From Pedobacter westerhofensis (GTDB taxonomy: Bacteria; Bacteroidota; Bacteroidia; Sphingobacteriales; Sphingobacteriaceae): a DNA stretch of 64,000 nt. The translations under genes and the position numbers were made by a program. Positions 1 through 64,000 of the stretch are shown here, piece by piece. Below the pieces are notes generated by a model, which worked only from the letters and a program-made list of their open reading frames with translations, searched no databases and was not told the origin of the DNA. The stretch spans positions 248,001 to 312,000 of the forward strand of contig NZ_FXTN01000004.1 of assembly GCF_900182595.1 (NCBI RefSeq). Reading direction: 5' to 3'. Within the stretch, counting starts at the first letter, position 1. Each line of letters opens with the position of its first letter.

Positions 1-1964
1 CACTCGTGAGCGAGCCTTTTGATGATCCCGGCTGGACGTATGAAGTAAAGTGGGACGGTTACCGCGCGCTGGGCTTTGTGAACAAGGGAGACGTGGAACT
101 GCTGTCACGCAACAACAAAAGCTTCAATGAGAAATTTTACCCGATCTATGACCTCCTGAAAAAATGGAAGATCAATGCGGTGCTGGACGGGGAAATCCTG
201 GTGCTCAATGATAAGGGTGTCTCCAACTTTGGAAGCTTACAAAACTGGCGCAGCGAGGCGGACGGAGATCTGGTATATTATGTATTCGACCTCCTCTGGT
301 ATGACGGCAAAAGCCTGATGGAGCTGCCACTGTATCAGCGACAGGCCATCCTGCAGGATATACTGCCTGTAGATGACGACAGGATCAGGCTGAGCAAGAT
401 ATTTAAGGCAAGCGGGACAGGTTTCTTTGCTGCCGCCCAAAAAATGGGACTGGAGGGCATCATTGCCAAAAAGTCTGACAGTCTGTACCTTTCTGATTAC
501 CGCTCCAAAGAATGGCTCAAAGTGAAAGTGCATAAACGGCAGGAGGTGGTCATCGCCGGCTTCACGAAAAACCAGGATACTTCCAAACAGTTCAGCTCAC
601 TCCTGCTGGGCGTGTATGAAGATGGGGCACTGCAATATGTTGGCAAAGTAGGAACAGGCTTTTCAGATCAGGTGCAAAGAGAGATGATTGCCCAATTTAA
701 GCCATTGATCACCGATAAAAGCCCTTTTGATTCGCTGCCTGATATTAACAAACCATCCCGCTTCCGTCCTAACCCGCCAAAGGCAAAGGCAACATGGCTT
801 AAGCCCAGGCTGGTCTGCGAGGTGGCTTACGCCGAAATCACCACTGACGGTGTGTTTCGCCATCCCTCGTTCCAGGGCATGCGGATCGATAAGAGCGCCA
901 AAGAGGTTGTCCGCGAAACAGCAGCCCCAACGGTGGAAGTAATCGCAGAGGTAGAGGCCGGGCTTCAGGATACTGTGAAAAACGATAATCATCCTAATGA
1001 TATGGTTAAACCTGCAAAAGATAAAGGCAAAAGAACATTGCTGAACCCCAAAGACGAAACCCAGGTCAGAAAGCTGAAAGGGCATGAGCTCAAGTTTACT
1101 CACCTCAGCAAAATTTACTGGCCGGAAGACAAGGTCTCCAAACGCGATCTGTTCAATTACTATTACCAGATCGCGGAATACATGATCCCTTATATCAAAG
1201 ACCGCCCGATGTCGCTCAACCGTTTTCCCAATGGCATAAACGGCCCAAGCTTTTACCAGAAAGACGTCAAAGGCAAAGCACCCGACTGGGTAAAAACTTT
1301 TCCATATACCAATGGTGAAGGCGAACATAAAGAATATCTGGTAGGGACTGACGAGGCCAGCCTGCTCTGGATGGCTTCACTGGGCTGTATCGAGATGAAC
1401 CCCTGGTTTAGCCGCGTACAATCCGAAGACAATCCTGATTACTGCGTGATTGATCTTGATCCCGACAAAAATACCTTTGATCAGGTGATTCAGGCAGCGC
1501 TGGAAGTGAAAAAAGTACTCGACGCGCTGGATGTGCCCTGCTGCTGTAAAACCTCGGGATCAACCGGGATCCATATCTATATCCCAATGGGGGCTAAGTA
1601 CAGCTATGAGCAGTCGCAGTTGTTTGCCAGGCTGATTGTAAACCTGGTGCATGAACAGCTGCCTGATTTTACCACACTGGAAAGAACAATTGCAGACCGG
1701 CATGGAAAGATGTACCTGGACTTCCTGCAAAACCGGCCGGGGGCCACGATTGCGGGCCCTTATTCCCTACGGCCAAAACCTGGCGCAACGGTTTCAATGC
1801 CGCTGCACTGGGATGAGGTAAAGCCCGGGTTAAAGATGAGCGATTTTACAATATTTAATGCTGTAGAGCGTGTAAGGGCAGAAGGGGACCTGTTTAAAGG
1901 TGTTCTTGGAAAAGGGATTGACCTGGAGAAGACGATCACGAAGTCTAAAACAATTTTTGGTTAA
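1..1964 (+). CDS. ligD: DNA ligase D, ligase and polymerase domains (5' end cut by window)
   Basis: Seals and fills double-strand breaks in bacterial non-homologous end joining, normally with Ku. The reading frame is open to the left edge: the GTG at 6 reads as an internal Val in the usual ...TLV-EPFDDP context, so it is not a start. Visible order: ATP-dependent ligase with motif I EVKWDGYRA (nucleotidyl Lys), motif III LDGEI, motif IV EGIIAKK and motif V WLKVKV in roughly the first 300 residues. A charged linker follows (about 305-345), then an archaeo-eukaryotic primase-like polymerase with the metal-binding DLD pair in VIDLDPDKN and the SGSTGIHIY motif. The family often also has an N-terminal phosphoesterase, which would lie outside. 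Ku is not in the window. Identity is secure. Confidence 0.95.
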   Translation, partial: LVSEPFDDPGWTYEVKWDGYRALGFVNKGDVELLSRNNKSFNEKFYPIYDLLKKWKINAVLDGEILVLNDKGVSNFGSLQNWRSEADGDLVYYVFDLLWYDGKSLMELPLYQRQAILQDILPVDDDRIRLSKIFKASGTGFFAAAQKMGLEGIIAKKSDSLYLSDYRSKEWLKVKVHKRQEVVIAGFTKNQDTSKQFSSLLLGVYEDGALQYVGKVGTGFSDQVQREMIAQFKPLITDKSPFDSLPDINKPSRFRPNPPKAKATWLKPRLVCEVAYAEITTDGVFRHPSFQGMRIDKSAKEVVRETAAPTVEVIAEVEAGLQDTVKNDNHPNDMVKPAKDKGKRTLLNPKDETQVRKLKGHELKFTHLSKIYWPEDKVSKRDLFNYYYQIAEYMIPYIKDRPMSLNRFPNGINGPSFYQKDVKGKAPDWVKTFPYTNGEGEHKEYLVGTDEASLLWMASLGCIEMNPWFSRVQSEDNPDYCVIDLDPDKNTFDQVIQAALEVKKVLDALDVPCCCKTSGSTGIHIYIPMGAKYSYEQSQLFARLIVNLVHEQLPDFTTLERTIADRHGKMYLDFLQNRPGATIAGPYSLRPKPGATVSMPLHWDEVKPGLKMSDFTIFNAVERVRAEGDLFKGVLGKGIDLEKTITKSKTIFG

Positions 1965-1970
1965 TCAAAA

Positions 1971-2015
1971 ATGTCTGATCTGTATGGCTAAAAAAGCACC
2001 ATACAGATCAGACAT
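1971..2015. terminator. Perfect 17-bp hairpin between convergent genes
   Basis: ATGTCTGATCTGTATGG (1971-1987) pairs perfectly with 1999-2015 across an 11-base A-rich loop. It lies between the ligD stop and the convergent small gene at 2030, so it probably stops transcription from both sides. There is no long T-run. Confidence 0.7.
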
Positions 2016-2029
2016 CTTCAGCGGCCTGT

Positions 2030-2224
2030 CTAGTAGGTAGGCTCATCGTAAATTTTTCTTTCGGCGATGAAATCATCTTTAATGCGTTTGGCATCTTCAG
2101 CCCATTTAGGCGCATTTTCTTTCAGATCATCAACTATAGATCTTCCGTTCACATCTTTTTTGGTTACATACTTAATTACACCGTAAACTGCGGCACCAAG
2201 TATTGCTGTTTTTAATAATCCCAT
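2030..2224 (-). CDS. Small YtxH-like single-helix protein
   Basis: A 64-residue protein with a hydrophobic N-terminal stretch (LLKTAILGAAVYGVIKYV, about residues 3-20) followed by a charged, helical, Lys/Asp/Glu-rich tail. This layout resembles short YtxH-type stress or envelope proteins, but no diagnostic motif is visible. It would sit in or at the inner membrane with a soluble tail. It is transcribed alone, and its 3' end faces ligD across a perfect hairpin. Coding is supported by a clean ATG, typical composition and the hairpin just past its stop. The function is unknown. Confidence 0.6.
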   Translation of the reverse strand: MGLLKTAILGAAVYGVIKYVTKKDVNGRSIVDDLKENAPKWAEDAKRIKDDFIAERKIYDEPTY

Positions 2225-2283
2225 GATAATATCTTTTTGTGGTTTTAAAACATAACACGACAGGAGCTAAAATGTTCAGTTTA

Positions 2284-2838
2284 TTATTTTAACTTTTTTA
2301 CCACCATGTTAAAGTCGAGGCCAAACAGCGGTATTTTCTTCCATTTTCCATCTGCAAACTCATAAGATCCGCCATTCAAGACCCCGATCGCAAACCGGGC
2401 ACTGGCATCTTTAACGGTTTCTGTCCACTCAATGCTTACCAGCAGATCTTTCTTCACCTGGATGTGATATTTTTCAAGATCTACATTTACGCGGGTCTTG
2501 CCTTTGGGGATACTGCCCGTAATATCCTGTTTAACAAAGTTTTCGCCAGAAAGTATTCCGTTAAACTCGTACACATTCACCTTAAACTTAAGATCTTCAG
2601 CGGCTGAGTTTTCTACGCCAAAGTCCAGCTTCAGCAGTTCCACAGGTTTATTGCCCGCTTTCATTTTAATGCCCAGCTGATTGCCTTTAATTACAGCGTG
2701 AGTACTGTTTGACGAACCATGGCGTGGCTTGTTGCCAATCACTTTGGTTTTATCCTGAGCTTTCAGCAAAGCTCCGCTGAATAAAAAAAATAAAGTCATG
2801 CACAGCGTGATTTTCATACCTGGTTGAATTTTGATCAT
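2284..2838 (-). CDS. Secreted protein of unknown function
   Basis: A 184-residue exported protein. A signal peptide (MKITLCMTLFFLFSGALLKAQ) begins at residue 8, so the ATG at 2817 is as likely a start as the one at 2838. The mature part is predicted to be beta-rich. Its segment with DITGSIPKGKTRVNVDLEKYHI and LLVSIEWTE resembles a domain seen in Bacteroidota exported proteins, some linked to carboxypeptidase-like regulatory domains; that resemblance is from memory and uncertain. No catalytic motif is visible. It probably acts in the periplasm or on the outer surface. It is a single gene with about 210 bases of upstream non-coding DNA shared with the divergent LytTR gene. Confidence 0.55.
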   Translation of the reverse strand: MIKIQPGMKITLCMTLFFLFSGALLKAQDKTKVIGNKPRHGSSNSTHAVIKGNQLGIKMKAGNKPVELLKLDFGVENSAAEDLKFKVNVYEFNGILSGENFVKQDITGSIPKGKTRVNVDLEKYHIQVKKDLLVSIEWTETVKDASARFAIGVLNGGSYEFADGKWKKIPLFGLDFNMVVKKLK

Positions 2839-3061
2839 GTGATAAAGATAAATTTGTCTGGTAATAAAGATGACGATTAAAAACTTAAAATGGTTGCAGG
2901 GCCAGAATGATTATCTGTAATTAATTTAAGCAGCTATGATCACGAAATAACGCCGTATCATCGTTTAATAGCGAAATATCGTAAATGTAAACCCTGTGTC
3001 ATGTATATAATGTGTTGATATACAGTATTTAAAACCATTGGCATAAAACTTGTCTTTTTGC

Positions 3062-3457
3062 ATGAAAATCAGGAAAGATATGAATGCCCTCATCATTGCA
3101 CAGGAAATAAGCGAAAGCCGCAATCAGGAAACCATGCGCGGCACTGAAAACCATATTTTTATCAGGGACACAAATGTAATAAGGCGTTTAAAGCTGGATG
3201 ACATTCTTTTTGCAGAGGCCATGGGCGATTATGTGAAATTGCATACGCAGGAGAAACTGTACGCCATCCACACCAAACTTAAAACTGTGGAAGAGCGACT
3301 GCCTTCCTGCAGCTTTCTGAGGATCCACCGCTCCTATATTGTTGCGCTCAATAAGATTGATACCTTCCAGGGCGGCAGCCTTCAGATTGGCAGCAGGTTC
3401 CTTCCTGTGAGCGATACCTATAAAAAGATTCTGAATGTGCGCATGAACATACTCTGA
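3062..3457 (+). CDS. Stand-alone LytTR-family DNA-binding regulator
   Basis: A short regulator consisting mainly of a LytTR DNA-binding domain (about the last 95 residues). The typical core is visible: the IRDTNVIRRLKLDDILFAEAMGDYVKLHT strand region (positions about 35-65), then FLRIHRSYIVALNKID and a C-terminal LPVSDTYKK. It has no receiver domain, unlike classical LytR/AgrA response regulators, so it is not obviously part of a two-component pair. The start is uncertain: ATG at 3062, ATG at 3080 preceded by AGGAAAG, or TTG at 3050. The next gene downstream is a secreted DUF3347 protein on the same strand 96 bases away. It may control neighbouring envelope genes, but that is a guess. Confidence 0.8.
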   Translation: MKIRKDMNALIIAQEISESRNQETMRGTENHIFIRDTNVIRRLKLDDILFAEAMGDYVKLHTQEKLYAIHTKLKTVEERLPSCSFLRIHRSYIVALNKIDTFQGGSLQIGSRFLPVSDTYKKILNVRMNIL

Positions 3458-3553
3458 AGCGACAGACTGGAATTATATAAAAAGAGCTCAGAATTATATA
3501 ATCGCCGGAGCAGCTGAATTGTTATTTTTGTTTATCATTAAAAATAAAAGCAT

Positions 3554-4045
3554 ATGATAAAAACGATAATATTAGCTGTTGCCCTGATCGTATCGGTAGG
3601 CACAGTATCAGGTTTTGCGCAGGACAACCAGAAACAGGCATTGCTGGCATCCTACTATGATATCAAAAATGCCCTCGTCAATTCTGATGCGCCAGGCGCT
3701 GCCGGTAAAGCAGGGGAGTTCCTCAAAGAAATTTCTTCAGCAGACGCAAAAACTTTCTCAGGAGCAGAAGCCACAGCATTTAAAACGTACCAGGATAAGC
3801 TGGGCTACGATGCCCGCCATATCTCCGAAAGTAAGGATATTGCCCATCAGCGTGAACATTTTGCCAGTTTCTCCCTCAATTTCTTCAAGCTTGCCAAAGC
3901 CGTTAAGCTGTCTGCACAGCCTATTTATTATGATTACTGTCCGATGAAAAAAACCTACTGGTTATCTGCCGCAAAGGAAATCAAAAACCCTTACTACGGT
4001 AAACAAATGTTAACCTGCGGATCTGTTTCGGAAACGATTGACTAA
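3554..4045 (+). CDS. DUF3347 domain secreted protein
   Basis: A 163-residue exported protein with a signal peptide (cleavage near GFAQ-D, residue 23). It is followed by the helical DUF3347 domain and the family's C-terminal signature, DYCPMKKTYWLS then NPYYGKQMLTCG. The paired Cys, Met and His positions in this signature suggest metal handling. DUF3347 is often found with copper/silver efflux adaptors in Bacteroidota, but no copper gene is nearby here. It acts in the periplasm or attached to the envelope. Length and motif match the family well. The cistron ends in a candidate terminator. Confidence 0.85.
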   Translation: MIKTIILAVALIVSVGTVSGFAQDNQKQALLASYYDIKNALVNSDAPGAAGKAGEFLKEISSADAKTFSGAEATAFKTYQDKLGYDARHISESKDIAHQREHFASFSLNFFKLAKAVKLSAQPIYYDYCPMKKTYWLSAAKEIKNPYYGKQMLTCGSVSETID

Positions 4046-4071
4046 TCATCACCACTTAAGCTGAAAAAGAG

Positions 4072-4135
4072 CCTGCTGCCTGCCCCTGAAAATTCAGAAC
4101 ATTTTGAGGACAATCAGCGGGTTCTTTTTTTTTAT
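4072..4135 (+). terminator. Branched stem-loop followed by a T-tract
   Basis: CCTGCTG (4072-4078) can pair with CAGCGGG (4115-4121), with an inner CTGAA/TTCAG stem between them, followed by TTC and a run of nine T. This fits an intrinsic terminator of the DUF3347 cistron. Confidence 0.6.
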
Positions 4136-4176
4136 TCGTCAGGGTTGTGCAATATCGAAGATAAAATGTCATTTAC

Positions 4177-4213
4177 TGAACACCATTCATTATGTTTGCA
4201 GTGTATATATTTG
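4177..4213 (+). promoter_or_regulatory. Candidate promoter and operator half-site of the tetR-family gene
   Basis: TATATTTG (4206-4213) matches the Bacteroidota -7 consensus TAnnTTTG and lies 27 bases before the chosen ATG at 4240. An overlapping alternative, TATGTTTG, lies at 4191-4198. Just upstream, TGAACACCATTCA (4177-4189) is a TGAA/TTCA inverted repeat. Its left half (TGAACA) is identical to the left half of the palindrome at 4868. Autoregulation is an inference. Confidence 0.4.
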
Positions 4214-4239
4214 TAATACGTACAACTGCACCGATAATA

Positions 4240-4848
4240 ATGGGAATATCTGAAAGAAAAGAACGGGAAAAAATTGACAAGAAGCAACTGATCAGGTCTG
4301 CTGCCATGAAGATGTTCCTCGAAGACGGATATGCGAAGACCTCTATACGCAATATCGCAGATGCGATCGAATACAGCCCGGGCACAATTTACCTTTATTA
4401 CAAAGACAAGGATGAATTGCTGTATGAGGTACAGCGCGACGCATATGGCAAACTGCTGGAAGAGTTTAAGGCCAAAGCTAAACATAAAGACCCTGTAAAA
4501 AGGCTGATGCAGATTGGAAAAACCTACGTTGCATTCGGGCTTGCCAACCCTGAACTGTACGACCTCATGTTTATCATCCGCGCGCCCACAAACGTTGATG
4601 AGGAACTTCATAAGGACAATGGGGGCGACTCTTATTTTTATCTGCTGGACTGCCTGCAGGAATGCATCGAAAAAGACCTGCTGAAGGTGACCGACCTAAA
4701 CCTATGCGCATTGCAAACCTGGTCGGTAGCCCATGGCCTGGTTTCTCTGAACCTGCGCTGCCGCTTAAAGATGATGGTAGAAGAGAAAGATATGCCCAAA
4801 GTTTTAAATGACGCTATTGAATCTTATGTAAAACTATTGATAAAATAG
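4240..4848 (+). CDS. TetR/AcrR-family transcriptional repressor of the adjacent pump
   Basis: A TetR-family repressor with an N-terminal helix-turn-helix (about residues 14-60: LIRSAAMKMFLEDGYAKTSI and then YSPGTIYLYYKDKDELL) and a helical ligand-binding C-terminal half. The start is set at the ATG at 4240 (MGISERKERE), because the frame's upstream extension from 4192 is hydrophobic, atypical for the family and overlaps the likely promoter. It lies immediately upstream of a TolC-adaptor-RND gene set on the same strand with a 173-base gap. Two matching palindromes flank that gap, so it very probably represses the pump and itself. The inducer is unknown. Confidence 0.88.
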   Translation: MGISERKEREKIDKKQLIRSAAMKMFLEDGYAKTSIRNIADAIEYSPGTIYLYYKDKDELLYEVQRDAYGKLLEEFKAKAKHKDPVKRLMQIGKTYVAFGLANPELYDLMFIIRAPTNVDEELHKDNGGDSYFYLLDCLQECIEKDLLKVTDLNLCALQTWSVAHGLVSLNLRCRLKMMVEEKDMPKVLNDAIESYVKLLIK

Positions 4849-4867
4849 TTTTTTTTTGTAATATTAA

Positions 4868-4880
4868 TGAACAGTGTTTA
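4868..4880. promoter_or_regulatory. Candidate TetR operator O1
   Basis: TGAACAGTGTTTA is an imperfect palindrome with a single central base, 20 bases after the repressor stop. Its core AACAGTGTTTAGT (4870-4882) recurs as the exact reverse complement at 5005-5017. Confidence 0.55.
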
Positions 4881-5006
4881 GTCAATATACAGGGTGTAAA
4901 TATAATTAAACGTTCAGACATATATGATGATGCTTAGAAGACCAGAAAATAAAATAAATCATATTCAAATTAATCCATAGCGGGCAAAATTTTTTTGCTC
5001 TAACAC

Positions 5007-5019
5007 TAAACACTGTTTA
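5007..5019. promoter_or_regulatory. Candidate TetR operator O2, just before the tolC-like start
   Basis: TAAACACTGTTTA is a perfect 6+1+6 palindrome ending two bases before the start codon at 5022. It is the inverted partner of the site at 4868. Binding here would block initiation or early transcription of the pump operon. This is an inference from symmetry and placement. Confidence 0.6.
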
Positions 5020-5021
5020 TT

Positions 5022-6398
5022 ATGTATACGTCATTTATTAAGACTTCGCTCTTACTGCTCGGCATCACCTGCATCGCCCTTCCCGTTGCGGTAGCCCAGT
5101 CGGGCCCCGGACAGCTGGATAGTTATATCGCTGTAGCCTTTGCCAACAACCAAGGCTTAAAGCAGCAGCAGTTTGATCTGGACAGGTCTTTGGCTGCCCT
5201 GAAAGAAGCGCAGGCCATGTACCTGCCCACGGTGAGCGTGCTGGGCAGCTATACCAAATCTTCCGGCGGAAGAACAATCGATGTTCCGCTGGGCGACCTC
5301 CTCAACCCGGTTTATTCTGCGCTTAACCAGCTTACAGGTGCCAAGTACCCGACTTTGCAGAATGAATCCTTTCTGCTCAACCCAGACAATTTCTATGATG
5401 CCAAGGTACGTACTTCACTGCCGCTGATCAACGCAGAGATCAGGTACAACAAACTGATCAAACAGCAGCTCATCACCAGTCAGCAGGCCGCCGTTAACGT
5501 GTACAAGCGCGCCCTGGTAAAAGATATCAAAACAGCCTATTACAGGTATTACCAGGCCCTGCAGGGAATAGCAGTTTACAACAGTGCGCTGCTGCTGATC
5601 AAAGAAAATATCCGTGAAAACGAAAGCATGCTGCGCAATGGCGTGCGCAATGGTACAGCCCTGCTGCGCTCACAGACAGAGCAGCAGAAAACCAATGCGG
5701 CCCTGATCCAGGCGCAGCGCAATTCACTGAATGCACGTTCGTACTTTAACTTTCTGCTCAACCGCCCCCTGACGGATTCTGTTTCCACGGAAAGCATTGC
5801 CCGCGATGTGGTGATGATCAGTCCTGATACCACGACAGGAGTGCAGGGAAGGGAAGAGCTCAGGCAACTCGAAACCCTCAGGCAGGTATATACCCTGAAC
5901 GAGAAAATGCAAAAATCGGGCATTATCCCAAAGCTGAACACCTTTATCGATCTCGGCTCGCAGGGCTATGATTTTAATGTGAACAGTAAAACACGCTACT
6001 ATCTCTGGGGCGTAAACCTGCAGTGGGATGTGTTTACAGGGGGCCAGCGCAAATACCGTGCACAGCAGTCGCGCGCCAGCTTCAACGCCGCTACTGCGCA
6101 GCTGGACCAGACGCAGCAATCCCTGCTGCTGGAACTCGACCAGTCGTACAACAATTACCAGTCGGCCAGAGCAGCCTATAAAAGTGCTGCCTCACAGCTC
6201 AGCTTTGCCCTCAAATACTATAACGACCAGCTCAAGGCCTACCGCGCAGGGCAGTTATTATACCTCGAGCTCATTGATGCCGAAGATCAGCTTACCTCTG
6301 CGCGGCTCCAGCTGGCAGATGCCCAGGCCAACCTGCAAATCACGCTGGCCGAAATGGAACGCGGACAGGCCACTTATCCTGTAAATAACACCAACTAA
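5022..6398 (+). CDS. TolC-family outer membrane efflux protein
   Basis: The outer membrane channel of a tripartite efflux pump. It has a signal peptide of about 25 residues (ending PVAVA-Q), then two repeated long alpha-helical/beta segments rich in Gln, Ala and Asn, typical of TolC/OprM proteins. At 458 residues the length is normal. It is first in a tight set: the adaptor gene starts one base after its stop, and the permease overlaps the adaptor. An operator-like palindrome sits directly before its ATG, placing it under the upstream TetR protein. The substrate cannot be read from the sequence. Confidence 0.9.
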   Translation: MYTSFIKTSLLLLGITCIALPVAVAQSGPGQLDSYIAVAFANNQGLKQQQFDLDRSLAALKEAQAMYLPTVSVLGSYTKSSGGRTIDVPLGDLLNPVYSALNQLTGAKYPTLQNESFLLNPDNFYDAKVRTSLPLINAEIRYNKLIKQQLITSQQAAVNVYKRALVKDIKTAYYRYYQALQGIAVYNSALLLIKENIRENESMLRNGVRNGTALLRSQTEQQKTNAALIQAQRNSLNARSYFNFLLNRPLTDSVSTESIARDVVMISPDTTTGVQGREELRQLETLRQVYTLNEKMQKSGIIPKLNTFIDLGSQGYDFNVNSKTRYYLWGVNLQWDVFTGGQRKYRAQQSRASFNAATAQLDQTQQSLLLELDQSYNNYQSARAAYKSAASQLSFALKYYNDQLKAYRAGQLLYLELIDAEDQLTSARLQLADAQANLQITLAEMERGQATYPVNNTN

Positions 6399-6399
6399 C

Positions 6400-7506
6400 A
6401 TGAAATCTCCATCATTTTACTCTATACAACAAGTAATGAAACCACTTCGATACCTCATTCTACTGCTCAGCTTACCTTTGATGTATTCCTGCAGCAGTCC
6501 CGTTCAGCCTGTAAGCACAGCCTCAGACACCATTCCGGTTCAGATCATGCCCCTGCAGCAGCAGAACAGCCAGGCACCAATGTCCGTCTCCGGGCAGTTT
6601 ACCACGGATGATGAAGTGATGCTCTCCTTTAAAACAGGCGGCATCATCAGCAGCCTCAGCGTAAAGGAGGGCGACCGTGTAAAAAGGGGCCAGCTGCTCG
6701 CCACATTAAACCCTACGGATATCAATGCACAGCTGCAGCAGGCCAAACTGACGGTAGAGAAAGCACAGCGTGATTACCAGCGCACGCAAAATCTCTACAA
6801 AGACAGTGTGGCCACACTGGAACAGCTGCAGAACAGCAAAACGATGCTGCAGCAGAGCCAGCAGCAGCTGAACATGGCCAGCTTTAACCGCCAGTACTCA
6901 GAGATCCACGCCCCCAAAGACGGCTTTATTCTAAAGAAACTTGCGAACACCGGCCAGCAGGTTACCGCCGGCACAGCGATCCTCCAGACCAATGGCGCAG
7001 AATCTGGCAAATGGATGCTCAGGGTAGGCGTCAGCGATTACGAATGGGCAGGACTGCGGCTCGGCGACCGCGCAAAAATCCAGACTTCGTCCTTACCGGG
7101 ACAAACCTTTGAGGGCCGCGTAACCCGGAAGTCCGAAGGTGTGGATGCCGCTACCGGAACATTTTCTGCAGATATCAGCTTCAGCGGCAAAAAGCCTGAG
7201 GCAATTGCCGCAGGCATGTTCGGAAAAGCCGTTATCGAGCCCTCCAAAGTTACTACGGGCACCGGCAGCTGGCAGATCCCTTATGAAGCACTGCTTGATG
7301 GCGACGGCAACAGCGGTTATGTGTTTGTAACCAGCGACCGTAAAACGGCCAGGAAACTGAAGGTAACCATCGGTGGCATCGAAAAAAACACCGTCACCGT
7401 TACCCATGGTCTGGAAAATGCCGGCGCGCTGATTATTTCGGGTTCTGCATACCTGACCGACAAAAGCCCTATCTCCGTTCAATCAACTAAAACTGCTGCG
7501 CAATGA
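6400..7506 (+). CDS. RND efflux periplasmic adaptor (HlyD/AcrA family) lipoprotein
   Basis: The membrane fusion protein that bridges the inner-membrane permease and the TolC channel. A lipoprotein signal (LILLLSLPLMYSC, lipid-anchored Cys) is followed by a lipoyl/barrel-sandwich half (VKEGDRVKRGQLLATL), a Gln-rich coiled-coil hairpin (about residues 105-165), the second lipoyl half (SEIHAPKDGFILKKLANTGQQV) and a beta-barrel region. Two starts are possible: 6400, one base after the tolC stop and so translationally coupled, and 6436, directly before the signal peptide. It overlaps the permease gene by ATGA. Family assignment is firm. Confidence 0.92.
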   Translation: MKSPSFYSIQQVMKPLRYLILLLSLPLMYSCSSPVQPVSTASDTIPVQIMPLQQQNSQAPMSVSGQFTTDDEVMLSFKTGGIISSLSVKEGDRVKRGQLLATLNPTDINAQLQQAKLTVEKAQRDYQRTQNLYKDSVATLEQLQNSKTMLQQSQQQLNMASFNRQYSEIHAPKDGFILKKLANTGQQVTAGTAILQTNGAESGKWMLRVGVSDYEWAGLRLGDRAKIQTSSLPGQTFEGRVTRKSEGVDAATGTFSADISFSGKKPEAIAAGMFGKAVIEPSKVTTGTGSWQIPYEALLDGDGNSGYVFVTSDRKTARKLKVTIGGIEKNTVTVTHGLENAGALIISGSAYLTDKSPISVQSTKTAAQ

Positions 7507-10500
7507 AGATCTCAGATTACGCCGTAAAAAACGGCCAGTTCACCCTGGTGATCTTTATCATGATCATCGTGCTGGGCATTACCACGATGCTGAATATGCC
7601 GCGGTCCGAAGACCCGGAAATGCACGCCCCATTCTTTTCAGTAATCATTATTTACCCAGGTACCAGTCCGAGGGACATTGAAGACCGCGTAGTTACGCCC
7701 CTTGAAAAAACGATTTCGGGGCTGGACGATATCAAAAAGGTACGTACCAGTATTTCCAATGGCGTGGCCGTGATCCGTGTAGAATATGTGTACAGCAGTA
7801 ACATCGATTCCAAATACCAGGAGATCGTCCGCGAGGTCAACAGCAAACGGCCGGAACTTCCTGCCGATATTGCCAGTATCGAAATCCAGAAACAGCAGCC
7901 CTCTGATGTGAATGTGCTGCAGGTAGCGCTGGTATCTGAGAACGCTGCCCGGAGCAAGCTGCAATACTATGCCGAGCGGCTGCAGGACGACCTGGAAAAG
8001 GTGCCTTCGCTCAAACAGGTGCAGATCTTTGGTTTGCCGGGCCAGCAGGTCAGGGTTGAGCTCGACCTGGAGAAAATGGCGCAGATGCACCTGCCGGTAA
8101 GCGCTATCGTCAACAGCCTGCACAGCGAAATGGCCAGTATCCCGGGAGGAAGCATTGATGCCGGAAAGCAAACTTTCAATATCAAATCCAACGATTACAG
8201 AACACTTGATGCCGTAAATAATACGATTGTATACTCTGCAGGCGGAAAGAATATCCTGTTGAAAAACATCGCCCGCGTCTATTACGGATATGGTGAAGAA
8301 CAGCATATTGCCCGCCTCAACGGCCACCGCTGCGTTTTTGTCGTAGCTGCCCAAAAGGAAAAAGAAAACATCAGTAAAACGCAGCTGGCCTACGTCGCCA
8401 CGCTGGCCAACTTCAAAAAGCAGCTGCCGGCGAATATAGACCTGGTGCAGAATTTTGACCAGGCAAACAATGTAAACAGGCGGCTGACAGGCCTGGGACA
8501 TGATTTTATCATTGCGATCCTGCTGGTAGCCATCACGCTGCTGCCCCTGGGTTTCCGCCCCGCGGTGATCGTGATGATTTCCATCCCGCTGTCACTGGCC
8601 ATAGGTATTGTACTGCTGCAGCTGTTTGGCTTTAACCTCAACCAGCTCAGTATTGTAGGTTTGGTGGTTGCACTGGGGCTGCTGGTAGATGACAGCATTG
8701 TGGTGGTGGAGAATATCGAGCGCTGGATGCTGGAAGGGCACAGCCGCCTGGAAGCCACGCTCAAAGCCACAGGGCAGATCGGTATGGCCGTAGTGGGCTG
8801 TACCGTGGTACTGATCATTGCATTTATGCCGCTCGTGTTTTTGCCTGAAGGTTCCGGAGATTTTATCAGGTGCCTGCCACTGGCCGTGATCTTCTGTGTA
8901 CTGGCTTCGATGTTTGTTTCTTTAACGATCATCCCCTTTTTATCCAGCCGCCTGCTGAAAAACCATACCGGAAACCCCGAAGGGAATTTCCTGATGCGCG
9001 GACTAAAAAAACTGATCCACGGCAGTTACGCACGTTTGCTGGACAAGGCGCTGGACAAACCTTTCCTCACGATCGGAGTGGCCGTAGTGCTTTTTTCTGC
9101 CTCGATCTACCTGTTCGGCGTAATCGGTTTCAGTTTGTTCCCGGCTTCGGAGAAACCACAGTTCCTGATCAATATCACCACGCCAAGCCAGTCTAACATC
9201 CCTTACACAGACACTGTGGCAAGGGCAATAGAAAAACAGCTGAAAAGAGAGCCGCTGATCAAATATTATGCGTCCAATATCGGCAGGGGAAACCCGCGGA
9301 TCTACTACAATGTGATCCCCGAAAACAACCGCAGTGATTTCGCACAGCTGTTTGTTCAGCTGGACGAAGAAACCAGTCCCGATGAAAAACTGGCGCTGAT
9401 CCAGCAGCTGCAGCAGCGCTGGGCACATTACCCCGGCGCTAAGGTAGAAGTGAAAAACTTTGAACAGGGCCCGCCGGTAATTGCCCCGGTGGAAGTGCGC
9501 GTTTTTGGGGATAACCTGGATACGCTGCGCGCCTTATCAATGAGGGTAGAACAGATGCTGCACCAGACCCCCGGAACCATGTACATCAATAATCCGGTGA
9601 GCCTGCTGAAAAGCGATATCCGTATTGCGGTAAATAAAGAGAAGGCGCAGCAGCTGGGCGTATCGTCGGTTAATATCGATCAGATAGCCAGGCTGGCGGT
9701 AACCGGCCTCAATATGGGCACTTACTACAACAATGACAATAAATATGGCTACACTGTACTGCTTACCCGGATGAAAGAGGGCAGGCCCAGTCTTGACGCT
9801 TTCCGCAACCTGTATGTGAACAATGTTCAGGGCAATGCTTTGCCCTTAAACCAGGTGGCGGGGCTGCAGCTGGAATCTTCACCGGCAATCATCAACCACC
9901 AGGAGAAGAAGAGGGTGGTCTCGGTACAGGCAAACCTGCAGAAGGGCTATCTGGCCAGCCGTGTCATACAGGATGTGATCAATAAAATGGACAAAATGAA
10001 ACTGCCTCCCGGATACAGCTATGAGATGGGCGGAGAGCTTGAATCGCAGAACAATTCATTCGGAGGCTTCATGAGCATTATCCTGGTGACGGTATTTATG
10101 TTTGTTGCCGTACTGGTACTGCTGTTTAAAACCTTTAAAAGTATGCTCATCATTCTGTCTGTGATCCCGCTGGGGATTGTAGGTGCTGCGGTGGCACTTT
10201 GGGTCACAGGAAATTCGCTGTCCTTTATCGCTGTGGTGGGCCTGATTGCACTGGCAGGAATAGAAGTGAAGAATACGATTTTGCTGGTCGATTTTACCAA
10301 TCAGCTGCGGAAAAAAGGAATGAGCCTGCATGATGCGATACGTGAAGCCGGAGAAGTCAGGTTTTTACCGATCGTGCTCACTTCCCTGACAGCCATCGGC
10401 GGATTGATCCCGATTGCGGTTTCTACGAACCCGCTGATCTCACCGCTGGCCATCGTACTGATTGGCGGGCTGATCAGCTCTACTTTACTGTCCAGGATTG

Positions 10501-10571
10501 TAACGCCGATCGTTTATGAGCTGATCCCGCCGGCGGTAACCCCGGATGAGGAAAAGCCGGAGACACACTAA
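7503..10571 (+). CDS. RND-family efflux permease (AcrB-type)
   Basis: A 1022-residue proton-driven inner-membrane transporter of the hydrophobe/amphiphile efflux family. The N-terminal membrane helix is at about 10-30. The intramembrane Asp pair is in GLLVDDSIVVVENIER and the conserved Lys is in GIEVKNTILLVDF; together they form the proton relay. Two large periplasmic loops follow the first and seventh helices, as in AcrB. Length and duplication match the family. The start ATG overlaps the adaptor stop by four bases. The pump is complete: channel, adaptor, permease and repressor are all present. An extended hairpin terminator follows. Confidence 0.95.
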   Translation: MKISDYAVKNGQFTLVIFIMIIVLGITTMLNMPRSEDPEMHAPFFSVIIIYPGTSPRDIEDRVVTPLEKTISGLDDIKKVRTSISNGVAVIRVEYVYSSNIDSKYQEIVREVNSKRPELPADIASIEIQKQQPSDVNVLQVALVSENAARSKLQYYAERLQDDLEKVPSLKQVQIFGLPGQQVRVELDLEKMAQMHLPVSAIVNSLHSEMASIPGGSIDAGKQTFNIKSNDYRTLDAVNNTIVYSAGGKNILLKNIARVYYGYGEEQHIARLNGHRCVFVVAAQKEKENISKTQLAYVATLANFKKQLPANIDLVQNFDQANNVNRRLTGLGHDFIIAILLVAITLLPLGFRPAVIVMISIPLSLAIGIVLLQLFGFNLNQLSIVGLVVALGLLVDDSIVVVENIERWMLEGHSRLEATLKATGQIGMAVVGCTVVLIIAFMPLVFLPEGSGDFIRCLPLAVIFCVLASMFVSLTIIPFLSSRLLKNHTGNPEGNFLMRGLKKLIHGSYARLLDKALDKPFLTIGVAVVLFSASIYLFGVIGFSLFPASEKPQFLINITTPSQSNIPYTDTVARAIEKQLKREPLIKYYASNIGRGNPRIYYNVIPENNRSDFAQLFVQLDEETSPDEKLALIQQLQQRWAHYPGAKVEVKNFEQGPPVIAPVEVRVFGDNLDTLRALSMRVEQMLHQTPGTMYINNPVSLLKSDIRIAVNKEKAQQLGVSSVNIDQIARLAVTGLNMGTYYNNDNKYGYTVLLTRMKEGRPSLDAFRNLYVNNVQGNALPLNQVAGLQLESSPAIINHQEKKRVVSVQANLQKGYLASRVIQDVINKMDKMKLPPGYSYEMGGELESQNNSFGGFMSIILVTVFMFVAVLVLLFKTFKSMLIILSVIPLGIVGAAVALWVTGNSLSFIAVVGLIALAGIEVKNTILLVDFTNQLRKKGMSLHDAIREAGEVRFLPIVLTSLTAIGGLIPIAVSTNPLISPLAIVLIGGLISSTLLSRIVTPIVYELIPPAVTPDEEKPETH

Positions 10572-10580
10572 AATACAGGA

Positions 10581-10638
10581 ACTGCCCTGGCCTTATTGCA
10601 TTTCAACGGAGAAATGCAGTATCGCCGGGGCGGTTTTT
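10581..10638 (+). terminator. Long hairpin terminator after the RND operon
   Basis: ACTGCCCTGGC (10581-10591) pairs with GCCGGGGCGGT (10623-10633), with two G-U pairs in RNA. A nested TGCATTTC/GAAATGCA hairpin lies inside. Five T follow. The structure overlaps the tail of the convergent gene ending at 10637. Confidence 0.75.
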
Positions 10639-10978
10639 AATCGTATAAATTAGTGATAGTGTTCTTGATAAAGTTTTCCATGGTGTTTACAATCAGGTTT
10701 AGTTGCTCCGGAGGGGCCACTTCACTGAGCTCATCCAGCAGGAGCTGCGATTCCAGCTTCCATTTCAGCAGCTGGGCGGCAACAATCGCATTGATATTCT
10801 GATACTGGCCCAGTAACTTTTCTATATCTTCTTTATAGGCTACCCAGCACAATGCCTTTGTCCTGTTGAGGCCTGATGCAATATCCTCGTCTGTGTATGC
10901 CGGATCTGCCAGAAAACACATTATCCCTGTAAATTTCTTTCTGTATACAGGCTTCACAACTACTCTGTATCTATTCAT
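10637..10978 (-). CDS. Uncharacterised 113-residue protein
   Basis: I do not recognise this protein. It has a basic N-terminal strand-like start (MNRYRVVVKPVYRKKF) followed by an alpha-helical body rich in Leu, Asn and Gln, including LLGQYQNINAIVAAQLLKWKLES and a C-terminal ENFIKNTITNL helix. No signal peptide, membrane segment or catalytic motif is visible, so it is probably cytoplasmic. The ATG is preceded by an AT-rich stretch that could hold its promoter. It is convergent with the RND operon and is followed on the same strand by a GAF-PAS gene cluster. Composition and codon use look genuine. Confidence 0.55.
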   Translation of the reverse strand: MNRYRVVVKPVYRKKFTGIMCFLADPAYTDEDIASGLNRTKALCWVAYKEDIEKLLGQYQNINAIVAAQLLKWKLESQLLLDELSEVAPPEQLNLIVNTMENFIKNTITNLYD

Positions 10979-11051
10979 GGCTTGTATTTGGTACTATAAA
11001 AATATTACAATTTTTTATAAAAAGTAATATTTTTGACCGAGGATCTGATAT

Positions 11052-12233
11052 TTACGTTTTAGCTGTTTCCGTAATCAGGCGCAGTGCTTCTTCCACTTTT
11101 TTGAGATTGTTACCAATCTCTGTTATGGTACTATACACTTCCGGATTATTTTGCGGCAGTTGATGTAGTGTGTCCTTTAAATTTTGGTGATGCTGAGCAA
11201 TATCTAAATGCGCAGCCAGCATTTCTACGTTAGCCATTGATATGAACTGGAGCCGCTTTTTTGTATTTACATGTTCTGTGACCTCTGTTGCGATTACCAT
11301 AATACTGGAAGTTTGGCCCCCGCCATTTTTAACGGGCTGATAAACAAAATTGAAACAAACCTCTTCAAAACGGTTATGTCTTTCTAACATCACATACTGC
11401 TCATTGCCAAAGAAAGGATTGCCGGAGCGATAAACCTGATCAAGGATCTCCAGAAAGCCCTGGCCCTGTATTTCAGGGAGTGCCTCTTTGAGTGTCTTGC
11501 CGATTACTTCTTCAGTTTTGCCCCAGAGTTCCAGAATTTTGATATTTGCGATCTCTATCGTCATCTCTTTTCCTGTGAACAGGCCAATGGCAATCGGCGC
11601 AGCTGAGATGATGCTCTGGTGACTCCTGTTTTTCTGGATCTGGTCTGCGGTTTCAATCAGTCCCTGTTCAAATTCAAACAGACTGTGTAAACGCATTTCT
11701 ATCTGATCCATCACAATTTTTGCCATGTTTGCGAGCATTTGTTTCTCTTTTTCGGAGAAATTCCTTTTTTCATAGCCCATTACACAAATGGTACCGATGC
11801 TAAAGCCATCATAGGTGATGAGTGGGGCGCCTGCATAAAATTTAAATCCTATTTCTGCTGCCAGTATAGAATTGCTGAGTAAACAGGGGTCGGCGATTGG
11901 CAATGTTTCAAAAACAGTAACCTCATTGCTGAGCATGGCCAGTGAACATAAACTGGAGCTTCTGGGAGTTGCAACATTTGCGCCCTTGATGTCCATTGAA
12001 GTTTTCACAAATACCTCTTCAGTATCGACAAAGTTGATCAGCGCAACAGGAAGATTAAAAAAATTGGCAGCAAGATTAGCGATATTATCAAAAGACTTTT
12101 CGGGAGCGCTGCCGATGATATGATAACGTTTCAGTGCTGCTACACGCTGTTGATCATTGGCAGGTTTCGGGTTGTTTTCTGTGTGGTTATCTGTTGAAGT
12201 TGCTTTATCTTTCATCCGTCTTGCTGATTCCAT
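11052..12233 (-). CDS. GAF-PAS sensor protein without an output domain
   Basis: A 393-residue soluble sensor. The GAF domain (about 25-180) opens with the phrase RVAALKRYHIIGSAPEKSFDNIA, shared with three other proteins in this window. It is followed by a PAS domain (about 205-325, with IANIKILELWGKTEEVIGKTL) and a helical C-terminal tail (330-393). No histidine kinase, GGDEF, EAL, phosphatase or DNA-binding domain is present, although the protein ends naturally with helix and stop. It is closely related to the next gene upstream (12352-14262) and probably arose by tandem duplication. It may signal through partner proteins or helical dimerisation. The ligand is unknown. Confidence 0.8.
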   Translation of the reverse strand: MESARRMKDKATSTDNHTENNPKPANDQQRVAALKRYHIIGSAPEKSFDNIANLAANFFNLPVALINFVDTEEVFVKTSMDIKGANVATPRSSSLCSLAMLSNEVTVFETLPIADPCLLSNSILAAEIGFKFYAGAPLITYDGFSIGTICVMGYEKRNFSEKEKQMLANMAKIVMDQIEMRLHSLFEFEQGLIETADQIQKNRSHQSIISAAPIAIGLFTGKEMTIEIANIKILELWGKTEEVIGKTLKEALPEIQGQGFLEILDQVYRSGNPFFGNEQYVMLERHNRFEEVCFNFVYQPVKNGGGQTSSIMVIATEVTEHVNTKKRLQFISMANVEMLAAHLDIAQHHQNLKDTLHQLPQNNPEVYSTITEIGNNLKKVEEALRLITETAKT

Positions 12234-12351
12234 CTGTGTGCATGTGTCTAATTAAGACATACGGGAAATCTAGGCAAAAAGGTTTATATCTTTGACGATC
12301 ATTTCGTTCATTCTGTAAATCAGTATGGTACACTTATAAATGCCTGCTGTT

Positions 12352-14262
12352 TCAATTATTTTGTCCGGGATTTGGGATTTCAATCGTTACCCCGGAGAGC
12401 TGAGTAGCCTTGCCATCAACATAATCCAGTTTTCCGAAAGCTCTCAGCCATCGCTGCTGATGATCCTCAGTTGCATTCAGTGGGAAGTCGAGGCTGAATG
12501 GTTCGTTCTTGTCAATTGAATTGCGTATGGCCTGCATAATTTTGTCGCCATATGGATCTGAAATTAGTGCTATCGCCTCCTGCCAGTCAAACTGATGATC
12601 AGTAGGAAAACCGTATAGCTTATTGAGGCCTGGTGATGCAACACAGTTGAGGGTGTTTACATCGACGTGCCAGATACCCACCGTTGAAGTATCAACATAG
12701 CTATGCAAAACATCTTCTGCTTTCTGTATACTTTCTTCAATTTTTTGCAGCGAGTGATAAAGACCCGTTTGATTTTCGGGCACCTTGCTCAGCATGTCTC
12801 TGAGCAAATTCTGCGTTGCAACAAGATCTTCATGCGTAATGCGCATATCCTTGTTCGCACTGGTCAGCTCCTGTATACTTTTGGTCAGCAGTTCGTTGTT
12901 TGTCTGTGTGTCTGATTCCATACGCTCTAGTAATCTCCTCGCATTTACGATGTTGGTGATGTCGCTTACTGATGCAATAATCTGATGAACTTCACCGTCG
13001 TCATCAAATACCGGGACATAACTAATATTCAGGATCAGATCTTTAGGGCCCTCTGTGGTCTGGAGAGTTACCTCTGCTTCAGGAAAGTTGGCGGTTTCCC
13101 GCGTTTCCAACACGAGCGTAAGGCTGCTCGTTGATGCAGGATTTACAGAATCCGGAAAAATATCGAAAAGCGACCTTCCCAGTATCTGTTCTCCGGTTTT
13201 GCACCAGATGTCAAACATTTGCTGATTGGCAGCTTCTACAATAAGCTCTTTTCCTGAGAAGATTGCCATTCCTGAAGCTGAATTCATCACCATGTTCTCC
13301 AGCTGTTTTTCGCTGTTCTGCAATGCTTTGCGTGCATGCATTTCTTCAGTAATCTCATTGGCAACAATCATGATGCTTGTTGTATTGCCGTCACCATCTT
13401 GTAACGGTTGGTACACAAAGTTAAAATAAACATCTTCCATCACACCGTTGCGCATCAGAAAAACACATATTTCCTTGCCGTAGTAGGGAATACCCGATGT
13501 AAATACGTTATCAAGTATTTGCAAAAATCCCTGTCCTTCTATTTCAGGCAAAGCTTCTTTCAGCGTTTTGCCAATCACCTCATCTGTTTTGCCCCAGACT
13601 TCCAGGATAATAGGATTGGCGAGTTCGATGACCAGGGACCTGCCGTTGAGCACGCCAATAGCCATTGGTGCTTTTGCAATCAGCGACTGATTATTAAAGT
13701 TCAGCTGTGCCAGCCGGGCGGCATCCATCACGCGTTTTTCTGCGTCGAATATACCGCGCAGGCGCAACTCAATCTCGTCCATTACGATTCTGGCGAGCCC
13801 TTTCAGCATCGTCGTCTCTTTTTCCGAAAAGGTTCTTGTTTCCCGGCCAATCACGCAGATGGTACCGATGGTAAAACCATCATGGGTAATCAGCGGGGCA
13901 CCTGCATGAAATTTAAAACCCATCTCGGCTACCAGCAGCGGATCTGTCATCAAATGACGGCTCAGATTAGGAATGTCTTCAACAACCATTACTTCATCAG
14001 TCCCTAGCGCCATTGTGCAGATACTGTTGCTTCGCGGGCTGTTGCGGATCTCTTCCACACCCACATTTGATTTCAGGAATACGTTTTCGGTATCGATAAA
14101 TGAAATCAGGGAAACAGGGAGATCAAATATTTGGGTGGCTAACCTGGCAATATTATCAAATGTTTGCTCGGGAGGGGTTCCAAGAATCTGATAACGTTTG
14201 AGTGCTTCAACCCGGCGTTTGTCGTCAGGGGAAAGATTAGTTGGTGCCAGGTTGTTTTCCAT
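12352..14262 (-). CDS. GAF-PAS-PAS-PAS sensor protein without an output domain
   Basis: About 636 residues from the ATG at 14262 (MENNLAP). An in-frame ATG at 14301 would add 13 residues of poor context. A GAF domain (ALKRYQILGTPPEQTFDNIA...) is followed by two PAS domains (WGKTDEVIGKTL and MFDIWCKTGEQILG). A long coiled-coil-like segment comes next (about 440-510), then a last PAS3-like fold (STVGIWHVDVNTLNCVASPGL). The chain stops after this PAS, so no kinase or cyclase is present. Its N-terminal half is highly similar to the downstream gene at 11052-12233, separated by about 118 bases. It is probably cytoplasmic; function and partner are unknown. Confidence 0.82.
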   Translation of the reverse strand: MENNLAPTNLSPDDKRRVEALKRYQILGTPPEQTFDNIARLATQIFDLPVSLISFIDTENVFLKSNVGVEEIRNSPRSNSICTMALGTDEVMVVEDIPNLSRHLMTDPLLVAEMGFKFHAGAPLITHDGFTIGTICVIGRETRTFSEKETTMLKGLARIVMDEIELRLRGIFDAEKRVMDAARLAQLNFNNQSLIAKAPMAIGVLNGRSLVIELANPIILEVWGKTDEVIGKTLKEALPEIEGQGFLQILDNVFTSGIPYYGKEICVFLMRNGVMEDVYFNFVYQPLQDGDGNTTSIMIVANEITEEMHARKALQNSEKQLENMVMNSASGMAIFSGKELIVEAANQQMFDIWCKTGEQILGRSLFDIFPDSVNPASTSSLTLVLETRETANFPEAEVTLQTTEGPKDLILNISYVPVFDDDGEVHQIIASVSDITNIVNARRLLERMESDTQTNNELLTKSIQELTSANKDMRITHEDLVATQNLLRDMLSKVPENQTGLYHSLQKIEESIQKAEDVLHSYVDTSTVGIWHVDVNTLNCVASPGLNKLYGFPTDHQFDWQEAIALISDPYGDKIMQAIRNSIDKNEPFSLDFPLNATEDHQQRWLRAFGKLDYVDGKATQLSGVTIEIPNPGQNN

Positions 14263-14301
14263 TGTATATGTCTCATTTAGAAGCATTGGCAGTACAACCA
14301 A

Positions 14302-14593
14302 CGGCTATGATACGTTTGTTAAGATATAAATTATCCGCTTGTTCCATCCTAATTTTGAAGAAAATAATCCAATTTATTAACAATTATTTGCGAATTCTAA
14401 TTTTTTAATCATTTTTTTTCTTCATATATAAGACTATTGAGTTTAATGGTTAAGCTAAAGTGTTTTAGTTTCAAAATTAACTTTACAATTCGACCATTTA
14501 ATTCAGAAGTTTTATTGTCCTACCATTATTATAGACTTTTTGGCGTCCTTTTTCCGGAAAAATTATAACTTGGGCGTAGAAAAACATTAAAGA
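14302..14593. other. AT-rich divergent promoter region
   Basis: About 290 bases without a gene separate the divergent GAF-PAS and M28 peptidase genes. It is strongly AT-rich. TTTTG near 14538-14542 and TAACTTG near 14566-14572 have roughly the spacing of a Bacteroidota -33/-7 pair for the peptidase, but the match to TAnnTTTG is imperfect. I see no RNA gene or repeat. Confidence 0.35.
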
Positions 14594-16822
14594 ATGAAAC
14601 GACTCGCCCTGATTAGTTCCCTCAATTTACTATGGATCCCCCTGATGGCACAAACCGGCCAGCTCACAGGATTTAAAGCGCAGCATCAAACTGCGCAATA
14701 TGCACTCGAAAAAGAATTTGATGCCGGCCTCAGCAAAGAGCATATCGGTGAACTGATCAAAGAACTCTCTTCCGCTCCGCACCATCTGGGCTCGCCAAGG
14801 GGCAAAGTGGTAGCCGGGCTGATCCTCAATCAGTTTAAGAGCTATGGTTGGGATGCAAAAATAGAAACCTACTACGTGCTGTTCCCCACACCCAAAACAC
14901 GGTCGCTCAACCTGCTGAGCCCCGTAACCTATACAGCAGTGCTTGAAGAACAGCAGATCGCGGCTGATCCGGCTACGTCGCAAAAAGGGCAGCTGCCACC
15001 ATATAATGCCTGGGGTGCTGACGGAAATGTCACAGCAGGGCTGATTTTTGTGAATTACGGGCTTCCCGAGGATTACGAAAAGCTGGAACGTTTGGGCATA
15101 GATGTAAAAGGGAAAATTGTAATTGCCAAATACGGGCATTCCTGGAGAGGGGTAAAGCCTAAAATTGCCTATGAGCACGGCGCGATTGGCTGCCTCATTT
15201 ATTCAGATCCTAAAGACGATGGCTTTGTAAAAGGAGATACCTATCCGGCAGGTGCCTTTAAACCAGAATATGCGGTACAGCGTGGCTCTGTAATGGATAT
15301 GGTGATCTATCCGGGCGATCCGTTAACCCCGGGCGCCGGGGCCACAAAAGGAGCCAAAAGGTTAACAAAAGAAGAAGCACAGACGATTCTGAAGATCCCT
15401 GTACAGCCCATCAGTTACCATGACGCACAACCGCTTCTGGCAGCGCTGAAAGGCCCAGTGGCACCGGCAGAGTGGAGCGGGGGACTCCCTGTTACCTATC
15501 ATGTGGGCGACGGGGCAGCCACAGTAAGGCTCAATCTGGCTTTTAACTGGGATATTGTGCCTGCCTATAATGTGATCGCCAGGATGAAAGGTTCCAAATA
15601 TCCAAATGAATGGATCCTTCGCGGAAACCATCATGATGCCTGGGTAAATGGGGCGGCCGACCCGATAAGCGGACTGGCAGCACTGCTGGAGGAAGCAAAA
15701 TCCATCGGCCTGCTGGCAAAAAAAGGGATCCGCCCTCAAAGAACGCTGGTATATGCGGCCTGGGACGGTGAAGAGCCATCCCTGCTCGGATCAACGGAAT
15801 GGGCAGAAGACCATGCAGCAGAACTAAACCAAAAGGCAGTGGCCTATATCAACTCTGATGGCAATGGCCGCGGCTTTCTCGAAGCCGGGGGATCGCATGC
15901 GCTTGAGAATATGATTTCGGAGGTGGCACATGCGGTAAATGACCCGCAGGCCAACGTGAGCATCTTTGACCGTAAGATCGCCGCTGAGGCTGTTGCTGCC
16001 ACTTCTGCCAAGGCAAAACAAACTGCTATGGGCAAGAAAGTGCTGGACATTTCTGCGCTGGGCACGGGCTCAGACTATTCAGCTTTCCTGCAGCACCTGG
16101 GGATCCCCTCGCTTAACCTCGGTTTCGGTGGCGAGGACGAAGGAGGGGAGTACCATACGAACTTCGACTCCTATGATAACTATATTAAGTTCAAGGATCC
16201 CGGTTTTAATTACGGCCTGGCACTTTCCCAAACTGCCGGAAGGGCAGTGCTGCGACTGGCAAATGCCGATGTGCTTCCTTTTAATTTCGAAAACCTGCAG
16301 GCCAAGATCGCGAAATACCTGACAGAGGTTACTGATCTCGATACACAGCTCAGGGCCAATGCAAAAGCCAACAATCAATTGCTGAACGCCGGATTATATA
16401 AACTTGCGGCTGATCCACAGGAAAACCTGAAAGAGCCCAAGCCTAAAACAGAGCTGCCGGTAATAGATTATGCGGGATTGAAAACCGCATCGGATACCCT
16501 TAAATCATCTGCTGCGAAACTTAACCAGGCTATCGTGGCAGGACTTGAAAATATCAGGCAGCCCGAAAAATTGAATGTACTGTTGTACCAGGCAGAAAAA
16601 CAATTGCTCAGCACAGCGGGCTTGCCAAAACGCCCCTGGTATAAACATACGATCTATGCGCCGGGATTTTATACCGGTTATGGCGTGAAAACGCTTCCGG
16701 GAATACGGGAAGGGCTGGAGCAATACCAGGCTGAAGAAGTAAAGCAGCAGCTTGTGGTCCTTACGGAATCCATTCTCAACTTATCAGCTGAGCTGAACAA
16801 GGCAGCAGCGTTAGTAAAATAA
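14594..16822 (+). CDS. Secreted M28-family metallopeptidase (glutamate carboxypeptidase II-like)
   Basis: An exported zinc exopeptidase of 742 residues, similar in layout to human GCPII. It has a signal peptide (about 1-19), a protease-associated insert (about 130-260), an M28 catalytic core and a C-terminal transferrin-receptor-like dimerisation domain (about 600-735). Predicted zinc ligands and catalytic residues are His346 (GNHHDAW), Asp356 (GAADPISG), the Glu393-Glu394 pair (DGEEPSLLG), Asp422 (SDGNGRG) and a late His in GEYHTNFDSY. All expected positions are present, so it should be active. It probably trims peptides in the periplasm or outside the cell. It ends nine bases from a convergent kinase gene. 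Confidence 0.93.
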   Translation: MKRLALISSLNLLWIPLMAQTGQLTGFKAQHQTAQYALEKEFDAGLSKEHIGELIKELSSAPHHLGSPRGKVVAGLILNQFKSYGWDAKIETYYVLFPTPKTRSLNLLSPVTYTAVLEEQQIAADPATSQKGQLPPYNAWGADGNVTAGLIFVNYGLPEDYEKLERLGIDVKGKIVIAKYGHSWRGVKPKIAYEHGAIGCLIYSDPKDDGFVKGDTYPAGAFKPEYAVQRGSVMDMVIYPGDPLTPGAGATKGAKRLTKEEAQTILKIPVQPISYHDAQPLLAALKGPVAPAEWSGGLPVTYHVGDGAATVRLNLAFNWDIVPAYNVIARMKGSKYPNEWILRGNHHDAWVNGAADPISGLAALLEEAKSIGLLAKKGIRPQRTLVYAAWDGEEPSLLGSTEWAEDHAAELNQKAVAYINSDGNGRGFLEAGGSHALENMISEVAHAVNDPQANVSIFDRKIAAEAVAATSAKAKQTAMGKKVLDISALGTGSDYSAFLQHLGIPSLNLGFGGEDEGGEYHTNFDSYDNYIKFKDPGFNYGLALSQTAGRAVLRLANADVLPFNFENLQAKIAKYLTEVTDLDTQLRANAKANNQLLNAGLYKLAADPQENLKEPKPKTELPVIDYAGLKTASDTLKSSAAKLNQAIVAGLENIRQPEKLNVLLYQAEKQLLSTAGLPKRPWYKHTIYAPGFYTGYGVKTLPGIREGLEQYQAEEVKQQLVVLTESILNLSAELNKAAALVK

Positions 16823-16830
16823 CCTGCTGC

Positions 16831-18024
16831 TTATAGCACCTGCATATCAATAGTTAAGGTAAAGCAGGTTTCCTCTTCAGAAGATACAACGCCCAGTGTC
16901 CCGTGGTGGGCACGGGCAATCTCAGAGGCAATATAAAGTCCGAGGCCCAGTCCGTCTTTGCTGTTCTCTTCTGAGCCGCGTGAAAAGGGCTGGAAAAGGC
17001 GGGCAATTTTTGCATCCGGGATTTTCTCCCCGCAGTTGGCTACCGACAGTTCCAGTATTCCGTCCTGACTGCTGACGATCACGCGGACAGGCTCATCTGC
17101 ACGTCCATAGGTCAGTGCATTGCCCAGGATATTTGAAAACAGCTGTGCAATACGCACGGCATCACATTTTACAGGTTGCCTCAGTTTAAACTGGATGTCG
17201 ATGCTGCGGCCCGGCCAGATGGCTTTCAATTCTGTCACCACCTGCAACAGTGCTGATTCAAGGGGCGCATTGTCGCTCAGGTCTAAAGTAATTCCTTCGC
17301 CGAGGCGCCCCCTTGCAAAATCCAGTACATTCTCAATCAGGCCGGTGATCCGGAAAGAACTGTCCTGAATGATATTGGCAAGGCGCAAAGCACGGTCATC
17401 AAGCGGCATCCTCAGCAATAACTGTGCGCTGTTCCTGATGGCGCCAACTGGGTTCCTGAGGTCGTGCCCAAGTATCGCAATAAACTGGTCGCGCAGTTCA
17501 GAAGTCTTTTGCTCTTCCTGCAGGTTGATTGCAGAAAGTTCTATCTGTTCAACTGCATTGAGGTGAAAGGCGATCAGATCAGCAAACAGTTTAAACATTC
17601 CTACGGTCTCAGGAGTGTTTAAAGTTGCAGGATTGGGATCAATCGCACAGAGCGTACCAAAGAAGCGGTTACCGCTCAGGATAATCGGAGTTGAAATATA
17701 GCTTTGAAAACCATAGATCAGGGGAGTATGATGGTTGGCATACTGCTCGTCAGTGGCTACGTGGTCAATCACCACACATTCTTTATTCTTTTCAATTTCG
17801 CGGCAGATCGTGGTCTTGATATCAAGCTCGCCTCCTGGTACCAATCCAAAATTGATATGATCTTTGACCGCACAGGCCACCCATCTGTCTTCGGTCACAC
17901 GCGCCACGGCAGCAAAGCCCAAGCCCGTGATCCTGCATATCACCTCGAGGATACTATCTACAGCTGGTATGCGGCTGAAGACTTCAATTTCTGCCTGTAA
18001 CTTGGCTTCAGTAAAATCTGACAT
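16831..18024 (-). CDS. GAF-domain histidine kinase
   Basis: A 397-residue soluble histidine kinase. The N-terminal GAF domain (about 10-155) is followed by a HisKA dimerisation helix with the phospho-acceptor His187 (ILGHDLRNPVGAI) and a HATPase domain. The ATP lid is clear (GLGLGLYIASEIA) and the N-box Asn is present, although the motif NALTYG lacks the usual Lys. The G1 position reads VANCGEKIP instead of DxGxG, so nucleotide binding may be altered. No receiver or response regulator is adjacent. It is convergent with the M28 peptidase and transcribed away from the small gene at 18242. Confidence 0.88.
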   Translation of the reverse strand: MSDFTEAKLQAEIEVFSRIPAVDSILEVICRITGLGFAAVARVTEDRWVACAVKDHINFGLVPGGELDIKTTICREIEKNKECVVIDHVATDEQYANHHTPLIYGFQSYISTPIILSGNRFFGTLCAIDPNPATLNTPETVGMFKLFADLIAFHLNAVEQIELSAINLQEEQKTSELRDQFIAILGHDLRNPVGAIRNSAQLLLRMPLDDRALRLANIIQDSSFRITGLIENVLDFARGRLGEGITLDLSDNAPLESALLQVVTELKAIWPGRSIDIQFKLRQPVKCDAVRIAQLFSNILGNALTYGRADEPVRVIVSSQDGILELSVANCGEKIPDAKIARLFQPFSRGSEENSKDGLGLGLYIASEIARAHHGTLGVVSSEEETCFTLTIDMQVL

Positions 18025-18241
18025 TTATATTCCTTCTGAAATTATATCAACGCAATTTAAACATATTCAATTCATAAAAACAACTAAAAGTGGCGCTCTT
18101 TCAATGTTGTGGCCTAAAAACGACTTTTTTAAAAAGGAAAACAACCTTTAGTGCTGCTTTTACGGTTTAGCTGAAAAATCGAGACCGGGCAATTGCAAAT
18201 CCGGTTGGCCACGTTTCCCGTATATTATTGCTCAACTACAT

Positions 18242-18571
18242 ATGTTTATGAGTATTGGTAAAGAAAAGGTGAAACTTGAAAAACTATTGGTGTCTGTTGC
18301 CAGTGTAAAAAACATCGACGACTTAAACCTGGAAATAGTAAATGAAGGCTATCGCGAATATGCGGCAATCATCAAAACCTTATATACCAAACAACCCAAC
18401 ATATTTGGCAACCTGTACAATTACGATCTGCGTGAGATCAAGGAAAACAAAAAGTTTATTAAAGAAAGCTATACTGCGAAAGCAAGGCAGGTAAATTTTG
18501 CGGTTTACCGCGATTCTGTAGTAGAAGCTATTGAGAGAACGATGGAGTACATCTCCAGTTATGTGCAGTAA
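18242..18571 (+). CDS. Small conserved protein, paralogue 1 of an unknown family
   Basis: A 109-residue protein with no known domain that I recognise. It is clearly homologous to the product of 22388-22714: both share IVNEGyxEYAxII, a PNxFxNLYNYDLxEI block, FxxYRDSxVxAxE and a C-terminal EYIxxYV. The chain is predicted to be largely helical and soluble. The in-frame ATGs at 18242 and 18248 are equally plausible starts. The presence of two diverged copies within about 4 kb, among sensory genes, argues that the family is real and perhaps linked to signalling. No enzymatic motif is visible. Confidence 0.7.
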   Translation: MFMSIGKEKVKLEKLLVSVASVKNIDDLNLEIVNEGYREYAAIIKTLYTKQPNIFGNLYNYDLREIKENKKFIKESYTAKARQVNFAVYRDSVVEAIERTMEYISSYVQ

Positions 18572-18692
18572 GCAACTGGTAACATTCCTGTTAACTGCTT
18601 AACTTACTCTGTCAATGTTTAAACATCTTAATACGTTTTAGTTATTTATATTCTATCTTTATAATGCCTGCTTCAGCAGCTGCCGGGTGACT

Positions 18693-18920
18693 ATGGAATT
18701 TTATAACAGCAATCAGAAAGAAGTCTTAAAATTTGCGGAAGAAATCTTAAAATGGGAATTGCCCAGAACGCTCAGCCAGGCAGACCTTGACCATATTAAG
18801 CTGATTGCCAATTCAGCGATTACACACAGCCACGATGTGATGAACGTAAAGCTGCACAGGATCGTCATTAAGCCAAAGATCAGTATTGCAGACCTGGCAA
18901 AATTCAACCGGCGGTCATAG
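18693..18920 (+). CDS. Small uncharacterised protein
   Basis: About 75 residues from the ATG at 18693; an in-frame GTG lies two codons earlier. The sequence is hydrophilic and helical at first (FYNSNQKEVLKFAEEILKWELP), with a short basic C-terminal segment (LHRIVIKPKISIADLAKF). There is no signal peptide or recognised domain. It lies on the same strand as the DUF2252 gene that begins 58 bases downstream, so the two may be co-transcribed. Its short length makes it less certain than its neighbours, but the surrounding strand has no competing gene and the codon use is normal. Confidence 0.5.
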   Translation: MEFYNSNQKEVLKFAEEILKWELPRTLSQADLDHIKLIANSAITHSHDVMNVKLHRIVIKPKISIADLAKFNRRS

Positions 18921-18978
18921 TCTTAAAATTTCCTAAACAAATCGGGGAGGCCGTGGGTTATGGCTCCAAATTATAATT

Positions 18979-20220
18979 ATGTCCGCACTTTCCGATGAGT
19001 TAAAAGCTTTCAACAGAAACCGCCTGCCAGAAATGGCCAAGCTCAAGTATGAAGCAATGACAGAGAATGCCTTTCGTTTTTTCAGGGGTACCTGTCATTT
19101 ATTTTATCAGCGCCTTTCCGGTGTGAAAGGCTTCCCCCGGTCGCCCCTGACCTGGATCTGCGGCGACCTCCATCTGGAAAATTTCGGTAGTTACAAAGGC
19201 AACAACAAGCTTGTTTATTTTGATCTGAATGATTTTGACGAAGCAGTGCTGGCTCCTGCGATATGGGAAGTGATCAGGCTCGTTACCAGTATTTTTATCG
19301 CATTTGATGCGCTTGATATCGACCAGGGCCAGGCCCAGAGTATTGCGTCGCTTTTTGTAAATACGTATGCTGCCACCTTGCTTACCGGCAAGGCCGTGAG
19401 CATCGACCCGCGTACCTCTAAAGGGATCCTGAATGAATTTCTGAAAAAGGCGGAGAAAAGCACCTACAGGGAAGTTCTTGAGAAACGTACGGAGAACAAG
19501 GGGAGCAAGGTTGTCCTGTCTTTAAAACACGAGCGCCATTTTAAGCTGAAAAAGGCGCTCAAATCACAACTTGAAGAACATATCACCCAGTGGATCAGAA
19601 AGAGTAACGACGGGCCCTACAATTACAAAGTGAAAGATGCGGTTTTCCGTCTTGCCGGTACCGGAAGTATAGGGGTAAAAAGATATCTGATCTTGCTGAA
19701 AAGCACCAATGTCAAAGAGAAATACCTGATCGTTGATATGAAACAATCATTTCCTTCTTCATTGGAACCCTATTTAAAAGCGGGGCAACCCAACTGGCCA
19801 AACCAGGCAGAAAGAATTATCGCGGTGCAGAAGCGTATGCAGAATGTTTATCCTTCGCTGCTTAGCACAACAGAGTTCAGAGGGGAAGATTATGTGATCC
19901 AGGAGCTGCAGCCGGTAAAGGATACGCTTGAGTTTAAGATGATCAAGGACCGTTACCGTGATATCTACCAGGTGGTTGATGATATGGCAGTCCTCACGTC
20001 ATCCGCACAGCTGCGCAGCGGAGGAATGAACGGTTCTGCAATTACTGATGAGCTTAAAGAATTTGCGTCGCGGGTTGGCGCATGGCGCCAGCCCGTGCTC
20101 GATTATGCGCTGAACTATGCGGCAGAGGTAAAGGCAGATTATAAAGAGTTCGTAAAGGAATTTGGTGATAAAGTATATGATAACCAGTATCATATGAGCA
20201 ATACTGTTGAGGTTGATTGA
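18979..20220 (+). CDS. DUF2252 family protein
   Basis: A 413-residue member of DUF2252, a family with a protein-kinase-like or aminoglycoside-phosphotransferase-like fold. Typical blocks are visible: FRFFRGTCHLFYQ near residue 35, WICGDLHLENFGS near 60 and FDLNDFDEAVLAP near 80, matching the family's GDxHxxNFG and DxNDFDE motifs. These resemble the catalytic loop and metal-binding Asp of kinase-like phosphotransferases. The substrate is unknown. It is cytoplasmic, with no signal peptide. An imperfect inverted repeat (CCTCAG at 20227 with CTGAGG at 20271) follows the stop but lacks a T-run. Family identity is secure; activity is inferred. Confidence 0.88.
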   Translation: MSALSDELKAFNRNRLPEMAKLKYEAMTENAFRFFRGTCHLFYQRLSGVKGFPRSPLTWICGDLHLENFGSYKGNNKLVYFDLNDFDEAVLAPAIWEVIRLVTSIFIAFDALDIDQGQAQSIASLFVNTYAATLLTGKAVSIDPRTSKGILNEFLKKAEKSTYREVLEKRTENKGSKVVLSLKHERHFKLKKALKSQLEEHITQWIRKSNDGPYNYKVKDAVFRLAGTGSIGVKRYLILLKSTNVKEKYLIVDMKQSFPSSLEPYLKAGQPNWPNQAERIIAVQKRMQNVYPSLLSTTEFRGEDYVIQELQPVKDTLEFKMIKDRYRDIYQVVDDMAVLTSSAQLRSGGMNGSAITDELKEFASRVGAWRQPVLDYALNYAAEVKADYKEFVKEFGDKVYDNQYHMSNTVEVD

Positions 20221-20308
20221 TGCTCTCCTCAGAGTTGTGAAAAATTATCCCCAAAGTTGTGAGCACAAGACTGAGGAAAAGGTATATTAGGATAGAAATT
20301 AACCTCTT

Positions 20309-21394
20309 ATGCCCTATAACGATCCCAGGCGTTTACAAGCTGTTAACCGTTTTTTAAAGCTCGATATCAACAGACAAGCAGAACTGCAGGAAATGGTAGA
20401 ACTCGCCGCTGCCTTATGCGACACTCCGGTCGCAATGATTACCCTGCTCGACGAGCAGACCGAATACATTAAATTCAGAAAAGGTATAGAACTTCAGGAG
20501 CTGCTGAGGGAGGATACTTTTTCCCAGTATCTGCTGGACGAAGAAAAGCTGATGATTGTACCCGATGCACTGTCAGATCCCCGGTTTTCACATACAAAAT
20601 TAGTGGTTGAAGAACCTAAAATCAGGTTTTATGCTGGCTGCAGCCTGATCACACATGATGGGTATGCTGTCGGGAGCATAAGTATAATGGGGCAGATCGG
20701 CAAACAGCTGAATGAGCCGCAAAAACATCTGCTCAGCGTACTGGCAAAACGGATCGTGGAGATCATGGAAATGGAGTTTAGCCTGGGCATTGTACGGAAC
20801 CAGTTTATCAAAGCCAAAGATTCTGAGATGAAACTGCAATCCTTTTTTGAAAGGGCAGGGACATGTCATCTGCTGATCGGCAAAGAAATGGAGATTATTG
20901 CATTCAATAAGAATGCCTCAGACTATTTTGCAAAAAGCCAGAAAGTAGAAATTTATGCGGGCCTTACCATTCCGCAGATCCTCAGTGATGAGCGGCTGGA
21001 AGACTTTTTTGAAAAATATCAGCAGGCGATGGCGGGCGATCCGGTGTACTATGAGCGGGAGGTAGAGTACAGCGGAAAGCTGATCTGGTGGTCAGTTTCT
21101 TTGGAGCCGGGATATAATGTGGAAGGTGAAATCATTGGGATATCCTTTAATGCCACTGACGTCACCGAAAAGAAGATCCACGAAAAGGAAATGTCTGATA
21201 AAAACGACCGGCTGATGCAGATTGCCCATATCCAGTCGCACGAACTCAGAAAACCTGTAGCTTCTATTCTAGGTTTTATGGAGATCTTCAAACACAGCGA
21301 TTACTGTGCTACCAAAGAGGAATTGCTCATGATGGAGCGGGCTACGATTGATTTAGATACGCGCATCAGGGCAATAGTTTATCTGACGCAGTAG
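20309..21394 (+). CDS. GAF-PAS protein ending in a lone HisKA-like helix pair
   Basis: A 361-residue sensor with a GAF domain (about 10-160), a PAS domain (about 170-290, ending in the usual DVTEKK) and a C-terminal histidine-kinase-like dimerisation segment carrying His311 (HIQSHELRKPVASILGF). The protein stops 50 residues later, after a second helix (ATIDLDTRIRAIVYLTQ). No HATPase domain follows in any frame: the next 50 bases run into an opposite-strand gene. It therefore cannot autophosphorylate. It may be a phosphotransfer or scaffold protein, or accept phosphate from another kinase. It is related to the GAF-PAS proteins at 11052, 12352 and 27518 but more diverged. Confidence 0.82.
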   Translation: MPYNDPRRLQAVNRFLKLDINRQAELQEMVELAAALCDTPVAMITLLDEQTEYIKFRKGIELQELLREDTFSQYLLDEEKLMIVPDALSDPRFSHTKLVVEEPKIRFYAGCSLITHDGYAVGSISIMGQIGKQLNEPQKHLLSVLAKRIVEIMEMEFSLGIVRNQFIKAKDSEMKLQSFFERAGTCHLLIGKEMEIIAFNKNASDYFAKSQKVEIYAGLTIPQILSDERLEDFFEKYQQAMAGDPVYYEREVEYSGKLIWWSVSLEPGYNVEGEIIGISFNATDVTEKKIHEKEMSDKNDRLMQIAHIQSHELRKPVASILGFMEIFKHSDYCATKEELLMMERATIDLDTRIRAIVYLTQ

Positions 21395-21445
21395 TGCGGA
21401 ATGTCATTCTTCGAAAGACATTGCTGAGCGGCGCTGATTTATTGG

Positions 21446-21652
21446 CTATTCCTTTTTATTCCTGATTTTGGCTACTATATCACGGTAGGTACCATGTGTG
21501 GCTGCAGGATTTTTGCCCTTTGGTACTTCTGAGAGCTCACCGGTCTTTTTGTATTTTGCTATTGCTTCGGAAAACGCTCTTTTGTCTTCCTGATTTTGTA
21601 CAGACGGCTGTATAATAAAATCAATGTTTTTTGGCTCTTTTATATATCCCAT
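21446..21652 (-). CDS. Small protein paired with a GNAT-like gene
   Basis: A 68-residue basic, hydrophilic protein beginning MGYIKEPKNIDFIIQP, with a short helix (DKRAFSEAIAKYKKTG) and a Lys-rich end. I recall similar YIKEP-type small proteins in Bacteroidota, but they have no established function. It begins four bases after the stop of the GNAT-like gene, so the two are one transcription unit and probably translationally coupled. The small partner lies downstream, unlike classical GNAT/RHH toxin-antitoxin operons where the antitoxin comes first. No ribbon-helix-helix motif is evident. The local DNA is AT-rich. Confidence 0.6.
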   Translation of the reverse strand: MGYIKEPKNIDFIIQPSVQNQEDKRAFSEAIAKYKKTGELSEVPKGKNPAATHGTYRDIVAKIRNKKE

Positions 21653-21656
21653 TGTC

Positions 21657-22184
21657 TTATAGTTGCTTAAAATATCTATTGATCAAATATAATGCCTTTT
21701 CAGGGTAAATGATCATGTTTTGTGCGCCAATATGCGTTGCGCCCAACTTAGAAACATAATGCTGTACCAAATTACTTTTTGCCTTAAATCCGATAATACC
21801 ATCATTACCATTATCAAAAGATAATTTACAGCAAAATGCAATTAAATTACCTGCTACTCCTTCATAAAGTTTGTTTGCCCCATAATTTATGGGCGAACTT
21901 TCAACCAGGTTCAAATAAACATGATCATCAAAATCTGTTGCGCTCACCAAACCCTGTATTTCCTTTTGACCAGCAATACACAGTTTGTAAACCATCCTGC
22001 GTGCGGAAAGTAATTCCTTTTTCCAGTTAAACTTCCATTGATTTTTTCTGTTGACGGTATTTAATTCATTGACTGCCACAGTAGAAACTGTTGTTTGAAA
22101 ACTTTCCCCGGAAAGCCGGTTTACAATACTATTTGTAAGTTTGTCAATTTCTATTGACAGTTGGTACACTCTTTCATGCCCCAT
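21657..22184 (-). CDS. GNAT-like putative acetyltransferase
   Basis: A 175-residue soluble protein. The C-terminal part (YEGVAGNLIAFCCKLSF, then GFKAKSNLVQHYVSKLGATHIGAQNMIIYPEKALYLINRYF) has the beta-alpha pattern of a degenerate GNAT acetyltransferase. No clear Q/RxxGxG/A acetyl-CoA loop is present, so activity is uncertain. The N-terminal third is helical. It is the first gene of a two-gene unit with the 68-residue protein at 21446-21652. The stretch is visibly more AT-rich than neighbouring genes, which may point to recent acquisition. A toxin-like or protein-modifying role is possible, but only an inference. Confidence 0.6.
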   Translation of the reverse strand: MGHERVYQLSIEIDKLTNSIVNRLSGESFQTTVSTVAVNELNTVNRKNQWKFNWKKELLSARRMVYKLCIAGQKEIQGLVSATDFDDHVYLNLVESSPINYGANKLYEGVAGNLIAFCCKLSFDNGNDGIIGFKAKSNLVQHYVSKLGATHIGAQNMIIYPEKALYLINRYFKQL

Positions 22185-22387
22185 AACACTAATTTACACA
22201 ATTAAAATAAAAAACCCAAATATAATCTAAAGGAAAATAAATTACAAATATATCTTAAATCTTTAATTAAATAAATTAATTGTTTTTAAAAAGTATTATT
22301 TATCGGACTGGCAGTAAGATCGTGTAAATGGAATTGGATATGCTGAAGCTGCAAAATACTTCGCATCTGAAATAGAAAAAATGGTAA

Positions 22388-22714
22388 TTACAGTAAGACG
22401 TAATCGGTAATGTATTCAATCGCGCTTTCAGTTGCATGAACCAGCGAATCGCGGTATAAACTAAACTGCGCCTGCTGCGCTTCATCAGCAAAATCTTCTT
22501 TCAGCAGCCTTTTGTGTCCCCTGATTTCGGCGAGGTCATAGTTGTACAGGTTGGCAAACACATTGGGGCTGATTTTGAACAGTACCCTGATGATCTTTGC
22601 ATATTCAATAAATCCTTCATTAACGATGAGCAGGTTCGGTTCGTTAAACGAGTTAACATCTGTTAATGAGGATAATACCTTATTAAGTTTTATTTTTTCT
22701 TTATTTAAGACCAT
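22388..22714 (-). CDS. Small conserved protein, paralogue 2 of an unknown family
   Basis: A 108-residue protein starting at the ATG at 22714 (MVLNKEKIKLNK). The frame stays open for 30 more codons upstream, but that part is Cys/Phe-rich and does not align with the relative. It is homologous along its whole length to the product of 18242-18571, including the NLYNYDLxEI block and the YRDS motif. It lies between the GNAT-like unit and a lone receiver-domain gene, all on the minus strand. It is soluble and helical, without recognised function. Confidence 0.68.
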   Translation of the reverse strand: MVLNKEKIKLNKVLSSLTDVNSFNEPNLLIVNEGFIEYAKIIRVLFKISPNVFANLYNYDLAEIRGHKRLLKEDFADEAQQAQFSLYRDSLVHATESAIEYITDYVLL

Positions 22715-22830
22715 AGAGGAAACTAATGTAACTAATTGAATGAACAAAGCACAAAAATATGAACATTGATCAATAATAAGTACATAATTTCTACAATTGA
22801 ACAAGCAAAAAAAAATATTTTGCAGGATTT

Positions 22831-23193
22831 TTAAGATTTGTTTTGCCAGTGCCTAACCGTTGCACTGAGCTCCTCCCGGTGAAAAGGTTTCCTGAGAAAA
22901 CCATCTGCACCAGCCTCTGCGGCCATTTTTTCAATCCCAAGAAGTGCAGACATCATTACCACCGGAATATGTGATGTAGCTGTATCGGCTTTCAGGGCCT
23001 TACAGGCCTCGCTGCCTTTTTCATTTCCCAGCAGTTCATCCATAAGTATCACATCGGGCTGGATCGTGTTTACCTCTTTAATGATCTCCAGATCTGATGA
23101 ATGTATTACTTTATGGCCTTCCTCAGTTAAGAGTACATAAACGATATATAATATTTCAGCGTCGTCTTCAATGACCATTATTTTTAAGCACAT
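22831..23193 (-). CDS. Single-domain response regulator (receiver only)
   Basis: A 120-residue CheY-like receiver without an output domain. The acidic pair (IEDD, residues 9-11), phospho-acceptor Asp52 (VILMDELLG), Ser82 (MMSALLG) and Lys102 (RKPF) are all in place, so it should be phosphorylated normally. The residue after the Asp is Glu, which may affect its dephosphorylation rate. No kinase gene is directly adjacent. Candidate donors in the window are the GAF kinases at 16831 and 27518. Stand-alone receivers often act in phosphorelays or by protein contact. It could connect the orphan GAF-PAS proteins, but that is only proximity. Confidence 0.88.
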   Translation of the reverse strand: MCLKIMVIEDDAEILYIVYVLLTEEGHKVIHSSDLEIIKEVNTIQPDVILMDELLGNEKGSEACKALKADTATSHIPVVMMSALLGIEKMAAEAGADGFLRKPFHREELSATVRHWQNKS

Positions 23194-23334
23194 AGGAATA
23201 CAGTTGATTCAGATTATCCAAGAAAGAACAAGATGTCTCACAAAAATGTTCAGGACTTTTCTACCACTTTGTGGAATACAGGTATGATCAATGCAATAAT
23301 GGAGGCACTGTTTACCTCATTTAGTTATACACTC

Positions 23335-24003
23335 TTAGTCCCCGGTGGCTCGCCTTTTATATTTTTTATCCATCAGGATCTTCAGCGCTGCAAGGTCCTG
23401 ATTAAGCCCACTGATCAGGTCCTTCAGCAGGGCCACGGTATTGTCATCCTGGTTCAGCAGCCTGAGCTGTTCCGGTTCAGGAAGATCAAACTGCTTTTTA
23501 AGCACCTGAGGGATTTTAAAGCTCTGCGCGGTGTAAGCACAGGCGTAGAGATACAGGCAGCTGATAAAGTCGGTTAAGGCGCGCTCATAATATGCCAGGA
23601 GCTTCTTATAACTTTTAGAGCGCTTAAACATCAGCAGATAGGGTTGGTACCGTTGCGACTGCACAAGAATATCCTCATTGATCAGATCTTCTTCTTCATC
23701 AATTCCCCACCTGATACACAGTTCGTACTTTGCTTCAATCAGTTTTCCTGTAGCACTGTACATGTTCTGCACAAAGGGATCGTCAGTCTGCCCAAAAAAA
23801 TCCAGATGGTCAATAGATTGTTCCCAGGGGTTCCTGAATTCCCTGCTGTGTGATTTCATACTTCTTTTAAAAGTCAGGTAGTACATGTATTCATACAGAT
23901 CCGAATGCATATAAGTGATGCTCACACCCAGGCCCCTGACGGAAAGATTTAAATCGAAGGGGTCATTTCTGGAAACTTTCATAAAATAAATATTTGGCCT
24001 CAT
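23335..24003 (-). CDS. Uncharacterised 222-residue protein
   Basis: I do not recognise this protein. It is soluble, acidic to neutral, rich in Tyr and Leu, and mainly helical. Features include VSITYMHSDLYEYMYYLTFKR near residue 30, an acidic stretch (GIDEEEDLINED) near 120 and a C-terminal helix ending in a basic tail (KKYKRRATGD). An internal ATG at 23982 (MKVSRND) is an alternative start. There is no signal peptide, membrane segment or enzyme motif. It is monocistronic, with the receiver gene about 140 bases downstream on the same strand and a divergent DUF1543 gene on the other side. Confidence 0.6.
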   Translation of the reverse strand: MRPNIYFMKVSRNDPFDLNLSVRGLGVSITYMHSDLYEYMYYLTFKRSMKSHSREFRNPWEQSIDHLDFFGQTDDPFVQNMYSATGKLIEAKYELCIRWGIDEEEDLINEDILVQSQRYQPYLLMFKRSKSYKKLLAYYERALTDFISCLYLYACAYTAQSFKIPQVLKKQFDLPEPEQLRLLNQDDNTVALLKDLISGLNQDLAALKILMDKKYKRRATGD

Positions 24004-24127
24004 TCATGTGTATGTAAGTTAAATATACTGCTAATTAATGAAATCAGCCCGTCAATTGGCAAACAAATGATGCATGATGCTGGTTGTTTCCCTTTAAGAA
24101 TACATCGATTACAACAATTTATATTAC

Positions 24128-24727
24128 ATGGACATCTCTGCTGAGCCACTGGCTGATCTCAAACTTTATATGCTGTTACTGGGTTCCAAAGCCCCTCAGC
24201 GCAATGTTGAACAACACGATTATTTTTTTGGTGTAGCGCGCTCCTTAAAGGAACTGGTTCCTGAGATCAGGGCATTCTGGCCCGAAGCCGGCAACAGTAT
24301 CCATCTGGATGGCTGGAGGGAAGTAAACCATGTTGAAGGATACCGGATCAGGGCAGTATTAAAAGATAATGTCCAGGATAGTGACCAAAAAAGCCTGTTC
24401 TTTATCAACCTGGGCGGTTACCAGGAAAACAAGCTCGAAGAGCAGCACTATATTGTTTTAACGGTGCAGGACGACCGTGCACTGGCTACCCAACACGCCA
24501 AGAAAACCGTGTTTTTCAAAAAGAACACCATCAAAGGTGCCAATTCGCACATCGATGAGAAATATGGGATTGATGTTGATGATATTTATAAAATTGAAGA
24601 AATATTAAGCGCCTCACAGAAGGAACGCTACCAGATTATCATCAGTCCGGCGGAGACTCATGGTACCGATGATTATCCTGCTGAGGATAAGGTACACCTG
24701 GGTTATTTTAAACTTGATAAACTGTAG
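24128..24727 (+). CDS. DUF1543 family protein
   Basis: A 199-residue cytoplasmic protein with two copies of the DUF1543 fold. The first carries the family signature (YMLLLGSKAPQRNVEQHDYFFG, then FWPEAGNSIHLDGWREV). The second begins around residue 90 with FFINLGGYQENKLEEQHY. The function of the family is unknown. It is transcribed towards the FAD oxidoreductase gene that begins about 100 bases downstream, but the two are probably separate units. Length and both repeat signatures match family members well. Confidence 0.87.
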   Translation: MDISAEPLADLKLYMLLLGSKAPQRNVEQHDYFFGVARSLKELVPEIRAFWPEAGNSIHLDGWREVNHVEGYRIRAVLKDNVQDSDQKSLFFINLGGYQENKLEEQHYIVLTVQDDRALATQHAKKTVFFKKNTIKGANSHIDEKYGIDVDDIYKIEEILSASQKERYQIIISPAETHGTDDYPAEDKVHLGYFKLDKL

Positions 24728-24842
24728 CTTTCCGGAGCCTGGGGTATCACCGTATGAATGAGCTGAGAACTGTTAAAACTAAACCCGGCATTCTTTGTTA
24801 ATTTCTAAAATCCAAACACACGCTACTTATAAACTACATCAA

Positions 24843-26573
24843 TTGAAAGATAAAAAACGCATTGCTATTCTTGGAGGTGGTCCAAGCGGGTTATTCATGT
24901 ACAAGAGATTCGTTGATGCGAACAGGACAGATATCACGATAGATATTTTTGAAAGAAAAAAAAGCCTTGGGGCAGGAATGCCATACAGCGCCGATGGTGC
25001 CAATGATGAGCACATCACCAATGTTTCGGGCAATGAGATCCCGGAACTGGTTACGCCTATTGCCGAATGGATCCGGACGGTAGCCCCGGAGACCCTGCGT
25101 CATTTCCATATCGATGCAGATCATTTTAACGATTATAAAGTCCTTCCAAGATTGCTGTTCGGCCAGTACCTGTCCGCACAGTTCAGCCTGCTCAAACAAA
25201 AAGCAGCAGGCGCAGGGCTTGCCACAAACATTTACTTTAACAGCGAGGTGACAGACATTACTGATCATCCGCAACGCGAAACCGTAGTGGTGGAGATACG
25301 GGGACAGGAGCATTTTGAATATGACCATGTGATTATCTGCACCGGCCATAACTGGCCCCTTAAACATGAAGGAACAGTGCCCGGATATTTTGATTCTCCC
25401 TATCCTCCGGCCAAGCTGGCTTTCAAAGTAAACCATGCAGTGGCGGTGAAAGGATCATCATTAACCGCTATCGATGCGATCAGAACACTGGCCAGGCACA
25501 ACGGAACATTTATCAAAGGGGAGGACGGTACGCTGAGCTATCATCCCGCAGAGGATAGTGCAGGATTCAGCATCATGATGCATTCCCGCAACGGCATGCT
25601 GCCGGCGATCAGGTTTCACCTGGAAGACTCTCACCTGCAGAAAGAAGCTGTACTGAGCAAAGAAGAAGTGAACAGCAACAGGGCGGCAAACGGTGGCTTC
25701 CTTTCGCTGGATTATGTCTTTGAGAAGAACTTTAAGGACCTGCTTAAAGACCGGCAACCCGAGTTTTATGCGCAGATAGCGGCGATGGACATCGAAGCTT
25801 TCGTAGCCTTAATGATGGAACTGCGCGAACGCCTTGCACCATTTCAGTTATTTAAAGCAGAATATACAGAAGCAGCAAAATCAATCAAAAGAAAAGAGTC
25901 TGTTTACTGGAAAGAAATGCTGGCTGTGCTCAGCTTTGCCATGAACTATCCCGCCAAATATTTTTCGGCCGAAGATATGCAGCGCCTGCAGAAGGTGCTG
26001 ATGCCGCTGATCTCTATCGTCATCGCATTTGTACCACAAAGTTCCGTTGAAGAACTGCTGGCACTGCACGATGCGGGGGTGCTGGACCTGGTGTCGGTTG
26101 GTGACGACAGCCATATTGAGATCCCGGGCAGCGGCGGGATCGTGTACCATTATACTGATGAAGAAGGAGTGCCACATGCTGTTCCCTACCAGACTTTTGT
26201 CGATTGTGTAGGCCAGCCGCATATGTCATTCCAGGAATTGCCCTACGAAGGCCTGCGCTCTGGCAAAACAGTAAGCCCGGCGCGTTTGCTGTTCAAAGAT
26301 CCCTCAGCGGGCAGGGCCGCAATGGAAAATGGCAATGAGCACGTAGCACAGGATACCAGCGGCAATTACTACCTGAAAGTTCCGGGGATTACCATCAATG
26401 ATAATTTTCAGGCCATGGATGAATACAATGCTTTAAACGAGCGGATTTATATGATGGCGGTGCCATATATCGGGGGCTTTAATCCCGACTACTCCGGTCT
26501 CGACTTCTGCGAAGCTGCTTCATCAACCATCATCAAGAGTATCCTGCAACTGACTCCCGATCTCCATCTATGA
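24843..26573 (+). CDS. FAD/NAD(P)-binding protein with a non-ATG start
   Basis: A large flavoprotein of the PF13454-type FAD-NAD(P)-binding family. A Rossmann motif (RIAILGGGPSGLFMY) sits at the extreme N-terminus, followed by GAGMPYS and a long helical body; the C-terminal part again contacts the cofactor. No ATG precedes the GGGPSG motif: the first in-frame ATG (24897) would remove it. The start must therefore be non-canonical, either TTG at 24843 or TTG at 24795; a stop lies at 24780. Its stop overlaps the next gene by ATGA, so it forms an operon with an outer-membrane barrel protein. The substrate is unknown. Confidence 0.8.
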   Translation: MKDKKRIAILGGGPSGLFMYKRFVDANRTDITIDIFERKKSLGAGMPYSADGANDEHITNVSGNEIPELVTPIAEWIRTVAPETLRHFHIDADHFNDYKVLPRLLFGQYLSAQFSLLKQKAAGAGLATNIYFNSEVTDITDHPQRETVVVEIRGQEHFEYDHVIICTGHNWPLKHEGTVPGYFDSPYPPAKLAFKVNHAVAVKGSSLTAIDAIRTLARHNGTFIKGEDGTLSYHPAEDSAGFSIMMHSRNGMLPAIRFHLEDSHLQKEAVLSKEEVNSNRAANGGFLSLDYVFEKNFKDLLKDRQPEFYAQIAAMDIEAFVALMMELRERLAPFQLFKAEYTEAAKSIKRKESVYWKEMLAVLSFAMNYPAKYFSAEDMQRLQKVLMPLISIVIAFVPQSSVEELLALHDAGVLDLVSVGDDSHIEIPGSGGIVYHYTDEEGVPHAVPYQTFVDCVGQPHMSFQELPYEGLRSGKTVSPARLLFKDPSAGRAAMENGNEHVAQDTSGNYYLKVPGITINDNFQAMDEYNALNERIYMMAVPYIGGFNPDYSGLDFCEAASSTIIKSILQLTPDLHL

Positions 26574-27415
26574 AAATCACATTCTATGGTCTGCTGATGG
26601 CCTCAGGGCTCTTCGGTATTCCCGCTATGCTCAGCGCACAAACGCAGGCCATCAAACCCTACAGCCTCTTTAACCCTGTACCGAAAACTCAAATGAGGGA
26701 GATGGAAACCGACCGCCCCGATGTGACGGAATCTCCATTTACCATTGATGCCGGGCATATACAGTATGAAGCAGATTTATTCCGGCTGGAAACAGAAAAA
26801 GGAGAGCTCAGTAAGCAGAACACGATGTTATTCAATCAGGGCAACCTCAAAATTGGCCTCGCAAAGAATACATCCATACAGTTTGGTTTCCAAACCTATG
26901 TAACGGAAAAGGAAACCGACCTGCAAACAGGGGAGGTAAGCCGTGGACATGGTATCGGGGATGTCAATATCCGTATCAAACAGAATATCCTCGGAAATGA
27001 CGGCGGAAATTTTGCCCTGGCGGTTTTGCCCTATATCAAGTTCCCTACAGCAAGATATACTGATGACAGTAAGTACGAAGGCGGCATTATTGTCCCGATG
27101 CTGTTCAGGTTGTCGGGTGAGTGGAACCTGGGAAGCCAGGTAGAAGCCGATAGGCTGGAAGATGCTGAAGAGAGTGCCATGCACACAGAACTGCTCCAGT
27201 CGCTCACCATCAGTCATGATATCGTTAAAAACCTTGAAGGTATAGCTGAAACTTATTACCGGTACGACTTTAAAAAGCACCACTGGTCTAACTTCCTCAA
27301 TGCATCTGCACAGGTAGAGGTATCAAAAAACTTTAAGCTTGATGCCGGGTTAAATTACGGCCTGCAGTCTGATGCAGAGAAAAATTACTTTATCGGTACT
27401 TCGTTCAGGTTTTAG
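26570..27415 (+). CDS. Outer membrane beta-barrel protein (phenol MetA-pathway transporter-like)
   Basis: A 281-residue exported protein with a signal peptide (cleavage near MLSAQ, residue 24) and the motif ETDRPDVTESPFTIDAGHIQYE, typical of the Bacteroidota members of PF13557 (putative MetA-pathway phenol degradation barrels). Alternating aromatic and polar strands run to a C-terminal Phe (FIGTSFRF), the usual outer-membrane insertion signal. It overlaps the FAD-binding gene by four bases and so is probably made with it. Its role as a transporter is only a family label. I see no phenol pathway genes nearby. Confidence 0.82.
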   Translation: MKITFYGLLMASGLFGIPAMLSAQTQAIKPYSLFNPVPKTQMREMETDRPDVTESPFTIDAGHIQYEADLFRLETEKGELSKQNTMLFNQGNLKIGLAKNTSIQFGFQTYVTEKETDLQTGEVSRGHGIGDVNIRIKQNILGNDGGNFALAVLPYIKFPTARYTDDSKYEGGIIVPMLFRLSGEWNLGSQVEADRLEDAEESAMHTELLQSLTISHDIVKNLEGIAETYYRYDFKKHHWSNFLNASAQVEVSKNFKLDAGLNYGLQSDAEKNYFIGTSFRF

Positions 27416-27486
27416 TAGCCTGCTAAAACCCTGAGCGCTACAATATGTGTCATTCTCCGATAACATACTATACGAAAATGTGTTAA

Positions 27487-27499
27487 TGGTGTTACACCA
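27487..27499. promoter_or_regulatory. Palindrome upstream of the GAF-PAS histidine kinase
   Basis: TGGTGTTACACCA is a perfect 6+1+6 inverted repeat ending 18 bases before the start codon at 27518. The size and placement suit a repressor site. The binding protein is unknown. Confidence 0.3.
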
Positions 27500-27517
27500 A
27501 TAACAACTAGCTAATAC

Positions 27518-29266
27518 ATGGAAAATACGTTCGGAATGAATATCATTCCCGAAAACGACTCCCAGCGGATTGAAGCGCTAAAACGATACCAGATTTTAGA
27601 CACTCCACCCGAAAATTCTTTTGACAATGTGGCCAGGCTTGCTACCCAGATCTTTAAGGTGCCGATTTCCCTGGTATCCCTTGTAGATGCTGAACAGGTT
27701 TATTTCAAAGCCAATATCGGTATGGGCAGGGCCAGGACAACTTCACGAGGTGTGAGCCTCTGCTCCCTGGCTGTAATGCAGCCGGAGGTGACTGTATTTG
27801 AAAATGCCGCCGATGAACCATGTTTGCTCACAAACCCCAATGTTGCAGGAGATTTTGGCCTTAAATGTTATGCCGGTGCCCCTTTGACTACGCATGACGG
27901 ATTTCTGATTGGCACCCTCTGCATCATCGATAAAACCCCACGGACATTCAGTGATTCAGACAGAGAGATTTTACAGAGCCTTGCAAAGATCATCATGGAT
28001 GAGATCGAACTGCGGCTGTCTTCCATTAAAGAAACAGAAAAACAGCAGCTGTACCTGATTGAGCAGGAAAAAAATCACAAGGTGATCGAAGAGCTCAATG
28101 TGAAGATTGAGCTGGCTTATGAGGAGGCGCTTGCTTCTAACGAAGAGCTCACTACAACTAATATTGAACTTCAGCAGATCCAGGAAGACCTGTTGTCTGC
28201 CTATATCAAGCTGCGTGAAAGTGAGGAGGTGAAAGAAATTGCTATCGAACAGGCTCAGCTAGGTTTATGGTATATTGACGCAGAAACAAGAGAATTTGTT
28301 CCCTCAGACCGCCTCAAGGAATTTTTTGGCTATGAGGCAGATGAAGAAATGCTATACGATGCGGCCATCATACAGATCAGGGAAGACTACAGGGAAAAAG
28401 TAGCCGGTGCTGTAGAACTTGCCATTCAGTCGGGCAGTTCATATGATCTTGAATATCCCATTGTAAGTCCAAGAAACCAGAAATTACGTTGGGTACGGGC
28501 AACAGGTAAACTGAATGCTGCCGAAAATGGCAGGAAATCATATTTTTCTGGGACGGTAATGGATATCACCGAACAGAAAGAAGACGACCAGCGCAAAAAC
28601 GACTTTATCAGCATGGTTAGCCATGAGCTGAAAACACCGCTGACCTCAATGAACGGCTATATCCAGATGCTGTCTGTAAAGGCCAGGAGAAATGAGGATG
28701 CCTACGCGGTTTCACTGCTTGACAAAGCAAACCGCCAGACAAAAAAGATGGGAACGATGATCAATGGTTTTCTCAATATGAAAAGACTGGAGACAGGAAA
28801 AATCCATATTGATAAGCAGCGGTTTGATATGGCCGGACTCATTGCCGAGGCAGAAGAAGAAAGTACGGCCACCATCGCCAGCCACAATATCATCTTTGCA
28901 CCTGTTAAAAGTTGTTTTATCAGTGCCGATCGCGACAAGATTGGTCAGGTGATCACCAATCTGATCAGCAACGCCGTCAAATATTCTGCTCCTGCCAGTA
29001 CGATAGAGGTGGCTTGTGTCAGTATGGGACAAACCTTTCAGGTCAATATCAAAGATCAGGGAATAGGGGTTGGCGAGGCCGACCGCAGTAAATTGTTCAG
29101 CCGCTTTTACCGTGTTGAGTCTGCTGACACAGAAACCATCAATGGTTTTGGGATCGGCCTTTATCTCTGCAGTGAGATTATCGCAAGACATGATGGGAAA
29201 ATCTGGGTAAACAGTGAACTGGGCAAAGGTTCAGTGTTCTCGTTTAGCCTGCCTGTTTCAGGCTAA
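27518..29266 (+). CDS. GAF-PAS histidine kinase
   Basis: A 582-residue soluble kinase. The GAF domain (about 15-170) has the same opening as the kinase-less proteins at 11052 and 12352 (ALKRYQILDTPPENSFDNVA). A coiled coil (about 172-240), a PAS domain (about 240-355) and a HisKA helix with His369 (MVSHELKTPLTSM) follow. The HATPase domain has a good N-box (NLISNAVKYS), a G1 motif (DQGIGVGEAD) and a lid (GFGIGLYLC). All catalytic motifs are present, so it is the only fully active-looking member of the GAF-PAS group here. No response regulator adjoins it. A palindrome lies just upstream of its start. Confidence 0.92.
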   Translation: MENTFGMNIIPENDSQRIEALKRYQILDTPPENSFDNVARLATQIFKVPISLVSLVDAEQVYFKANIGMGRARTTSRGVSLCSLAVMQPEVTVFENAADEPCLLTNPNVAGDFGLKCYAGAPLTTHDGFLIGTLCIIDKTPRTFSDSDREILQSLAKIIMDEIELRLSSIKETEKQQLYLIEQEKNHKVIEELNVKIELAYEEALASNEELTTTNIELQQIQEDLLSAYIKLRESEEVKEIAIEQAQLGLWYIDAETREFVPSDRLKEFFGYEADEEMLYDAAIIQIREDYREKVAGAVELAIQSGSSYDLEYPIVSPRNQKLRWVRATGKLNAAENGRKSYFSGTVMDITEQKEDDQRKNDFISMVSHELKTPLTSMNGYIQMLSVKARRNEDAYAVSLLDKANRQTKKMGTMINGFLNMKRLETGKIHIDKQRFDMAGLIAEAEEESTATIASHNIIFAPVKSCFISADRDKIGQVITNLISNAVKYSAPASTIEVACVSMGQTFQVNIKDQGIGVGEADRSKLFSRFYRVESADTETINGFGIGLYLCSEIIARHDGKIWVNSELGKGSVFSFSLPVSG

Positions 29267-29272
29267 TACTGG

Positions 29273-29302
29273 TTAAAGTGTATAAAATACCATACACTTT
29301 AA
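29273..29302. terminator. Perfect 11-bp hairpin after the kinase gene, no T-run
   Basis: TTAAAGTGTAT (29273-29283) pairs perfectly with 29292-29302 across an 8-base loop, six bases after the kinase stop. The stem is AT-rich and is followed by GCAAG, so intrinsic termination would be weak. It may instead mark an operator or an RNA end. Confidence 0.45.
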
Positions 29303-29449
29303 GCAAGGGCATTTGAGGCAGGCCAGCAAGCATTAACGACGTCTAAACATACAATCAGGCCTGTTATTCCCTTTATTTTAAACGCCTGAGTTGTGTGGCT
29401 GAATTATTTCTAAGGTGGAAGTATCAATCTACTTTTATAAATAGAAATA

Positions 29450-30778
29450 ATGGTTTCCAAAATTACAAAATCAGCACTGATCCTGTCCTTAGTAGGATTA
29501 TCAACTTCCCTGTTTGCTCAGGACATGAATTCTGACACGACAAAACGTTTCGACAAAAAAGATTTCCGCACCTGGTCTATCGGCCTTAACGGTGGAATGT
29601 TAACACACTATACTCCGTTCAACGGAAGTTCTAACGGTGATTTCCGCACACCGCAGGAAAGCTGGGGTTACGGAGGTTATATCAAGAAACAAATCCTTCC
29701 GGGATTTGGTATCCAGGCAGACTTTCTTGCTGGTAAAGTAAAAGGTTTCAGATCTAACGATTTGCCTTCGCCTACAGCAGCACAGGACAACAGCAGCTTC
29801 GAAACTAAAATCGACTGGTCAGCAGCAGTGAGTGCAAACTTTACCATCGCTAACCTGAGCTTAAACCAAAAACGTAATTTCTTATCTCCTTATGTTACTG
29901 CAGGTGCGGGTTACATGTCGTCAAGCGCGAATGTACAGAACACACCAGCAGGCGCAAGCACAGGTTATAACGAAAACTGGTTTGTACCAGTTGGAGCAGG
30001 TTTCAAACTGGGTGTATCCAAAGGTGTAAACATCGATTTAGGTTATACAGTGAGCTTCATGAAAACCAACAACTTTGATGGTGTGCGCAGCGCATCAAAT
30101 GATAAATTCTCTTATGCACATGCGGGTGTTGAGATCGCCCTTGGTAAAAGAGGAACTTCCCAATTGCAAAACTACAGTGCCGTCGCAGCCATCCGTGAGG
30201 AAAGTGCAGCAGAAAGTGCTGAGTTAAGAAGAGCACTATCTACATCTGAGCAAAACAGACTGAGAGATCAGGAACAATATGCAAAAGATATGGGCGATGA
30301 TGATATGGACGGTGTAGCAAACAAATTCGACAAATGTGCCGGAACAGCTGCTAATACAGTAGTTGACGGAGCAGGTTGTCCTTTAGTAGCACCTAAACCA
30401 GTGATCAAAGAAAAAGTGATCATTACTGAATCAGATCGTAAAGTTGTAAGCGAAGCGATCAGAGATTTAGAGTTCGACTTAGGTAAATCTACTATCAAAG
30501 CGACTTCATACACTACTTTAAACAGGGTTGCTGCTTTATTGGTTGAGAAAAACTTTAGCCTGAAATTAGCCGGACACACTGATAACACAGGTTCTATGGC
30601 TTTAAACTTAAGCTTGTCTAAAGACAGAGCTGAAGCGGTTAAATCTTACCTGGTTTCTCAGGGTGCTAACCCATCCCGTATCGAAGCTACAGGTTACGGA
30701 CCAAACCAACCAATTGCTACAAACAAAACAGCAGCTGGACGTCAGAAAAACAGAAGAGTAGAATTCACACTGTATTAA
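29450..30778 (+). CDS. OmpA-family outer membrane protein
   Basis: A 442-residue major outer membrane protein. A signal peptide (about 1-23, ending SLFAQ) precedes an N-terminal beta-barrel (about 40-235) and a thrombospondin type 3-like calcium linker (GDDDMDGVANKFDKCAGT...GCP, about 278-312). The C-terminal OmpA peptidoglycan-binding domain (about 330-442) carries LAGHTDNTGS and SKDRAEAVKSYL, the usual peptidoglycan-contact positions. Codon choice is strongly biased (AAA, GGT, TTA), unlike neighbouring genes, which suggests high expression. A long upstream gap and a strong terminator fit an abundant monocistronic transcript. It probably anchors the outer membrane to the wall. Confidence 0.95.
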   Translation: MVSKITKSALILSLVGLSTSLFAQDMNSDTTKRFDKKDFRTWSIGLNGGMLTHYTPFNGSSNGDFRTPQESWGYGGYIKKQILPGFGIQADFLAGKVKGFRSNDLPSPTAAQDNSSFETKIDWSAAVSANFTIANLSLNQKRNFLSPYVTAGAGYMSSSANVQNTPAGASTGYNENWFVPVGAGFKLGVSKGVNIDLGYTVSFMKTNNFDGVRSASNDKFSYAHAGVEIALGKRGTSQLQNYSAVAAIREESAAESAELRRALSTSEQNRLRDQEQYAKDMGDDDMDGVANKFDKCAGTAANTVVDGAGCPLVAPKPVIKEKVIITESDRKVVSEAIRDLEFDLGKSTIKATSYTTLNRVAALLVEKNFSLKLAGHTDNTGSMALNLSLSKDRAEAVKSYLVSQGANPSRIEATGYGPNQPIATNKTAAGRQKNRRVEFTLY

Positions 30779-30797
30779 TCAGTAAATAAACTCAACG

Positions 30798-30830
30798 TTA
30801 AAGCCTGCAAATTTTGCAGGCTTTAATTTT
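30798..30830 (+). terminator. Intrinsic terminator of the ompA-like gene
   Basis: TTAAAGCCTGCAAA (30798-30811) is complementary to TTTGCAGGCTTTAA (30813-30826), and TTTT follows at 30827-30830. It lies 20 bases after the stop. Confidence 0.85.
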
Positions 30831-30880
30831 ATCCGGCAGTCACCGCTCTGCATATTTATTTCGCTCTAAAAAATGATCTC

Positions 30881-31987
30881 ATGGAATTAAAACTACCAAA
30901 AAATTTACCTTTTCACATCAAGCTTTCATCTATACTGATCAGCCTTGTGATCCTGGTGTACATCACCATCGTGGCGAAAGAGATTTTGTCACCTCTGATC
31001 TTTTCCTGCCTGTTTTCTATTTTGCTGTTACCCCTGGCCACGTTCCTGGAGAGAAAAGTAAAACTTCCGCGCAGTGCAGCGTCGATGATCTCGATCCTAT
31101 TGCTGTTGGGTGGGATCGGTCTGATCCTCTATGTGATCGGATCGCAGATGAGCGATCTGGCGAACGACTGGCCGCAGTTTCAGCAGCAACTACTTAAAAC
31201 ACTGGACAGCCTGCAGGACTGGATTGCTGCAACGTTTCATGTGAATGCAAACAAGCAGCTTACTTACGTACATTCGGCTACGAGTAAGGTGATGGCCTCC
31301 GGCACTACGGTACTGGGCGCAACACTGTTGTCATTGTCGTCACTGATGCTGTTTTTTGTCTTTACATTTATCTATACATTTTTTTTCCTGCTTTACCGCA
31401 GTTTGATCATGAGGTTCCTCATTTCTGTGTTTTTAGATGAGAATAAAGCAGTTGTGCACGATATCATTGAACGTGTTCAGTATATGATCAGGAAATATAT
31501 CATTGGTTTGCTGATCGAGGCAGCAATTGTATCGCTGGTTGTATGCCTTGCATTTTGGGTATTGGGTATTAAATATGCTGTGCTACTGGGCCTGATTACA
31601 GGATTGTTTAACATTATCCCTTATATCGGTATTTTCTCTGCACTGGTAATCAGTGCGCTGGTAACCTTTGCCACTGCCACAGTAATTTCCAAGGTGATCC
31701 TTGTGATTGTCACACTGATCATTACGCACCTGATCGACAGCAATATCCTGCTGCCTGTGGTAGTAGGGTCTAAGGTAAGGATCAATGCACTGGTGACCGT
31801 GCTTGGTGTAATCATCGGGGAAATGATCTGGGGCATCCCGGGCATGTTCCTTTCGATTCCGGTGATCGCCGTGCTGAAGATTATTTTCGACAGGGTAGAA
31901 GGACTGGAATCATGGGGGATTATCCTTGGTGATGAAGAATTAAAGCAGAATAAACTGGCTACAAAGCTTACAGCTAAAAGGAAATAG
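30881..31987 (+). CDS. AI-2E family transporter (PerM/TqsA-like)
   Basis: A 368-residue inner-membrane protein of the AI-2 exporter superfamily. About eight membrane helices are visible, with the typical soluble insert between the early and middle helices (about 95-150) and the conserved late block GLITGLFNIIPYIGIF followed by the IWGIPGMFLSIPVIAVLK region. The family includes autoinducer-2 exporters and ion antiporters, so the transported substrate cannot be assigned. It stands alone between the ompA terminator and a strong bidirectional hairpin. The length is normal. Confidence 0.9.
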   Translation: MELKLPKNLPFHIKLSSILISLVILVYITIVAKEILSPLIFSCLFSILLLPLATFLERKVKLPRSAASMISILLLLGGIGLILYVIGSQMSDLANDWPQFQQQLLKTLDSLQDWIAATFHVNANKQLTYVHSATSKVMASGTTVLGATLLSLSSLMLFFVFTFIYTFFFLLYRSLIMRFLISVFLDENKAVVHDIIERVQYMIRKYIIGLLIEAAIVSLVVCLAFWVLGIKYAVLLGLITGLFNIIPYIGIFSALVISALVTFATATVISKVILVIVTLIITHLIDSNILLPVVVGSKVRINALVTVLGVIIGEMIWGIPGMFLSIPVIAVLKIIFDRVEGLESWGIILGDEELKQNKLATKLTAKRK

Positions 31988-32072
31988 CGGTTGACTTGAA
32001 AAAGGCAGTGTATTGATGATATTGAGCCTCTGAGAATTCAATATTTGAAGTGATCCCTTGGGGGGGCAAGTA

Positions 32073-32111
32073 AAAACAACAAAGAGGCTGATACAGCCTC
32101 TTTGTTGTTTT
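32073..32111. terminator. Bidirectional 18-bp hairpin terminator
   Basis: AAAACAACAAAGAGGCTG (32073-32090) pairs perfectly with 32094-32111 across a three-base loop. The A-rich and T-rich ends let it act in both directions. It serves the transporter gene on the left and the convergent DUF892 gene, whose stop codon it overlaps. Confidence 0.9.
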
Positions 32112-32613
32112 ATGCAGTTTTCTGCAGCTCCGGATAAATCACGTTTTGCGCAACCTGGTTCAGATAGGCAAAAGTATTTTGGTTGTCTTTACTGCATTGT
32201 TCCAGGAGCGGGGCATATTCTTCGTGGCCCAAAGCTGCCGCCATCTGGTACAATGACTCATATCGGGAAACCTTTACTGTAAATATCAGTTTTAACGTCT
32301 GCATCATCTGGATATCTTTCATCAGAGAGGTACCTTTCCCTGTGGCCGCTTTCAGCATGTTCAACAGTTCTTCATCAATGGATGAGATTGCTGCCTGCGG
32401 TTTCTGCTTTACTGCCTCCAGTGCGCGTGATAATCTTGAAATATGGCTTTCAATATCAGTAGCCTGCGGCGATATCGCGCTTTTCAGCTCGTCTGTCAGC
32501 AGCACTTTGGGAAGCTTCTCCAATGCTTTGATGTATTTCTTCTCTGCTGCCAGCTGTTCGCTCAGGCAGGTTTTAAAAACCTCAGTCAGGTTGTTGATGT
32601 CAATTGTTTGCAA
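32110..32613 (-). CDS. DUF892 (YciE/YciF-like) ferritin-fold protein
   Basis: A 167-residue all-helical protein of the DUF892 family, related to E. coli YciF, with a ferritin-like four-helix bundle. The family pattern is visible: an early helix with CLSEQLAAEKKYIKALEKLPK and a later HEEYAPLLEQC helix. Acidic and His positions spaced across the helices (E/K in the first helix, IESHISRL in the second) could bind iron or manganese, but I cannot confirm a complete di-metal site. These proteins are induced by stress in other bacteria. It is cytoplasmic and apparently monocistronic. Confidence 0.87.
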   Translation of the reverse strand: MQTIDINNLTEVFKTCLSEQLAAEKKYIKALEKLPKVLLTDELKSAISPQATDIESHISRLSRALEAVKQKPQAAISSIDEELLNMLKAATGKGTSLMKDIQMMQTLKLIFTVKVSRYESLYQMAAALGHEEYAPLLEQCSKDNQNTFAYLNQVAQNVIYPELQKTA

Positions 32614-32688
32614 AGTATGTAGGGTTAATTATAACTCTAACTCATCAACGACCGCATTGTTTTAAAAAATAAACGCCTGCTGATCAAA

Positions 32689-33393
32689 TTAGGTTGCCTC
32701 CAGGCTAAAGCTGCAGATCGAGGGACTGCTTCTCATCCTGAAACCCAGTTTTTCGTAAAGTCTGATGGAGGGATTGTCTTTGGTCAGATGTAGAAATGGG
32801 ATATATCCTTCCTTCAGGTTCAGATTGTGTAAATGCGTGATCAACTGTGTTGCATAACCCCTTCCCCGGTATTCAGGATAGGTACAGACAGAACTAATTT
32901 CTGTAAAACCAGGTAATTTTATCCGTTCTCCGGCTACAGCAACCAATTTGTTGTGATCCCTGATGCCAAAAAAACGGCCCAGTTTGAAGGTGTCAGGCTG
33001 ATAATAATGAGGATCAACATCAGTTTTTATCGCCAGTACTTCGTCGCTATCTTCTATGCGTTCAATCGCAGCGTCCAGGCTTTCGGGCAATAATTCATTC
33101 CTGTCGGCAATCATTTGAAAGATCTCATACTTGTAGTCAAGTTTTAACGCCTCGGGAATGCGGGCCGGAATCGCGCCGAGCAGAGAAAGATGGTCGCCGG
33201 CTTTAAGCCAGGGGATGATCCGGCCCAGCTGGTCTTCTGCCGCCGGGTTTTCGATCGCAAAGTAGGGGAATATTTCGGGCAACACCACTCTTATCTTTCC
33301 TTCACCGGTACAGTACTGCTTGTGGATGGTGGTAAGGGAATGCCATAATGGATTATCTAAAACGCTTAAATCATCAGTTGTCATGTTAAACAT
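32689..33393 (-). CDS. GNAT family N-acetyltransferase
   Basis: A cytoplasmic acetyltransferase of about 234 residues. Starts at 33393 (MFNMTTDD) or 33384 (MTTDD) fit best; the longer frame from 33465 overlaps the promoter side of the gene. The C-terminal FR47-like GNAT domain carries the acetyl-CoA loop YRGRGYATQL and a late NPSIRLYEKLGF motif. The N-terminal half is a variable substrate domain. It lies downstream of the siderophore-interacting protein gene on the same strand, so the two may share a transcript with the AraC regulator. The substrate is unknown. Confidence 0.85.
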   Translation of the reverse strand: MFNMTTDDLSVLDNPLWHSLTTIHKQYCTGEGKIRVVLPEIFPYFAIENPAAEDQLGRIIPWLKAGDHLSLLGAIPARIPEALKLDYKYEIFQMIADRNELLPESLDAAIERIEDSDEVLAIKTDVDPHYYQPDTFKLGRFFGIRDHNKLVAVAGERIKLPGFTEISSVCTYPEYRGRGYATQLITHLHNLNLKEGYIPFLHLTKDNPSIRLYEKLGFRMRSSPSICSFSLEAT

Positions 33394-33484
33394 ATTTTTT
33401 ATAAATCTAACCTGAATCGAGGAACGGATGTCTGCCCAAATATGGTGATTTCCGCAGTCGGCCAACCAATTTCTCCAGCCCTCT

Positions 33485-34177
33485 TTAAGACCAAAAACCT
33501 TTTACGCGGATATTGCTGTGCCCCATACCCTTTAAGATCCTGCGCAGGCTGATCACCAGCTGTTGATTGCCAATCAGGTAAAACCATGTATGGGCCGTGC
33601 TGTAACCCTGATTGATCAGCCATACAGACAGTTCCTCCAGGCTGGGCACAGTATTTAGTGCCGGCGAATAGTTTTCACATAACAGCTGACCTGTCAATGG
33701 ATTATCAATGACCAGGGCACTGTCAAAACGGCTCACAGGTACGGTTAACTGCTGCAGCGCCAGCAGGTGGCCGATGCTGCTGGCATCGCCCAGGCCAACT
33801 ACACAATCGGTAGGGTGGGGCGACTGGCGTGTGCTGTCCGTCGCAAGGTAAAAAACAGTATCACCTTTCTGCAGGGATTTTGCCCAGCGGCTCCCGGGGC
33901 CCTGATGATCGGCATCAATCAGTACCGAGCAGGTATTTGTTTCTGCGTCCCATCCAAAGGGGGTATAATCCCTGAAACTGAAATCATCAACCCTCAGTTT
34001 GATGTAGGGCACCTGGTTCCAGTCGCGCATATTCACATTTGGCAGGTGCAGCTCAAGTTCTACCAGGCCTGATGATTCCCATGTACGCACATCGAGCACC
34101 TCAGCGTTTTTCAGTAACTGGCTTTCGATTAATTTTCCCGCTTTGTTTTTTATTTGTTGTAAAATAGATATTTCCAT
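33485..34177 (-). CDS. Siderophore-interacting protein (FAD-dependent ferric reductase family)
   Basis: A 230-residue cytoplasmic flavoprotein of the ViuB/SIP family, which releases iron from siderophores by reducing it. The flavin-binding RDYTPFGWD motif is near residue 69. A segment with IDADHQGPGSRWAKSLQKGD follows, typical of the SIP subfamily, and the chain ends FYLIGN...KGFWS. The NAD(P)H-binding half is short but in the expected place. It lies 76 bases downstream of an AraC-family regulator gene on the same strand, a common pairing for iron uptake genes. No siderophore receptor or synthesis gene is present here. Confidence 0.88.
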   Translation of the reverse strand: MEISILQQIKNKAGKLIESQLLKNAEVLDVRTWESSGLVELELHLPNVNMRDWNQVPYIKLRVDDFSFRDYTPFGWDAETNTCSVLIDADHQGPGSRWAKSLQKGDTVFYLATDSTRQSPHPTDCVVGLGDASSIGHLLALQQLTVPVSRFDSALVIDNPLTGQLLCENYSPALNTVPSLEELSVWLINQGYSTAHTWFYLIGNQQLVISLRRILKGMGHSNIRVKGFWS

Positions 34178-34253
34178 GTTGTATGATTTTGCTCATACAA
34201 AGGAAATGCGTTTTCATGGTCTCTGAAAGAGGGAAATCTATGTAATGATAGGA

Positions 34254-35105
34254 CTATTTACGGTATTTCTGCCTGAAGGCAATTGCGGGCGTTCCAGTCG
34301 CTTTGCGAAAGAACCGCGAGAAATAGGAGTGATCTGTATAGCCTAAGGTATGGGCAATCTCTTTCACACTCAGCTGGCTGTAATACAAAAGGCGTTTGGC
34401 TTCCATGATCACTTCCTGCTGTATCCAGTAACTTGCGGTAAAGCCTGTTTGTTTTTTAAGCGCTTCGCTGAGATAGGACTCCGTAATGTTTAACATGGAT
34501 GCGTATGCTGCCGGGCTTTTGTTTTTTCCCAGTTCACTGTTGAGCAATTGCTTAAACTGCCCGGTAATCTGCGCCGGCCGTGAAGCTTTTAGGTTTAAGC
34601 CTACCGACTGGCTGTAATACCCCGCTGCAATTGCTAAAAAGGACTGCAGCAAAGCCTGCACGATGGTCATATAAAAGGGATTGTTGTCCTCAGCATTATA
34701 TTTTTCAGTGAGCAGCCTTAATAATGAACTGCATTGTTCCTGTTCCACCGTGTTCAGTGCATAGGGCTGCTGCAGTATCAGCTGGCTTTCAAAGATTTTT
34801 CTGCACTCCTGCGAAACCAGCGCGGTATCAATGGCGATGAACCAGCCTGAAGCAGCTTCCGGCCGGATCCGGTAATGCACCTGACCGGGAAGGATATAGT
34901 AAATTACACTTCCGGTCATGCTCACCTCATTGAAATCAATCATCAGTGATGCTGTACCGCCTTCGAGCAAAAAGAAAATATAGTGGTCGTCACGGTGTAA
35001 GCCCATCGTGTCTGCCTCTTTGTCCATGTGCTTTTGATCCATATAGCGGATCTGTAACCCATCTGGTGTTCTGTCCTGTAAAATATGTACCGGGATGTGC
35101 GCCAT
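34254..35105 (-). CDS. AraC-family transcriptional regulator
   Basis: A 283-residue regulator. The N-terminal half is a cupin-like sensing domain (about 20-150, including FFLLEGGTASLMIDF and YYILPGQVHY). The C-terminal 100 residues form the two-helix-turn-helix AraC module, ending in the signature SVKEIAHTLGYTDHSYFSRFFRKATGTPAIAFR. It is the first gene of a minus-strand group with the siderophore-interacting protein and a GNAT enzyme, which it probably regulates. It is divergent from arsR, with 87 bases between the two starts, so the ArsR operator at 35169 may also affect it. Confidence 0.92.
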   Translation of the reverse strand: MAHIPVHILQDRTPDGLQIRYMDQKHMDKEADTMGLHRDDHYIFFLLEGGTASLMIDFNEVSMTGSVIYYILPGQVHYRIRPEAASGWFIAIDTALVSQECRKIFESQLILQQPYALNTVEQEQCSSLLRLLTEKYNAEDNNPFYMTIVQALLQSFLAIAAGYYSQSVGLNLKASRPAQITGQFKQLLNSELGKNKSPAAYASMLNITESYLSEALKKQTGFTASYWIQQEVIMEAKRLLYYSQLSVKEIAHTLGYTDHSYFSRFFRKATGTPAIAFRQKYRK

Positions 35106-35168
35106 GATGTAAAGCTAGTAATTTTATGCTTTGATAAAAGCGAAGGATAATTTGCATATTGAGCTATT

Positions 35169-35186
35169 AATCGTAATATTGCAATA
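35169..35186. promoter_or_regulatory. Candidate ArsR operator O1
   Basis: AATCGTAATATTGCAATA lies seven to twenty-four bases before the arsR start at 35193. It contains the perfect palindrome TATTGCAATA (35177-35186) and is 17/18 identical to the site at 35541. It is an imperfect inverted repeat of the type bound by ArsR proteins. Confidence 0.7.
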
Positions 35187-35192
35187 CAATAT

Positions 35193-35522
35193 ATGGGACT
35201 TACAAAAACTGAGATATTTAACGACGAACAGAACCAGCTGGCTACCTTGCTAAAAGCGATGGCCCACCCGGCGCGTATTGCGATCCTGCAGAGGATACTG
35301 ATCTCCAATACCTGTATTTGCGGTGACCTGGTAGAGGAACTTGGACTGGCACAGGCCACTATCTCTCAGCATTTGAAAGAACTGAAGACTGCAGGGATCA
35401 TACAGGGAACAATCGAGGGGGTAAGTATTTGTTATTGTATCAACCCCGTAACCTGGAAACTGCTGGAAAATCAGCTTGGCGCTTTCCTCGGTGCTTACAA
35501 AGGCGAAACTAAGTGCTGTTAA
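35193..35522 (+). CDS. arsR: ArsR-family metalloregulator of the arsenic operon
   Basis: A 109-residue winged-helix repressor. The helix-turn-helix is at about 45-68 (LVEELGLAQATISQHLKELK). An N-terminal MAHPARIAIL helix and a Cys pair in NTCICGDL just before the recognition helix are where ArsR-type proteins bind As(III). A further Cys pair lies at the C-terminal end (TKCC). It is first in the operon arsR-DUF6428-arsN-arsC-acr3. One operator copy overlaps its own promoter region and another lies before the second gene, so it probably represses itself and the rest of the operon, being released by arsenite. Confidence 0.93.
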   Translation: MGLTKTEIFNDEQNQLATLLKAMAHPARIAILQRILISNTCICGDLVEELGLAQATISQHLKELKTAGIIQGTIEGVSICYCINPVTWKLLENQLGAFLGAYKGETKCC

Positions 35523-35540
35523 CCTTTTTTTAACTATATC

Positions 35541-35558
35541 AATCGTAAAATTGCAATA
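35541..35558. promoter_or_regulatory. Candidate ArsR operator O2
   Basis: AATCGTAAAATTGCAATA lies two bases before the start at 35561 and differs from O1 at a single position. It suggests an internal ArsR-controlled promoter for the structural ars genes, or a roadblock site. Confidence 0.65.
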
Positions 35559-35560
35559 TT

Positions 35561-36091
35561 ATGTTACTAACCGAACGAACCAACTGGCAAACGTTTAAAG
35601 CTACATTAGAACAATATCCGGACTTAACCCTACAATTCCAGTATGCGCAGGATCAATGGGTTGATGCATCGTATCATATCACTGAAATCAAGCAGGCCCC
35701 GATCGTTTCTGTAGACTGCGGAGGAATCATGAATACCTGGACAGAAGTAATCGTGCAGCTCTGGGAACCTGAACAGCGCGATACCGAAAGGGCAATGCCG
35801 GTGAGCAAGGCTTTGTCTATCGTACGCCTCGTGGAGCAGTCGCTGCCACTAAACCCGATTGGCATCGTGAAGATTGAATTTGGCAATTCACAGTTTGACA
35901 CCAGGCAAATGTATCCGGGAGAATTTATCATCAGTGATGGTAACCTGATTGTCAACCTGGTTCCTGATTATACGCAGTGCAAAGCCACCGGACGGGGACA
36001 GACTTGCGGAGATACCAATAAACCCAAGTTACAAATGATCAACCTGGCAGGAGCGGGGCAAACCTGTGAGCCCGGTTCCGGCTGCTGCTAA
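35561..36091 (+). CDS. DUF6428 protein with a Cys-rich tail, part of the ars operon
   Basis: A 176-residue cytoplasmic protein of the DUF6428 type, which I associate with arsenic operons of Bacteroidota. The body is beta-rich (YHITEIKQAPIVSVDCGGIMNTWTE). The last 45 residues hold five Cys in TQCKATGRGQTCGD, then GAGQTCEPGSGCC. Such a tail could bind As(III) as a chaperone or sensor, but that is inference. It follows arsR by 38 bases, with an ArsR-type operator between, and precedes the arsN-like gene by seven bases. Confidence 0.8.
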   Translation: MLLTERTNWQTFKATLEQYPDLTLQFQYAQDQWVDASYHITEIKQAPIVSVDCGGIMNTWTEVIVQLWEPEQRDTERAMPVSKALSIVRLVEQSLPLNPIGIVKIEFGNSQFDTRQMYPGEFIISDGNLIVNLVPDYTQCKATGRGQTCGDTNKPKLQMINLAGAGQTCEPGSGCC

Positions 36092-36098
36092 CTGAATT

Positions 36099-36590
36099 AT
36101 GGAAATCGTAGAATTAGCTCAAAATCATTGGGAAGATGTCAGGGCAATCTATCTGCAGGGGATAGCCACAAAACAGGCAACTTTTCAGACAACAGCATCA
36201 GAATGGGAAGAATGGGATCACTCTCACCTCCCGAAAGTAAGGTACGTTGCACTTATAGATCAGTCCGTTGCGGGCTGGGTAGCGCTGTCAGCGGTATCGT
36301 CAAGGTGCGTATATGCCGGCGTGGCGGAGGTCAGTGTTTATGTCCATCAGGATTTCAGGGCCCGGGGTGTTGGAGTAGCTTTAATGCAAAGAGTAATCAC
36401 CGAAAGTGAGTTGAATAATATCTGGACCTTACAGTCCGGCATTTTCCCGGAAAATACCGCAAGCATCGGCCTGCATGAAAAATGCGGGTTCCGCAAAGTT
36501 GGCTATCGCGAAAAGATCGGCAAAATGGATGGGATCTGGCGCAATACTGTATTGATGGAAAGAAGAAGTAAAATAAGGGGACAAGATTAA
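36099..36590 (+). CDS. ArsN-like GNAT acetyltransferase
   Basis: A 163-residue acetyltransferase of the phosphinothricin acetyltransferase type. The acetyl-CoA loop reads FRARGVGVALM, and the family's GIFPENTASIGLHEKCGFRKVGYREKIGKMDGIWRNTVLMER ending is nearly complete. In ars operons such enzymes (ArsN1) acetylate the arsenic-containing antibiotic arsinothricin. Position in this operon makes that function likely, but phosphinothricin or another amino acid analogue is possible. It lies seven bases after DUF6428 and eight before arsC, so it is translated from one transcript with them. Confidence 0.85.
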   Translation: MEIVELAQNHWEDVRAIYLQGIATKQATFQTTASEWEEWDHSHLPKVRYVALIDQSVAGWVALSAVSSRCVYAGVAEVSVYVHQDFRARGVGVALMQRVITESELNNIWTLQSGIFPENTASIGLHEKCGFRKVGYREKIGKMDGIWRNTVLMERRSKIRGQD

Positions 36591-36597
36591 GTTATAA

Positions 36598-37017
36598 ATG
36601 AAAAAAGTATTGGTACTCTGTACCGGCAACAGCTGCAGGAGCCAGCTGGCCGAAGGTTATTTAAAAAGCTTTGCAGGCAATGCTGCCGAAATATATAGCG
36701 CAGGGATAGAAACACATGGTGTAAACCCAAAAGCTGTTCAGGTCATGGCCGAAGATCATATCGATATCTCAAACCATACCTCCAATCATGTGGATGAATA
36801 TTCAGGAATTGATTTTGATGCGGTGATCACGGTGTGCGACAATGCCAGTGAGGCATGCCCTGTCTTTCCCGGCAACATAAAACGTTATCACTATAACTTT
36901 CCCGATCCTGCAAAAGCAACAGGAACAGCGGAGGAAATCATGAATGAATTCAGACGGGTGCGCGAGCTGATCAAAGCTTATTCAGCAGATTTTGTGATCC
37001 GCCATCTCAGTAATTAA
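36598..37017 (+). CDS. arsC: Arsenate reductase, thioredoxin-linked (LMW phosphatase fold)
   Basis: Reduces arsenate to arsenite for export. It has 139 residues with the low-molecular-weight phosphatase loop CTGNSCRS (Cys8, Arg14) and the two further redox Cys (Cys80 and Cys87, in [12 protein letters not shown]). These give the triple-Cys relay of B. subtilis-type, thioredoxin-dependent ArsC. The Asp of FPDP is the expected general acid. All key residues are present. Its stop overlaps the acr3 start by one base (TAATG), so the enzyme and the arsenite exporter are translationally coupled. Confidence 0.95.
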
Positions 37018-38096
37018 TGGGTAATGATCATTGTTATCCGGCCGCAGAGCGAAGAAAGCTGGGCTTTCTGGATCGCTTTCTTACCTTATGGATTTTTACT
37101 GCGATGGCCGCAGGTATAGCGCTGGGGTATTTTGTGCCCTCATCTTCTCAGGTTATCAATTCCTTTTCCAGCGGCACTACAAATATCCCTCTGGCCATTG
37201 GCCTCATCCTGATGATGTACCCGCCACTGGCGAAAGTAAGATATGAAAAGATGGGAGAGGTGTTTAAGGACACGAAAGTATTGTCTGTGTCGCTGATCCT
37301 CAACTGGGTGATCGGTCCGCTGCTGATGTTTTTTCTGGCGATCACATTTCTGCGGGATTATCCGGACTATATGGTTGGCCTGATCCTGATCGGGCTTGCC
37401 CGCTGTATTGCCATGGTGGTGGTCTGGAATGAACTTGCAGAGGGCAACCGGGAATATGCAGCGGGGCTGATTGCGCTGAACAGTATATTTCAGGTGCTGC
37501 TTTACAGTGTGTTTGCTTATCTCTTTATTACTGTGCTGCCACCGTTTTTTGGATTAAAAAGCCTTCAGGTTAATATTACTATGGTGGAAATTGCTAAAAG
37601 TGTGGGAGTCTATCTTGGTATTCCGTTTGTCCTGGGGATCATCAGCAGGTATGCGCTGATCAGGCTAAAGGGCGTAGACTGGTTCCAGGAAGAGTTTGTT
37701 CCCGTCATTTCTCCAGTTACACTGATCGCACTGCTGTTTACAATCGTGATTATGTTTAGCCTGAAGGGGAACCTGATTGTAAAGATCCCAATGGACGTGC
37801 TGCGGATTGCCCTGCCGCTGCTGATCTATTTTTCGATTATGTTTGTGATCAGCTTTTTCGCTGGCAAATACTTTGGAGCGGATTATTCCAGAAGCGCTGC
37901 GATTGCTTTTACTGCTACCGGAAATAACTTTGAACTGGCAATTGCGGTTGCAATTGGTGTTTTTGGTATCAATTCCGGAGAGGCTTTTGCAGGTGTGATT
38001 GGGCCATTGGTTGAAGTTCCGGCATTGATTGCACTGGTGAATGTGGCGTTCTGGTTCAGGAAGAGGTATTATGTGAGGGAAGGGATTGTTGATTGA
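37017..38096 (+). CDS. acr3: ACR3-family arsenite efflux permease
   Basis: An integral membrane arsenite/H+ antiporter of 359 residues with about ten membrane helices. The ACR3 signature [18 protein letters not shown] contains the conserved Cys needed for transport. The late half has the family's [20 protein letters not shown] repeat. It completes the ars operon: arsenate enters the cell, ArsC reduces it and ACR3 exports the arsenite. No arsA ATPase is present, as usual for ACR3. The start overlaps the arsC stop. After its end the operon runs into repeat-rich non-coding DNA. Confidence 0.95.
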
Positions 38097-38197
38097 GATT
38101 CCTCTAAAGAATTACCTAATGATATAAATTAGAGATTAATATTAAGAATATTCTATACACCTGTATCACAATACACCCACGCCGCAGCAAAAGAAAA

Positions 38198-38393
38198 TCA
38201 GGTCAAGCATTTTCAGGCCTATAATCTCTCAGGTCAAGTGATTTCAGGCGAACCAAAAACAAATGTCAAGTAAAAACAGTTCAACTAATAAAACCCAATA
38301 ATTACTATTCCTAATTTGTCAAGTAATCTCAGTATAAGACAAATCAGTAATTTACTTTTTTACTGTACACTAATATCAGTATAGGACAAATCA
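38198..38393. repeat. Cluster of short direct repeats, possible mobile-element end remnant
   Basis: Two repeat types lie in a 540-base gene-free stretch. Type A (GTCAAGTnATTTCAG-like) has four copies starting near 38202, 38233, 38265 and 38318; the first two are nearly identical (TCAGGTCAAG...TTTCAGGC, 38198 and 38229) and 31 bases apart. Type B (TCAGTATAAGACAAATCA) has two copies, 38329-38346 and 38376-38393, differing by one base. Multiple short internal repeats at an end that begins TGTCAAG resemble the ends of IS21-type elements, but no transposase is present, so this is inference. Confidence 0.55.
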
Positions 38394-38636
38394 TGCACTG
38401 GTCGTGTACTGCTTTGTGTTGATAAGGTGTTGAAGAGGCATTGCTTTGATGTTGGGCAGGGGTTGGTTTGGGTAAAAGACGAAGCAACCCGCGTTCAACG
38501 CCAAGCGAACGCGTTTGCAACCTTATTCCAATACAAACCAGTATACAACTAGTGTACACCTGGTATCTATCTGCATATGTAATGTATATACTAATAAGGC
38601 ATCAGGTTGGTAATTCATTGTATGCCATGAGGATGA
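38394..38636. other. Gene-free DNA with a 7-bp GC-rich inverted repeat
   Basis: CGCGTTC (38490-38496) and GAACGCG (38507-38513) form a 7-bp stem with a 10-base loop, more GC-rich than the surroundings. There is no T-tract. It could be part of a small RNA or an element remnant. I see no coding sequence in this stretch. Confidence 0.3.
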
Positions 38637-39593
38637 TCAGCATTTGCCCTCTGCAGCAGGCAACTGTTTAATAAAATCAATATTACGCGTTAAGCCTTTA
38701 AACTTGGTACGCTTGACCGCAGAATGCTTAAAGATCTGTTTGAATACATCCTCGGTGATATCCAGCCAGTCCTCGCGCTTCATTTGCAGCAACTGCGCAT
38801 TGGGCTCAAACGCAGGCTCCGTATGCGGAGCAGAAAACCTGTTCCAGGGACAAACATCCTGGCAGATATCGCAGCCAAACATCCAGTTCTCCATTTGGTT
38901 GCCAAATGTGGCAGGAATCTCCTCCCTCAGCTCAATGGTAAGATAGGATATACACTTATTTGCATCAATCACAAAAGGAGAGAGGATCGCATCCGTAGGG
39001 CAGGCATCAATACATTTGGTGCAGGTGCCGCAGTGGTCAGTGGCAAAAGGCGCATCATATTCAAGGTCGAGATCAACAATCAGCTCTGCAAGAAAGAAAA
39101 AGGAACCACTTTTTTTGCTGATGATATTGCTGTTTTTTCCTACCCAGCCAATCCCTGCACGTTTAGCCCAGGCACGGTCAAGCACCGGCGCAGAATCCAC
39201 AAAGGCCCTTCCGCTAACCGCACCGATCTGCTCATTGATAAAATTCAGCAACTGGAACATTTTGTCTTTAATTACCGTATGGTAATCAGCACCGTAGGCA
39301 TATTTGGAGATCTTTGGCGCATTGGGGTCGCTCTGCTGTTCAACCGGGAAATAATTGAGCGTGAGCGAGATCACAGATTTGGCATCCTCTACCAACAGGC
39401 GTGGGTCCAGCCGCTTGTCAAAGTGGTTCTCCATGTATGCCATTTGCCCGTGGTGCTGGTTCTTCAGCCAGTTTTCAAGCCTTGGCGCCTCTTCTTCAAG
39501 AAATCCCGCTTTGGCAATACCGCATTGCATAAAGCCTAAGCGCAGGGCTTCGTCTTTGATCAGCTTACTATATTTCGCGGCATTGTTGTACAT
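38637..39593 (-). CDS. queG: Epoxyqueuosine reductase
   Basis: Catalyses the last step of queuosine synthesis in tRNA, reducing epoxyqueuosine with a cobalamin and two [4Fe-4S] clusters. The ferredoxin-type motifs are complete: [12 protein letters not shown] and [11 protein letters not shown]. The N-terminal part holds the cobalamin/substrate residues ([25 protein letters not shown]). The start is set at the ATG at 39593 (MYNNAAKY); the frame extends to 39683, but that piece is not family-like. The length of 318 residues is normal. It is divergent from a small membrane protein and adjoins the repeat region on its 3' side. Confidence 0.94.
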
Positions 39594-39663
39594 CTCAGCT
39601 GCAAAGGTATGAAAACCTTTTACGTATAGTTTTGTTATCTGAATGTAACCACAATCTAAATTT

Positions 39664-39891
39664 ATGGAAAATACAGATCCCAAATACTCGGAAAACCCTG
39701 ATGGGAACGCAAAACCGGTTGAACATGATTATGCAAAGCATGAGCAGGATCCCGGTCCGTCGCCTCAGGCTGTGAATGAAGAAAATGATAAAGGTGCAGG
39801 GCCCACCATGAAATGGATCATCCCCATCCTGATCATTATCCTTGCTGTTTTATACTGGATATTTTTTAAAGACCGCCCGCATACCAGTTAA
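39664..39891 (+). CDS. Small single-pass membrane protein
   Basis: A 75-residue protein with a hydrophilic acidic N-terminal part (about 1-48, rich in Asp, Glu, Pro, His) and one membrane helix near the C-terminus ([20 protein letters not shown]), followed by KDRPHTS. The layout is a tail-anchored or single-pass inner-membrane protein. I know no function. It is divergent from queG (71 bases between starts) and ends at a perfect bidirectional hairpin, which supports it being a real transcript. Confidence 0.65.
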
Positions 39892-39907
39892 CCACAGGGC
39901 GATCAAC

Positions 39908-39946
39908 AAATAGGGCCGGCTACAGATGATGTAGCCGGCCCTATTT
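39908..39946. terminator. Perfect 17-bp bidirectional terminator
   Basis: AAATAGGGCCGGCTACA (39908-39924) and its reverse complement (39930-39946) flank a GATGA loop. It lies between the convergent small membrane protein and the GNAT/nitrilase fusion gene. The stem is GC-rich and ends in ATTTATTTT on the forward side. Confidence 0.9.
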
Positions 39947-39965
39947 ATTTTATATCAGCCTGATA

Positions 39966-41474
39966 TTATTTCAGCAGTTTTACTTCATATAGATCTTTAC
40001 GGCGGTCTTTCAGGATCTTAACCGTACCAAAATGGTGCAGTTCATCCAGCAGGTGAAGGTCTACATCAACCACCAGCATCATTTCTGTATTTGGCGTAGT
40101 TTCAGCCTTTACCGCATTGGTAGGAAAGGCAAAGTCTGATGGAGTGAAAACGGCCGACTGTGCGAACTGGATATCCATGTTGTTCACTTTCGGCAGGTTA
40201 CCTACGCAACCCGCAATGGCTACATAACATTCATTCTCAATCGCACGTGCCTGAGCACATCTGCGTACACGCGTATATCCGTTTTGTGTATCCGTTAAGA
40301 AAGGTACAAAGAGGATCTGCATTCCCTGATCGGCATAGATCCTGCTCAGTTCAGGGAATTCTACATCATAGCAAATCAGGATGCCGATCTTTCCGCAGTC
40401 GGTATCAAATACCTGCAGCTTATCTCCGCCCACCATACCATAGTATTTCTGCTCGTTAGGCGTGATGTGGATCTTGCGGTATTCTTCGGTTTTTCCGCTC
40501 CTGTGGCAGAGATAGGTAGCATTGTACAGCTTATTGTTTTCCAGTATCGGCATACTGCCCGATATGATATTTACATTGTAAGACACCGCGTATTCCTGAA
40601 TCTTCTCTACAATTTCTGCGGTCAGTTCTGCCAGCTTGCGCATGGCTTCCATTTCCGGCAGGTGATTGTAGGGCTGCAGCAGAGGCGTATTGAAAAGCTC
40701 GGGGAACATCAGGAAATCTGATTTGTAACCGCTTACCGCATCCACAAAGAATTCTACCTGCTCATAAAACGCCGCCATATCAGGGAACAAACGCATTTGC
40801 CATTGTACCAGGCCTAAACGAATGGTTTTTGCGGAGCGTGCCGAAGCATCAATACCCTGGTAGTAAATGTTGTTCCACTCGATCAGCGTAGCAAATTCCT
40901 TTGACTCATGATCCCCGGGCAGGTAATTTTTTAAGACCTTACGGACGTGGAAATCGTTGGAAATCTGGAACGTGAGGGTTGGGTCATACAGCTCTTTCGC
41001 TTTTACCTTATCGATATATTGTCTTGGGCTTAAAGTATCTGCATGAGAGTGGTATCCCGGTATGCGGCCGCCTGCAATGATACTTTTCAGGTTAAGGCTT
41101 TCACAAAGTTCTTTTCTGGCCTCATATAACCTGCGCCCCAGACGGAGCCCGCGGTATTCAGGGGAAACAAAGATTTCGATACCATATAAGGTATCACCAT
41201 TGGGATCGTGCGTCGAAAATGTATATTTTCCGGTAATCATTTCATAAGTATGTTTATCTCCATACTCATCATAATCAACAATAATGGCCAGAGAACAGGC
41301 CACTACTTTATCATCTACAGCAATACATAACTGACCTTCGGGGAAAAGTTTCAGCAGCTTAGCGATTGTTTGCCTGCTCCAGATCTGTCCGCCCAGCGTA
41401 TCGTAAGCCTGTTCCATCGACTCTTTCAGATCGTTGTAATCCTCAAGGGTGAGTTTTCGTGTTTCAATATTCAT
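39966..41474 (-). CDS. Fused GNAT acetyltransferase and carbon-nitrogen hydrolase
   Basis: A 502-residue bifunctional protein. The N-terminal GNAT domain (about 1-170) has the loop YRGLRLGRRLYEA. A linker follows, then a nitrilase-superfamily domain (about 225-500). The catalytic triad is visible: Glu in FPELFN, Lys in EYRKIHITPNEQ and Cys in GILICYDVEFPE. The fusion is a known architecture in Bacteroidota and elsewhere; the substrates are not established. An acyl transfer linked to amide hydrolysis is a plausible common theme. It is cytoplasmic, with a start 33 bases from the end of ruvB, so the two may be read together on the minus strand. Confidence 0.93.
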   Translation of the reverse strand: MNIETRKLTLEDYNDLKESMEQAYDTLGGQIWSRQTIAKLLKLFPEGQLCIAVDDKVVACSLAIIVDYDEYGDKHTYEMITGKYTFSTHDPNGDTLYGIEIFVSPEYRGLRLGRRLYEARKELCESLNLKSIIAGGRIPGYHSHADTLSPRQYIDKVKAKELYDPTLTFQISNDFHVRKVLKNYLPGDHESKEFATLIEWNNIYYQGIDASARSAKTIRLGLVQWQMRLFPDMAAFYEQVEFFVDAVSGYKSDFLMFPELFNTPLLQPYNHLPEMEAMRKLAELTAEIVEKIQEYAVSYNVNIISGSMPILENNKLYNATYLCHRSGKTEEYRKIHITPNEQKYYGMVGGDKLQVFDTDCGKIGILICYDVEFPELSRIYADQGMQILFVPFLTDTQNGYTRVRRCAQARAIENECYVAIAGCVGNLPKVNNMDIQFAQSAVFTPSDFAFPTNAVKAETTPNTEMMLVVDVDLHLLDELHHFGTVKILKDRRKDLYEVKLLK

Positions 41475-41507
41475 GTATCGTGTTTTTTATAGGAAATGTG
41501 TTATGCT

Positions 41508-42530
41508 TTAAAACAAGCGTCCCGATTGTGCTGCAAAAGACCGGCCTAAATGTTTATAGGCGGCTTCAGTTACCTCCCGGCCTCTGGATGTCCGCATCAT
41601 ATAGCCTTCCTGGATCAGGAAAGGTTCATATACTTCCTCAATCGTTCCTTCGTCCTCGCCAACGGCGGTAGCGATGGTCTTTAAGCCAACCGGCCCGCCT
41701 TTGAACTTGTCTATGATCGTGAGCAGGATCTTGTTATCCATCTCGTCCAGTCCGTGTTCATCCACGTTCAGGGCGGTTAGCGCATATTTGGCAATGGCCG
41801 TATCAATGGTACCATTGCCCTTGATCTGTGCAAAATCGCGGGTACGCCTCAGCAGTGCATTGGCAATACGGGGTGTGCCGCGGCTTCTGCGGGCAATCTC
41901 ATAGGCGCCTTCTTCGGTGATCAGTGTTTTCAGGATCTGTGAAGAGCGCAGCACGATGGTGGTGAGCAGCTTGGCATCGTAGTAGGCCAGGCGCGAGTTG
42001 ATCCCGAACCTTGCACGCAATGGTGCGGTAAGCAGGCCGGAGCGGGTAGTAGCCCCAACCAGCGTAAAAGGATTTAATGTGATCTGCACGGAACGGGCAT
42101 TGGGCCCGCTCTCCAGCATAATATCTATTTTAAAATCCTCCATGGCAGAATACAGGTATTCTTCAACCAGGGGACTTAAACGGTGGATTTCATCAATAAA
42201 AAGGATATCTCCGGTTTCAAGGTTGGTGAGCAGCCCGGCCAGGTCGCCCGGTTTGTCAAGCACAGGGCCGGAGGTGACTTTGATCCCCACGCCCATTTCA
42301 TTGGCCACAATATAGGAGAGGGTAGTTTTGCCCAGTCCCGGAGGGCCGTGAAGCAGCACATGGTCTAAAGGCTCGCCACGCAGTTTTGCGGCCTTAACGA
42401 AGATCTTCAGGTTTTCCATGATCTTTTCCTGACCGGTAAAATCCTCAAATGCCTGCGGCCGCAACACTTTCTCTATATCCCTTTCACCGGGGCTTAAGCT
42501 TTCTGAAGAAGGATCAAGGTTTTCGTTCAT
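41508..42530 (-). CDS. ruvB: Holliday junction branch migration helicase RuvB
   Basis: The AAA+ motor of RuvABC recombination repair. The protein has 340 residues with Walker A (GPPGLGKTT), Walker B (LFIDEIHRL), sensor and arginine-finger regions ([18 protein letters not shown]) and the C-terminal winged helix ([18 protein letters not shown]). It starts nine bases after the stop of the 3-hydroxyacyl-CoA dehydrogenase gene, and the nitrilase fusion follows 33 bases later, so a minus-strand operon is likely. ruvA and ruvC are not in the window. Confidence 0.97.
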
Positions 42531-42539
42531 GTTGTAAAG

Positions 42540-43430
42540 TTAAGATAAAAACTTTGCTGCCGGCTGTGCTTCTTTGGTTCCCCTGGCATAATCGTAAAAG
42601 CCTTCGCCCGATTTTACGCCATTTTTACCAGCCATTACCATATTTACCAGCAAAGGGCAGGGGGCATATTTGGGATTGCCAAAGCCTTTGTATAAGACAT
42701 TTAAGATCGCCAGGCAAACATCAAGGCCGATAAAATCAGCCAGCTGCAGTGGGCCCATCGGATGCGCCATGCCTAGTTTCATGACGGTATCGATTTCTTC
42801 CACACCGGCAACACCTTCATATAAGCTGAAGATGGCCTCGTTGATCATGGGCATCAGGATGCGGTTGGCCACAAAGCCGGGATAGTCGTTCACTTCAACC
42901 GGGGCTTTCCCAAGCTTGCGCGAAAGCTCCATCACCAGTGCTGTAGTTTCATCCGACGTAGCATAACCGCGGATCACCTCTACCAATTTCATTACCGGCA
43001 CGGGGTTCATAAAATGCATGCCGATCACGTTGCTGCCCCTGCTGGTTACGGCAGCAATTTGGGTAATCGATATCGATGACGTATTGCTGGCAAGTACCGA
43101 ACCGGCCTTTGCATAAGCATCCAGTTCCCTGAAGATCTTTAGTTTAAGCTCCAGGTTTTCGGTAGCCGCTTCAACCGTGAGGTCTGCTTCGGCAACACCT
43201 GTTTTCAGATCCGTGAAGGTAGTGATCCTGCGCAGGGCAGCAGTTTTTTCTTCTTCGGTCAGCGTGCCTTTGGCTACCTGACGGTCAATGTTTTTGCCTA
43301 TCGTATTTAATCCTTTGTTCAACGCTTCCTGACAAACATCTATCAGGTTTACCTCGTAGCCAAATTGGGCGAAGGTATGGGCAATGCCATTTCCCATCGT
43401 TCCGGATCCGATGACTGCTATTTTGTTCAT
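42540..43430 (-). CDS. hbd: 3-hydroxybutyryl-CoA dehydrogenase
   Basis: An NAD-dependent short-chain 3-hydroxyacyl-CoA dehydrogenase of 296 residues, monofunctional. The Rossmann motif is GSGTMGNGIA at the N-terminus, the catalytic His region reads GMHFMNPVPVMKLVE, and the C-terminal helical domain carries GFVANRILMPMINEA and HPMGPLQLADFIG. It converts between acetoacetyl-CoA and 3-hydroxybutyryl-CoA in fatty acid or butanoate metabolism. It is placed between pdxH (18 bases upstream) and ruvB (nine bases downstream), suggesting one transcript of unrelated functions. The gene symbol follows the closest functional family; mmgB would be an alternative. Confidence 0.93.
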   Translation of the reverse strand: MNKIAVIGSGTMGNGIAHTFAQFGYEVNLIDVCQEALNKGLNTIGKNIDRQVAKGTLTEEEKTAALRRITTFTDLKTGVAEADLTVEAATENLELKLKIFRELDAYAKAGSVLASNTSSISITQIAAVTSRGSNVIGMHFMNPVPVMKLVEVIRGYATSDETTALVMELSRKLGKAPVEVNDYPGFVANRILMPMINEAIFSLYEGVAGVEEIDTVMKLGMAHPMGPLQLADFIGLDVCLAILNVLYKGFGNPKYAPCPLLVNMVMAGKNGVKSGEGFYDYARGTKEAQPAAKFLS

Positions 43431-43448
43431 TTTATATTTGGTTTGGTC

Positions 43449-44099
43449 TTATGGTGCAAGCCTGTTAATTGTCCATACGCCATTTTCGTTTGTATACGTA
43501 ATCCTGTCGTGCAGCCTGCTCGGGCGTCCCTGCCAGAACTCAATATGAGAGGGCGCCAGGATATAACCTCCCCAGTGCTCGGGGCGGGGTATTTCTTTTT
43601 CTGCATAGGCTACCGTCAGTTCCTGTACACGCTCTTCCAGGATTTCACGGTCAGGGATCACCGAACTTTGCGGGGATGCCATGGCGCCGATCTGGCTGCC
43701 TGCGGGGCGTGAATGAAAATAGGCCGTAGACTCTTCTTCAGTTACTTTGGAAATTGTTCCCTCAATGCGCACCTGGCGTTCCAGTTCTGCCCAGAAAAAT
43801 ACCATTGCGGCCTGCGGGTTTTCATCCAGCTGCTGCCCTTTTTTACTCGCATAGTTGGTGTAAAAAACAAAGCCTTCGTCAGTAAAGCCCTTGAGCAGTA
43901 GAATCCGTGCCGTGGGCTTGCCGGAGCGGTCGGCCGTAGCCAGTGTCATCACATTGGGCTCGTACAGCTGTGCGTCCAGCGCCTCTTTAAACCATTTGCC
44001 AAATTGCACAACCGGGTTTTTGTCAACATCCGCCTCTGCAAGCGTTGCAGAACGGTAATCTTGTCTCAAATTTTGAATACTTTCTTTAGTAAGCTCCAT
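43449..44099 (-). CDS. pdxH: Pyridoxamine 5'-phosphate oxidase
   Basis: An FMN enzyme making pyridoxal phosphate from the amine or alcohol form. At 216 residues it is of standard length. Typical motifs are [35 protein letters not shown] near residue 55 (FMN binding) and the C-terminal [16 protein letters not shown], which contacts substrate. It starts a minus-strand group with the dehydrogenase and ruvB, and is divergent from yqgE with 49 bases between starts, which must contain both promoters. Confidence 0.96.
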
Positions 44100-44148
44100 T
44101 CCACAAAAATAGGTTTTAGTTTTTTTAAAATTATCAGTAATTTTCGGA

Positions 44149-44712
44149 ATGATAAGTCAACTGGCACCTTCAGCAGGGAAACTGCTTATTTCTGAACCTT
44201 TTCTGAATGATCCCAATTTTGCGCGGTCTGTGGTTTTACTGACCGAACACAGTGATACAGGGACACTTGGATTTGTGGTGAACCATCCCAGCCTGCTGAT
44301 GGTTGATGACCTGATCGCCGATATCGGTGCACCAAATTTCCCTGTTTTTTACGGAGGGCCGGTAGCTACCGATACGATCCACTTTATCCACCGCTGTCCG
44401 GACAGGATTACCGATGGCGAAGAAATTGCCAAAGGCGTATACTGGGGAGGCAACTTTGAAACGCTGAAAGCGCTGATGGGGCAGGGCGAGGTGACACAGG
44501 AAGAAGTGAAATTCTTTGTGGGTTATTCCGGCTGGGGCGAGCAGCAGCTGCAGGGCGAGATCAAAGCAAATACCTGGATCGTATCAGACCAGTACGATCC
44601 GGATATGGTGTTTTCTGCTGATGAAGAGCAATTGTGGAAAGACGTGATTATCCATCTAGGCCCTAAGTATGCACACATCAGTAATTTTCCGCAAAATCCC
44701 AATCTGAATTAA
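44149..44712 (+). CDS. YqgE/AlgH family protein
   Basis: A 187-residue cytoplasmic protein of the YqgE family, whose role is unknown. The family opening ([28 protein letters not shown]) and the motifs GFVVNHP, FYGGPV and [16 protein letters not shown] are all present. It is the only gene on its strand here and is followed by about 180 bases of non-coding DNA before a secreted SnoaL-like protein. Family assignment is certain; function is not. Confidence 0.92.
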
Positions 44713-44892
44713 AATCCATTTGTGTTGCAGGCAGCGCTCTGATAGGGCAGGACTTCCTGTATATTTCATATTATTAGTGAGTTATGCTTTTTACAATATA
44801 ACTTCACCAGTTTAGGGTATAGGCTAAGGTAGTTATGAACGCTATTTTTATCGGATCTCAAACATATATTCATTTGAATTTGATCCGGAAAA

Positions 44893-45384
44893 ATGAAAAG
44901 AACTACTCTACCACTAATTGCATTATTATTTGGATGTGTCGTATTTGGTTTTACGGCCAAAAACCGTCCGGGAATAACGGGGAAAGTCACCCATCCATCT
45001 GACGCTGAGCTGGCCAAAAACGAAATTGTGTCGCTGAACAGACAATTTTCTGAAAGTCTTCACAATGCTGACACGGAATCTGCAGCGAAAATTTACACTG
45101 TAGATGCGAAACATATGCCACCAAATTCCCCTGCCGTTGAGGGCAGGGAAAGCATTAAACAATTTTATAATCAAAAGATTGATCAAAATGGCCTGGATCT
45201 GGTTTTAACTACATTGGCTGTTTGGGGAAACAGCAACATGGTTACCGAGGAAGGTACATATGTGGTTAAAACAATTGAAGGCGTTCAATGGGAAGTTGGT
45301 AAGTATTTGTCACTTTGGAAAAAGGAAAATGGAAAATGGAGAATTTTCCGGCAGTGTTACAATTCTGATAGACCAGCAATGTAA
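44893..45384 (+). CDS. Exported SnoaL-like (DUF4440) protein
   Basis: A 163-residue exported protein with a signal peptide (MKRTTLPLIALLFGCVVFGFTA). It is followed by a cone-shaped SnoaL/NTF2-like domain: the helix ELAKNEIVSLNRQFSESLHNADTES, then a beta sheet with YTVDAKHMPPNSPAVEGRESIKQFY and a C-terminal WKKENGKWRIFRQCYNSD. The GKWRI motif is typical of DUF4440 members. Such domains can be small enzymes or binding proteins, and no catalytic His/Asp dyad is assured here. It is followed by tandem repeats and a long hairpin. Confidence 0.82.
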   Translation: MKRTTLPLIALLFGCVVFGFTAKNRPGITGKVTHPSDAELAKNEIVSLNRQFSESLHNADTESAAKIYTVDAKHMPPNSPAVEGRESIKQFYNQKIDQNGLDLVLTTLAVWGNSNMVTEEGTYVVKTIEGVQWEVGKYLSLWKKENGKWRIFRQCYNSDRPAM

Positions 45385-45395
45385 ATCCCTCAATA

Positions 45396-45467
45396 TACTG
45401 AAAATGTACGGTTAATGAATACTGAAATTGTGCTTTTAATGAATACTGAAAATGTGCTGTTAATGAA
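45396..45467. repeat. Three tandem 24-bp repeats
   Basis: Three adjoining copies of a 24-base unit (TACTGAAAATG...GTTAATGAA) begin at 45396, 45420 and 45444, with a few mismatches. Two degenerate partial copies follow (TTAGATAA.CAGTTAA near 45468 and 45514). They lie just after the SnoaL-like gene, in non-coding DNA. No reading frame uses them. They may be binding sites or the end of a decayed insertion element. Confidence 0.75.
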
Positions 45468-45586
45468 TTAGATAATCAGTTAATGAAGTGCAAAAAATAG
45501 GAGTAGCGCTGGTAATGGATTAGATAACCAGTTAAGACAGTTTAGTAAGCCGGTGGGTTAAAGCACCACGCATTCGATACTCGTCA

Positions 45587-45667
45587 AAAAAATGATACCC
45601 TGTATCGATGCCTAGCGTTTTTTTGCGTAGCAAAATAATGCAGCACCGATACAGGGTACCATTTTTT
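45587..45667. terminator. 81-base hairpin at the end of the purKE unit
   Basis: A 21-base arm starting AAAAAATGATACCC (45587-45607) pairs with 45647-45667 with one mismatch, enclosing 39 bases. Read on the minus strand it is a strong stem ending in seven T, 36 bases after the purE stop, so it should terminate purK-purE. A similar hairpin is at 63082-63159. Confidence 0.7.
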
Positions 45668-45702
45668 CAGCGCAGCCAGATGATCTCAGAACCCGAGAAA
45701 AT

Positions 45703-46185
45703 CTACATCGTCTCCGCCGATGCTTCAACCGCTTTTCTCAAATCATCTTTATACTCCTGCATCTTAACAGCAAGGCCTTCATCAGAAGTAGAAAGGATCT
45801 GCACAGCGAGCAATCCGGCATTTTTTGCCGCATTTAACGCTACCGTAGCTACAGGAATGCCATTGGGCATTTGCAGGATAGACAGTATAGAATCCCATCC
45901 GTCAATAGAGTTGGAAGATTTTACAGGAACACCAATCACCGGCAGTACCGTAATTGAGGCGACCATGCCCGGTAAATGCGCTGCACCACCAGCACCGGCA
46001 ATGATCACTTTTAAACCCCTGCCAGCAGCTTCTTTGGCGTAAGTAAACATCCTTTCGGGCGTACGGTGCGCAGAGACAACCGTCATTTCAAATTCTACTC
46101 CAAATCCCTTTAAAATATCAGCAGCATCGTTCATGATATGTAAATCAGACTTGCTGCCCATAATTATTCCTACTTTAACGCTCAT
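45703..46185 (-). CDS. purE: 5-(carboxyamino)imidazole ribonucleotide mutase
   Basis: Catalyses N5-CAIR to CAIR in purine synthesis. It is a 160-residue class I PurE with the substrate loop GSKSDLHIM near the N-terminus, the SAHRTPERM motif (catalytic His) and [15 protein letters not shown]. It overlaps the purK stop by one base (TAATG on the minus strand), so the two are translationally coupled. A hairpin terminator follows the stop. Confidence 0.97.
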
Positions 46186-47324
46186 TAAGATATTACTTTT
46201 AGTGTTTCTTTGATATAGTTTGCTTTTTCGATCGCGGCCTCGCGGTTTTGGTCTACGATCGTTACATGGCCCATCTTCCTGAAAGGCTTGGTATATTTCT
46301 TACCGTACAAGTGTACATATACACCATCAAGGCCCAGGATTTTTTCCATCCCCTGATAGGTAGCCACACCTTCATGGCCTTTCTCGCCAAGCAGATTGAT
46401 CATCACGGCATTGCTGATCGAACGGGTATCGCCCAATGGCAAGTTAAAGATAGAACGCAGGTGCTGCCCAAACTGTGATACATAATTGCCCTCGATGGTC
46501 TGGTGACCACTGTTGTGCGGCCTTGGTGCCAGCTCGTTCACCAGGATGTCACCATCACGGGTGATAAACATCTCTACGGCCAGCAGCCCGGTTACATTTA
46601 AGGCACCGGCAATATTTTTGGCAATAGTTTCTGCCCGCTCCTGGATATGATCAGGATAGGTAGATGGCGAGATCAGGAATTCTACAAGATTAGCTTCGGC
46701 ATTGAACTCCATCTCTACCATCGGAAAGGTTTTTACGTCCCCGTTAGAGTTCCTTGAAACGATCACGGCAATCTCTTTTTCAAAATCTACGATCTCCTCG
46801 ATCAGGCAGTGGCTTTCAAAAGCATCATCCAGATCGGCGGCAGAATTAATCCGCATCACGCCTTTGCCGTCATAACCGTCCCTGCGCTGTTTTAGCATAT
46901 AAGGGAAAGGGATATGGGAATGCAGCATATCTTCCTTGGTATTGGCCAGCTGGAAAGGGGCCGTAGGAATATCGTTTTCTTTGAAGAACTGTTTTTGTAC
47001 GCCTTTATCCTGGATCAGCCTGATCACGCGGGATTGCGGGAATACCAGTTTGCCCTCTTTTTCGAGCTGCTCCAGTGCTTCAATATTTACTTTTTCGATT
47101 TCAATCGTGATCACATCAGCTTTCTTGCCGAACTTATAAACCGTATCGTAGTCGGTAATAGAACCGCATTCAAAGTAATTGGCGATGTGTTTACAGGGAG
47201 CGTCGCTATCAGGATCCAGAACCAGCGTAGTCAGGTTGTAATTAATGGTTTCCTGAATTAACATTCTGCCTAATTGTCCCCCGCCTAAAATCCCCAATTT
47301 AGAATCACTTATTTGTTTTGCCAT
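46185..47324 (-). CDS. purK: N5-carboxyaminoimidazole ribonucleotide synthase
   Basis: An ATP-grasp enzyme of 379 residues making N5-CAIR from AIR, bicarbonate and ATP. The N-terminal [13 protein letters not shown] motif, the ATP-grasp central block ([20 protein letters not shown]) and the metal-binding end of the active site ([26 protein letters not shown]) are all present. It is the first gene of the purK-purE pair. It is divergent from the BaiN-like flavoprotein, with 57 bases between the two starts containing both promoters. Confidence 0.97.
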
Positions 47325-47381
47325 ATCGATATGAAAAAGTTATGCTTATTTTGCACAAAAATAACAATATAAACGGATTTG

Positions 47382-48572
47382 ATGGATGCAGATGCTATAA
47401 TAATTGGTGCCGGGGCCTGTGGATTAATGTGTGCGGTGCAGGCCGGATACCTTGGAAAGAAGGTAGTTATCCTCGAAAAAGGGAGTAAAGCAGGTGCCAA
47501 AATATTAATATCAGGAGGGGGAAGATGTAATTACACCAATCTGTTTGCCAGTGATGAACAGTTCATTTCGGGAAATAAACATTTTACCAAATCTGCCTTT
47601 ACGCAGTGGACGGTAGCAGATACTGTTAGTTTTTTTGAAACCTATGGTATCCGCGGAAAAGAAAAAACACTGGGACAGCTGTTCCCCGAAGAGCAGAACG
47701 CAAAAGCGATTGTAGACATGTTTACAGGGCTGTGTGACGACTTTGGACAGGAGATCCGCTGTGATGCGGATGTTACTGATGTGATCAGAGGTGAAGATCA
47801 GTATACTGTGTTGTATCAGCGGAACGGAAAAGAGTATCGGTTAACAGCACCAAAGATTGTGATCGCCACTGGCGGGCTGCCCATTCCAAAGATGGGGGCA
47901 ACCGACTTCGCACTGCGTTTTGCGCGGAAGCAGGGGCTGAATATCGTAGAAACTGCACCGGCACTGGTGCCGCTTACGATCACCGGGAAGGATGAGGACT
48001 GGTATGCGCAGCTCTCAGGCAATTCCGTGTTTGTGGAGATCAGCAATGAGCGGATCTCCTTTGAAGAGAATATACTTTTTACGCACTGGGGCCTCAGCGG
48101 CCCGGCGGTACTGCAGATCTCCTCGTACTGGCGTGCCGGCGAAAGCATCAATATCAACCTGCTGCCGCATGAAGAGATTGCAGATCTGATTGAAGAAGAA
48201 AGAACATATAACGGTAAAACCCTGCTCTCTACCTTGCTGAACAGGTATTTTGCAAAGAAGTTTACCGATGCACTGGGCAAATTCCTGCCCCTGGGCAAAA
48301 CCGTGGCCTCGCTGACAAAATCTGAAATGGAAACAATCCATTCTACGATACATTTGTTTAAGGTAAAACCGGCAGGCGATAAGGGCTACGACAAGGCCGA
48401 GGTGATGCGGGGCGGAATAGACACCGCAGAGCTGTCTTCTAAAACCCTGGAATCAAAAAAGCTGCCCGGCATATACTTTGGCGGGGAATGTGTAGATGTG
48501 ACAGGCTGGCTGGGCGGCTACAACTTCCAGTGGGCCTGGGCCTGTGGTTTTGTCATTGCACAGGGGATATAA
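47382..48572 (+). CDS. BaiN/YhiN-like FAD-dependent oxidoreductase (HI0933 family)
   Basis: A flavoprotein of 396 residues. It starts at ATG 47382, one codon after an in-frame TTG. An N-terminal Rossmann motif (AIIIGAGACGLMCA) is followed by the HI0933 signature SGGGRCNYTNL. The C-terminal FAD-binding end reads YFGGECVDVTGWLGGYNFQWAWACGF. The family includes BaiN and uncharacterised reductases, so the substrate is unassigned. recQ begins only three bases after its stop, implying one transcript. Confidence 0.93.
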   Translation: MDADAIIIGAGACGLMCAVQAGYLGKKVVILEKGSKAGAKILISGGGRCNYTNLFASDEQFISGNKHFTKSAFTQWTVADTVSFFETYGIRGKEKTLGQLFPEEQNAKAIVDMFTGLCDDFGQEIRCDADVTDVIRGEDQYTVLYQRNGKEYRLTAPKIVIATGGLPIPKMGATDFALRFARKQGLNIVETAPALVPLTITGKDEDWYAQLSGNSVFVEISNERISFEENILFTHWGLSGPAVLQISSYWRAGESININLLPHEEIADLIEEERTYNGKTLLSTLLNRYFAKKFTDALGKFLPLGKTVASLTKSEMETIHSTIHLFKVKPAGDKGYDKAEVMRGGIDTAELSSKTLESKKLPGIYFGGECVDVTGWLGGYNFQWAWACGFVIAQGI

Positions 48573-48575
48573 AAG

Positions 48576-50471
48576 ATGATGACGGAAACAGAGATCTTAA
48601 AGCATTACTGGGGCTTCAGCTCCTTCAGGCCCTTACAGGAAGAGATCATCTCTGCTGTAATGAAAGGGGAGGACACGCTGGCGCTGCTGCCCACCGGCGG
48701 AGGGAAATCCCTCTGTTTCCAGGTGCCTGCAATGGCGATGGAAGGGATCTGTATCGTAGTGTCGCCGCTGATCGCGCTGATGAAAGACCAGGTGGAGAAC
48801 CTGAAAGCGAAAGGGATCAATGCTGTCGCGATTTATGCAGGAATGGGCAAGCGCGAGATCGATATCCTGCTGGACAACTGCATTTACGGGCCCATCAAGT
48901 TCCTGTACCTCTCACCGGAGCGGTTACTGAGCGACCTGGTGAGGACGCGTATTTCTTATATGAATGTAAATCTGATTGCCATTGATGAAGCGCATTGTAT
49001 CTCCCAGTGGGGATATGATTTTCGTCCGCCTTATCTGCAGATCAGCTCACTCCGGGAAATCCATCCGGATGTTCCGTTTATAGCACTCACGGCCACAGCT
49101 ACGGCTTTCGTAAGGCAGGACATCCAGGATAAACTCGAACTGAAAAATCCTAAGATATTTGTCCAGAGTTTTGCACGTAAAAATTTAAGCTATGTGGTGT
49201 TCGACCTGGAGGATAAGTATAAAAAACTGATCGGGATCGCAACCAATGTAAAGGGCAGCGGACTGGTGTATGTCCGCAACCGGCGCGAAACCTCTGAAGT
49301 AGCGCTGTTTTTACAGCGGAACAATATTGCCGCCGACTTTTACCACGCGGGGCTGGAAAAGGATGAACGCTCGCGCAAGCAATCAGAATGGAAGCAGAAC
49401 AAGATCCGTGTGATGGTGGCCACCAATGCTTTTGGAATGGGGATCGACAAACCCGATGTACGTTTTGTGGTACACCTGGACCTGCCGGAAAGCCTCGAAG
49501 CCTATTACCAGGAGGCGGGGCGTGCAGGCAGGGACGGCAGGCGTTCCTATGCGGTACTGCTGGCCAACAAGTCTGACCAGGCGGCGCTCAAAGCAAAGTA
49601 TACCGATAGTTTCCCAAGCGTGGAAGAAATCCGCAAAACTTATCATTATCTGGGCTCGTACTTTCAGCTGGCCTATGGCGCCGGTGCGGGGGTAAGCTTT
49701 AGTTTCGACCTCGCGGATTTCTGTAAAAGGTTTAAGCTGGGCGTGATCAAGACCATCGGCGCGCTCAAGTTCCTGGAGCACGACGGATACCTTACGCTGT
49801 CAGAAAATATCTTCCTGCCCTCCAGGGTTATGTTTACTGCCGGAAATGAAGATGTGTACCGCTTTCAGATCGAGAATTCAGGCTATGACCCGCTGATCAA
49901 AACGATGTTGCGCCTGTACGGGGGTATGTTTGACCACTATGCGCCGGTCACGGAAAGCGATATTGCCAAACGGCTGGGCATTTCTTATAACGATGTGGTG
50001 AGGCAGATCACTAACCTGCAGGAGCAGGGACTGCTGTCTTACCTGCCGCAAAGCGACCAGCCCCAACTGCAGTATATCCTGGCAAGGGTAGATCTCCTGC
50101 ACCTGGATACGGATGTGAAATATATAGAACTGCGCCGTAAGGTGCAGGCAGAGCAGATCAGTGCCGTGCTGGCCTATGGCAGTACGCAGATTTGCCGCAG
50201 TATACAGCTGCTGGCCTATTTTGATGAGCCCAACGCAGATAAATGTGGGGAATGTGATGTTTGTTTGGCTGAAAGGAAGGAAGAGGAGCTGGCAGAACTG
50301 ACGGACAAGGTTGATTTTGAAATCGCTACGCTGCTGCAGGCAGGGCTGCGCAGCCTTGATGAGCTGGTGCAGGAACTGAAAACGGGCTCCGACCAGGAGA
50401 AGCTTGGCCGGATACGCGAGCTGCTTGATGCAGGTAAAATTAAAACTGATGGCAAAAACTATTATCTTTGA
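48576..50471 (+). CDS. recQ: RecQ-family ATP-dependent DNA helicase
   Basis: A 3'-5' helicase of 631 residues. The conserved motifs are all visible: motif 0 FRPLQEE, Walker A LLPTGGGKS, DEAH box IDEAHCISQWGYDFRP, ALTATAT and the arginine-finger region YYQEAGRAGRDG. The zinc-binding RQC end carries CGECDVC. No HRDC domain follows, so it is the shorter Bacteroidota type; a longer RecQ may exist elsewhere in the genome. It is linked to the upstream flavoprotein by a three-base gap. Confidence 0.93.
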   Translation: MMTETEILKHYWGFSSFRPLQEEIISAVMKGEDTLALLPTGGGKSLCFQVPAMAMEGICIVVSPLIALMKDQVENLKAKGINAVAIYAGMGKREIDILLDNCIYGPIKFLYLSPERLLSDLVRTRISYMNVNLIAIDEAHCISQWGYDFRPPYLQISSLREIHPDVPFIALTATATAFVRQDIQDKLELKNPKIFVQSFARKNLSYVVFDLEDKYKKLIGIATNVKGSGLVYVRNRRETSEVALFLQRNNIAADFYHAGLEKDERSRKQSEWKQNKIRVMVATNAFGMGIDKPDVRFVVHLDLPESLEAYYQEAGRAGRDGRRSYAVLLANKSDQAALKAKYTDSFPSVEEIRKTYHYLGSYFQLAYGAGAGVSFSFDLADFCKRFKLGVIKTIGALKFLEHDGYLTLSENIFLPSRVMFTAGNEDVYRFQIENSGYDPLIKTMLRLYGGMFDHYAPVTESDIAKRLGISYNDVVRQITNLQEQGLLSYLPQSDQPQLQYILARVDLLHLDTDVKYIELRRKVQAEQISAVLAYGSTQICRSIQLLAYFDEPNADKCGECDVCLAERKEEELAELTDKVDFEIATLLQAGLRSLDELVQELKTGSDQEKLGRIRELLDAGKIKTDGKNYYL

Positions 50472-50489
50472 TTGTATGTTCAATTATAT

Positions 50490-51203
50490 ATGATGAAAAA
50501 ACAATTACTCTGCCTGCTCGTCCTGCCTGTGCTTTTTACAGCATGTAAATCCAAATGTGTTGAAGACCTGGGCATTCTTTCTACCCGGGACCTTACGCTT
50601 AAACCCTTTGATGAAATTTCCGTGAAGGGGCCGATCAGGCTTGTGATGCGCCAGGACAGCAGTTATAAAGTAAATGTGCAGTCAGACTCTGCGGTAATCG
50701 ATATGGTTAAGGTTGAAGTCAGCGGACATGAACTGCAGGTAAAGCTGGATGCAAAACAGTATTGTGGTAAGGACTCAATTATTGTAAGTGCGGGGATCGG
50801 CGACCTGAAAAAACTGAAAGCAGAGGGTGCCGCACATATCTACACGTCTTCACTGATCAATGTAAACGACCTGGAAATGAATTTATCAGGCGCTACCATG
50901 CTGATGCTGCAGATGAATGCCGGAAAGCTGGTTACCAATACTGACGGGGCAGCCAATATTGTCCTGCTGGGGCAGGCCGGTGCGCATGAACTGAAAAGCA
51001 AGGGAGCCATTCAGATGACTGCCTTTGATTTTGTAACAGGTATTTCCGACCTGAACGTAGAGGGAGTTGCCAAATTAAAGATCAATGTACTGAACGAACT
51101 GAAGATCAACAGCACAGGTTCTGCCGATATCAGTTATAAAGGCAGCCCGAAGAAACTGGACGAGAAGAAAACAGGTACTTATAAACTTGAAAAAGTAAAT
51201 TAA
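50490..51203 (+). CDS. Lipoprotein with a head-GIN (DUF2807) domain
   Basis: An exported lipoprotein of about 237 residues. A lipoprotein signal ends LFTAC, so Cys is the anchor. The rest is a DUF2807 auto-transporter-like beta-helix (head GIN): it opens with LTLKPFDEISVKGPIRLVM and shows repeated short strand motifs (LKKLKAEGAAHIY, LEMNLSGATML, LNVEGVAKLKI). Starts at 50490 (MMKKQ) or 50493 fit best; the TTG at 50472 is less likely. It probably faces the periplasm or the cell surface. It follows recQ by 18 bases but may have its own promoter. Confidence 0.85.
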   Translation: MMKKQLLCLLVLPVLFTACKSKCVEDLGILSTRDLTLKPFDEISVKGPIRLVMRQDSSYKVNVQSDSAVIDMVKVEVSGHELQVKLDAKQYCGKDSIIVSAGIGDLKKLKAEGAAHIYTSSLINVNDLEMNLSGATMLMLQMNAGKLVTNTDGAANIVLLGQAGAHELKSKGAIQMTAFDFVTGISDLNVEGVAKLKINVLNELKINSTGSADISYKGSPKKLDEKKTGTYKLEKVN

Positions 51204-51224
51204 TACTGCAATTCCGCTGCTTAC

Positions 51225-52550
51225 ATGGAACCAAAAAATGATAAAAAAGTAATTCGTTCATGGGCATTTTTCGACTGGGCAAACTCGGCTTATAACCTGG
51301 TAATTACCTCAACTATATTTCCTGCCTACTATACCATCATCACTTCAGATAAGGATAACAATACGATTGATTATGTGACCTTTATGGGCAAGAAGTTTGT
51401 GAACTCTGCCCTGTATAATTATGCCCTTGCCTTTGCTTTTCTGGTAATTGCGCTGTTATCGCCCATCCTGTCTTCGATCGCAGATTCAAGGGGGAACAAA
51501 AAACTGTTCATGCAGATCTTTACCTATATCGGTTCGCTGGCCTGCTGCGGCCTCTACTTTTTTGAAATCGAGAACCTGCAGCTAAGTATTGTACTGTTTG
51601 TACTGGCCGCTATCGGTTTCTGGGGCAGCCTGGTTTTTTACAATGCCTACCTGCCTGAAATAGCTACGCCAGATATGCAGGACAGTGTAAGCGCCAAAGG
51701 TTATGCCTATGGTTATGTGGGCAGTATCATCCTGCAGCTGATCTGTTTTGTATTTGTATTTTTTCCATCCACCTTTGGCTTGTCGGGCGAAGGACAGGCC
51801 TCACGACTGTCATTTCTGATGGTGGGGATCTGGTGGGCCTTGTTTGCCCAGATACCCTTCAGGAAGCTGCCTGCCGGGACAGCGGATCTGCAGAAGGCCA
51901 GGGCCAGCTGGCTCACCGGCGGCTTTAAGGAACTGCGCAAGGTTTGGGCGCAGCTGAAACATATGCCCTACCTGAAAAGGTTCCTTACGGCTTTCTTCTT
52001 CTACTCCATGGGCGTGCAGACGGTCATGCTGGTGGCAACGATCTTTGGTGAAAAACAATTGCACCTGCCCACCTCAAAGCTGATCGCGACGATCCTGCTG
52101 CTGCAGATTGTGGCCATCCCCGGGGCAATGCTGATGTCATTTCTCTCCCGCAGGTATTTTGGCAATGTAAAGGTGCTGATCGGGGTGGTGATCATCTGGA
52201 TCGGCTGCTGTGCGGGCGCTTACTTTGTAACTACTGAAATGCAGTTTTATTATCTTGCGGCCACGGTAGGACTGATTATGGGAGGGATACAGTCGCTCTC
52301 CCGTTCCACATACTCCAAGTTTTTGCCACAGGAAAGCCCTGACCATACCTCTTTTTTTAGTTTTTACGATGTAACTGAAAAGGTTGCCCTGGTGATCGGA
52401 ATGTTTAGTTTTGGCTATATTGAAGAATTTACAGGCAGTATGCAGAATTCACTGATTGCGCTCGCAGCGTTTTTTGTGATTGGCCTGGTATTTTTGCTGC
52501 TGCTGCGCAAAGTGGAACCAAAGACTGAGAATCAGACATTTGCCGTATAA
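51225..52550 (+). CDS. MFS transporter, UMF1 (Atg22-like) family
   Basis: A 441-residue inner-membrane transporter with about 12 membrane helices. The family opening is visible (WAFFDWANSAYNLVITSTIFPAYY), as are the conserved loops LSPILSSIADSRGNKKLFM and GGIQSLSRSTYSKFLPQE before helix 9. Members are distant relatives of yeast vacuolar amino acid exporter Atg22; the bacterial substrate is not known. It starts 21 bases after the GIN lipoprotein gene. Confidence 0.92.
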   Translation: MEPKNDKKVIRSWAFFDWANSAYNLVITSTIFPAYYTIITSDKDNNTIDYVTFMGKKFVNSALYNYALAFAFLVIALLSPILSSIADSRGNKKLFMQIFTYIGSLACCGLYFFEIENLQLSIVLFVLAAIGFWGSLVFYNAYLPEIATPDMQDSVSAKGYAYGYVGSIILQLICFVFVFFPSTFGLSGEGQASRLSFLMVGIWWALFAQIPFRKLPAGTADLQKARASWLTGGFKELRKVWAQLKHMPYLKRFLTAFFFYSMGVQTVMLVATIFGEKQLHLPTSKLIATILLLQIVAIPGAMLMSFLSRRYFGNVKVLIGVVIIWIGCCAGAYFVTTEMQFYYLAATVGLIMGGIQSLSRSTYSKFLPQESPDHTSFFSFYDVTEKVALVIGMFSFGYIEEFTGSMQNSLIALAAFFVIGLVFLLLLRKVEPKTENQTFAV

Positions 52551-52577
52551 AACGAGTACTTTTAACCATTATCGATG

Positions 52578-52608
52578 ATCCTGACAGGATTTATTCAATT
52601 CGTTGAAT
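52578..52608. promoter_or_regulatory. Two adjacent palindromes upstream of the LutA-like gene
   Basis: ATCCTGACAGGAT (52578-52590) is a perfect 6+1+6 palindrome, and ATTCAA-TTCG-TTGAAT (52593-52608) is a 6-bp stem with a TTCG loop. They lie 28-59 bases before the start at 52637. They may be an operator, or a weak terminator of the transporter gene. Confidence 0.35.
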
Positions 52609-52636
52609 CGTCGGACAAATAAAATTAGACCAATTG

Positions 52637-53374
52637 ATGAAAGTAGAATTATTTATCCCTTGTTTTGTTGATCAGTTATATCCTGAGACAGCATTCAGCA
52701 CCATCAAACTGCTGGAGAAAGCAGGATGTGAGGTAGATTATAACCCGGGCCAGACCTGCTGCGGGCAGCCGGCCTATAATGCCGGGTACTGGGAACAGGC
52801 AAAGGAAACGGGTACTAAATTTCTGAACGATTTCTCCGGCAGCAATTATATCGTTGCTCCTTCTGCCTCTTGTGTAGGCATGGTGAAAAATGGCTTTAAC
52901 GATTTATTTACCAATTCAAACGTCCACAATAAATGCAGGACCCTGCAGGGCAATATCTTTGAACTGTCGGATTTCCTGATCAATGTACTGAAGAAGGATT
53001 ATTTTGGTGCCGAGCTGGAAGGTAAAGCGGTATATCACGACTCCTGCAGTGGCCTCCGTGAATGCAAGATCAAGGAAGAACCGAGACAGCTGCTGGACAA
53101 GGTCCACGGACTGGAAATGCTGGAAATGAAGGACACCGATATGTGCTGCGGTTTTGGCGGTACCTTTGCAGTGAAGTTTGATGCGATTTCATCGGCCATG
53201 GCAGAGCAGAAGGTAAACCATGCGCTGGACCAGGATGCAGATTATATCATTTCAACAGATTTGTCCTGCCTGATGCACCTGCAGGGGTATATCGACCAGA
53301 ATAACCTATCTTTAAAGACGATGCACCTGGCAGATGTACTGGCTAACGGATGGCTGGAAAGCACTGAATATTAA
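52637..53374 (+). CDS. LutA/YkgE-like (Fe-S)-binding oxidoreductase subunit
   Basis: A 245-residue protein of the CCG-domain family (LutA, YkgE, glycolate oxidase GlcF-like). Both cysteine motifs are present: GQTCCGQPAYNAG and DMCCGFGGTF, with a further Cys in YHDSCSGLRECKIK. They bind a [4Fe-4S] or noncubane cluster. In other bacteria LutA works with LutB and LutC to oxidise lactate. No lutB or lutC is here, so the partner must be elsewhere. The start is ATG 52637, one codon after an in-frame TTG. Two palindromes lie upstream. Confidence 0.9.
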   Translation: MKVELFIPCFVDQLYPETAFSTIKLLEKAGCEVDYNPGQTCCGQPAYNAGYWEQAKETGTKFLNDFSGSNYIVAPSASCVGMVKNGFNDLFTNSNVHNKCRTLQGNIFELSDFLINVLKKDYFGAELEGKAVYHDSCSGLRECKIKEEPRQLLDKVHGLEMLEMKDTDMCCGFGGTFAVKFDAISSAMAEQKVNHALDQDADYIISTDLSCLMHLQGYIDQNNLSLKTMHLADVLANGWLESTEY

Positions 53375-53446
53375 TATTTATTTAACCTTTTTTAACATCT
53401 TGCTGTGGTTGCTTTGAATTAATTTTGCATGTTTAACTGATATACA

Positions 53447-54286
53447 ATGAACCGATTTCTTATCGCCTCAATCTGTGTGCTGGGCCTTTCTGCCCAGCTT
53501 AAAGCACAACCAAAAAAATCTGGTGCCATTCAATTTGAAAGCACTTTTGACCCGGCGGCCATGGCTGCTGCCAATGGGATCAAACTAAGCGAACAGGCTT
53601 TGGCAAGAATGCCGAAAAGCTCGGTCTCCAACTACGAACTGCTGTTTAACTTAACCAATGCCAGCTACATGCCGGTAGAGGAAACGGAAGACAGCAATAA
53701 CAGCGGCGGACAGGGCGGAGGCTTTCGTTTCGGCGGCTTTGGAGGTACCAATAAAGATTACTATTATCAATTTGCTGAGCATAAACTGTCAGAGGTTTTC
53801 GATCTAAACGATTCCACTTTTGTGATGGAAGATAAACTGGGCGACCTCTCCCAGCAGGGATTTGGCATGCAGCAGGCTGCGCCCGTTGTGGAGTTCATCA
53901 AAAGTGACGACACAAAGAATATCCTCGGTTTTCCATGTCATAAAGTGACGGTAAAGACTACCATTAAACGCAAGATCATGGAAGAGGAGAAGGTGATTAC
54001 TGACGAAACAAGCGTTTGGTATACCAATGATCTGGGTTTTGATTTTTCACCGAATCCAGGATTATGGACTGAAGGTGCTGTACTGGCGATCGAAGGAAAG
54101 GGCACGCATGTCTATGCTAAAAGCATCGAGTTCCGTAAAGTAAGCGAAAAAGACGTGAGCCTGCCGAAAAAAGTGATCCCCCTCACTCAGGCACAATACC
54201 GCGCTAAAATGGAAGCACGGAGAAAACAGTTCCGCGGAAACCGAACGGGCGCCAACGGACAGGTAAGAACAATAACGATTAACTAA
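53447..54286 (+). CDS. GLPGLI-family-like secreted protein
   Basis: A 279-residue exported protein with a signal peptide (ending LKAQ). It resembles the GLPGLI family of Bacteroidota: SNYELLFNLTNASYMP, a middle FDLNDSTFVMEDK strand, NILGFPCHKVTVKT and SVWYTNDLGFDFSPNPGLWTEGAVLAIEGKG. The namesake GLPGLI is replaced by GLWTEGAVL, so it is a diverged member. A Gly-rich insert (GGQGGGFRFGGFGG, about residue 90) and a basic C-terminal tail (MEARRKQFRGNRTG) are unusual. The function is unknown; family members are often linked to outer-membrane proteins. An intrinsic terminator follows. Confidence 0.72.
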   Translation: MNRFLIASICVLGLSAQLKAQPKKSGAIQFESTFDPAAMAAANGIKLSEQALARMPKSSVSNYELLFNLTNASYMPVEETEDSNNSGGQGGGFRFGGFGGTNKDYYYQFAEHKLSEVFDLNDSTFVMEDKLGDLSQQGFGMQQAAPVVEFIKSDDTKNILGFPCHKVTVKTTIKRKIMEEEKVITDETSVWYTNDLGFDFSPNPGLWTEGAVLAIEGKGTHVYAKSIEFRKVSEKDVSLPKKVIPLTQAQYRAKMEARRKQFRGNRTGANGQVRTITIN

Positions 54287-54301
54287 GCGAAATGATATAA
54301 C

Positions 54302-54323
54302 AGGCCTGCAAAGGCCTTTTTTA
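54302..54323 (+). terminator. Intrinsic terminator after the GLPGLI-like gene
   Basis: AGGCC (54302-54306) and GGCCT (54313-54317) form a short GC-rich stem with a six-base loop, followed by TTTTTT. Confidence 0.8.
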
Positions 54324-54735
54324 TTTGCCCTGGTGCTGATCAGGTGATCGTTCAGTTTGGAATTTATACACAATTTTGCGAAGCTTTTTACCGTAATTTT
54401 ACACTGCATTTTCCTCCAGGATTACCCTCCCTTTTTTATACCCTTTTTCAATCTATTTGCTGGTAGCTAAAACGAGTTACCAACACCTTTAGCAGATCTT
54501 TTCAGCTCATGTTTTTTTTAGACAATACTCTTTTTTCGAGTCTGTTGCGAATCGGTTGTACATAAGTATAACTATTTTTTAGCCCCTAGGGGTAAAGAAT
54601 CCGTCATAATTGGCAGCGTATTTTCCACTGGTGTTGATAACATTTAGAATCATTCCACGGCAGAATTTGCATTTTTGATCTCCGCTAAAATAGGTCGGCA
54701 TGAGGGCTGATTGAATTAAAAAAGAACCTTCGCAA
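54324..54735. other. Gene-free leader region before the nrd operon
   Basis: About 410 AT-rich bases precede nrdH. I see GGTAGCT/AGTTACC (about 54463-54483) as a weak stem and a CCCCTAGGGG palindrome at 54583-54592, 144 bases before nrdH. No clear cobalamin riboswitch is present. The region must hold the nrd promoter, but I cannot place it. A long untranslated leader is possible. Confidence 0.4.
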
Positions 54736-54978
54736 ATGAGCACAAAAAGAATCATCAAATTCGAAAAAGACGATTGCAATCCATGCAATATGGTTTCAGA
54801 ATACCTGGACAGAAAAGGTGTGGTATATGAAACAATCAATCCGTTTAACCAGCCGGAACTGGCCATGCAGTTCAGGGTGCGTTCTGTTCCAACTGTCATC
54901 CTGATGGAGCAGGAGCAGGAACTGCAACGCGTAATTGGTTTTAAACCCGAAGAATTATCTGCCCTGCTGGCAAGTTAG
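54736..54978 (+). CDS. nrdH: NrdH-like glutaredoxin/thioredoxin
   Basis: An 80-residue thioredoxin-fold protein with the redox motif CNPC near residue 14 and the cis-Pro loop RSVPTVILM. It lies first in a row with nrdI, nrdE and nrdF, so it probably supplies electrons to the class Ib ribonucleotide reductase. The motif (CNPC) differs from E. coli NrdH (CVQC) and is thioredoxin-like in sequence. It ends 21 bases before nrdI. The length is normal for NrdH. Confidence 0.85.
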   Translation: MSTKRIIKFEKDDCNPCNMVSEYLDRKGVVYETINPFNQPELAMQFRVRSVPTVILMEQEQELQRVIGFKPEELSALLAS

Positions 54979-54999
54979 GGATTCAATGACCTGCAGCTG

Positions 55000-55362
55000 A
55001 TGACCTGGATTTATTACGACAGTAAAACGGGAAATGTGGAACGCTTTGTAAACCGGCTTAAACTCCACCGCGACTGGAGGATACAGAAGATCGGGGGCAC
55101 ATTTAAGCCAGAGCATGCCGGGCACCTGATTACCTATACCACTGGCTTTGGAGAAGTACCACTTTCCACGCTGCATTTTCTGGAACAGAACAGCAGCATG
55201 ATCAAATCGGTAACGGCCAGTGGTAACAAAAACTGGGGCCCGAACTACGGGATGGCAGCAACAAAGATCTCAGCACAGTTTCACCTGCCGGTGCTGATGC
55301 AGTTTGAGCTTTCGGGCACGATGGCAGACATTCAAAAATTTATAGACAATATAGAGGGCTAA
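55000..55362 (+). CDS. nrdI: NrdI flavodoxin, maturation factor of class Ib RNR
   Basis: A 120-residue FMN protein that supplies the oxidant for assembly of the Mn2-tyrosyl radical in NrdF. The N-terminal phosphate loop (YYDSKTGNVERFV) and the glycine-rich segment (ITYTTGFGEVPLSTLHFLE) with SGNKNWGPNYGMAA are typical of NrdI. It ends six bases before nrdE. The presence of nrdI strongly supports a manganese-dependent class Ib enzyme. Confidence 0.92.
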   Translation: MTWIYYDSKTGNVERFVNRLKLHRDWRIQKIGGTFKPEHAGHLITYTTGFGEVPLSTLHFLEQNSSMIKSVTASGNKNWGPNYGMAATKISAQFHLPVLMQFELSGTMADIQKFIDNIEG

Positions 55363-55367
55363 TAGAT

Positions 55368-57458
55368 ATGGTAACTAAAAAATGGATCTTGCTGAACAAC
55401 GAGATCATGGTAAAAAACGACGACGAATTCAGCCTTCACAAAGATAAGGAAGCCGTGCGTTCCTATTTTCTTGACTATGTCAACAAAAACACGGTTTTCT
55501 TTTACACCCTGAAAGAAAAAATCGACTACCTGATTGAACAGGAATATTATATTGACTTTTACCAGTGGTACACTTTTGAGCAGATGCAGGAAGTGTATGA
55601 TATGGTTTATGCCAAGAAATTCAGGTTTCAGTCTTTCATGAGCGCATTCAAATTCTTCCAGAGCTATGCGCTCAGGGACGATAGCGGCGAGAAATTCCTG
55701 GAACGCTATGAAGACCGCGTAGTTGCGGTTTCGCTGTTCCTGGCCAGGGGCGATGTGAAACAGGCACTGGAATATGCAGAAATGCTGATCAACCAGGAAT
55801 ACCAGCCTGCAACACCTACCTTTTTAAACTCAGGTAAAAAACGTTCGGGTGAACTTGTTTCCTGTTTCCTGGATGAAATCGGTGATAACCTGAACGGTAT
55901 CGGATACGCGATTGATTCGGCAATGAAACTGTCGTCAATCGGCGGAGGTGTTTCCTTCAACCTGTCGAAAATCCGCGCCAGGGGCGAATCCATCAAAGAT
56001 GTGGAAGGCCGCGCTGGCGGGGTGCTTCCGATCATGAAGATCCTGGAAGATACTTTCTCTTATGCCAACCAGCTGGGGCAACGTCCGGGAGCAGGAGCGG
56101 TGTACCTGAATGTATTCCATACGGATATCGAGGAGTTCCTCGACTGTAAAAAGATCAATGTTGATGAGAAAGTAAGGATCAAATCACTGTCTATCGGTGT
56201 GGTAGTTCCTGATAAGTTTATGGAACTGGCCGAAAAGGACGAAGCCTGCTACCTTTTCCATCCGCACACGGTATTAAAACAATACGGCAAATATCTTGAT
56301 GAAATGGATATGGACGAGATGTACGAAGAGCTCGTGACCAATCCTGCCGTAAAAAAGAAAAAAGTAAATGCACGTCACCTGATGGTGAAGATCGCGCAGA
56401 CACAAAAAGAAAGCGGTTACCCGTACCTGTTCTTTAAAGGGAATGCCAACAGGGGCCATGCTCTAAAAGATATAGGCAACGTAAAGTTCTCCAATCTCTG
56501 CACCGAGATCATGCAGATCTCAGATGTATCTGATATTGAGATTTACGGTACTGAAGATAAAATCCGTTACGGGATTTCCTGCAACCTGGGCTCCCTGAAC
56601 ATTGCTACGGTAATGGACAACAAGAGGATCAAGGAAGCGGTGAAAACAGCGATGCGCTCCCTGACGATCGTTTCTGATATCACCAATATTGCAATGGTGC
56701 CATCGGTACAGAAAGCAAACAAGGAGCTGCACAGCGTAGGGCTTGGCGCCATGAACCTGCACGGGTTTCTGGCCAAGAATTTTATCATGTACGAAAGCAA
56801 AGAGGCGCTTGATTTCTGTAATGTGTTCTTTATGATGGTCAACTTTTACTCACTGCAAAGCTCTATGGAGATTGCCCGGGAAAGAAAAGAAACCTTTGTA
56901 GGTTTTGAATCATCGGAGTATGCCAACGGAAATTACTTTGCGCAGTATATCGCCAAAGATATCGTTCCTGTGAATGATAAAATCGCTGCCCTGTTTGAAG
57001 GCGTGGAGATCCCTACAGCGGCCGACTGGGCACAGCTGATGGCTGATGTGAAGGAACATGGTATATTCCATGCCTACAGGCTCGCTATTGCGCCTAACCA
57101 GTCTACATCCTATATCATGAACGCTACTGCATCGGTAATGCCAGTGGTGGATGTAATTGAGGTAAGGGAATATGGCGACAGTACTACATACTATCCGATG
57201 CCATACCTGGACAATGACAATTACTTCTTCTATAAATCTGCCTATGATATGGACCAGAAGAATGTACTGAGACTGATCTCGGTGATCCAGAAACATGTAG
57301 ACCAGGGAATTTCTACAATCCTGCACACCAATACGAAGGATACCACGCGTGATATTGCAAAATATTATATTTATGCGCATAAAATGGGATTGAAATCCCT
57401 GTATTATACCCGTACCAGGAAAGCCGGTATTGACGAATGTGTGTCCTGTTCAGTGTAA
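55368..57458 (+). CDS. nrdE: Class Ib ribonucleotide reductase, catalytic alpha subunit
   Basis: The catalytic subunit of ribonucleotide reductase, 696 residues. Active-site segments are visible: PATPTFLNSGKKRSGELVSCFLDE (with one of the redox Cys), FSNLCTEIMQ (radical Cys region), SCNLGSLNIA and the late NQSTSYIMNATASVMPV. The N-terminal region lacks a full ATP-cone, as expected for NrdE. The C-terminal Cys pair is CVSC (ending CVSCSV), slightly unlike the usual CxxC-x-hydrophobic end. It starts six bases after nrdI and its partner nrdF follows 23 bases downstream. Confidence 0.95.
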   Translation: MVTKKWILLNNEIMVKNDDEFSLHKDKEAVRSYFLDYVNKNTVFFYTLKEKIDYLIEQEYYIDFYQWYTFEQMQEVYDMVYAKKFRFQSFMSAFKFFQSYALRDDSGEKFLERYEDRVVAVSLFLARGDVKQALEYAEMLINQEYQPATPTFLNSGKKRSGELVSCFLDEIGDNLNGIGYAIDSAMKLSSIGGGVSFNLSKIRARGESIKDVEGRAGGVLPIMKILEDTFSYANQLGQRPGAGAVYLNVFHTDIEEFLDCKKINVDEKVRIKSLSIGVVVPDKFMELAEKDEACYLFHPHTVLKQYGKYLDEMDMDEMYEELVTNPAVKKKKVNARHLMVKIAQTQKESGYPYLFFKGNANRGHALKDIGNVKFSNLCTEIMQISDVSDIEIYGTEDKIRYGISCNLGSLNIATVMDNKRIKEAVKTAMRSLTIVSDITNIAMVPSVQKANKELHSVGLGAMNLHGFLAKNFIMYESKEALDFCNVFFMMVNFYSLQSSMEIARERKETFVGFESSEYANGNYFAQYIAKDIVPVNDKIAALFEGVEIPTAADWAQLMADVKEHGIFHAYRLAIAPNQSTSYIMNATASVMPVVDVIEVREYGDSTTYYPMPYLDNDNYFFYKSAYDMDQKNVLRLISVIQKHVDQGISTILHTNTKDTTRDIAKYYIYAHKMGLKSLYYTRTRKAGIDECVSCSV

Positions 57459-57481
57459 ACCTATAATCTAAGAAAAACAAA

Positions 57482-58465
57482 ATGAGCAATTATAAAGCTG
57501 TAAACTGGAATACACCCGAAAACGATTATGCAGGCATGTTCTGGGAGCAGAACCTTCGCCAGTTTTGGGTAGATACAGAATATATCCCTTCCAAAGATAT
57601 TGACATCTGGAAAACGCTGGCACCTGAGATCCAGGAAGCTTATAAAAGGGCGCTGGGCGGGCTAACGCTGCTGGATACCCTGCAAAGCCATACGGGTATG
57701 CCCAAACTGCTTGACCATATTGACGGGCTGCAGAATAAAGCGGTATTGTCTTTCATGTGTATGATGGAAGCCATCCATGCCAAGTCGTACTCCACGATTT
57801 TTACTACGGTAGCGACTACAGCAGAGATCAATGAGCTTTTTGAATGGGTAGAAAGCAATAAACTGCTGCAGTTTAAGGCGGCTACGATTGATAAATATTA
57901 CAGAAAGCTGGATGCCGATCAGGTGAGCAACGAGACCCTGTTTATGGGACTGGCAGCTTCAGTACTGCTGGAAACTTTCCTGTTCTACAGCGGGTTCTTT
58001 ATGCCGCTCTGGTTATCAGGACAGGGACAGATGGTAGCCAGTGCCGATATCATTAAAAAGATCGTTGCTGATGAATCTATCCACGGTGTGTTCGTAGGAC
58101 TGCTGGCGCAGGATGTTTACAAAAAACTGCCTGACCCTGAGAAGAGCAAAGCCGAACTGGTAGAGCTGCTGACGGAGCTGTACGAAAATGAATTGAAATA
58201 TACCGATGAGTTATATACAGAAGTTGGGCTTACTGCCGACGTGAAGGAGTACATCCGTTACAATGCAAACAAGGCGATGATGAACCTTGGCTTTGAAGAG
58301 ATATTTGAGGTGAAAGCAATTAACTCTATCGTATTAAATGGTTTAAATGGTGAAACTACCCAGCATGATTTCTTCTCCAAGAAATCTACCAACTACGAAA
58401 AAAGCATGGAGGTGATTTATCTCCGTGATGAGGATTTTGAAATGGATGCAGAACCTGTATTCTAA
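57482..58465 (+). CDS. nrdF: Class Ib ribonucleotide reductase, radical beta subunit
   Basis: Carries the tyrosyl radical that starts the reaction in NrdE. At 327 residues it has the expected metal ligands: Asp65, Glu96, His99, Glu164, Glu198, His201, and the radical Tyr103 in EAIHAKSYS. With NrdI present, the metal is probably manganese in vivo. It closes the nrdHIEF operon and is followed by a strong terminator. Confidence 0.96.
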   Translation: MSNYKAVNWNTPENDYAGMFWEQNLRQFWVDTEYIPSKDIDIWKTLAPEIQEAYKRALGGLTLLDTLQSHTGMPKLLDHIDGLQNKAVLSFMCMMEAIHAKSYSTIFTTVATTAEINELFEWVESNKLLQFKAATIDKYYRKLDADQVSNETLFMGLAASVLLETFLFYSGFFMPLWLSGQGQMVASADIIKKIVADESIHGVFVGLLAQDVYKKLPDPEKSKAELVELLTELYENELKYTDELYTEVGLTADVKEYIRYNANKAMMNLGFEEIFEVKAINSIVLNGLNGETTQHDFFSKKSTNYEKSMEVIYLRDEDFEMDAEPVF

Positions 58466-58486
58466 TGATCAGATAAAATGCTGACA

Positions 58487-58523
58487 GAAGCCCGCCCGAT
58501 ACAAATCAGGCGGGCTTCTTTTT
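58487..58523 (+). terminator. Intrinsic terminator of the nrd operon
   Basis: GAAGCCCGCC (58487-58496) pairs perfectly with GGCGGGCTTC (58509-58518), followed by T-rich DNA (TTTTTTA). It lies 21 bases after the nrdF stop. Confidence 0.92.
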
Positions 58524-58607
58524 TAGCGCAACGCCTTAGAAATAAGGGCCAAAATACCCGGAACATTATTCGTGTAATTCGTTACATTTGTTTATACACA
58601 TAATTTA

Positions 58608-60638
58608 ATGCGCTCTGTACTCACTTTTCTTCTTGTCCTGATCTGTTTTGCCTCCAATGGCGAAGTGATCGTGATTGGAAAGAAGTTGCCTTATCAGAGC
58701 CTCGGCAAATCTGTTACGTACCTGAAAGACGCAAAGTCCGGCCTGAGCCTGGCGCAGGTAATCCGGGCAGATCAGGATGGCCGGTTCATCCAGTCCGCTG
58801 CGGAAGTCCTTAATTTTGGCAATTCCAATGCTGCCTACTGGGTGAAGATCTCTTATGTCAATACTACACAGGATGACGCTTATCTTGTGGTTGATCTTGC
58901 AAATATTGAGGTTATCGATTATTACGCTGAAAGCGCTCCCGGTAAATTCCGCAGGGAACATACAGGCAGCATTGCCCCGCTGAACCCTGACGTCGTCACC
59001 GGTAACAAGTATATCTTTACTTTACCTGAAAGCGCTTATCCGGGTGGAATAGAGACTGTTTACCTGCGCGTTAAAAGTGAAAATATACTGCTGCTGCCGA
59101 TCAAGATTGCCCTGTCTGAACAATTGATTGCGGGCATCAATAAGGTAGACAGGTTTGAGGCAATTACCATCGGGATCCTGATGGCGCTCTTCCTGTTCAA
59201 CGTTTCAGTGTACTTTAAATCCAAAGATCTTACTTACCTGTTTTACAGTATCCGGATTTTGGCGCTGTTCATTTACATGATATTTTACTTCCTCGGCTAT
59301 GCCTATCTGCTGGGCGGGGAATTCCGTTACCTGCTGAATACGCACCCTCATCTGTTCCTGGGCCTGGGCTCTATCGCAGGAATAGCCTTTTCTTACCGGT
59401 TTCTAAACTTAAGGGTCACCCTGCCATGGTCGCTGAAGATCATTTATGCGCTCACCGCGGCCTGGATGGTGCTGATCGTAATTTCGGCCCTGGGCTATAA
59501 GAGCGCCGGTTCCAATATTTCGCAGGCCTTATCGCCATTAACGATCATTACCTTATGGGGGCTTGGTTTGGCGGCGTATATCAAAGGGTATAAGCTTGCT
59601 TTATACTTTGTGATCTCCTGGTCTTTTGTATGTATCAGTACTACCGCACTGGTGTTCTGCCTGGCAGGCATCCTGCCATATAATGAGAATTTCCTTCATT
59701 TTGTGCCGCTGGGCTTTATCTTCGAGCTGTTGTTGCTTTCCCTTGCGCTGGGCGACAGGCTAAAGGAGATGAAACGGGCAAGGCTGCAGGAGCATGCCGC
59801 CAAGTTAAAAGTGCAGGAAGAAAACCTGTACCTGATTGGCAGCCAGAATGAGCGGCTTGAAAAAATCGTGGATTCGCGCACGCGGGCACTTAAAAAAATG
59901 GTGCAGTCACTGGAAGCAGCTAATGCCGACAAAACCAGGATATTTTCTATCATTGCCCACGACCTGAGGAGCCCTTTCAATAGCCTGATCAGTCTGTTTT
60001 CATTAAATGATATGGACCTGCTCACTTTCGACGATGTGAAGATGCTGCTCAATGACAGCAGGAAAAACGTTGACAATATCCATAATACACTAAATAACCT
60101 GCTGTACTGGGCTCAAAGCCAGATGAAAGGCATTACTACTGCGCCTTCGCGCTTTAACGTGCGTGTGATGGTAGAAGACCTGATGCTGGTTTACCAACCG
60201 CTGATCAGTAAAAAGAACATCAGAATGGAGATTGCGGTTGATGATGATGCCGATGTCTTTGCCGATCTGAACCAGATCAACCTGGTGATCCGGAACCTGC
60301 TGGACAATGCGATCAAGTTTACGCCGCTGGGATATTATATCCGGATCAGGATCTGGGGCAGCCAGAACCATGTTTTTATTGATGTATGCAATCCTGTAAC
60401 CGATCAGCTCAATATCGATCAGTTTATCCGGAAGGAGCACAGCGAACCTTCCTACGGAACGTCCAATGAACGGGGAGTAGGCCTTGGCCTGCATTTGTGC
60501 CGCGACTTTGTAGCTAAAAATAAAGGTATCCTCAAAGTGAGCAAGGAAGATGATTGCGTTGTGCTCCGGTTCAATTTGCCTAAGTTCAGGATTGAGTCGT
60601 CCCCAGCCGTAGAAGCTGAACTGGCGGAAAAGGCCTAA
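58608..60638 (+). CDS. 7TM-DISM sensor histidine kinase
   Basis: A 676-residue membrane kinase. The signal peptide (about 1-18) is followed by a periplasmic 7TMR-DISMED2 domain (about 30-165), which in relatives binds carbohydrates or other ligands. Seven membrane helices (about 185-385) and a coiled coil (385-440) come next. The HisKA region has His451 (IIAHDLRSPFNSL), and the HATPase domain shows NLLDNAIKFT and GVGLGLHLC. All kinase motifs are in place. No response regulator is adjacent. The stop overlaps the end of the convergent gene by four bases. Confidence 0.93.
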   Translation: MRSVLTFLLVLICFASNGEVIVIGKKLPYQSLGKSVTYLKDAKSGLSLAQVIRADQDGRFIQSAAEVLNFGNSNAAYWVKISYVNTTQDDAYLVVDLANIEVIDYYAESAPGKFRREHTGSIAPLNPDVVTGNKYIFTLPESAYPGGIETVYLRVKSENILLLPIKIALSEQLIAGINKVDRFEAITIGILMALFLFNVSVYFKSKDLTYLFYSIRILALFIYMIFYFLGYAYLLGGEFRYLLNTHPHLFLGLGSIAGIAFSYRFLNLRVTLPWSLKIIYALTAAWMVLIVISALGYKSAGSNISQALSPLTIITLWGLGLAAYIKGYKLALYFVISWSFVCISTTALVFCLAGILPYNENFLHFVPLGFIFELLLLSLALGDRLKEMKRARLQEHAAKLKVQEENLYLIGSQNERLEKIVDSRTRALKKMVQSLEAANADKTRIFSIIAHDLRSPFNSLISLFSLNDMDLLTFDDVKMLLNDSRKNVDNIHNTLNNLLYWAQSQMKGITTAPSRFNVRVMVEDLMLVYQPLISKKNIRMEIAVDDDADVFADLNQINLVIRNLLDNAIKFTPLGYYIRIRIWGSQNHVFIDVCNPVTDQLNIDQFIRKEHSEPSYGTSNERGVGLGLHLCRDFVAKNKGILKVSKEDDCVVLRFNLPKFRIESSPAVEAELAEKA

Positions 60639-61291
60639 GATTTCTTTTTGTTGAACAGTCTGCTCAGGTTGGGCTTGATCCCGATAGTGAGCGGAATGGC
60701 ATTGAAAGGCCTGCCGCCAACATCCCCAAGGCCATGCATATAACTGGTTTCCATGAACAGATTGGCACCGCCGATATTGTATTCTATGCCGGCACCGGGC
60801 TCGATGATTCCCATGTGATTGGTCTTGTTGTTTAAAACCGCAATATTAGTGGCTTGGTTTACCGCAAGCCGTGGTGTGAGTATAAATCCGCCGCCACCGT
60901 TTACAAATCCGTAGAAGGCCACATTATGGATGATTTTTCTATAGCCAACACCCACCGTTAACAGGTAGGTGGTAGACCTTCCTTTTTCCAGCTGATAGTT
61001 AAATTCCTGATCGGTCTGTGCATTGTCGTATCCGAAAACATGGAGGCTGAATTTGGGATAGAGGAAAACTCCGCCATGACCATTTCCCTGTCCAAGCCCG
61101 ATATTGGCACCGATGGTGGTAGAAAATTTTGGCCTCATAAAATCACTGCTTCCGCCTATCGGAAATGAAAATCCAAAGCCGCTCATCGAATAGAATTTGT
61201 CACTGCGGGGCGGAAGATCCTGTGCATTGGATGGTTTTGAAAATGATAGAAGTAGCAGGGTAGTGCATATGAAACGGGAGTGAATTTTCAT
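60635..61291 (-). CDS. Outer membrane beta-barrel protein of unknown function
   Basis: A 218-residue exported protein with a signal peptide (ending PSNAQ). The body shows alternating hydrophobic strands and turns with many Gly and aromatic residues (SFPIGGSSDFM, FYGFVNGGGGFIL), and ends with a basic stretch rather than the usual terminal Phe. It looks like a small outer-membrane barrel or a porin-like shell. It is convergent with the 7TM-DISM kinase and is preceded by a perfect TGTAACGTTACA palindrome, a possible operator. Confidence 0.7.
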   Translation of the reverse strand: MKIHSRFICTTLLLLSFSKPSNAQDLPPRSDKFYSMSGFGFSFPIGGSSDFMRPKFSTTIGANIGLGQGNGHGGVFLYPKFSLHVFGYDNAQTDQEFNYQLEKGRSTTYLLTVGVGYRKIIHNVAFYGFVNGGGGFILTPRLAVNQATNIAVLNNKTNHMGIIEPGAGIEYNIGGANLFMETSYMHGLGDVGGRPFNAIPLTIGIKPNLSRLFNKKKS

Positions 61292-61305
61292 GGATAGGGT
61301 TGTGG

Positions 61306-61317
61306 TGTAACGTTACA
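61306..61317. promoter_or_regulatory. 12-bp perfect palindrome upstream of the barrel protein
   Basis: TGTAACGTTACA lies 15 bases before the minus-strand start at 61291. The position is right for a repressor or activator site, but I cannot name the protein. Confidence 0.35.
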
Positions 61318-61642
61318 ACAACAGGTTAATGTTAATGTTTAAAATTGGGTACGCTCTGATGATTTAAACGATTAATTTGGTTAGATTAGCAAGACTTCAT
61401 TTCACGTCGAATGACTTAATTTACAAGCAAACAGAATTATATTTGGCCTTTTCAGCCTCCGAATTTAATGTGGCGAACATTTATAATTACCTGTAAATCA
61501 TTAGTTCAAACTTTCTGGTGTAAACTTTAAGTTAGTCTTGCGCCTTTTAAATTAGGATTCTTAACCGGAAATTACAGAATTAAATATTGATATTTAGCAT
61601 TGTGCACTGTCCAACAATGTGTTACATACACTACATCAATTA
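61318..61642. other. Gene-free AT-rich region
   Basis: About 325 bases between the barrel protein and the small gene at 61643. It is AT-rich. I see no repeat, RNA gene or strong hairpin. Confidence 0.4.
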
Positions 61643-61891
61643 TTACTGTTGCCTTTCATATGCTGCTGAAAAATCTGTTCGCATTCCTTTAAATCTTTCT
61701 ACCACAGTTGCAATAAATGCTTCATCAAGCATGGCGAATATCTCATTTGCCCCGCCGCCGGTAAGGTCGAGCTCTGATAATTTATAGCTTTGTTCCAGTG
61801 TGCCCTGTTCAAATTTAACGATGTATTTCTGATTCATATTAAACAGGGTGATCTTACATTCGGGGTGCGGCAGTTCTGCGATTACTCTCAT
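61643..61891 (-). CDS. Small conserved Bacteroidota protein
   Basis: An 82-residue soluble protein of a kind I remember as conserved but uncharacterised in Bacteroidota. It opens MRVIAELPHPECKITLFNMNQKYIVKFEQG, with the short LELSELDLTGG-like motif read here as KLSELDLTGGGANEIFAML, and closes with a helix (FIATVVERFKGM). It has no signal peptide. It is divergent from the methionine sulfoxide reductase gene, with a shared promoter region of about 130 bases. Confidence 0.7.
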   Translation of the reverse strand: MRVIAELPHPECKITLFNMNQKYIVKFEQGTLEQSYKLSELDLTGGGANEIFAMLDEAFIATVVERFKGMRTDFSAAYERQQ

Positions 61892-62024
61892 TGGGCATCA
61901 ATTATTTTAAGGGTGATAAATGGCCAAATTTAACAATATTACGCATGGTTTACACCGATGTTCCGTCAATTCCTTAATTTTAACATTTAATTTTATTTAC
62001 AGAATTCTACTCATATCCCTACCC

Positions 62025-62501
62025 ATGGCCGAAGATTTAGTAATTATCAAAAGTGAAAGCAAGGAACAGCAGTATCAGTCGCTGCTGCCGCAAATTGAAG
62101 CGCTGATCAGCGGCGAGGAAGACCTGACCGCAAACCTGGCAAATATAGCTGCCGCGCTCAAGGAGCAGTTTGGTTGGCTCTGGATTGGCTTTTATCTGGT
62201 AAAGCAGGATGAGCTGGTGTTGGGGCCTTTTCAGGGGCCTGTAGCCTGCACCAGGATCAGGAAAGGCAAAGGTGTTTGCGGCGCGGCCTGGCTGGAGGCA
62301 AAAACTTTTATTGTAGATGATGTGGAGGAATTTCCCGGGCACATTGCCTGCAGCTCTGCGTCGAGATCAGAGATCGTACTGCCGCTGTTTAAAGACGGTG
62401 AAGTAGTAGGGGTGCTGGATGCTGACAGTGCAGATCTTGCTCATTTTGATACAACGGATGACGAATACTTAAGCAAGATTATTGCTTACATCAACTTATA
62501 G
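62025..62501 (+). CDS. Free methionine-(R)-sulfoxide reductase (GAF domain)
   Basis: A GAF-domain enzyme of 158 residues reducing free Met-R-sulfoxide. The start is set at the ATG at 62025 (MAEDLV), since the frame from 61920 adds an untypical extension. The three functional Cys are at 75, 85 and 109 (VACTRIRKGKGVCGAAW and HIACSSASRSEIV), matching the positions of E. coli fRMsr. It also has the GFYL and VLDADS motifs. It is cytoplasmic. It protects against oxidative damage and may be linked to the stress protein that follows 50 bases downstream. Confidence 0.92.
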   Translation: MAEDLVIIKSESKEQQYQSLLPQIEALISGEEDLTANLANIAAALKEQFGWLWIGFYLVKQDELVLGPFQGPVACTRIRKGKGVCGAAWLEAKTFIVDDVEEFPGHIACSSASRSEIVLPLFKDGEVVGVLDADSADLAHFDTTDDEYLSKIIAYINL

Positions 62502-62551
62502 GTGCTCCAAACAAATGTTCCCGGCAGATGTTGTTTAGAAAAACATCCATT

Positions 62552-63040
62552 ATGAAAAACGAGAAGAACATAGAAATATTAAAGAGCAAAGTTGAAGAAG
62601 TAAGGATATGCCTGTTTACAACGATTAGCGCAAAAGACGAATTTTCAAGCCGCCCAATGGCTACAGCGAAAGTTGAAGAAGATGGGAGTATCTGGTTCTT
62701 TACCAATGAGTATTCGCTGAAATCCAAAGAGATTTCCAAAGAAAACCAGGTGACGCTTGGATACAGCAGCCCTGCCGATAATACTTACATAACTGTAAAC
62801 GGCAAGGCTGAACTTGTGGATGACCAGGTGAGAAAAGAAGCTTACTTTTCGGCACCGGTAAAAGCCTGGTTCCCTGACGGTGTTCAGGACCCGAGGCTTA
62901 TTCTGGTAAAGGTTACTCCGGAAACTGCGGAATACTGGGATGGTACTTCATCGAAGATCGTGCTTGCATTTAGTTTGCTGAAAGCGATCGTGACGGGAGA
63001 CCAGCCGGATGCGGGCAAGCATGACAAGATCAATTTTTAG
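62552..63040 (+). CDS. Pyridoxamine 5'-phosphate oxidase-fold general stress protein
   Basis: A 162-residue protein of the general stress protein 26 type (split-barrel flavin-binding fold), starting at ATG 62552. Typical segments are RICLFTTISAKDEFSSRPMATAKVEEDGSIWFFTNEYSLKSKEI and a C-terminal EYWDGTSSKIVLAFSLLKAIVTG. It is related in fold to PdxH but lacks its substrate motif, so vitamin B6 synthesis is unlikely. It may bind FMN or F420-like cofactors. A long hairpin follows it, probably the terminator. Confidence 0.9.
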   Translation: MKNEKNIEILKSKVEEVRICLFTTISAKDEFSSRPMATAKVEEDGSIWFFTNEYSLKSKEISKENQVTLGYSSPADNTYITVNGKAELVDDQVRKEAYFSAPVKAWFPDGVQDPRLILVKVTPETAEYWDGTSSKIVLAFSLLKAIVTGDQPDAGKHDKINF

Positions 63041-63081
63041 ATATTAGTTGTTGCTGGGGTTGGAGATGATCTGGCTTCGCG

Positions 63082-63159
63082 AAAAAATGGGATTAAAATA
63101 TCGTCGCTGCCTGCTGCTGAAACGCAGCAGAAGGCGATGATATTTCAATCCCATTTTTT
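63082..63159. terminator. 78-base hairpin after the stress protein gene
   Basis: A 26-base arm beginning AAAAAATGGGATT (63082-63107) pairs with 63134-63159 with two mismatches, and an inner CTGCTG/CAGCAG stem occupies the middle. It ends in CATTTTTTTT. It is probably the terminator. Its shape and ends match the hairpin at 45587-45667. Confidence 0.75.
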
Positions 63160-63204
63160 TTCAGGGTATCCTGTAGCATGATGGCTTGTGATATCTGTTA
63201 CCTA

Positions 63205-63666
63205 TTTCATGCTCAATCCTTTTTTCATGCTCAGTCCCTTTTTCATGTCTAATCCCCTAGTTCAAATCCAATCCCTTGCGCATGTCAATTCCTTATTCTT
63301 GATCAATCCATATTCATGTTCAATCTCTAGTTCAAGTCCATTCCTTTGCGCATGTCAATTCCTTATTCTTGATCAATCCATATTCATGCTCAATCTCTAG
63401 TTCAAGTCCAATCCCTTGCGCATGTCAATTCCTTATTCTTGATCAATCCCTAGTTCAAGTCCAAGCACTTAATTATGTCCAATCTCTTGGTCATGTCAAT
63501 TCCTTATTCATGTCCGATCCCTAGTTCAAATCCAATCCCCCAGTTGCTGTCCAATTCCTTGTGTATCCAATTTCCTGTTCATGATCAATCAGCAGTTCAT
63601 TTCCGATTCCTTATTCTTCTTCAATCCCCATCTATGTTCAATCCATTGTTTATGTCCAATTACTCC
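63205..63666. repeat. Minisatellite of about 26 units of 17-18 bp, with a 70-bp higher-order repeat
   Basis: Degenerate units with the consensus TTATTCATGTCCAATCCC run without a break for about 460 bases. Part of the array repeats as a 70-bp block: the string GCGCATGTCAATTCC recurs exactly at 63278, 63348 and 63418, and most of the block matches. The unit lengths (15-22) are not multiples of three, so the array is not coding. It starts downstream of a hairpin and ends just before the stop of the esterase gene. Confidence 0.9.
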
Positions 63667-63695
63667 ATTTATGTACACGTAAGGCAATTCAGTAG

Positions 63696-64000
63696 CTATT
63701 TACCGTATTCCTTATCCAGGAAGAGGTAGCGCGCACGGTGCTTTTCTGTTTCAGCTTTGGTATTCACATCCAGATTGATGTAATTGACCTGGTTATTGGC
63801 TTTGATTTCCGGCCACTCAGGTAGGCCTGAGCCGTTGGGGTTGCCCGTTTTAACGAAGTTGGAAAAGTAGCCCAGCATGGTGTCAGAGACCTTCTGGTCA
63901 TCGGCGGTAAATGCGTATACCTTGTTGTACCGGAGGTTGCCCATGGCGTATTCGATTTCAAAGGCGTGTGGGGCGCCGGTAGGAACAATTGGTTTTTTAG
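63696..64000 (-). CDS. Type-B carboxylesterase, C-terminal end (cut by window)
   Basis: The C-terminal 101 codons of an alpha/beta-hydrolase of the type-B carboxylesterase (PnbA-like) family; the reading frame is open to the right edge. The catalytic-His region reads APHAFEIEYAMGNL, followed by the family's C-terminal block VYAFTADDQKVSDTMLGYFSNFVKTGNPNGSGLPEWP. The upstream part with the catalytic Ser and Glu lies outside. Identity is clear, but substrate and export signal cannot be read. It ends 30 bases from the minisatellite. Confidence 0.85.
   Translation of the reverse strand, partial: KKPIVPTGAPHAFEIEYAMGNLRYNKVYAFTADDQKVSDTMLGYFSNFVKTGNPNGSGLPEWPEIKANNQVNYINLDVNTKAETEKHRARYLFLDKEYGK

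Follow-up and report, generated by a model that had tools for sequence, protein, structure and literature searches.

The question raised by this locus is what has left a dense cluster of short repeats between two convergent genes of Pedobacter westerhofensis, encoding an SBF/ACR3-type carrier (37017-38096, + strand) and queG (38637-39683, - strand), in a window of 64,000 nucleotides. The first-pass annotation had reported four GTCAAG...TCAG motifs and two copies of TCAGTATARGACAAATCA in a gene-free stretch, and had suggested the decayed end of an IS21-family element that might have carried in the ars operon. Motif searches and shuffles recovered all of these repeats at the reported positions, with the TCAGTATARGACAAATCA copies at 38329-38346 and 38376-38393 and the GTCAAGNNNNNTCAG-type motif copies, designated here as putative right-end repeats, as follows:

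38202..38216, + strand, right-end repeat 1 (GTCAAGCATTTTCAG), from the motif search
38233..38247, + strand, right-end repeat 2, from the motif search
38265..38279, + strand, right-end repeat 3, from the motif search with one mismatch
38318..38332, + strand, right-end repeat 4, terminal, from the motif search

Exact matches to the GTCAAGNNNNNTCAG-type motif number three in the 64 kb, all of them within the cluster, while the count at one mismatch reaches 8 across the window against a shuffle mean of 3.7, with at least 8 in 5 of 100 shuffles. The whole-window count is thus unremarkable, and the unusual part is the clustering, which brings four of the eight into 131 bp. The TCAGTATARGACAAATCA pair exceeds chance, two matches at up to two mismatches being found in none of 100 shuffles. 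The cluster proved not to be wholly gene-free: approximately its first 70 bases come from the 3' end of a transposase gene.

The origin of this gene end was revealed by searching 38100-38640 against the own genome: a single strong second match (C17:72826-73001, 96%) covers the element's right end and the 3' end of a full-length gene for a 307-aa transposase (C17:72898-73818; L016 6896-7819, minus strand). The last 36 codons in the window (38163-38270) align to residues 272-307 of this protein and are closed by TAA at 38271-38273, and the repeats at C17 lie in and just past the 3' end of the transposase ORF; the right-end repeats of the window copy likewise overlap the 3' end of orfB in part. 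The window element, termed IS-1, therefore conforms to the annotated picture of a decayed insertion-sequence (IS) end that lacks its own transposase gene, in which just the 36 terminal codons and the right end remain:

38163..38273, + strand, tail of the IS-1 transposase gene comprising its final 36 codons and the TAA stop (86% amino acid identity, open frame)
38167..38341, + strand, IS-1 right-end remnant, IS3 family, truncated on the left side (96% over 176 bp to C17:72826-73001)
38330-38341, + strand, IS-1 terminus CAGTATAAGACA, placed via relatives with 3-bp target duplications

With just 36 codons kept in the window, the family models were scored on the C17 homologue, the one ORF around that copy to be compared with families, which reached 238 bits with the NCBIfam IS3 model NF033516 (cut-off 160) and 79 bits with the Pfam rve domain PF00665, and 25.6 bits with the IS21 transposase model (cut-off 160). 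Multiple terminal repeats are a feature of IS21 elements, and such repeats are indeed present at the right end here; the transposase, however, lies over the IS3 cut-off and far under that of IS21, so the IS21 identity was rejected. The annotated arrival of the ars operon on a mobile element found no support either, since the own-genome DNA search (E <= 10) listed no second copy of the IS end beyond the operon and the right end of the IS points at a hairpin, away from the operon. The view of the cluster as a remnant of an IS21-family element, or a non-autonomous end of one, by which the ars operon was carried in is accordingly so improbable that it can practically be set aside, and the operon as cargo of the IS is likewise unsupported. 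Within the operon, genes for a DUF6428 protein and a GNAT acetyltransferase were observed between the arsR-type regulator and arsC-like phosphatase genes (window 35561-36590).

The IS part of the cluster is in itself ordinary. Four matches to the C17 protein occur in the genome, comprising the C17 copy, the window remnant and two distant relatives (34% and 25% identity), and the C17 copy carries the sole full-length close transposase gene of this type. Its orfA (L016, about 8100-8180), as read from the sequence, has a stop after 23 codons, and an exact 3-bp duplication is absent around it. The C17 element, the sole one here with a full-length orfB of the type, may thus be inactive, and because of the stop in its orfA an active copy is not evident in the 40-contig assembly.

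Relatives of IS-1 were found in Pedobacter, Chitinophaga, Arcticibacter and other genera, and they share a common right end made of repeated GT(A/C)AA(A/G)...CAG motifs and a terminus of CAGTATAAGACA variants. By sequence comparison, the four GTCAAG...TCAG motifs correspond to the repeats that this Bacteroidota IS3 group carries in multiple copies at its right end. With a loose motif at 13 loci, two of which gave a single hit, the spacing was 31-33 bp in 18 of 25 cases, 64 bp in two and other in five. A distance of 31-33 bp corresponds to about three turns of B-DNA, and the repeats would be sites, aligned along one face of the helix, at which the transposase binds. IS3-family elements are characterised by 5'-TG...CA-3' ends, target duplications of 3-4 bp, and orfA followed in another frame by orfB, with fusion through a frameshift. 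The element ends were read as TGTC/TGTG...GACA from the copies in four complete genomes (G375, G346, G224 and G296), which cover five of five, seven of nine, four of five and three of four matches, respectively; both orfA and orfB are seen in L033. Among 24 clear-ended copies from these four genomes and five single copies, 21 carry a 3-bp target duplication and three do not, the 24 being what remains of 29 rows after L056 (the same copy as L079) and L054, L055, L059 and L060 (without a reliable left end) are taken out; with the latter four kept, the figure is 21 of 28. The duplications enclose the IS alone, with the hairpin outside.

The second TCAGTATARGACAAATCA copy lies beyond the terminus of IS-1. 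A BLAST search with 38336-38388 matched the right ends of other members of the group, namely L049 (90.6% over 53 bp), L055 (89.1% over 55 bp) and L052 (89.4% over 47 bp), and therefore the second TCAGTATAGGACA can be taken as the terminus of a second IS behind the first:

38342..38388, + strand, right-end remnant of IS-2 (second, related IS), terminus CAGTATAGGACA, from BLAST of 38336-38388

On this alignment each TCAGTATARGACAAATCA copy marks the right end of a separate IS, and the two ISs are related and abut. In the simplest history, IS-2 would have inserted first, at the 5' foot of the hairpin, IS-1 would then have inserted into the end of IS-2, and the left parts of both would afterwards have been deleted.

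The hairpin at which these ends stop has an arm structure that repeats with a step of 11 nt:

38401..38549, no strand assigned, core of the long hairpin, 58 bp predicted, with arms of 11-nt period; the whole element spans about 38389-38600, from the fold and the lag-11 score

Its lag-11 score is 25 of 44, reached in none of 400 shuffles and ranking first among lags 5-40 excluding 22 and 33. Sequence relatives in the own genome were located at C17 (two), C4:51 kb, C3 and C12, and a similar hairpin is also present at C7:370.8 kb. Lag 11 was significant in six of seven elements analysed as families, of which the own genome contributed six and G375 one; the exception is the relative at C3 (p 0.22). 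The arm pattern has eight own-genome matches at up to three mismatches, apart from six other-arm or arm hits, and none in 300 other genomes of the family at up to two mismatches, so a hairpin sequence conserved across the family was rejected (own genome alone, 1 of 301). Rfam at the gathering score gave no match in the window or in L016-L019. Two further structures were observed in this genome. At about 2140-2210 of L017 (G000 C4, 51.1 kb), an 11-nt hairpin is directly adjoined by a near-perfect palindrome whose stem exceeds 30 bp. Terminator-like hairpins at window 63081-63160 and L142 1153-1262 have a common core, GCTGCCTGCTGCTGAAACGCAGCAGAAGGC, with differing outer stems, and the shared core suggests another dispersed hairpin family in the genome.

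The cluster is probably the nested scar of two related IS3-family ISs at the 5' foot of a pre-existing, 11-nt-periodic intergenic hairpin. The association extends to the relatives. When 33 IS right flanks were pooled, the autocorrelation rose more than 0.03 above the median at lags 1, 11, 22 and 33 alone; individually, lag 11 ranked first with a shuffle p of at most 0.0025 in 14 of the 33 flanks and did not do so in 19, in a set where the end motif of 20 flanks had been chosen by eye after seeing the sequence. The set omits loci whose orfB or right end could not be placed (L034, L037-L044, L046, L047, L048, L057, L061, L064, L073, L210, L211, L214, L218 and L219), as well as additional copies of an IS already represented (L045, L074-L093 and L220-L222); among the omitted loci, L039 and L043 have strong lag-11 scores and L038 does not. 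At L035, L054, L059 and L060 the 11-nt period is present and the predicted folding is weak, while the clade A copies L050 (p 0.048) and L051 (p 0.174) have strong hairpins and a weak period.

The periodicity is one-sided and follows the transposase lineage. Significant 11-nt periodicity marks the right flank of 18 out of 20 copies of clades A and B (0 of 500 shuffles each), compared with two left flanks (L081 and L090). On the transposase tree, the periodic loci are nine of the 11 in clade A (support 90/97, not starred) and all five in clade B (support 100/100), and the 14 periodic loci require four label changes against 10.9 in shuffles, none of 500 shuffles being as low. In the four copies of a related IS3 lineage in G224 (L086-L089), which carry exact 3-bp duplications, neither flank is 11-periodic (right p 0.31-0.92; left p 0.02-0.98), and all four fetched copies lie, by eye, directly downstream of terminator-like hairpins. 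Since the periodic loci are confined to clades A and B and the G224 lineage sits at terminator-like hairpins, target choice looks like a lineage-specific trait. A similar right flank, GGAGCAAGCGGAAGTTGGGC..., was observed at L069, L071, L072 and L073, which belong to another IS lineage in different genomes, and suggests a further, sequence-specific landing site.

The step is shared between genomes and the sequence is not. In G375, GAGGTAGTTGC-type unit hairpins are found at the right end of five IS copies; the seven fetched copies of G346 show three units, TCTAGTCCACG at four, CAACCCCATCC at one and CTATGGTGAGT at two; TCTATACTCGG-type units stand at three fetched copies of G296; and the hairpin units of Chitinophaga barathri are TATCCTAGGAG. 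The 11-nt step is therefore general, and the hairpin sequence varies both between and within genomes. Elements of the two clades have their right ends against hairpins or arrays that have the step in common rather than a sequence, and they duplicate 3 bp of the target.

A hairpin that is cargo, belonging to the IS or to a MITE moved by its transposase, would agree with the G375 hairpin family, which adjoins an IS at five of its seven places, and with the C3 hairpin of the own genome, whose foot bears an IS-end-like sequence (77% over 52 bp). However, in 21 of 24 copies the 3-bp duplications directly flank the IS and leave the hairpin outside, and in G346 one IS adjoins three unrelated hairpin units. 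In G375, moreover, the left flank pairs with the far end of the hairpin in four of five copies (26-33 pairs across the joined site; 7 in L076), so the IS sits inside an arm. Hairpins free of any IS also occur, among them a clean one between convergent genes at G375:817320 and others recovered by the de novo and held-out scans described below. The cargo explanation is thus quite improbable. Homology, element ends, the duplications of the relatives, the one-sided association and the IS-free hairpins are established by sequence comparison, and because of the right-flank bias, the IS-bounding duplications and the IS-free hairpins, the hairpin appears to have been in place beforehand, as a landing site.

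It might alternatively be supposed that the hairpins act as transcription terminators or as structures at mRNA 3' ends, and that the IS targets terminators generally. The gene context was examined at 13 hairpin loci (14 table rows; the two from C17 were counted as one locus, which is divergent once the IS gene is ignored). Six loci, including that of the window, lie between convergent genes, as terminators would, and the placement of the G224 element points the same way; four, however, are divergent and three tandem, and the 11-nt step is absent from ordinary terminators. Terminators alone were rejected on these contexts, and the broader explanation is considered unlikely.

A de novo scan was made for periodicity overlapping a strong hairpin, in which lags 6-20 were treated alike. 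In 1.264 Mb, lag 11 gave seven hairpins and every other lag at most one. A held-out scan of 799 kb at the same thresholds gave two at lag 11, one at lag 8 and one at lag 14; one of the two lag-11 elements, L204, is an ordinary palindrome. No lag yielded a hairpin in 400 kb of G206, in which the IS is absent at E 1e-60; this says little, since the density in the other scans (9 in 2.063 Mb) predicts approximately 1.7. The scans combined (2.463 Mb) hold nine hairpins at lag 11 versus five across the other 14 lags, and the scan hairpins span 70-162 bp. A CCAAC-period pattern was found with period 11 in six of 151 family genomes, with period 10 in one and with period 12 in 23, a weak comparison in that simple repeats are frequent among the hits of period 12 and 12 is divisible by 3. 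Among the period-11 loci that were folded, L226 and L228 proved to be clear 11-nt hairpins, L223, L225 and L227 did not, and L224 was doubtful. An exception to the 11-nt step is L232 (G101:C1:238092-238116, another genus of the family), a long hairpin of period 10 with GATTGAGTTG units.

The 11-nt step may be a mutational by-product, in which a unit of fixed length is multiplied by slippage and by correction between the arms, and is read by neither the cell nor the IS; the same units in both arms of a hairpin, the fast turnover of units between and within genomes and the period-10 hairpin all agree with this, whereas the constancy of the unit length across unrelated sequences and the correlation, by lineage, of IS insertion with the step speak against it. 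This explanation is a serious possibility, if short of probable. Eleven base pairs make about one turn of A-form RNA, and an 11-bp step would be consistent with selection at the transcript level, but the same peaks at 22 and 33 arise when a unit of constant length is copied in tandem. It is tentatively proposed, as something possible rather than probable, that Bacteroidota hold a class of long extragenic hairpins defined by a helical-length 11-nt step and not by a sequence, and that IS3 lineages target the periodicity or structure itself, independently of sequence. The transposase would then recognise a periodic or hairpin structure.

Targeting of palindromes by IS3-family elements has precedents. 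According to the cited text, IS1397, ISKpn1 and ISPsy8 are IS3-family elements that target REP palindromes (PMC1525189), and they resemble the present elements in their family, in their insertion into extragenic palindromes and in a 3-bp duplication, which is stated there for ISPsy8 (PMC1525189). Their described target is a fixed sequence (PMC1525189), whereas the hairpins here are unrelated in sequence and have an 11-nt step in common; unlike the REP-targeting elements as described, the IS here is found next to the hairpin or within an arm of it, and its right end points inward. REP elements, which in the portions cited are given as 20-40 bp long and usually present in more than 100 copies per genome (PMC3733652, PMC2817692), are likewise extragenic palindromes serving as IS targets (PMC3733652, PMC2817692). 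The present hairpins differ in their length of 70-162 bp, in few copies per sequence family and in their period of 11, and with eight own-genome pattern hits and none in 300 other genomes the window hairpin was not assigned to the REP/BIME class.

The BrickBuilt MITE of Porphyromonas gingivalis, in which 23-nt units in tandem form stem-loops (PMC4596501), is similar in that it is an intergenic element of Bacteroidota whose tandem units build long stem-loops (PMC4596501). It differs from the hairpins here, as far as the cited portion goes, in its 23-nt unit, its single sequence family, its restriction to one species and its IS5-like terminal repeats (PMC4596501), and that portion does not describe it as an IS3 landing site (PMC4596501). 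In searches of the open-access literature, neither 11-nt-periodic hairpins nor such hairpins as IS targets were found by title or abstract, and the hairpins appear, as far as those searches go, to be an undescribed repeat class.

The observed sites are intergenic, and targeting of this kind should therefore be cheap for the host. Palindrome-homing ISs are known, and the targets described so far share sequence. A fixed unit length together with a fast sequence turnover calls for a mechanism, and one transposase lineage beside unrelated targets with an 11-base step offers a natural test of whether DNA shape, a cruciform or the helical phase is read.
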